IMG/VR virus record: IMGVR_UViG_3300012147_000088
Span: 1 to 22,780 of that record
Origin: a virus
DNA length: 22,780 nucleotides
Direction: 5' to 3' (one strand)
This document shows positions 1 to 22,780 of this stretch, one piece after another (the stretch's first letter is position 1; each line of letters opens with the position of its first letter). Under the pieces are notes generated by a model. The model was not told where the DNA came from. It did no database searches and was given only the letters and a program-made list of their open reading frames with translations. The position numbers and the translations under genes were made by a program.

Positions 1-1
1 C

Positions 2-331
2 ACCGCGTACGAGTTCGACGTCACGGAGGCCGTCGTTATCGGGTGGCTGCGAGCCTATGGTGTCGAGGAGGAGGAGCGCGCGCGGGGGCGGGTGCACGGA
101 GGAGGTGCCGATTGCCGTCTCAAGGAGGCGACGGCGGTGGCACAGGCACGGTACCCCCGCGCAGGCGACTGGATATGCCTCTCGGAGGCGGCTGAGCAGC
201 TGGGTTGCTCGACCTCCGCGCTCCACGGCCGGTTGCGACGCCTCCGAGAGAGGCGCGCGCCCACCCCCCGATACCTCATACACAAAAGAAAGGGCGTGAT
301 CGCCGCCCTAGACGTCGATATGCTCCGCTAG
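2..331 (+). CDS. 5'-truncated small helix-turn-helix protein
   Basis: The reading frame is already open at the left edge and ends at TAG 329-331, so the 109 visible residues are the C-terminal part of a longer protein. The visible segment starts with an amphipathic stretch (EFDVTEAVVIGWLRAYGV), then an Arg/Glu-rich linker, then an HTH-like segment reading CLSEAAEQLGCSTSALHGRL, followed by a basic region and RYLIHKRKGVIAALDVDMLR. The order of a helix, a turn containing GCS and a recognition helix is typical of small phage or MerR/excisionase-like DNA-binding proteins. An internal GTG at 92 could be called as a start, but coding-like sequence continues upstream of it, so I prefer a truncated gene. 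It is transcribed towards the lysis cassette. DNA binding is inferred from the HTH pattern; the target is unknown. Confidence 0.6.
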   Translation, partial: TAYEFDVTEAVVIGWLRAYGVEEEERARGRVHGGGADCRLKEATAVAQARYPRAGDWICLSEAAEQLGCSTSALHGRLRRLRERRAPTPRYLIHKRKGVIAALDVDMLR

Positions 332-337
332 CGGAGC
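322..337. terminator. 16-bp palindrome at the convergent gene ends
   Basis: Bases 322-337 form a perfect palindrome, GCTCCGCTAGCGGAGC, which can fold as a 6-bp stem with a CTAG loop on either strand. The central CTAG carries both stop codons: TAG of the rightward gene and, on the other strand, TAG of the last lysis gene. Position and symmetry suit a bidirectional terminator, but there is no U-rich tract on either side, so intrinsic termination is uncertain. Confidence 0.4.
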
Positions 338-654
338 GCGACGAGCAACCAGATCAGAGAGGCCGACGCGGCCCCGACACCCGCCCACACGGCGGGGTGC
401 CATCGGGAGTCGGCGTCGGCCTCTACGCGTACGCGCTCGGCGATCTCTAGGTTAGCATCCGCGCGCGCCACGCGCTCCGCACGCCGCGCCTCGTCGCGCT
501 CGCCTGTGCGGCGGATCAGCGTGTCGAGATTGGCCTCGCACGAGGCGGCGTACTCACTTGGTATCGTCTGTGTGTGCGCGGGCGGAGCGGCGAAGAAAAA
601 GGTCAATGTCCACGCGATCATAACCATCGCGCTCGATGCGCTTTGCCTGCTCAT
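328..654 (-). CDS. Membrane-anchored lysis accessory, spanin-like (last gene of lysis cassette)
   Basis: 108 aa. I start it at the ATG at 654 because GAGG lies 7 nt upstream; the frame stays open further upstream, but that part is only the shadow of the neighbouring gene. Residues 10-22 form a hydrophobic signal or anchor (MVMIAWTLTFFFAA) followed by PPAHTQ. Residues 45-85 are a charged Arg/Glu/Ala-rich helix with coiled-coil character. Residues 89-107 are a C-terminal transmembrane segment ending LIWLLVALR. The first 101 nt lie inside the 3' end of the preceding gene in another frame, as in Rz/Rz1-type spanin pairs. There is no convincing lipobox at the signal peptide; the only Cys is at residue 39, outside the expected position. 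A role in outer-membrane disruption is inferred from topology, overlap and position. Confidence 0.55.
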   Translation of the reverse strand: MSRQSASSAMVMIAWTLTFFFAAPPAHTQTIPSEYAASCEANLDTLIRRTGERDEARRAERVARADANLEIAERVRVEADADSRWHPAVWAGVGAASASLIWLLVALR

Positions 655-907
655 GTATGACCTCGTCGGGCGCCCGCGCTGGCGTGTGTGGTGGTGGGCT
701 CGGCTCCGGGCGGGGCTCCGGGGCGGGCGTGGGCGTAGGCTTGGGGGCGGGCTCGGGGGCGGGGCGGCGAGCGAGTCGTAGTAGGACCACGAGGAGCGCC
801 GCCCCGCCGAGCACCCGCGCACGACGGCCGACACGCGCGAGCTGGTCGGGGAAAGTAGCGGCGGCTAGGAGGGCCACCACGATGAGAGCCAGGATCACAT
901 CTCTCAT
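554..907 (-). CDS. Proline-rich membrane protein of the lysis cassette (spanin partner candidate)
   Basis: 117 aa. The ATG at 907 forms an ATGA overlap with the preceding stop and has GGAGG 8 nt upstream. Residues 3-18 (DVILALIVVALLAAAT) and 32-47 (VLGGAALLVVLLRLAR) are hydrophobic segments. They are followed by a long Pro-rich tract at about 48-78 (repeated APEPAPKPTPTP-like units), then a charged tail with EVIHEQAKRIERDGYDRVD. A short membrane part plus a Pro-rich extended linker is typical of proteins that span the periplasm during phage lysis. Its 3' end overlaps the next gene by 101 nt in a different frame. I cannot say which of the two is the inner and which the outer member, or whether both are needed; a holin role is also possible because of the two hydrophobic segments. 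Confidence 0.55.
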   Translation of the reverse strand: MRDVILALIVVALLAAATFPDQLARVGRRARVLGGAALLVVLLRLARRPAPEPAPKPTPTPAPEPRPEPSPPPHTPARAPDEVIHEQAKRIERDGYDRVDIDLFLRRSARAHTDDTK

Positions 908-1146
908 GGTCGGGCCTCCGATCGCCTCTCAATCTCGGCTAGCCTGCGCTCGATTGAGCCCATGCGTTCCATGACTCGAATCAGGTCGCGGCTATCCAGA
1001 GCTAGCGACTCAACCCGGCGCTCGACCGCCCCGAGCCGCTGGTCCAGGATCTGGCTCTGGACGTAGCTCGTCCCGAGCGCCGCCACGAGCCCGACGACTA
1101 GGCCGACCACGATACCGCTGATTGTTTGCTGGACGTGGTCTCTCAT
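904..1146 (-). CDS. Small single-TM coiled-coil protein of the lysis cassette
   Basis: 80 aa, beginning ATGA on the stop of the preceding gene, with GAGG about 10 nt upstream. Residues 9-28 are one transmembrane helix (SGIVVGLVVGLVAALGTSYV). The rest is a heptad-rich charged helix (LDQRLGAVERRVESLALD ... SIERRLAEIERR), a predicted coiled coil. It resembles XhlA-like holin accessory proteins or single-TM inner-membrane spanins, though XhlA has its TM at the C-terminus. Its place between the two-TM holin candidate and the Pro-rich protein supports a role in lysis. Function is inferred from topology and synteny only. Confidence 0.55.
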   Translation of the reverse strand: MRDHVQQTISGIVVGLVVGLVAALGTSYVQSQILDQRLGAVERRVESLALDSRDLIRVMERMGSIERRLAEIERRSEARP

Positions 1147-1358
1147 TGCGTGTCTACCTCAATGCCGTCTCGCGACACTCGGAGGCGGCGGATCAGCCCC
1201 GCGCCCCCTAAAAGAGTAAATGCGACCAGGATGAGCCCCATCCCGTACGCGTCGGGGATCCGCTGTGCGCCCCACGCTGCGATCGTCGCAGCTAGGATTA
1301 CCCACCCCGCGACCTCGGCCGTCGTGTCAACCCAGCTGCGAATCAGCGCTCTAGGCAT
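1143..1358 (-). CDS. Two-TM holin candidate
   Basis: 71 aa. The ATG at 1358 overlaps the endolysin stop by 8 nt and has GAGG 6 nt upstream. The frame is open much further upstream, but that extension is antisense-free shadow of the endolysin and has no coding character. Hydrophobic segments at about 14-31 (AEVAGWVILAATIAAWG) and 39-56 (YGMGLILVAFTLLGGAGL) are separated by a short polar loop, and a basic, charged C-terminus follows (RRLRVSRDGIEVD). Size, two TM helices, a charged tail and location directly after an endolysin match class II holins, which make the inner-membrane lesion that releases endolysin. There is no family-specific motif that I can name, so this rests on topology and context. 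Confidence 0.6.
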   Translation of the reverse strand: MPRALIRSWVDTTAEVAGWVILAATIAAWGAQRIPDAYGMGLILVAFTLLGGAGLIRRLRVSRDGIEVDTQ

Positions 1359-2094
1359 GGCAAACCTCACATGAGGGCTCGGATCCATCGCATCCGCACC
1401 CGTCGTCATCGTCATCGTCGTCGAGGTCGAGGTCGTCGTCGTAGTCCGCGCCGTCCCAGCCGTACACCAGATCGGGGCGAAATGCGCCCCACACCGGCTC
1501 GCGTTCGCTGCGTCGGGGATCAGCTGCGGGGTAGGCCCACACACGCACGGCCCCGAGAGGCCCCGCGTTGCCCTCGATGGTGTACACAACGCCGCCCTCG
1601 ACGTGCACCACGAGCCCGATGTGGCCTGCATATGGTGTGCTTTGCGAGGGGCGTACCCACGTGAGGATGTCACCGGCGCGCAGATCGGGGATCTGCACCA
1701 CGGATTCCGGGTTTGCCGTCTTCGCCCGGTCGAACGAGCGCCGCGCGCCGAGTGTGTACGGTGCATCGGGGTATACCTCGCGGAGCACGGTGGAGGTGAA
1801 CGCCGCGCACCACGCGCCTAGCGGGCGGTACTCAGCATAAAACCGCTCTACCCACGGGCCGCGGTTGTTCCCCCCGCGCTCCTGTGCGCGTGCGAGGATG
1901 TATGCGTAGGCGGCCGTGACGAGCGGATGTGCGCCCGGCCCCGGCACGAAGTAGCTCGCCCCGAGGGTTTTCGGGCCGAGCTTACCGTCAACGGTGAGCG
2001 GGCGCAGCGTACCGGGCTCGACGCCCGCGCGCTGGGCGAGGTCCGTGTTCTTGCGGAGGTTGTCGGGTAACTGTGCGTGTCGTAAGATTGGCAT
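1351..2094 (-). CDS. Endolysin with CHAP-type peptidase domain and Asp-rich C-terminus
   Basis: 247 aa from the ATG at 2094; an in-frame GTG at 2106 overlaps the previous stop as GTGA and would add four residues, but has no ribosome site, whereas GTGAGA precedes the ATG. An N-terminal part includes VDGKLGPKT, the pattern of a peptidoglycan-binding repeat. The catalytic region has the CHAP/NlpC-like signature: Cys96 in GAWCAAF, His158 in AGHIGLVV and Glu174-Asn176 in TIEGN. These would cleave peptide bonds in the cell wall stem or cross-bridge. The C-terminus is unusual: a run of about 13 Asp (214-231) followed by four Cys in CGCDGSEPSCEVC. It is the first gene of the lysis cassette, downstream of the fibre genes, with its stop overlapping the holin candidate. 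Confidence 0.82.
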   Translation of the reverse strand: MPILRHAQLPDNLRKNTDLAQRAGVEPGTLRPLTVDGKLGPKTLGASYFVPGPGAHPLVTAAYAYILARAQERGGNNRGPWVERFYAEYRPLGAWCAAFTSTVLREVYPDAPYTLGARRSFDRAKTANPESVVQIPDLRAGDILTWVRPSQSTPYAGHIGLVVHVEGGVVYTIEGNAGPLGAVRVWAYPAADPRRSEREPVWGAFRPDLVYGWDGADYDDDLDLDDDDDDDGCGCDGSEPSCEVCHA

Positions 2095-2102
2095 GTTTTG
2101 TC

Positions 2103-2444
2103 TCACACGAGCGGGTCATATTCCACTAGGCCACTAACCGAGAGGATGTCGGTTGCCTCGTTAGCCCACGAGCTGAGCGGGCCGCCGACTTGCTCGCGTT
2201 CAATGCGTCGCTGCGTGTCGTGGACACCGCCAGCTCGAACGACGGCGTCGATGACGGCTGCCACGCGGCTCTCTGCCATCGGGAACGCGTACACTTTATG
2301 GGTTTGCTGGCTGGTCGTCGGGCCGTACGTCGGCGCCTCGGATGCGTCGACGACCCGCTCTCCGAAGAGCAGGTTGATCTCGGATGAGAATTTACCTGCG
2401 TTTGCGATGGGGATTGCGATGCGCATCTGTCTCGTGATGATCAT
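2103..2444 (-). CDS. Unknown protein at end of tail fibre block
   Basis: 113 aa. The start is the ATG at 2444, which overlaps the LamG-like gene's stop as ATGA and has CCGAGG about 7 nt upstream; the longer open frame upstream is not needed. The sequence is soluble and mixed alpha/beta, without signal or TM segments: MRIAIPIANAGKFSSEINLLFGERVV, then a Ser/Thr/Gln stretch, then a helical part (SRVAAVIDAVVRAGG) and an acidic end. I do not recognise a family. Tight coupling to the adhesin gene upstream and the endolysin downstream suggests a late structural or fibre-associated role, possibly a chaperone or small fibre component. Confidence 0.6.
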   Translation of the reverse strand: MIITRQMRIAIPIANAGKFSSEINLLFGERVVDASEAPTYGPTTSQQTHKVYAFPMAESRVAAVIDAVVRAGGVHDTQRRIEREQVGGPLSSWANEATDILSVSGLVEYDPLV

Positions 2445-3274
2445 GGATAGCCTCGGGAGTTCAGTAGGCGGTTCGCCGCCGCGAGTGACGTCGCCGACGG
2501 CGCCGACGAGTTCCAGACGATTATCGCCCATATAATGCCTCCGAAAAATGCAGTGTTCGCGGTCGAGCCGGTACGGAACGACCCGACTGAGCTGAGATTG
2601 TGCACCGTCGGCGCGCCGGGGTGCGGAGTCGAGCCGGACACGCCACTCGGCTCGGAGATGATCGAGAAATCACCGGTCGGGTCGATCCGGATCGTATCCC
2701 GGCACGCGTACGGCCCGGAGCCCGGATCGTTGGTGTTCGCGCCCGTGGTCACGCTCGTACCGGCCGAGTTACGGAAAAGCAGCGAGCGGATCCGGGGGTT
2801 AGCAACCTGTCCGTGTCGTAGGAAATCGGCGGACCCGGTAGTGGTCCGGCCGAGCGAGAACACACAGCGCGTGCTCGTGAGCGCATCGTTCACCTGCGAC
2901 GTGATGATGGTCGCGTGCTGTGTGATGGATACGGCGTCTGCGATGTAGTTTGCGTTCAGCCAGTCGTCCACGCCGTCGTATAGTAGTCCGCCCCCGGCCA
3001 GCTGTCTCGTCGGACGCCGAGAGGTCGGACCGGTCTGGACCGCCGTGCGGCTCGGGTCAGCCGAGTCAACCCAAATCGAAACCTGCCCGCCGATGGGGGA
3101 TAGGCTCTGACCTAGGAACATGGTCGACGGATCTGCGAGGAGCACGGCCACGCAGCTCGTGTCAGCCGCGAGGATTTGGAGGTCTGTTAGGGGAGACGGC
3201 CCCGAGGAGCCGCCCCCCGCGTTTTGGTCTCGCGTGAAAACCCAACCGTAGCCGCGCCGGTATCCGAGTCTCAT
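2441..3274 (-). CDS. LamG/concanavalin-like tail fibre or adhesin protein
   Basis: 277 aa. The ATG at 3274 overlaps the preceding TGA as ATGA and has GTGGAGG 5 nt upstream; an upstream in-frame start would add four residues but lacks this support. A basic N-terminus (MRLGYRRGYGWVF) and a Gly-rich hinge (NAGGGSSGPSP) precede a beta-rich region. GGGLLYDGVDDWL at about residues 95-106 is the hallmark opening of concanavalin A/LamG-like jelly-roll domains, and the end (IIWAIIVWNSSAPSATSLAAANRLLNSRGY) matches their closing strand and helix. Such domains on phage fibres usually bind surface glycans. It lies in a block of small fibre genes between the baseplate module and the endolysin, so host recognition is the likely job; the ligand is unknown. 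Confidence 0.7.
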   Translation of the reverse strand: MRLGYRRGYGWVFTRDQNAGGGSSGPSPLTDLQILAADTSCVAVLLADPSTMFLGQSLSPIGGQVSIWVDSADPSRTAVQTGPTSRRPTRQLAGGGLLYDGVDDWLNANYIADAVSITQHATIITSQVNDALTSTRCVFSLGRTTTGSADFLRHGQVANPRIRSLLFRNSAGTSVTTGANTNDPGSGPYACRDTIRIDPTGDFSIISEPSGVSGSTPHPGAPTVHNLSSVGSFRTGSTANTAFFGGIIWAIIVWNSSAPSATSLAAANRLLNSRGYP

Positions 3275-4086
3275 ACAGGCCTCCACTGTGCGTCGACGCG
3301 CCGGATGTCGATCGTGGGCAGCTGCGTACCGAGGCCCAGCGGCTCGACGATCAGCGCCATGCGCAGCCGATGCGTCGGGGCCAGCCGTGCGCCCGCGTTC
3401 GTCGAGGTGCGCCCGTTAGCTACGGTCACGCTGGATGTCACAGGCGGATAGGTCGCGCCCCACCTCACCCAACCTGCTGGCGTGATGTCCAATGGCATGA
3501 TGTTGAGCCATCCGCCGTTGTGCGGCCCTGCGCCCGGAAACGCCGCCGCGCTCCACGCATGCCGCTTGGCTTGGGAAAAACCGATGCTTCCGGTGTTAGC
3601 TGTGCCTAAACCGATGCTGGCCATGTTACCGGTAGTGAACCCCACACCCGCGGAGGGGAGTAGAGACGGCGAGGCGTCCGCGGCCGCGGCGTAGTAGTAG
3701 AGGGCCACCCCCACGTGACCCGCATGGTTGTTAGTACCCGTGGGCGCGTCGACCACGGTGCCGTCGACATACAACCAGTAAGGGGCCGCCCCGAGCGCCG
3801 CCGCATCGATCCAAAGCACGCCGCGCGCGGTCGGCCCGGAGCCCGCGCCCGCTGCGCGGATCGCGGTCAGGTCGAATCGGATCGCCCCGTTCACCACGCT
3901 CATCCCTGCGAGCATCTGCGCTTCCGTGACGTTGGTTGATAGCGCCGAGTCGTAGGTGAGCGAGGGCATCCCAGAGAGGTCGTTATCCCAGCCGAACGCA
4001 TTGGCCGCGGGTGCGCCGCCGCCGCCGCTGCGCCCACGCCCCCAAGACCAAGCTTCTCGCGAGATATCCCCCGCGTCACGGCTCAC
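3271..4086 (-). CDS. Tail fibre-type structural protein
   Basis: 271 aa, starting at a GTG that overlaps the preceding stop (GTGA). There is a Gly-rich N-terminal hinge (GRGRSGGGGAPAANAFG) and then a Gly/Ala/Ser/Thr-rich, beta-predicted body with LTYDSALSTNVTEAQMLAGMSV and aromatic-rich segments (PYWLYVDGTVV, HVGVALYYYAAA). It ends VDAQWRPV. The composition and short hydrophobic strands are typical of distal fibre or receptor-binding proteins and no enzyme motif is visible. It is coupled by 4-nt overlaps to neighbours on both sides, which suggests stoichiometric co-production with the LamG-like protein downstream. I cannot name a family. Confidence 0.6.
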   Translation of the reverse strand: MSRDAGDISREAWSWGRGRSGGGGAPAANAFGWDNDLSGMPSLTYDSALSTNVTEAQMLAGMSVVNGAIRFDLTAIRAAGAGSGPTARGVLWIDAAALGAAPYWLYVDGTVVDAPTGTNNHAGHVGVALYYYAAAADASPSLLPSAGVGFTTGNMASIGLGTANTGSIGFSQAKRHAWSAAAFPGAGPHNGGWLNIMPLDITPAGWVRWGATYPPVTSSVTVANGRTSTNAGARLAPTHRLRMALIVEPLGLGTQLPTIDIRRVDAQWRPV

Positions 4087-4370
4087 AGGCGCACCCCGCC
4101 GAGCGTGACGTTGACACCCGTGGCGGAGTGTACGAATCGGGGGAAGACCGCCGCCGCGTACGGGCCGATCTCGATGCGGGCCCCGGCGGGGGCGATGTTA
4201 ACGGGCTGCGTCCCGGCCGCGTCGAGGGAGAAGACGACGTCCTCCGTCTGGTCGCCGAACGCGACGAGCACGAACAGCTGGTTAGCGAACGCGGGGGAGG
4301 GGAGTGTGAGAGCGACGCCGTTTGCGGGGGTGCCGGTGGTCACCGTACCGAGCGAGATGGGGTATGACAT
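4083..4370 (-). CDS. Small beta-rich fibre-block protein
   Basis: 95 aa. I choose the ATG at 4370, which has ACAGGA about 6 nt upstream; an ATG two codons earlier leaves no room for a ribosome site. The sequence is a compact all-beta pattern (SYPISLGTVTTGTPANGV, QLFVLVAFGDQTEDVVFSLD, GVNVTLGGVRL) without Cys or TM. It could be a small domain that caps or attaches a fibre. No family is recognised; assignment to the fibre block is from position and coupling. Confidence 0.55.
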   Translation of the reverse strand: MSYPISLGTVTTGTPANGVALTLPSPAFANQLFVLVAFGDQTEDVVFSLDAAGTQPVNIAPAGARIEIGPYAAAVFPRFVHSATGVNVTLGGVRL

Positions 4371-4380
4371 ACGCATCCTG

Positions 4381-4755
4381 TTAGGTTGTGCGGACGATGG
4401 ATCGCCCGATGCGGACGGTTAGCGTCCCGGGTTGTGTAAGATCTCTATAGGTAAACGCGATCCGATCCACGCCCCCGGTATGGTAGTCGCGCACGAAACC
4501 GAACAACGCATTGTACTCATCGGCCGGGAACCAAACCCCGTCGATCCGCATCCAGACGGTCGCGCTGAACTGCTGGCTTGAACTCGCCGTTCGAGCTGCG
4601 ATCAGCACGCGCGTGGAGTTAAGGAGCGGGATCCCGTCCGTGGCCAGGAAGGAGAACGTCGTGTCATTCGCGGCGGTGAATTCGAGCGTCGAGTACTCTC
4701 GGAACCGCCCCGAGGAGTCAATTACGAGATCGTTTGCGGTGGAGAAGCGGCCCAT
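4381..4755 (-). CDS. Small beta-rich fibre-block protein
   Basis: 124 aa, ATG at 4755 with GGAG about 6 nt upstream. Opens MGRFSTANDLVIDSSGRF and continues as an alternating beta pattern (TTFSFLATDGIPLLNSTRVLIAA, ATVWMRIDGVWFPADEYNAL, GTLTVRIGRSIVR). The abundance of Ser/Thr and aromatic residues on strands resembles carbohydrate-contacting or fibre-tip domains. It follows the long fibre gene by 10 nt. Function is inferred from place and composition only. Confidence 0.55.
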   Translation of the reverse strand: MGRFSTANDLVIDSSGRFREYSTLEFTAANDTTFSFLATDGIPLLNSTRVLIAARTASSSQQFSATVWMRIDGVWFPADEYNALFGFVRDYHTGGVDRIAFTYRDLTQPGTLTVRIGRSIVRTT

Positions 4756-4765
4756 GTGAACTCCG

Positions 4766-5665
4766 TCAGGTTGCGATTAGAGTCAGCGCAAAGTTTCCCG
4801 TCGGCGTGTGCGGGGCGATCGCGCCGGTCGTCACGTTGATCGTGAACACATAGCAGGCCGCGCTACCGAGCTGTGGTAGCTGCGCATCCGGGACACATAG
4901 AAACGCCTCGTTACTAGCTAGCACGTTGTCGTATGCACCCCACGCGACGCGCGGGACCGTGTCGAACGCCGTTGAAAAGCTCACCGACACGCGGTTACCC
5001 GAGAACGAGACCTCGGAGAGGTTATATGCGCCGACGCCGCCGTCCACCGTGCCGAGCACGGGCCGGACCACGCCCGTGGCCTTCACGATGTTCGCGCGCG
5101 CAATGCTAGTGAGCTGCGCCGGGCCGTCGGGCGCCACGTTCAGGCCTTGCACGTTGAACGTGCCCGCCCGCACCCGCGAGGGGAGCACGCCGCCCTCAAA
5201 CGTCACGGTCCGATGAACGGCGGTGGCCGCGTAGTTTGTGAACACGCCCGCCTGCGCGCGGTCGAAAAAGAACGAATCGGAGGCGCATTCGTCCGATAAC
5301 ACGAGCGGTGCGCTTGCGACGTCGAGCGCGTCCAGCTCATCGGCTCGGAGCCCAGCCGTGATTATAGGTGTATCCCCGGCGAATCGCATGTATCGGGTAT
5401 CGCCCGAGGGGTTCTCCACGACGAGCGATGCATCCGTACCGCCCAGGCTGAGCCCGATGTCCGTCGCGTATGTGAAACTCGACACGTTTCGAAACGCCGA
5501 ATTCACATACGCGAGCCACTGACCCGTGCGGTTCCCGAGCCAGTTAAAGAATTCGTGTGGGGGAAGCTCGACGATCCATCCAAGCGCCCGCTTAGCGACG
5601 GACGGCGTGATAATCGTGGCCGACGGGTCGGTTGCCCATGTGGGGATTTCGGGTGGCTTAGGCAT
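4766..5665 (-). CDS. Tail fibre protein with conserved N-terminal attachment segment
   Basis: 299 aa, ATG at 5665; the ribosome site is weak. The N-terminus (KPPEIPTWATDPSA ... GWIVELPPHEFFNWLGNR) has the Pro/Trp-rich pattern ending in PP..xFNWL.N common at the baseplate-attachment end of phage fibre proteins. The middle contains YATDIGLSLGGTDASLVV and a run of beta-repeat-like segments, and the C-terminus is beta-rich (SFSGNRVSVSFSTAFDTVPRV). It is the first gene after the gpI-like baseplate protein, the usual place of the fibre that docks on the baseplate. I read it as the proximal fibre of the set; receptor contacts may be supplied by the smaller downstream proteins. Confidence 0.68.
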   Translation of the reverse strand: MPKPPEIPTWATDPSATIITPSVAKRALGWIVELPPHEFFNWLGNRTGQWLAYVNSAFRNVSSFTYATDIGLSLGGTDASLVVENPSGDTRYMRFAGDTPIITAGLRADELDALDVASAPLVLSDECASDSFFFDRAQAGVFTNYAATAVHRTVTFEGGVLPSRVRAGTFNVQGLNVAPDGPAQLTSIARANIVKATGVVRPVLGTVDGGVGAYNLSEVSFSGNRVSVSFSTAFDTVPRVAWGAYDNVLASNEAFLCVPDAQLPQLGSAACYVFTINVTTGAIAPHTPTGNFALTLIAT

Positions 5666-5680
5666 GTGGTGGCTCGCGTG

Positions 5681-6274
5681 CTAGGGGGTAGTGATAAGGA
5701 ACGTGAACGTGCCAGCATTGAATCCGAGCGCGCCCGGGAAACCGAAAAACCCGAATGGATTGGATCCGGCCCCGACCGCAGTCACGCCCACCACCGCCGG
5801 TTTGGCGAGCAGGATGAGGCGCCGAATCGCGTCGATCTGGTTTGCATCTAGGCCCGTGATCGGCTGTGTGATGGTCAACGTGAAATTCGCATCGCCGGGG
5901 CCGTCTGCGTAGAGCACCCCGCCCTGGTTGAGAATCGCGTTCACGATGTCGACGATTGTACGCGCCGAGCCGTCGGAGCGCAATGCACGCAGTTTTTGAC
6001 CTATGAGCGTCCGAAACTCATCGTCCGTGCGCGTCCCGCGCGACTCCTCGACGATGCGCCCGAAGATATCAAGCGCCCAGTCGGAGACTCCGCCAGTAAA
6101 CGCGAGGCTCGTCGCGAGGTCAAAAGCGTCGTCCTCCAGGCATTGAATCTGCCGGACGAGCGCGGCGATCACGGGGCCGATCACGGCGTCCGTGCGCACG
6201 GGCGTGACCACCTCGCTAGCATCGGCCACCCCCTCGTGGTCGGGCTGGTAGATCCATTCACCGTCGTAGGGCAT
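5681..6274 (-). CDS. gpI-like baseplate protein (DUF2612-like)
   Basis: 197 aa, ATG at 6274 with AGGA 6 nt upstream. The diagnostic stretch is RGTRTDDEFRTLIGQKLRAL at residues 79-98, followed by SDGSARTIVDIVNAIL. This matches the conserved core of phage baseplate proteins of the DUF2612/Mu gp48/P2 gpI type, which sit at the outer edge of the wedge and link to tail fibres. The C-terminus is Gly/Phe-rich (FGFFGFPGALGFNAG), also usual in the family. It lies directly between baseplate J and the first fibre gene, the conserved order in contractile-tail loci. Confidence 0.8.
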   Translation of the reverse strand: MPYDGEWIYQPDHEGVADASEVVTPVRTDAVIGPVIAALVRQIQCLEDDAFDLATSLAFTGGVSDWALDIFGRIVEESRGTRTDDEFRTLIGQKLRALRSDGSARTIVDIVNAILNQGGVLYADGPGDANFTLTITQPITGLDANQIDAIRRLILLAKPAVVGVTAVGAGSNPFGFFGFPGALGFNAGTFTFLITTP

Positions 6275-6282
6275 TGGTTATC

Positions 6283-7452
6283 CTATGGAGGGGTGAGGGT
6301 TCCGAGCTGGGCGATCTGAGCCGCGCCGAGAACGATGTCTTGGCCTAGCACCGCGTTGAACACGGGGTTCACCGCGAGCAGCCCGGGAATCGAGGCCAAC
6401 CGCGCGATCACCTGCAAGCGGCTCACACGCTCGCCCGGTCGTAGGCCGTCGAAGTAAGCCGTCGTGCGCGCGCGCGCGTCCGCGTTCACGCTCGCCTGGG
6501 TACGCGTACCCGAGTAGGTGAGAATCAGCGCCACGTCCACGTTGACCACGGCCGGGAACGCGAAATGCACGTCGATTTGCCCGCCGTTCACGTCGATCGC
6601 CGTGCCAGACTCAGCGAGCAGCTGCACGCCGATCCCGGCCGGTTTCGTGTCGTAGATCGCCTGCGCGACGCGGTCGAAGTCGGCCGGTACGAGCAGCGGC
6701 GGCCAGACCACCACGCCGATCCGGCGCGGTGCTAGGGTTATCCCCTCGATCGTCTGTGTGATGTCACTCGTGTTCTCCACCACGGCCACGCGGCGCAGGT
6801 CCGGCACGGAGGCCGCTACGCGCGCGCGGATCGCGCCGAGCGTCGACGACCCGGACCCGGCTAGTAGTGCCAGGCGCCGAGAGCGCGCCTCGTCGTCTGA
6901 CTCCACGGGCAGGCCGCGAGCAGCTGAGACCGGGTTAGTCACCGCCACCACGCCCGCGGTGCTGGTCACGATCCGCGTGATCGTGTTCGGCGCAGCTGCG
7001 ACGGAGCCCCGCACCTGCGCCCGTACCGTGATCGGGTCCGGGACGAACGCGTCGGCCACGCTGATCCACGTCGTCGGACGCAGGTCCGAGGATTGGAACA
7101 CGGTGCCAGCCGGGATCCCCGCGCCGGTCGTGTTCGAGGCGTCCGTGGTGATGAGCTGGGCGGTCGAGAACGTCGCGTCGCGCCGGACGCCGCCGAGCAG
7201 AGCTAGATGGTTATCGAGGAACTGCCCCACGGCGTCGTTCGGATCCGCGAACGTGGCCAGGGAGGCGATCACGCCGCCGTCCAGCTCGCCCAGACGCGCA
7301 GCTAGCACGGCGCTCAGCGCGCCTAGCACGGAGTCGCGGCCGGGCCAATCCAGCGGCGCGCCGCCATTGAACTCGATCTCAAGCGCGGTGCGCAGCTCGG
7401 CGAGCCATTCGACGGAGCGCTTGGGCTGGTAGCCGTTTGGGGTTAGTGGCAT
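6283..7452 (-). CDS. Baseplate J-like protein (Mu gp47/P2 gpJ family)
   Basis: 389 aa, ATG at 7452 with GAGGAG 8 nt upstream. Family features in order: an N-terminal helical part (VEWLAELRTALEIEFNG ... LDNHLALLGGVRRDA), the GIPAGTVF segment near 112-119, the conserved GLPVESDDEARSRRL at about 180-194, and a C-terminal region with FDGLRPGERVSRLQVIARLA. This is the Baseplate_J pattern; the protein forms part of the wedge (T4 gp6-like) and links inner baseplate to fibres. Length is normal for the family. It is flanked by gp25-like and gpI-like genes in the conserved order. Confidence 0.92.
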   Translation of the reverse strand: MPLTPNGYQPKRSVEWLAELRTALEIEFNGGAPLDWPGRDSVLGALSAVLAARLGELDGGVIASLATFADPNDAVGQFLDNHLALLGGVRRDATFSTAQLITTDASNTTGAGIPAGTVFQSSDLRPTTWISVADAFVPDPITVRAQVRGSVAAAPNTITRIVTSTAGVVAVTNPVSAARGLPVESDDEARSRRLALLAGSGSSTLGAIRARVAASVPDLRRVAVVENTSDITQTIEGITLAPRRIGVVVWPPLLVPADFDRVAQAIYDTKPAGIGVQLLAESGTAIDVNGGQIDVHFAFPAVVNVDVALILTYSGTRTQASVNADARARTTAYFDGLRPGERVSRLQVIARLASIPGLLAVNPVFNAVLGQDIVLGAAQIAQLGTLTPP

Positions 7453-7471
7453 TTGACTTGCTCCTCGGCTA

Positions 7472-7864
7472 CTAGGCCATGGGTAGAACGACGACCCGGG
7501 AAAACGTCTCGACGAGCGCCCCGAACAGCACCGTGATCTCTAGTACGTTGCCATCCGCGCCCTCGGGGGCGTAGCGAGCGCGCGCGTTCACCGTCACCGC
7601 ACCGGTCGACGCGTTGAACGATGTAGACACGCCTAGCGACCGGCACCCGGGCGTGTCCTCGATCTCGAAGACCACATAGTCCCTGATTTGGATCAGCGGC
7701 GGTGGTAGCGTATCCCCCCACGCGATGAACGGCAAACCGACGCCATCGTCCAGCGGCCATTCCCCGAGGTGCGTGCCGAGCCGGATGCGCAGCCGCTGCG
7801 CCGCGGAGTCTGCGCCCGCGATCAGGTCCAGCGGCCAGCGGCCTAGTCTAATGTCTCTCGGCAT
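7472..7864 (-). CDS. gp25/Mu gp46-like baseplate wedge protein
   Basis: 130 aa, ATG at 7864 with GAGG 8 nt upstream. The N-terminal half carries the family pattern: DIRLGRWPLDL, then AAQRLRIRLGTHLGEWPLDD and GVGLPFIAWGD. The C-terminal half alternates strands ending VNARARYAP and LEITVLFGAL. Family members (gpW/gp25, Mu gp46) hold the sheath's first ring to the baseplate and act in triggering contraction. The position between spike and baseplate J is the conserved one. Confidence 0.85.
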   Translation of the reverse strand: MPRDIRLGRWPLDLIAGADSAAQRLRIRLGTHLGEWPLDDGVGLPFIAWGDTLPPPLIQIRDYVVFEIEDTPGCRSLGVSTSFNASTGAVTVNARARYAPEGADGNVLEITVLFGALVETFSRVVVLPMA

Positions 7865-7869
7865 GGGGG

Positions 7870-8526
7870 TTACCTCGCCTTTACGGTGTCGGACGCCACG
7901 GAGGCCCCCCCGAGCATCGGAGTCAGTGTCGGGCTGGTCGGCGTGGTCGGCGCATTGGTGGGGTGCACGTGCGCGTTGAACACCCCCTCCATCGCTTGCA
8001 AGCGGCTCTCGACCCGGTCGGCGCGGGCGAGGAACTGAGTCGCGGAGAGCCCTCCGAACCGGAACTCACCGCCCTCGAAGACGATCGCGTCGTCCGGGGG
8101 CTCGGCCTCGGCCGCGTCGAACGATCGCAGCCCGGGCAGAAACACAGCGTCCGAGAGATCAAACCGCGTGAACCGCGCGGGCGTGGTCGGGCGCGTCTGC
8201 CCGTTGAGCCATTCGTCGATCGAGCGGTGGCACACGAGCAGGACGCCCGTGTCACCGGCGCGCGGGCGGAACCGAATGCCCACGCCCGCCCCGCCGAACA
8301 TGGCGACCGGCACGTCGTATATGGGCGGCTCCTCGTCGTAGGCGACGCTCGGATCCGGCGCGTCGTCCTCGTCGTCGAACACCAAATACGGCGTCCGGAC
8401 GTCTACGCGCACCGTAGCGCGCGGATGTTCGTATGCGATCACCGTGGCGGGGAGCGCGACGCGAACGCGTTGCATCGCCTGCGTGGCGGCGCTCGCAGCT
8501 ACCTGATCGACGGTCTCTGTGGTCAT
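7870..8526 (-). CDS. Baseplate spike protein, gpV/Gp138_N-like with HxH tip motif
   Basis: 218 aa, ATG at 8526 with GAGGAG 8 nt upstream. Residues 25-110 form an OB-fold-like region: VRVALPATVIAYEHPRATV, PIYDVPVAMF, RFRPRAGDTGVLLVCHRSID. The last motif is typical of the Gp138 N-terminal and gpV OB domains. A short stalk (EGGEFRFGGL) and a helix (RVESRLQAMEGVF) lead to NAHVHPTN, with His186 and His188. An HxH near the C-terminus is known in gpV-type spikes to bind an iron ion at the trimer tip. The protein would be the membrane-piercing tip under the hub. Encoded directly after the hub gene. Confidence 0.83.
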   Translation of the reverse strand: MTTETVDQVAASAATQAMQRVRVALPATVIAYEHPRATVRVDVRTPYLVFDDEDDAPDPSVAYDEEPPIYDVPVAMFGGAGVGIRFRPRAGDTGVLLVCHRSIDEWLNGQTRPTTPARFTRFDLSDAVFLPGLRSFDAAEAEPPDDAIVFEGGEFRFGGLSATQFLARADRVESRLQAMEGVFNAHVHPTNAPTTPTSPTLTPMLGGASVASDTVKAR

Positions 8527-8530
8527 GGTG

Positions 8531-9361
8531 CTAGCTCCTCCGGGCTTCGATCGTGGAGGTCATGGTACCATAATTCGAGCCCGCGTGCTGTACTCCTGTG
8601 CACGCCCACACGCCGCTACCCGGGCGCCCGGGCCCCGCGTCGACTTGGAAGCGGACACCCGGCGAGACGTCCGCGGCGAGGAGCACGTGAAACACGCATT
8701 TGGCTCCGCCGCGTGGGTTCGGCGCCTGGATGAGCGTACCGTTCTCGTAGGAAAATAACCGGCCGAGCACCCGCGTCGTACGCCGCTGGCCAACTAGTTG
8801 CAAGCGGCCGTTTTGGATTGACCAGCCCGCTTTTACGGAGGCGGCCAGCCCGTCGAGCACGTCACGAGCTGCACCGGAGAGGTGCAATCCGTTCTGGATG
8901 AGCGGGTCGTCGGCCTCGTCTAGGTATAGGTCCACGGGTAGGCCGATCTGCGCCGCGAGCTGTGTGATCGCCTCCGAGAGCCGCACCTTGCCTCGGATAG
9001 AGAGCGCAGCGCGTGCGCCCTGGTATTTGCGCAGGCCGTCCGCGAACTGGATCTTGAGCACGCGATCCGAGCCCGAGTACTCTAGGTTTACCCCGTCGCG
9101 TACGGCGTTGCCTGCGCCCAGGAGCATGGGCGTCGTCCCCTCGTATCCTGCGAATACGCGTAGAAGCGGCCGCCGCTTGCTCAGGGAGAGCGCAATTGAC
9201 TGCGTTTCCGAGGGGTTATAGATAGAGATTTGCCCTTTGTTTGGCTCTTTGGTCGCCGTCCGGGAGACGGAGAAATCCACCCGGAACCCGGACGCGCCCC
9301 GGCCCTCAAAGGCGATGTCGTCCGCTACCACGGTAATATGTCGGCCGAACAGGTACGTCAT
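8531..9361 (-). CDS. Baseplate hub protein (E217 gp41-like/gpD role)
   Basis: 276 aa. The ATG at 9361 overlaps the plug gene stop as ATGA, with GTGGAGG 7 nt upstream. The N-terminus has the family signature FRVDFSVSRTATKEPNKGQI followed by SIYNPSE at about residues 26-53. The middle part GKVRLSEAITQLAAQIGL and DVLDGLAASVKAGWSIQNGRL is the tail-tube-like hub repeat pattern with the helical insertion. The C-terminal strand GVWACTGVQHAGSNYGTMTSTIEAR ends the second tube-like domain. Such proteins trimerise to convert the sixfold tube to the threefold spike. The neighbouring plug and spike genes agree. Confidence 0.85.
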   Translation of the reverse strand: MTYLFGRHITVVADDIAFEGRGASGFRVDFSVSRTATKEPNKGQISIYNPSETQSIALSLSKRRPLLRVFAGYEGTTPMLLGAGNAVRDGVNLEYSGSDRVLKIQFADGLRKYQGARAALSIRGKVRLSEAITQLAAQIGLPVDLYLDEADDPLIQNGLHLSGAARDVLDGLAASVKAGWSIQNGRLQLVGQRRTTRVLGRLFSYENGTLIQAPNPRGGAKCVFHVLLAADVSPGVRFQVDAGPGRPGSGVWACTGVQHAGSNYGTMTSTIEARRS

Positions 9362-9678
9362 GGGCTCGCCTCCACGTAGAGGAGTCGCACGGATCTACCG
9401 AGCGCCGCCTGCCCGTACGGCGGGGCCGTGGGGCCGTACACAAGGAACACCCCCCGAGGCCCACCCGTGCGAAACGTATAGTACGGCGATGAGCCGGGCG
9501 AGATCCGCCGATGCAGCGCGATCGGCTCCGGGGGCTCCGTGTCCGAGTAGAGTGACATGAACCAGGCGACCGCGAACTCGGACCATTCTAACCGCATCCG
9601 ATAGCGCGTGCCGTCCAGCTCAACGCTCATCGTCTGGAACACCTCCTCGCCGTTCAGCTCGATCTCAACGGTGGCCAT
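9358..9678 (-). CDS. Baseplate plug protein (Pam3 gp18-like)
   Basis: 106 aa. The ATG at 9678 shares one base with the upstream stop (TAATG) and has AGGAGA 8 nt upstream. The N-terminus MATVEIELNGEEVFQTMSVEL and DGTRYRMRLEWSE, then VAWFMSLYSD, fits the small beta-rich plug family first defined in cyanophage Pam3. That protein lies inside the hub lumen below the tape measure. It ends with LGRSVRLLYVEA. Its location between the Dit-like and hub genes is the expected one. Confidence 0.8.
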   Translation of the reverse strand: MATVEIELNGEEVFQTMSVELDGTRYRMRLEWSEFAVAWFMSLYSDTEPPEPIALHRRISPGSSPYYTFRTGGPRGVFLVYGPTAPPYGQAALGRSVRLLYVEASP

Positions 9679-10475
9679 TACGGGATCTCCTGGGAAAACA
9701 GCGCCTCACCCGCGGGGGAGAACCCGCTACGCGCCGACTCAGCTGTCAGCTCGGCGGCGCGCTCGGCGCGGATATCGCGAGTTAGGGGCGTCGCGCTGGT
9801 CTCGAACTCTCCGAGGATGGCCGGGCGCGTGCGCACAACCGTTTGCTCGCCGTCGATCAGCCCGTTGACATAGCCGCCGATGCGCAGGCCGGGCATACCC
9901 AAAGCCTCCGAGGCCGCGTCTCCGAAGCGCGCAAGCCCGCTGATGATCTTGAACGAGGGCGGCGTCCCGGTGTCTCCCGTATCGACGGACGGAGTCAGGT
10001 CCGTTTTCGGCTTGCCACGAGGCCGTGGCGGTGGTAGGCGAACGCGCTCCTCGCGAGCGCGCCGGATTTGCTTGGCTTGGATCGTGAACACGAGGCGCGC
10101 GACGCTGTCCCATTCATAGCCATACGATTCGATCGCGATTTGCGAGAACACACCGCCGCGGTCCGAGATGTAGACCAGCTCGCTCGTCCGATAGCTTTCC
10201 AACCATTCGATCGCCTCTTCGAGGTACGTGCGCCCGTCCTCGACGACGTTGCTCGCCGGGATCTGCCACGGGCCCGGCGTCTCCGTCTGGCAGACGATGA
10301 TCGTGAGCGAGCGGAACCGCCGCTGGATGTGGTCCGCGATCGGCGTGTCACCCGCGATCGGGTGCTCGGTTACGTCTTGCTTCTCATTGACTGCGACGGA
10401 CATCTCGGAATGGAATGTGAGATCTGGGCGTAGGCCGCCCGGATCTCGGCGGTTGAACGAGACGAATGTCGCCAT
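9678..10475 (-). CDS. Dit-like distal tail/baseplate protein
   Basis: 265 aa. I start at the ATG at 10475, one base after the tape measure stop and with GGAG 8 nt upstream; the frame is open further upstream but that part is a shadow of the tape measure gene. The conserved N-terminal pattern is clear: EKQDVTEHPIAGDTPIADHI at residues 31-50, followed by RRFRSLTIIVCQTETP, matching the VTxHPV...G..I.DHI core of Dit-like proteins. A helix (RTYLEEAIEWLESYRTSELV) and strand set follow. The C-terminal 100 residues are Pro/Arg-rich and then helical (RAERAAELTAESARSG). It probably forms the ring joining the tube to the hub. Confidence 0.83.
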   Translation of the reverse strand: MATFVSFNRRDPGGLRPDLTFHSEMSVAVNEKQDVTEHPIAGDTPIADHIQRRFRSLTIIVCQTETPGPWQIPASNVVEDGRTYLEEAIEWLESYRTSELVYISDRGGVFSQIAIESYGYEWDSVARLVFTIQAKQIRRAREERVRLPPPRPRGKPKTDLTPSVDTGDTGTPPSFKIISGLARFGDAASEALGMPGLRIGGYVNGLIDGEQTVVRTRPAILGEFETSATPLTRDIRAERAAELTAESARSGFSPAGEALFSQEIP

Positions 10476-10476
10476 A

Positions 10477-12459
10477 TCAAGGCTCCGATGGTTGCACGCT
10501 CGCGCTCGCATCGCGCAGCGCGGAGGTGAAATCGTTTGCCATGGTGGCGGCCATCTCGGGAGAGTAGGACATCCCGCCTTGCACCTCGATCGTAACCGAG
10601 CCCACATTAGTCGTGCCACCCACCGATGACATCCCGCCCGAGTCGCCCCCGGTCCGAGAGCCGTGGTAGGCGCTCATACGCGCGTTGTAGGCGGCCATGC
10701 GTGTGTTGTAGTCGGCGGCCGAGCCCCCGGCGTTCGGGCTCACGCCCGGACCGTATTGCATGGTGTTCCGGCTGCGAAGCGCATCGCCGCCCGTGAACCC
10801 GGCCGCCGCGCGCTGGCTCCGGTACTGGGCATCGCCCGGATTCTGACTGGGTAGCAGAGCGGCGGCCGCGGCCGCGCGCGCGGCCGCGCGCGTGGCCGAC
10901 CGCTCATCTTTTGTCTGCATCCCGAGCATCGAGGCTACCGCGTCGTTCGCCTTTCTCACGCTAGCGTCGTCGGAGAAATCTATCCGACCAATCGTTTCCA
11001 GGTTATCCAGGAACGCGGAGGTCTCTTCGGAGAATGTGAACGCTCTGTTCATCATCTCGGAGAATTCGATCGTGACAGCAAGCACCTCTGTGAGCGCCGC
11101 CGCTAGGTCCGTCGTCGCCCGAACCGCCTTCAGAACGAGGATGATGAACGTGATCATCGAAGATTCCATCTGGCTCACCCCCTCGCTGTCCTGCCCGTCG
11201 GCCATGAAATTGAGGAATGACCTAGATGCGACGTTTAGGCGATCCATCTCATCCGCGAATCCCTGTATAGATGCCTTAAGCTCGATCATCGTTTTCTGGA
11301 GTCGCGGCGAGCGGTCGATGAGCCGCCCGATGACCGAGTCTCCGCCCTCCATATACGCGAACAGATCGAAGAGCACCGCGATGATTCCGCCCAAAACCAG
11401 ACCTAGAACGACGCCGACGCCGCCTAGCATCTTGAAAAAGTACACGACGCTCGCACTACCTGCGAGAGCCAGGAAGCCGACCGCCATCTCAGCGACGAGA
11501 GGCACGACACCTTGTAGTAGAGTCATGGCCTTGTCCGCGGCCTGCGAGCCGCCCAGCTTCTCGAAAGCGGATTGTGCGTACGTGCCGATCTTCTTGAACT
11601 CATCGCCCATGAGCTGCGCCCAGGATTTCATCCATTTCGCAGATAGCGGCGACTTGCCTTTCACGAAATTGTTCTGAATGAAAGTCTGGATGCCCTTCGC
11701 AGCGTAACCAAAAGCGGGGGCGAGCGCGGCGCCCAGGCTGTTACCCAGGCCCTCGACCGTGAATTGCAGTTTGCGAAACTCTACCTGAGCGAGTTTCAGG
11801 TTTTTGGTCTCTTTCGGGCTTAGGATCAGGCCCAAATCCCCCGCCACCCTTTCGAGGTCTCTGAAAGAGGCCTCGCCGGTGGTGAGCGCTGGGATGAGTC
11901 GGCGCCCGAGATCGTCGCCGAACGTACGCACGGAGGCGGTGAGCGCCTGCGTGCGGTCTTTCATCACAGAGGCCCTTTCCATGAAAAGGCGAAGCAGCTC
12001 GGCGGGCTTTTTGTCTTTCAGCTCGTCTAGCGAGATGCCGACCCGCTTGAACTCTTTGAGAGAATCCGCCGAGCCTTCCAGCGCGGATTTCGCGCGGTCC
12101 GTGATCGTACCCATCGCATCCGCGAGGTCGTCCGTGGACCCGCCCAGCACCTTGAACACGGTGTTGAGCCGCTGGATCTCCTGGGCGCTCGTCGAGAAAC
12201 CAACGGCCATGCGCTCGATCTGCTCGCCGAACGCAGCGCTGCGCCTGACTAGGACGCCCTGAGCGCCGAACCCGACAGCGAGCGCGGCGCCCACACCGGC
12301 GGCCGCCGCGAGCAACGCTCCCATCGACTGCGCCGCACGGGCAAACGCCGCCTCGACGTCGAACCCCGCTTTTTCTACTTTCTTGAACTCGGAGGCTGCT
12401 TTTGAGCCGCCGCTCGCGCCGAGCTTAAAATTCACCTCTTTCAGGGTTTGTTTTGACAC
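10477..12459 (-). CDS. Tail tape measure protein
   Basis: 660 aa from a GTG at 12459, with GAGGTAAC 6-7 nt upstream, 3 nt after the frameshift extension's stop. The N-terminus (MSKQTLKEVNFKLGASGGSK, then AASEFKKVEKAGFDVEAA) and the first 200 residues have the helical pattern usual for tape measures. Hydrophobic segments lie at about 46-70 and 317-370, the second long enough for two transmembrane helices (VGFLALAGSASVVYFF; GVGVVLGLVLGGIIAVLFDL). An Ala/Arg low-complexity stretch near 520-533 is encoded by GC-only repeats. The C-terminus is Gly/Ser-rich and ends with a predicted beta/helix module. The protein sets tail length and is injected ahead of DNA. The position right after the chaperone pair confirms it. 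Confidence 0.93.
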   Translation of the reverse strand: MSKQTLKEVNFKLGASGGSKAASEFKKVEKAGFDVEAAFARAAQSMGALLAAAAGVGAALAVGFGAQGVLVRRSAAFGEQIERMAVGFSTSAQEIQRLNTVFKVLGGSTDDLADAMGTITDRAKSALEGSADSLKEFKRVGISLDELKDKKPAELLRLFMERASVMKDRTQALTASVRTFGDDLGRRLIPALTTGEASFRDLERVAGDLGLILSPKETKNLKLAQVEFRKLQFTVEGLGNSLGAALAPAFGYAAKGIQTFIQNNFVKGKSPLSAKWMKSWAQLMGDEFKKIGTYAQSAFEKLGGSQAADKAMTLLQGVVPLVAEMAVGFLALAGSASVVYFFKMLGGVGVVLGLVLGGIIAVLFDLFAYMEGGDSVIGRLIDRSPRLQKTMIELKASIQGFADEMDRLNVASRSFLNFMADGQDSEGVSQMESSMITFIILVLKAVRATTDLAAALTEVLAVTIEFSEMMNRAFTFSEETSAFLDNLETIGRIDFSDDASVRKANDAVASMLGMQTKDERSATRAAARAAAAAALLPSQNPGDAQYRSQRAAAGFTGGDALRSRNTMQYGPGVSPNAGGSAADYNTRMAAYNARMSAYHGSRTGGDSGGMSSVGGTTNVGSVTIEVQGGMSYSPEMAATMANDFTSALRDASASVQPSEP

Positions 12460-12462
12460 GCG

Positions 12463-12711
12463 TTACCTCGTTTTAGACGCCTCGATTTGCGCATCCAGCT
12501 CGTCACATAAAACGAGAGCTTCTGTGATCTCGCGAAATGACCACGACTGCCGGATTACCGGAGCCGATACGCCTCGGCCCACCTGCTCGTGTAGGACAAT
12601 ACGCCAAATTGTCCAGTCGATCAGATAACCTTGCGGTGTTTTCGCGGCCCTCGCCGCGATCATCTTTTCCCGTGGTGAAAGCTTTATCGAGGCTTTCAAC
12701 CACCGAAAGAT
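12463..12711 (-). CDS. Tail assembly chaperone -1 frameshift extension (gpT-like part of gpGT)
   Basis: This open frame has no good start of its own: only a TTG at 12699 without a ribosome site, sitting inside the end of the previous gene. It is in the -1 frame relative to the upstream chaperone and becomes the C-terminal part of a fusion if ribosomes slip at T TTT TTA (12717-12711). The fusion would read ...GFLDFL-IFRWLKASIKLS..., giving 132 + 82 = 214 residues over 13106-12463. The extension is basic at first (KLSPREKMIAARAAKTPQ) and then carries a helical tail (SFREITEALVLCDELDAQIE). In lambda and many other phages the gpGT-type fusion binds tape measure protein during tail assembly. The tape measure gene follows 3 nt downstream. 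Confidence 0.8.
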   Translation of the reverse strand: MFRWLKASIKLSPREKMIAARAAKTPQGYLIDWTIWRIVLHEQVGRGVSAPVIRQSWSFREITEALVLCDELDAQIEASKTR

Positions 12712-12717
12712 AAAAAA
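12672..12717 (-). promoter_or_regulatory. -1 programmed ribosomal frameshift signal
   Basis: The minus-strand message reads GAT TTT TTA in the zero frame, so the last T plus TTT TTA is an X XXY YYZ slippery heptamer (12717-12711) in the correct phase. A 7-nt spacer (12710-12704) leads to a hairpin: 5' arm 12703-12692 (GTGGTTGAAAGC), 9-nt loop 12691-12683, 3' arm 12682-12672 (GCTTTCACCAC). The stem has 11 bp with one bulged U. The zero-frame TGA (12698-12696) is inside the stem. The open frame reached by the slip is the one that runs to 12463. Confidence 0.85.
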
Positions 12718-13106
12718 TCCAGGAACCCATTATATGCAATGACTTCCTTCAACACGCCCAGCAGCTCCGCATAGTTTCGCGTGTACGCCGCGTCGTACAC
12801 GTTGTCATCTCGGAGCTTTTCCCCGTCGCGCGTCGTCTCGGCCAGGATCCGGCGGATGAGTTTCATGTCAAGCTCGCGGAGAGCCTGCTTTACACCGCGC
12901 CCGATCGCGCTGTTGTCCAGCCCCTCCGCCTGCTTGCCCATCATGTATGGGATTGCGATGGGGGCCAACGGCTCGGAGAGCAGCGCAGAGAGGTCTCGGA
13001 CGATGGAATCGCCGCCTCGTGACGGCGTGATCGCCGTCGTGGTGTAGCGATGCTCGACGCCGCTGCGATCGACGAGATTGAACGTGGTTGTGTTCGTGAT
13101 TTCCAT
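12696..13106 (-). CDS. Tail assembly chaperone (gpG-like)
   Basis: 136 aa, ATG at 13106 with AGGAG 9 nt upstream. The N-terminus is a beta hairpin-like stretch (MEITNTTTFNLVDRSGVEHRY), then a helical body (SIVRDLSALLSEPLAPIAI; GVKQALRELDMKLIRRILAE) and a C-terminus YAELLGVLKEVIAYNGFLDF. Size, soluble helical character and position between tube and tape measure are those of gpG-type chaperones, which coat the tape measure before tube polymerisation. The gene ends in a frameshift signal, giving a minor longer product. Sequence similarity to lambda gpG is not apparent; identification rests on synteny and the frameshift. Confidence 0.82.
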   Translation of the reverse strand: MEITNTTTFNLVDRSGVEHRYTTTAITPSRGGDSIVRDLSALLSEPLAPIAIPYMMGKQAEGLDNSAIGRGVKQALRELDMKLIRRILAETTRDGEKLRDDNVYDAAYTRNYAELLGVLKEVIAYNGFLDFLSFGG

Positions 13107-13125
13107 GCGGGTTAGCTCCTAGGGT

Positions 13126-13596
13126 TCACGGTAGTAGCGCCTCGGGCGTGTTGAGCCCGCCGAGTGTCATGAGTCGCTTGCCAAACGGCAGCTCAAGACG
13201 GAACTCGCGAGTACCTGCAACACGGCCCTTAGACGGGCCCGGGCGATTCATGAAAATCGCCTGCGGGGAGCTGATTGTATCACCAGAAATGGTATCCACG
13301 TGTGAGTACGTGACGGTGAGCAGCGAACCGCGCTGAGCGCGTTGACCACGAAGCAGGGTGTCGAGGTAACCCACGCTCGGGCTGGTTTCCATGAGCGTGA
13401 TGGTCACGCCCACGCGCTCGTCATTCAAACGCGAGTAGACGGGCGCGCGCCCGTCGCTGCTATTCGCAGACTCGTGCTCATCGGATAGCATCTCGTACTC
13501 GACCGCGCCCTCCTCGTCGAACGAGCCGATTCGCACAGAACCGATCGCGATCACGTTGGCAGTGAGGTCGTAGAGTTTTGCTGTTTGGAAACTCAT
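13126..13596 (-). CDS. Tail tube protein (DUF3277-like)
   Basis: 156 aa, ATG at 13596 with AGGAG 6 nt upstream. The family pattern is seen in YSRLNDERVGVTITLMETSP followed by SVGYLDTLLRGQ at about residues 54-85: DUF3277-type proteins carry N(D)..G.vTiTL.qtSPS...L at the same place. The N-terminal part is DLTANVIAIGSVRIGSFDEE, and the C-terminus is beta-rich (REFRLELPFGKRLMTLGG). The protein would stack as hexamers to make the inner tube of the contractile tail. It follows the sheath gene by 12 nt, the usual pairing. Confidence 0.82.
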   Translation of the reverse strand: MSFQTAKLYDLTANVIAIGSVRIGSFDEEGAVEYEMLSDEHESANSSDGRAPVYSRLNDERVGVTITLMETSPSVGYLDTLLRGQRAQRGSLLTVTYSHVDTISGDTISSPQAIFMNRPGPSKGRVAGTREFRLELPFGKRLMTLGGLNTPEALLP

Positions 13597-13608
13597 ATGG
13601 AACTCCTA

Positions 13609-14709
13609 TCAGGGTGCGGTGACGACGGCCGAGCGGCTGAGGTCGACGTTAAAGATGAATCGGCGGACCTCTGTCGTGGTCTGCACGGCGGCGTTGACCC
13701 GGATAATCCCAGCTGCGATATCGGCGGCTGTGATAGGAGGAAGAGTCACGAGAATCTGACCTGGGACGATCTTGCCGAGCGCCTGCGCCCTCTCTAGGAG
13801 ATTCGAGATCACACCCGAGGTGAGCGCCTGCCCCTCGATGTCCACGCCGATGAGGTCACCGCGAGCGGCGGCCTGGGTATCCTGGTCAATCAACGCCTCC
13901 TGGGAGCGCGCCTTGATCCAGTCAGCGTTGAGCAATTCCAGGATCGGGCGTCCGATCGTCGTCGTGGCGGGGTGGACGAACGTGGGAACGCCACCGTAGC
14001 GAAGCGCTGTGTTCACGTTGTTAGCGACGGCGGTCGCGCGCTGCGAATCCGTGAGCCCTGTGACGAGCCCCGGCACGTTGGCCGCCCCTCGGAACCCGAA
14101 CGATCTGGCATCCGGGTCGAGCGCGAGCCGAGCGGCGGGGTGGATGATCTCGATGCCCGCGGTGAGCGGTGCGTCGTGATAGTAGAGAGTCAGGCCCTCG
14201 ACCAGCTCAACGCCTGCGAGCGGCCCGCCGCCGAGGGGAACGGACAACAGCTGCGCCTCGGAGGACACCATCGAGGTCTGGCGGCCGTCCGCACGGGCTG
14301 CGTTCGCGAGCGCGACGCGAGCCGGGGCGGTGGCGGTGACTGCCCCGCCCACTGCGATCCAGTACACGAGCCCGCCATTGGGCGCGGCTTTCATCGCGTT
14401 GTACTCTGAGATCAGGTTCGCACCCGAGGCGTCCGCCGTGACGACGCGCAGGCGCTCGGGAGAGGGGTTCTGAGCGAATGCCCGTGTCAACACGCTCGCA
14501 GTGTTCGCGTCGATGAAATTCGACGTAAGCGCCGCTGCCACGCCCTCGGCGCTCACGAAATCGAGGAAAAGCTCATCATCCAGCCAATCGCCGCCGAACC
14601 CAACGGGCTCGGGGATGAACCAAGCCACGCCGCCGAACCCGGCCGTGGGCGTGGGGGGCGGTGCCAGGGTGACATTGACCAGGACAGTGGGATTATGCGT
14701 AGCAGCCAT
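13609..14709 (-). CDS. Tail sheath protein (DUF3383-like)
   Basis: 366 aa, ATG at 14709 with GAGG 8 nt upstream. The N-terminal part (NPTVLVNVTLAPPPTPTAGF, then GGVAWFIPEP) has the beta strand used for the inter-subunit mesh. The middle includes FLDFVSAEGVAAALTSNFID and a Gly/Ala-rich domain (SNLLERAQALGKIVPGQILV near 310-330). The C-terminus (TEVRRFIFNVDLSRSAVV) is the closing strand of the sheath fold. Compared with sheath proteins of about 400-500 aa it is compact, in line with the DUF3383 group. The adjacent tube and terminator genes support the call; the tail is therefore contractile. Confidence 0.83.
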   Translation of the reverse strand: MAATHNPTVLVNVTLAPPPTPTAGFGGVAWFIPEPVGFGGDWLDDELFLDFVSAEGVAAALTSNFIDANTASVLTRAFAQNPSPERLRVVTADASGANLISEYNAMKAAPNGGLVYWIAVGGAVTATAPARVALANAARADGRQTSMVSSEAQLLSVPLGGGPLAGVELVEGLTLYYHDAPLTAGIEIIHPAARLALDPDARSFGFRGAANVPGLVTGLTDSQRATAVANNVNTALRYGGVPTFVHPATTTIGRPILELLNADWIKARSQEALIDQDTQAAARGDLIGVDIEGQALTSGVISNLLERAQALGKIVPGQILVTLPPITAADIAAGIIRVNAAVQTTTEVRRFIFNVDLSRSAVVTAP

Positions 14710-14718
14710 GTATTAGCC

Positions 14719-15210
14719 TCACGGTGTGGGGGGTAGCATCGGATCGTTATTGTATAGCACCTGCACGCGCGGCGTGGGCGCGGGCGCCCCGACGATCGAG
14801 CGATACTGCGCGGTGAACGTGCGCTGGTACCTCTCCTCGATCTCCGACTCAACCGGGCCTGACACGTCGAGCGTATCCCCGAGCGGAACGAACGAGAACG
14901 GCCCGTACGCCGTCGCCTCCTCGTGGCGAGCTGCCAGGATCTCTAACCAGTCGTCTGTGCCGGGACCGTAGCCGATCACGGACAGCTCGGCGGTGCGTGC
15001 GGAGTCGAACACGCGCCCAGCGGGCGTCGTGCGCCGATGCACGGTGCCGGTCGACCGGCCGACGACTAGGACGTCCACCACGAGACAGGGAGCGGGGCCG
15101 AACACGTCGGGGCGCCCGCGGCCCGCGGGGTAGATCTCGTCGTCCGTGATCCCGAGCGCGTCCCTGGCCCAATCTCGGAACGCCTGGATCATAGTCTCGC
15201 GTATAGACAT
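14719..15210 (-). CDS. Tail terminator / neck protein (LIC_12616-type)
   Basis: 163 aa, ATG at 15210 with GAGG 6 nt upstream. The strong pattern is AELSVIGYGPGTDDWLEILA near residues 73-92, seen in phage neck terminator-like proteins of this family. An N-terminal helix (RETMIQAFRDWARDALGI), a strand set (PCLVVDVLVVGRST) and the C-terminal YQRTFTAQYRSIV strand agree with the terminator fold. Such rings cap the finished tail and bind the head connector. It lies immediately before sheath and tube, the usual order. Confidence 0.75.
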   Translation of the reverse strand: MSIRETMIQAFRDWARDALGITDDEIYPAGRGRPDVFGPAPCLVVDVLVVGRSTGTVHRRTTPAGRVFDSARTAELSVIGYGPGTDDWLEILAARHEEATAYGPFSFVPLGDTLDVSGPVESEIEERYQRTFTAQYRSIVGAPAPTPRVQVLYNNDPMLPPTP

Positions 15211-15223
15211 AGTCGCCTCTGTG

Positions 15224-15610
15224 TCACGGGGTGGGTAGCGTGGGAACCGAGGCTGCGTCTAGGCGTCGCACACGATACGCGAAATGCGGGATCACGCGCC
15301 GGTACGTTTGCTTGTCTCGCACCTCGTAGAACACGCCCGCGATCTCTAGGATCGCCCCCCACGTGCGCGTGTCCTCGTCCGGGGAGGCGATGTCGAAATC
15401 ACACAACACGCGACGTTGATCGCCCGTGCGCTCGCCCTCGGGTAGAGTCGCGAGCACCCGCCCCGGCACGGGGTTAACCACGGCGACGAGCGCCTGCGAC
15501 GGGAGTCGGATTACGGTCCTGCGACCGTCCGCCCCGCGCGTGGCGCTCGTCTGCGTCGCCCAGACGAGGATTGGTTCCATACCTACAAATAGGGAGCCCA
15601 TTGCCTGCAT
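15224..15610 (-). CDS. Head-tail stopper-like neck protein
   Basis: 128 aa, ATG at 15610 with GAGG 7 nt upstream. A mainly beta protein: GRRTVIRLPSQALVAVVNPV, then RRVLCDFDIAS, TWGAILEIAGVFYEVRDKQT, and a C-terminal HFAYRVRRLD. The GVFYEV...-strand pattern is common in small stopper or adaptor proteins closing the neck after packaging. It sits between the basic-tailed neck protein and the tail terminator, where a stopper is expected. No exact family is recognised. Confidence 0.6.
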   Translation of the reverse strand: MQAMGSLFVGMEPILVWATQTSATRGADGRRTVIRLPSQALVAVVNPVPGRVLATLPEGERTGDQRRVLCDFDIASPDEDTRTWGAILEIAGVFYEVRDKQTYRRVIPHFAYRVRRLDAASVPTLPTP

Positions 15611-15619
15611 AGTGCGACC

Positions 15620-16381
15620 TCACACAGATAGGTACGGCGCCGTGCGGTGCGTTTTGCGCCCGACCGCTTTGAAACGCGTGCGCGTCGATTTCTTCGAAGA
15701 CGACTTCTTAGGAGCCATCATCGCATTCGCGTCGTCCTGCGCATAGCGCCCGTTTTTACGAATGAAAGCTTTGAGCCCGGCTGCGTTTCGGGATTTGTTC
15801 GCGCGCACCTTCGCCACCGCGCGGCTGCGCCGCTTGCGCGTGCTCCGAGCGGTCGGAGAGCGCACGGCGCCCTCCCCCGCTCTCGACCTACGCGCCGATT
15901 TCTGCTTAGCCTCGACGAACAGGCCTCTTCGCATATCTCCGTGCTCAACCAACGGATGATCGAAGCCTTTTAACAGAATGGTGAGTCGGGCGTTTCGCGG
16001 CGTGATTATGTTCGCGTCGATCGGGTGCGCGATCTCGTCGTAGAGCACCTGCGCAGCTGCTAGCAGCGCATCCGATACCGAGGGCTCACCTTTGCGCACG
16101 CCCCGGTTCAGCTCCCACATAAAAGCGGCCGCCATCGACTCTACGTTCTCATCGAACGCGGGGAGGAGGAACGGCCGCTTTGGCACGCCCCCGACTCCGA
16201 ACTCGTTCCAAACCGCTTTCTGTGCGTTCGTCGGGCCGCTGCTACCTGCGCCGCGGATGCCTACGACCACGAAATCCTCGCGCATGGCGTTGCGGATCAG
16301 CTCCTCGACGTCGTGCCAGCCGTTATCCAGCTCATGTATCTCGCAATCAGCGATCACTCGCACGCGTTTGGTTCTACCCAT
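15620..16381 (-). CDS. Neck/virion morphogenesis protein with basic C-terminal tail
   Basis: 253 aa. I choose the ATG at 16381, overlapping the previous stop as ATGA; an in-frame GTG at 16390 has no ribosome site. The conserved part is KAVWNEFGVGGVPKRPFLLP at about 56-75, then AFDENVESMAAAFMWEL: an NEFG...P.RPFL motif is typical of HK97 gp10-like/virion morphogenesis proteins. From about residue 165 the protein turns into a long Lys/Arg-rich tail (QKSARRSRAGEG; TRKRRSRAVAKVRANKS; KKSSSKKSTRTRFK), suggesting contact with DNA or an acidic partner in the portal-neck channel. That tail is longer and more basic than I would expect for the family. Confidence 0.65.
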   Translation of the reverse strand: MGRTKRVRVIADCEIHELDNGWHDVEELIRNAMREDFVVVGIRGAGSSGPTNAQKAVWNEFGVGGVPKRPFLLPAFDENVESMAAAFMWELNRGVRKGEPSVSDALLAAAQVLYDEIAHPIDANIITPRNARLTILLKGFDHPLVEHGDMRRGLFVEAKQKSARRSRAGEGAVRSPTARSTRKRRSRAVAKVRANKSRNAAGLKAFIRKNGRYAQDDANAMMAPKKSSSKKSTRTRFKAVGRKTHRTAPYLSV

Positions 16382-16755
16382 CACGGACACCCGAAAGAGA
16401 AACCGGTGGTCAGGGGCTTTGTACCTACGCGTGTGTTTCTGATTTCGAGATAGCGGCGACCGTATGCGGTGAGCGCGTAATCGTGGTTGCCGGGGAGGAA
16501 CGCGGGTTGAGCGTAGTTTCTACTCACCTCGCCCGCTCGCTCGCCTGTGACCGGACCAGCTGCGCCGGACGCGCCCATCGTGCTCAGCGTGGCGATGTGC
16601 GCAGCTAGGAATGCGAGCGCCTGGGAGTACGCGCACCCGAAAACGCTGGCGGACACAAAGCAGGTCGCGAGCGCGATGAACGCCTCTAGTTGCGTGTCGT
16701 CGTACGCGACGGCGAGCGCGGGCGCGATGAGTTTCAGCGTGTCAAGCACGGGCAT
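16381..16755 (-). CDS. DUF4054-type head-tail connector
   Basis: 124 aa, ATG at 16755 with GAGG 6 nt upstream. It is an all-helical protein: LDTLKLIAPALAVAYDDTQL, EAFIALATCFVSASVFG, AYSQALAFLAAHIATL, followed by a Gly/Ala linker (GASGAAGPVTGERAGE) and SRNYAQPAF. The laAHi.tL helix plus the GPVtGE..GevSrnY segment matches DUF4054 family connectors that dock onto the portal. It follows the capsid region and precedes the other neck genes. Confidence 0.75.
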   Translation of the reverse strand: MPVLDTLKLIAPALAVAYDDTQLEAFIALATCFVSASVFGCAYSQALAFLAAHIATLSTMGASGAAGPVTGERAGEVSRNYAQPAFLPGNHDYALTAYGRRYLEIRNTRVGTKPLTTGFSFGCP

Positions 16756-16779
16756 CTTACACCTCGATTGTTCTGATAT

Positions 16780-16849
16780 GGCGCCCGCCGGTTTGATCCG
16801 ATGTGCGGCGCGCGCGCAGTCTGTATGCGCGCGCCCACACGCGGGCGCC
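16780..16849. repeat. Nested GC-rich inverted repeats in the intergenic gap
   Basis: The 103-nt gap between the 121-aa gene and the DUF4054 gene (16756-16858) holds two nested stems. The outer arms are GGCGCCCGC (16780-16788) and GCGGGCGCC (16841-16849), 9 bp perfect. The inner arms are 16810-16818 and 16826-16834 (GCGCGCGCA with TGCGCGCGC), 9 bp around a 7-nt loop. No U-tract follows on the minus strand, so it is not a standard intrinsic terminator. It could attenuate or stabilise the late transcript just after the capsid gene. Confidence 0.5.
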
Positions 16850-16858
16850 CTGTGCGGG

Positions 16859-17224
16859 TCAGACGGGGCGGCTCACAGTGATCTGCGAGCTGGCCAACAT
16901 CCCGGCGACGGCCGGGTTGCGCTTGAGCACGGCCCACACGGCCTCTCGGACCTCTAGGCGGCCGACCTCGCCCCCGCGCAGCGTGGCGGGGAGGTAGAGA
17001 TCGCCGCCGACGACGACGCCGGGCGACTGGTACGCCTCCACCTGCTCGGAGATGAGTCGACCGTCCGTGACTCGGCTAGCCACGCGCTCGCGGTCCACCT
17101 CAGTCGCGAGACCGAATAGCACGGCCCCCGAGGTGCGATTCTCGATGACGAAGATCGAGCCCAGAGGCTCGCCGTCGTCGGCGGGCTCGTTTTGCATGTT
17201 CTGCGTGTTTTGCTTATTAGCCAT
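16859..17224 (-). CDS. Unknown protein downstream of major capsid gene
   Basis: 121 aa, ATG at 17224, two bases after the capsid stop, with only a weak GTGGGG ribosome site. The N-terminus is Asn/Gln-rich and polar (MANKQNTQNMQNEPADDGEP), then an Ile/Val-rich part (GSIFVIENRTSGAVLFGLAT), helical stretches, and YLPATLRGGEVGRLEVREAV with a C-terminal LKRNPAVAGMLASSQITVSR. No Cys, signal or TM. I do not recognise a family. Placement between capsid and connector genes suggests a capsid decoration, head-vertex or neck component, or a head-assembly factor. Confidence 0.65.
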   Translation of the reverse strand: MANKQNTQNMQNEPADDGEPLGSIFVIENRTSGAVLFGLATEVDRERVASRVTDGRLISEQVEAYQSPGVVVGGDLYLPATLRGGEVGRLEVREAVWAVLKRNPAVAGMLASSQITVSRPV

Positions 17225-17226
17225 GA

Positions 17227-18369
17227 TCAGCGCCCCACGAAGTGCAGGCGCGTATCAAGCGCCTCGTAGTTTTTAACCCCACCAAAGAGCAGGTACATCG
17301 GGATAGTGATCCCGAAGTTGTGCTCCTGGATTGGGAGCATGGTCAAACCGCGAGGCATGACAATGCGGAACGAGTCGGGGCGGTCGAAGACGATCACATC
17401 CGAACCACCCGGACCCGCGCCGTCCAGCTCGGGAGCGTACGCGATTTGAGTGATGAACATGTTGTCTTGAGCGAACGCTTGCAGGATGGTTTGGTCGGAC
17501 GATGAGCCGACCGCGCGCTTGCGTTGTGAGAGCCGCGTGTAGGGAGTCAGCGCCATGATCATGCGGGTAGGCCCGCCCGCGCCGCCGGTGCGCAGGTGCT
17601 GATCGGAGGCCGCGTTTTGGAGGTCTTCGAGGATTGCGTCTGCTGGCGTGGCCGAACCGTAGGCGACTGCACCCGTGCTGCGAGTCGTGAACGGTGAATT
17701 CACGACGCCCAGCAGCTGATCCACGTCGGAGCCCGACCAGATGAGCCGGTTCACGAACTCATCCGCGCCGCGCTGTGCCGCGAACTCAAGCTCACTCTTC
17801 ACACTAAAGGCGGCGAGGTCGAATGACATCTCCTCGAAGAAATTGTACCGAATCCCGCTGACCGCTGGGATGATTCGACCCGTCTCCGTGCTGAGCGAGA
17901 CGCCCGTAGCGGCGGGGATGTTGTCACCGTTGCCCCGGTAGAAACCCCATTCGGAGTTATGCTCAAGGCGGTTCTGAGTGAATGTTTTGTACCCCGGAGG
18001 AATCGAGCTATCCACACGGAACAGCTCTAGACCCGAGAGCATCTGGTAGCGGCGGCGTAGCAGCTCGCTCGACTGGTACTCAAGCTCGCGCGCCTGGAAC
18101 ATCCCGCCGTTCGAGATGAGAGAATCCTGCGCGCTCTTCTTAGCGGCGTCGCGCATGACGCCCTCATACATGCGCTCGATCGCGTCCGCGTTTGCAGTCG
18201 CGGCGCCGCCGTCGAGGCCGTGCCGTTTGTAGAACGCGACGTTCTGGTCGCGACGCGCCTTGGCCCATTCACGGGGCTGCGCCTTGTGGTCGCGATACAC
18301 GCGCAGGAAATTCGCCTTCGTGCGCGAATCGACCATAGTCTCGGCCGAATCTGAGATAAACTGAGCCAT
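17227..18369 (-). CDS. Major capsid protein (DUF2184/HK97-fold)
   Basis: 380 aa, ATG at 18369 with AGGAG 7 nt upstream. The N-terminal 90 residues are charged and helical (SRTKANFLRVYRDHKAQPRE; NADAIERMYEGVMRDAAKKS), possibly a delta/scaffold-like arm. The HK97-fold part contains YNFFEEMSFDLAAFSVKSEL and AAQRGADEFVNRLIWSGS near 175-215 (the E-loop and spine helix region), LTPYTRLSQRKRAVGSS, and the C-terminal DSFRIVMPRGLTMLPIQEHN with IPMYLLFGGVKNYEA, which is characteristic of DUF2184 capsids. It follows the cement gene and precedes the connectors. A cleavage site for the protease is not obvious by eye. Confidence 0.87.
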   Translation of the reverse strand: MAQFISDSAETMVDSRTKANFLRVYRDHKAQPREWAKARRDQNVAFYKRHGLDGGAATANADAIERMYEGVMRDAAKKSAQDSLISNGGMFQARELEYQSSELLRRRYQMLSGLELFRVDSSIPPGYKTFTQNRLEHNSEWGFYRGNGDNIPAATGVSLSTETGRIIPAVSGIRYNFFEEMSFDLAAFSVKSELEFAAQRGADEFVNRLIWSGSDVDQLLGVVNSPFTTRSTGAVAYGSATPADAILEDLQNAASDQHLRTGGAGGPTRMIMALTPYTRLSQRKRAVGSSSDQTILQAFAQDNMFITQIAYAPELDGAGPGGSDVIVFDRPDSFRIVMPRGLTMLPIQEHNFGITIPMYLLFGGVKNYEALDTRLHFVGR

Positions 18370-18383
18370 GTGCGAACTCCTAT

Positions 18384-19205
18384 TCAGCGGCCGAGGGCCA
18401 GCTCAATGATATTGGGGTTGAGCCACTGTGCAAACGGCTTGGGGATAGGGAGGCGCCCCGTACCGGCCGCATTGAACCACTGGCCGATCTCACCGGCTGC
18501 GGTGCCGACTAGGACGACTTGCCCGCGCTGGGCGTCCGAGCCGCCTGCGACGTAGACCGCGCCGCTGCGCAGAACCTCGACACGCTCACCGGCGCGTGCC
18601 GCCGGGATGGGGCCGGGAACGTAGGGGTAGCTCATCTCTTGGTCGAGGCCGAGCACGGTGCAGCCGACTAGCACGTCCTCGATGTCACCCGCGGGCTTGA
18701 CCGTGGTGGCGTAGACACCGTCGGCGCTCATGTACGTCGCCACGGCGAGGGGGTAGTCCGCGCCCTCATTGAGATTCGAGACCACCGTGATGACGGAGTT
18801 ACCCGGCGCGCCCTGGGCGACGACGGACAGTTGCGCTTGAACGGTGGGGCGCAGCGTGATGGTCACGGTGTCCGTCGCCGCGACGGCCGAACCGGCGCCC
18901 GCGAGCACGGGCTGCGCGTTGAACGCAGCGGCCGCGTCGCTCGCAGCCTCGGCCACGGTGGCCGTGCCGTCCGAGGTGAACGTGAACGTCTCGTTCAGGT
19001 ACAACCCATCCGAGAGGCGGTACGTGTACACGGCGTTACTGGCCACGGTCGCGAACTGCAACGTGATCGTGTTGAGCGCGCGCCCGATGTTGTGTGGGAG
19101 CGCGACGGTCTGAGTCTCGCCCAGATCTGCGATTTTACCGAGGCGCCCAGCGGGCATCGGCGTAACCGATCGCTGGCTGATCGAGTAAGGGCCAAAATTC
19201 GACAT
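18384..19205 (-). CDS. Structural cement/decoration protein
   Basis: 273 aa, ATG at 19205 with AGGAG 7 nt upstream. Opening ISQRSVTPMPAGRLGKIADL then a beta-rich insertion (TYRLSDGLYLNETFTFTSDG; TVTITLRPTVQAQLSVVAQG) and the C-terminal core LVGCTVLGLDQEMSYPYVPG, PIPAARAGERVEVLRSGAVY, VVLVGTAAGEIGQWFN, FAQWLNPNIIELAL. The GRLGKIADLG start and the AG..vevlr.G.vyV core match the structural cement proteins encoded next to DUF2184 capsids. The inserted central domain of about 110 residues makes it longer than the simple version of the family. Role: reinforces inter-capsomer contacts. Confidence 0.78.
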   Translation of the reverse strand: MSNFGPYSISQRSVTPMPAGRLGKIADLGETQTVALPHNIGRALNTITLQFATVASNAVYTYRLSDGLYLNETFTFTSDGTATVAEAASDAAAAFNAQPVLAGAGSAVAATDTVTITLRPTVQAQLSVVAQGAPGNSVITVVSNLNEGADYPLAVATYMSADGVYATTVKPAGDIEDVLVGCTVLGLDQEMSYPYVPGPIPAARAGERVEVLRSGAVYVAGGSDAQRGQVVLVGTAAGEIGQWFNAAGTGRLPIPKPFAQWLNPNIIELALGR

Positions 19206-19228
19206 GGGTATCTCCTATGAAGGCGGGG

Positions 19229-20344
19229 TCAGCGGGTGTGGCGGTTGAGCCAAGCGGTTTCGACGCTAATCTGATCCGGGGAGTCGACCACGGAGCTGCG
19301 GGCGACGCTACGCAAAGTGTTCGAGGCGCCCTTAGCCGCGTCGATCTTAGAGGCCGACGCGACGGCGCCGCGAAGGAACTCGGCGGTGGGGCGCTTGGGC
19401 ATTGCATCGCCTAAGAAGTGCTTCGCGACGGCGTAGACCGCCTGACTCGGGCGCACGGTCTTGATCCCGTGCTTAGACGCGATGACAGCGGCGCGCGCGA
19501 TGGTGTCGACGTCGAGGCGGACGGTGTGGGGGTTAGCATCGGCCGCCGGCTTCTTACCGTCCTCCTCCTCGTCCTCGGCGGGCAGATCCTCGTCCTCGTC
19601 CTCGGCGGGGGCCTCCTCCTCGGCGGCGGGCTCGGCGGGCTCCATGAGCGCGGTCAGCATGTCTCGGATCTCCGAGACCATGGCGTGCAGCTCAGCAACC
19701 TGCTCGTCGATCGTGGCATCCGCGGCCTCGACCTCTTCGCCCTCCTCCATGTCCGCGGCCTCTTCCTTGCCCTCTTCCATGTCCTTGGCCTTGCCCTTGC
19801 CCATGGAACCGTCCGCGACGCGTACTTTGCGCTTGCCTAGCATTTTGCCATCCGTTAGGAGTCGCACCGTCGACCCGCCACGAGCGGCCTCGACGATGGC
19901 GAGATGATTGTAGTAGCGTCTCGTCTGTACGAGAGCGGCGCCCTCGTAAAGATCCGACTCTTCGAGTGTGACGAGGTACCCGGGAGACAGCTCCACGGCG
20001 TCGCCCGCCTGTATCGTGTCGATAGCAACTTGATTCCAGACGCGCAGATGCACACAAAGCTCGTCGCCTCTCATAGCGGCGGCCACCACGCAGCCGTGAG
20101 TCAGCTCCTGTGCGGTGGCCGTTGTGACCATCCCATCGTCCGTCACGGGGTGTCCGACCGTAATCGGACACCCCACGAGGTCCGAGCAGCTATCTGCCAA
20201 TGTCTCCCGTGGGACATAGGCGATCGCGTCGATGCCCGGCACCCCCGAGTAATCCATGGGCCCGACGATGGCGGCTACCCCCCACACATCGAGGTACCCA
20301 AAATCGACGTGTATCCGCTTGCGTTCGAGAACAAACTCACTCAT
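19229..20344 (-). CDS. DUF2213 prohead protease fused to acidic scaffold-like region
   Basis: 371 aa, ATG at 20344 with GAGG 7 nt upstream and an 8-nt overlap with the portal stop. Residues 1-165 have the DUF2213 pattern: VWGVAAIVGPMDYSG, GCPITVGHPVTDDG (His65), AGDAVELSPGYLVTLEES (Ser120) and RYYNHLAIVEAARGG (His147). These Ser and His are positioned like the catalytic pair of HK97-type prohead proteases. Residues about 185-275 are highly acidic and Lys/Glu/Ala-rich with a predicted coiled coil (EQVAELHAMVSEIRDMLTAL) and EDEDEDLPAEDEEEDGKK. The C-terminus is basic and helical. Protease plus scaffold in one chain is known in such phages; the C-terminal part would be removed during maturation. 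Confidence 0.8.
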   Translation of the reverse strand: MSEFVLERKRIHVDFGYLDVWGVAAIVGPMDYSGVPGIDAIAYVPRETLADSCSDLVGCPITVGHPVTDDGMVTTATAQELTHGCVVAAAMRGDELCVHLRVWNQVAIDTIQAGDAVELSPGYLVTLEESDLYEGAALVQTRRYYNHLAIVEAARGGSTVRLLTDGKMLGKRKVRVADGSMGKGKAKDMEEGKEEAADMEEGEEVEAADATIDEQVAELHAMVSEIRDMLTALMEPAEPAAEEEAPAEDEDEDLPAEDEEEDGKKPAADANPHTVRLDVDTIARAAVIASKHGIKTVRPSQAVYAVAKHFLGDAMPKRPTAEFLRGAVASASKIDAAKGASNTLRSVARSSVVDSPDQISVETAWLNRHTR

Positions 20345-21731
20345 CGGCCACCTCGGGCTCTGTGACCTCGGCCGCGCGGCGTAGGAGCCTAGGCGTCGGC
20401 GCGACCGCCGCCTCGGGCTCTGTGACCTCCGGGGGATCGATCACGCCCTCTCGGATGAGGATCGCGCGGAAATCCGCCGCGTCTGCGAGCCCGCCGCCCA
20501 CATACATCGAGCGCGTGCGGGCCTTCGATTCGGCGACCTTGGACTCTTCGTCGGCGGTTGCCTCGGAGGACGGGGAAAACCGCACCTCGACGGGGCGGCC
20601 TCCGTTCAAGCGTGTGTACAACTTGACTAGGTTCGGGTGCAGCTGGTCTTCCTGGTAGGCGGAGACCTCCTTACGCCAATTCGCGCGACCCGATTGGTCG
20701 TCCGTGGATAGGCCGCTCGGAGACATCCCAAACAGCTGAGTCATGGGGATGCGGGCCGCTTTGGCCACGGAGTGAGCGAATCGATCCCAGAGCACATCCA
20801 AGCCCGTGACCGTCGCGAACTTGCGCTCGTACTTCTCACCGGAGTCGGCGTCGATCAACGCAGCGTTGAGCAAGCTCAACGAACGCTGGAACATCGCCAT
20901 GCGCTTGTTAATCAGGCATTCGCCGTCCTCGGCCGCGAGCACCCCGGCCAGCCCGGAGATCGAGATGGTCGCCGTTTCAAACCGCTGGATAATGGATGCG
21001 ATCGACGCCTCGGTTTGGAGGAAGCGCCTCACAGCATCCCACACGGATTGTAGAACGGAATCCTCGAAATCCTCGTTAGCGTTACGCATCTGCTTGGGTA
21101 GCGGCTCGCCGTCGAATCGGAGGAGGTGATCGCGGTGGACGGAGGTAAGCGCGCCGGAGCGTTGTCCGGCCCCGTTACGGATCGGAGTGATCCGATAGCG
21201 CAGCGCGCGCCCGTAGTGCGGGGAGGCGATGTCGTCCTCGTACTCCGTGACGGACAGCTCAGCGCGGGTGAAAGTCAAGATGTTCTCGACCGGGGCGCCG
21301 AGGTCGGGCGGCTCCGCGAGCGTGTCCACGCCGATGTTCGCGTCCGGGATGAGGAGCGCGACCGCTACGCCGTCGAGCCTACCCCAACGCCCAGCCTCTC
21401 GGACGATCCTGCGCACGGGCAGGTGCTCGGGATCCAGCACGAGCGCACGCGTCGCGGCGTCGAACACCGTCCAGCCCGACCGGATCGAGTCGTTCACGAC
21501 TTCGTTCACGATGCGCTTGGCCAGATCCTGATCTGCGTATAGCGCAGCGATCTCGTAGCGTTGTAGGCGGCCATCCATGTCCGGGCGCGCGGTGGTGCCG
21601 GGATCGGTACCATAGACGTCGATACCCGAGAGGAAGTTTCCGAGCCCATCCTGCGCGGCTCTCCGCGTGTCGAGCAAGGCTTCCGCGCGCAGTGCTAGGT
21701 GGTTTTCGCTTGCGCGCGGGTCGTGTCCCAT
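20337..21731 (-). CDS. Portal protein (DUF1073 type)
   Basis: 464 aa. Start ATG 21731 with GAGGAG 7 nt upstream; an upstream TTG in frame would extend into the promoter region and is unlikely. Hallmarks in order: DGLGNFLSGIDVYGTDPGTT, YEIAALYADQDLAKRIVNEVVND (the Y....L...IV....d core), EVVNDSIRSGWTVFD, RWGRLDGVAVALLIPD, and the C-terminal KAARIPMTQLFGMSPSGL followed by STDDQSGRANWRKEVSAYQE. The PmTrLFG.sP.Gl.atg-like segment is typical of DUF1073 portals. The last 35 residues carry a short duplicated Pro/Glu motif (EVTEPE twice). It is the first gene of the late leftward operon. Confidence 0.9.
   Translation of the reverse strand: MGHDPRASENHLALRAEALLDTRRAAQDGLGNFLSGIDVYGTDPGTTARPDMDGRLQRYEIAALYADQDLAKRIVNEVVNDSIRSGWTVFDAATRALVLDPEHLPVRRIVREAGRWGRLDGVAVALLIPDANIGVDTLAEPPDLGAPVENILTFTRAELSVTEYEDDIASPHYGRALRYRITPIRNGAGQRSGALTSVHRDHLLRFDGEPLPKQMRNANEDFEDSVLQSVWDAVRRFLQTEASIASIIQRFETATISISGLAGVLAAEDGECLINKRMAMFQRSLSLLNAALIDADSGEKYERKFATVTGLDVLWDRFAHSVAKAARIPMTQLFGMSPSGLSTDDQSGRANWRKEVSAYQEDQLHPNLVKLYTRLNGGRPVEVRFSPSSEATADEESKVAESKARTRSMYVGGGLADAADFRAILIREGVIDPPEVTEPEAAVAPTPRLLRRAAEVTEPEVADE
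20351..20429. repeat. 19-bp direct repeat in the portal 3' end
   Basis: The 19-mer CCTCGGGCTCTGTGACCTC occurs exactly at 20351-20369 and 20411-20429, 60 bp apart and in frame. It encodes the repeated EVTEPE of the portal C-terminus. The first copy also lies just upstream of the protease start and includes its ribosome-site region. Confidence 0.85.
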
Positions 21732-21744
21732 GCTAGGCTCCTCG

Positions 21745-21777
21745 TTACTTAGATAGACTTTCAAGTCTATTGTATCA
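21745..21777. promoter_or_regulatory. Divergent promoter/operator region with palindrome
   Basis: The AT-richer gap between the portal start (21731) and the rightward gene (21806) contains a perfect inverted repeat, ATAGACTT (21753-21760), TC, AAGTCTAT (21763-21770). On the minus strand an extended -10-like TGATACAAT (21777-21769) ends in the palindrome; transcription would begin about 30 nt before the portal ATG. On the plus strand TTACTT (21745-21750) and TATTGT (21768-21773), 17 nt apart, are weaker candidates with the palindrome between them. A regulator binding there could control both directions. Promoters are read by eye only. Confidence 0.42.
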
Positions 21778-21805
21778 CCCTAACCCCTAAAAGCGGAGTT
21801 TTGTT

Positions 21806-22120
21806 ATGAAACTAAATCGCGATGCGTTCAAAAAAGCTTGCGTGACGGGCTGGCTGTCTAAGATCCCGTCGGAAACCGATCTCGCAGAATGGGGCGGAAC
21901 CTTCGACATGTTCGGATATCTGGTCGAGAGGTACCTAGACGAGACTCGCGACGCGTGCGCCGTCGAGGTAGCTGCGGTGGTGAACGCCTCGTTCGAGGAG
22001 ACGTTTGCGGTCCTAGACCCGTGGCTGCGCCCGCGCCTGCGGAACGCGCAAGCGGCTGCGCTCTCGTACATCCTAGGGGCGCCTGTCAGCGTCCAAACCG
22101 GAGGGCAAGCCTTTGACTAG
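21806..22120 (+). CDS. Unknown small protein, divergent from late operon
   Basis: 104 aa, ATG at 21806 with GCGGAG 7 nt upstream. It is soluble and largely helical: KLNRDAFKKACVTGWLSKIP, EWGGTFDMFGYLVERYLDET, CAVEVAAVVNASFEETFAVL, LRPRLRNAQAAALSYILGA. No motif or TM segment is apparent. Its 3' end overlaps the next HTH gene by 8 nt, so both are probably one transcript, and the two may work together. I do not recognise a family. Confidence 0.65.
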   Translation: MKLNRDAFKKACVTGWLSKIPSETDLAEWGGTFDMFGYLVERYLDETRDACAVEVAAVVNASFEETFAVLDPWLRPRLRNAQAAALSYILGAPVSVQTGGQAFD

Positions 22121-22583
22121 ACGTCGGAGAAAACGCAACCGATTCGAAATGGTCCACGGGCTCGTAGAGGCGCGCGCCGTGTTCGTGGACCTCGTCCGCC
22201 GAGGTGCGACCTACGAGAGCATCGGTAAGTCGTACGACGTCGACGTTGAGACAGCTGCTCGCTGGGCGAAGCTGTATCAGGTCAACCGATCTAAAATGGG
22301 GTCGCTTGCGAAGCCTCCCCGACCCGAGGCTGCGGAGCTGCGCCGCGTCTACCAGGAGCACGGGTCCAGGGTGGCCGCCGCCGTGTTCCGCTGCTCTGAG
22401 ATGACTATCCTACGCTGGCGTCGAATCTACGGGATAGAGAATGCGCACACGCGCGGGGCTCTGACATTCGCCCAGCATTCGGCGAGGTCTAAGCAGCGGT
22501 GGAAGCGCGAGCGCGAGCGAGCCGACGCGGAGGCGTTCGCGGTGGACCCGCTCGGGACCAAGGCGGAGGGAGAGGGAGAGTAG
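22113..22583 (+). CDS. Basic protein with two helix-turn-helix motifs (regulator or small terminase candidate)
   Basis: 156 aa from a TTG at 22113, chosen because GGAGGG lies 7 nt before it, while the later ATG at 22149 has no ribosome site at usable distance. The start is very basic (TRRRRKRNRFEMVHG). Two HTH-like segments follow: TYESIGKSYDVDVETAARWA (about 34-53) and VAAAVFRCSEMTILRWRRIY (about 88-107), each with the helix-turn-Trp/Arg-rich recognition helix pattern seen in transposase/terminase-type HTHs. The C-terminus is charged (SKQRWKRERERADAEAF). Because the terminase genes are absent from the portal side, a small terminase is possible; a repressor acting at the neighbouring palindrome is the alternative. 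Confidence 0.65.
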   Translation: MTRRRRKRNRFEMVHGLVEARAVFVDLVRRGATYESIGKSYDVDVETAARWAKLYQVNRSKMGSLAKPPRPEAAELRRVYQEHGSRVAAAVFRCSEMTILRWRRIYGIENAHTRGALTFAQHSARSKQRWKRERERADAEAFAVDPLGTKAEGEGE

Positions 22584-22611
22584 CGCACGCGCACGCGGAG
22601 CGCTCTCATAT

Positions 22612-22638
22612 GGCCCGGGCGCAACCAGCTCCCGGGCC
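22612..22638 (+). terminator. Terminator-like hairpin after the rightward gene pair
   Basis: Arms GGCCCGGG (22612-22619) and CCCGGGCC (22631-22638) make a perfect 8-bp GC stem around an 11-nt loop, 28 nt after the stop at 22583. It is followed by TCTCTGCG, only weakly T-rich, so it may be a weak intrinsic terminator or an RNA-end structure. Confidence 0.45.
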
Positions 22639-22650
22639 TCTCTGCGTGTG

Positions 22651-22671
22651 TGCCACGCTAGGCCACGCTAG
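22651..22671. repeat. Tandem 9-bp direct repeat
   Basis: GCCACGCTA occurs at 22652-22660 and again at 22662-22670, a 10-bp period with one G between. It lies in the non-coding 197 nt after the rightward genes. Two short copies could be chance or part of a binding-site cluster with the palindromes further right. Confidence 0.4.
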
Positions 22672-22732
22672 CGGTGTCGCCTATACCAGCGCCTACCCAG
22701 GGTGGTCGACGGGGCTCAGCGTTGAGCGTGGG

Positions 22733-22780
22733 CGCACTGTGTGCGATTCGCACATATTGCGGGGGGTGTGCGATTCGCAC
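22733..22780. repeat. Repeated GTGCG/CGCAC palindromes at right edge
   Basis: The 15-mer GTGTGCGATTCGCAC is present twice, 22739-22753 and 22766-22780, spaced 27 nt start to start. Each copy contains the inverted repeat GTGCG-ATT-CGCAC. Just before, CGCAC-TGT precedes the first GTGCG, so the arms alternate CGCAC, GTGCG, CGCAC with an 8-nt period. The second copy ends exactly at the window edge, so more copies may follow. No open frame covers the segment. It may be an operator array, an origin-like iteron set or a packaging-related site. Confidence 0.6.

Follow-up and report, generated by a model that had tools for sequence, protein, structure and literature searches.

A programmed −1 ribosomal frameshift very probably operates in the tail assembly chaperone gene of a contractile-tailed phage found in the window, by which we mean the whole 22,780-nucleotide stretch of viral DNA analyzed here (IMG/VR record IMGVR_UViG_3300012147_000088). 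The zero-frame ORF at 12696–13106, which is on the minus strand as are all window features given below, encodes a 136-aa short tail assembly chaperone (gpG-like, TAC-N), and the −1 frame at 12463–12711 (82 codons plus stop) would append a gpT-like domain, giving a predicted fusion of 214 aa. The 82 codons and the 214-aa fusion proposed in the first-pass annotation were both confirmed, and its reading of the locus as a gpG/gpGT-type chaperone pair with a −1 frameshift is supported by the identity of the gene, the gene order, the slippery site, the position of that site at the chaperone C terminus, the arrangement in relatives and published cases. Homology and prior knowledge are the basis on which we infer frameshifting itself, the ratio of its products and a role as chaperone.

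Against the Pfam family Phage_TAC_15 (PF21822), the chaperone ORF scored 21.5 bits (E = 3.5e-4), half a bit short of the curated cut-off of 22, in a match that spans residues 35–132 of the ORF and positions 18–120 of the 127 in the profile; the chaperone of a near-identical contig scored 21.0 bits. The match to PHROG 1613, “tail assembly chaperone,” was weak (E = 0.026), and a profile built from the chaperones of relatives failed to single out the window chaperone among the window's proteins. A Shine-Dalgarno-like TAGGAG lies upstream of the chaperone ATG.

The flanking genes place this ORF within a tail module. Upstream are genes for a tail sheath (13609–14709; PHROG 205, E = 3.7e-20) and, immediately before the chaperone, a protein identified as tail tube-like from its match to PHROG 280 (E = 1.4e-16), a weak match to Pfam KPP10_Orf10 (E = 0.003) and its position after the sheath (13126–13596). 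The gene after the extension encodes the tail length tape measure protein (10477–12459; PHROG 2854, E = 3.6e-20), and past it profile matches identify Dit-like, hub, spike and wedge proteins. The ORF pair is thus flanked by tube and tape measure genes, as had been supposed from the letters alone. The gene order is the same as in Pseudomonas phage KPP10 and Burkholderia phage BgManors32, and the module is related to those of KPP10, BgManors32/Magia and phiPLPE-type phages. Since a sheath is present, together with wedge and spike proteins, the tail is contractile and the phage is not lambda-like; on this point the first-pass annotation, which had drawn its comparison with lambda-like phages, needs correcting. 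Elsewhere in the window, 1351–2106 encodes an endolysin that has a CHAP domain (Pfam E = 2e-7) and whose Asp-rich C-terminal stretch ends in a Cys-rich tail. Beside it, at 328–1146, short ORFs that overlap and include hydrophobic stretches may encode spanins or holins; the only match among them was a weak one, of the ORF at 554–907 to DUF7269.

The 3′ end of the chaperone ORF reads GAT TTT TTA TCT TTC GGT GGT TGA, and contains the heptamer T TTT TTA at 12717–12711 in the correct phase (zero-frame codons GAT TTT TTA), six codons before the stop. TTTTTTA occurs once in the window when both strands are counted (0.12 expected), and the site is one of 14 in-phase X XXY YYZ sites in the ~6400 codons of the 26 window genes examined. 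A 7-nt spacer (12710–12704) separates the heptamer from an 11-bp bulged hairpin at 12703–12672, which is made up of 4+1+6 bp with one bulged U and a 9-nt loop and encloses the zero-frame stop, TGA 12698–12696. The heptamer, spacer and hairpin all proved to be as first described. RNA folding of the hairpin region, which the first-pass annotation had suggested, gave a stable fold: the isolated hairpin has a minimum free energy of −15.1 kcal/mol, an absolute stability that many segments (15%) match because the GC content of the window is 64.6%, and a z score of −3.25, with 2 of 200 shuffled sequences equally stable. Among GC-matched 40-nt segments of the minus strand, the hairpin ranks in the top 0.4% for stability.

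The −1 frame is open across the slip site up to the tape measure gene, with the extension stop at 12463 and the tape measure start at 12459. Such an open frame is by itself weak evidence, since in 11 of the 26 window genes the −1 frame stays open for 50 or more codons beyond the stop. Among the same 26 genes, an in-phase heptamer in the last 25 codons linked to an open −1 frame was found in the chaperone gene only, and it is on this combination that the weight of the case rests.

The extension itself is unusual. By codon usage, its frame ranks first of six, yet it scores −7.7 bits, compared with a minimum of +1.7 for segments of equal length from window genes; from 12463 to 12699, codon usage is clearly unlike that of other window genes although the frame is preserved. 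This atypical usage may reflect recent acquisition or a different constraint. Searches of Pfam and PHROG profiles returned no family match for the extension, and comparison with a profile of the extensions of 19 relatives detected no similarity (E = 0.046 at −0.1 bits in a one-sequence search; hhalign probability 0.2%). AlphaFold2 models from single sequences, in which the chaperone is mostly helical and the extension ends in a long helix, were too poor to use (pLDDT 43.6 and 53.3).

Searches of viral contigs with the chaperone, sheath, tube and major capsid proteins found a sole close relative, IMGVR_UViG_3300035698_009181, which is ~97–98% identical to the window, and searches of genome contigs with the tape measure and capsid proteins gave no match. 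In an alignment of the wedge protein, no segment was sufficiently conserved to scan with. The phage lineage with this element is sparsely sampled. Across 12728–12629, which comprises the heptamer, spacer and hairpin, the two contigs do not differ. Over the shared locus, six codons of the first frame are changed, five of them synonymously, and two codons of the −1 frame, both synonymously; this handful of changes lends weak support to the idea that selection acts on the −1 frame.

For a more distant comparison, we used 20 database phages (18 in one set, plus JD001 and KPP10), which do not represent 20 independent events because some, such as RCIP0034 and PDP110P2, are near-identical at the locus. 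In all 20, the −1 frame continues for some 50 codons or more beyond the chaperone stop, and in relatives it is also open back beyond the slip site. An in-phase X XXY YYZ heptamer is present in 18 of the 20. T-type sites include T TTT TTA, as in the window, in Manatee Spring phage, T TTT TTG in Mulock and its relatives, T TTT TTT in phiPLPE and T TTT TTC in JD001; mixed sites are C CCT TTT (BgManors32, Magia and WC36-2) and A AAT TTT (AbTJ and Ab105-1phi); and G GGA AAT (IFTN9) and a doubtful C CCA AAG (Vibrio phage 13VT501A) were also found. By the strict X XXY YYZ rule, Edwardsiella phage ZHS has no heptamer, and the KPP10 site is the looser G GTT TTT. In the chaperone alignment, most heptamers fall in neighboring columns of one C-terminal motif, around [N/S]LG[N/D]F[L/F]. 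This alignment sets the window heptamer three columns off, and a smaller alignment puts it in register with that of Manatee Spring phage. The heptamers of relatives are 12–26 codons from the stop, compared with six in the window. A z below −3 within the 55 nt downstream of the heptamer is confined to the window, IFTN9 and Ab105-1phi and, since most relatives lack an equivalent, the hairpin is at most an optional stimulator.

Lambda, which slips on the heptamer GGGAAAG, offers one comparison. As at the lambda gpG/gpGT locus, the window site precedes the tape measure gene, and a −1 shift late in the first frame would yield a short and an extended product. Unlike lambda, which has a non-contractile tail and another heptamer, the window combines a contractile tail with a U-rich site and a strong hairpin. 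The lambda case is an example of a conserved tail-gene frameshift (Xu, Hendrix and Duda, 2004, as cited in PMC5009743). Similar in arrangement are the TAC_15-family loci of BgManors32 and Magia (Burkholderia) and Mulock (Klebsiella), which share the order of sheath, tube, chaperone, −1 extension and tape measure and have a slippery site at the chaperone C terminus, with the frameshift annotated in Magia and Mulock. However, their slip sites are 17–21 codons before the stop rather than six, and their extensions are similar to one another but not to that of the window. A conserved −1 site, GTTTTT, has been described at the chaperone locus across Vandenendeviridae, with a like motif in Andersonviridae (2025; PMC12846349). 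As judged from KPP10, the Vandenendeviridae locus resembles ours in belonging to a contractile phage, in the −1 frame, in the T-rich slip site and in that the downstream ORF is mostly annotated as a separate gene, although the slip site is G GTT TTT instead of T TTT TTA. Finally, the HIV-1 gag-pol signal has the identical heptamer, U UUU UUA, followed by a simple hairpin, and the HIV UUUUUUA plus hairpin functions on E. coli ribosomes (PMC7282821). As the gene and its origin are unrelated, this likeness concerns the RNA mechanism only.

Could the extension instead be a separate small gene, translated from TTG 12699 or ATG 12663, with the heptamer incidental? The first-pass annotation had held that the −1 frame has no credible start of its own, which is mostly, if not absolutely, right. 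TTG 12699 lacks a Shine-Dalgarno sequence, whereas neighboring genes are preceded by AGGAG-like sequences at the usual spacing, but ATG 12663 has GGGA 5–8 nt upstream, such that a weakly started 66-aa product is conceivable, alone or beside the fusion. The atypical codon usage would also fit a separate gene, as would the small ORF annotated at the corresponding place in many relatives. However, the −1 frame of relatives is open to the far side of the slip site, heptamers recur at the homologous place, and both Magia and Mulock were deposited with a joined “frameshift product.” We consider a separate gene improbable. Several other relatives are annotated with a separate small ORF at the extension, and in public phage records the extension is often given an internal start and entered as a hypothetical gene in its own right (for example, 6067–6252, 6152–6271, 1365–1517, 1335–1511 and 8067–8288 in five records). 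These listings are probably an annotation artefact.

It is very unlikely that second-frame mRNAs arise by transcriptional slippage. The window does have a run of six T on which this might occur, but such a run is short for polymerase slippage, and the mixed sites of relatives (CCCTTTT and AAATTTT) suit tRNA slippage instead. We give still less credence to the idea that only the short chaperone is made and that the extension is decaying or non-coding intergenic DNA, as its low coding score and lack of a family match might suggest; against this, 82 codons are open up to the tape measure start, the frame is preserved in the near-identical contig with synonymous changes only (albeit just two), and the arrangement is common to relatives.

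If the gene is decoded by a programmed −1 frameshift, how might its two products arise and function? The majority of ribosomes would terminate at TGA 12698–12696 to release the 136-aa chaperone, and a minority would slip one base back on U UUU UUA to make the 214-aa chaperone with its C-terminal extension. Slippage would presumably involve a tandem shift of two tRNAs, from UUU UUA to UUU UUU. The hairpin 7 nt downstream may stimulate slippage, and a stimulatory hairpin would make sense at this site. By analogy with lambda gpG/gpGT, as that system is summarized in PMC5009743, the short form may coat the tape measure protein, and the extension may recruit tail tube subunits. In a more elaborate scenario, which we regard as a long shot, the extension would be a tube-recruiting domain that is unrelated or highly diverged and can also be translated independently, from a weak start at ATG 12663 beyond the hairpin. 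Three products would then come from the locus: the short chaperone, the fusion and the extension domain by itself. The hairpin would tune initiation as well as slippage.

A programmed −1 frameshift here would leave the general picture unchanged, since it is a well-known recoding event, known from many phages. Contractile-tailed phages of a sparsely sampled lineage would join those in which it occurs and, for annotation, the extension would belong to the chaperone and not to a separate small gene.
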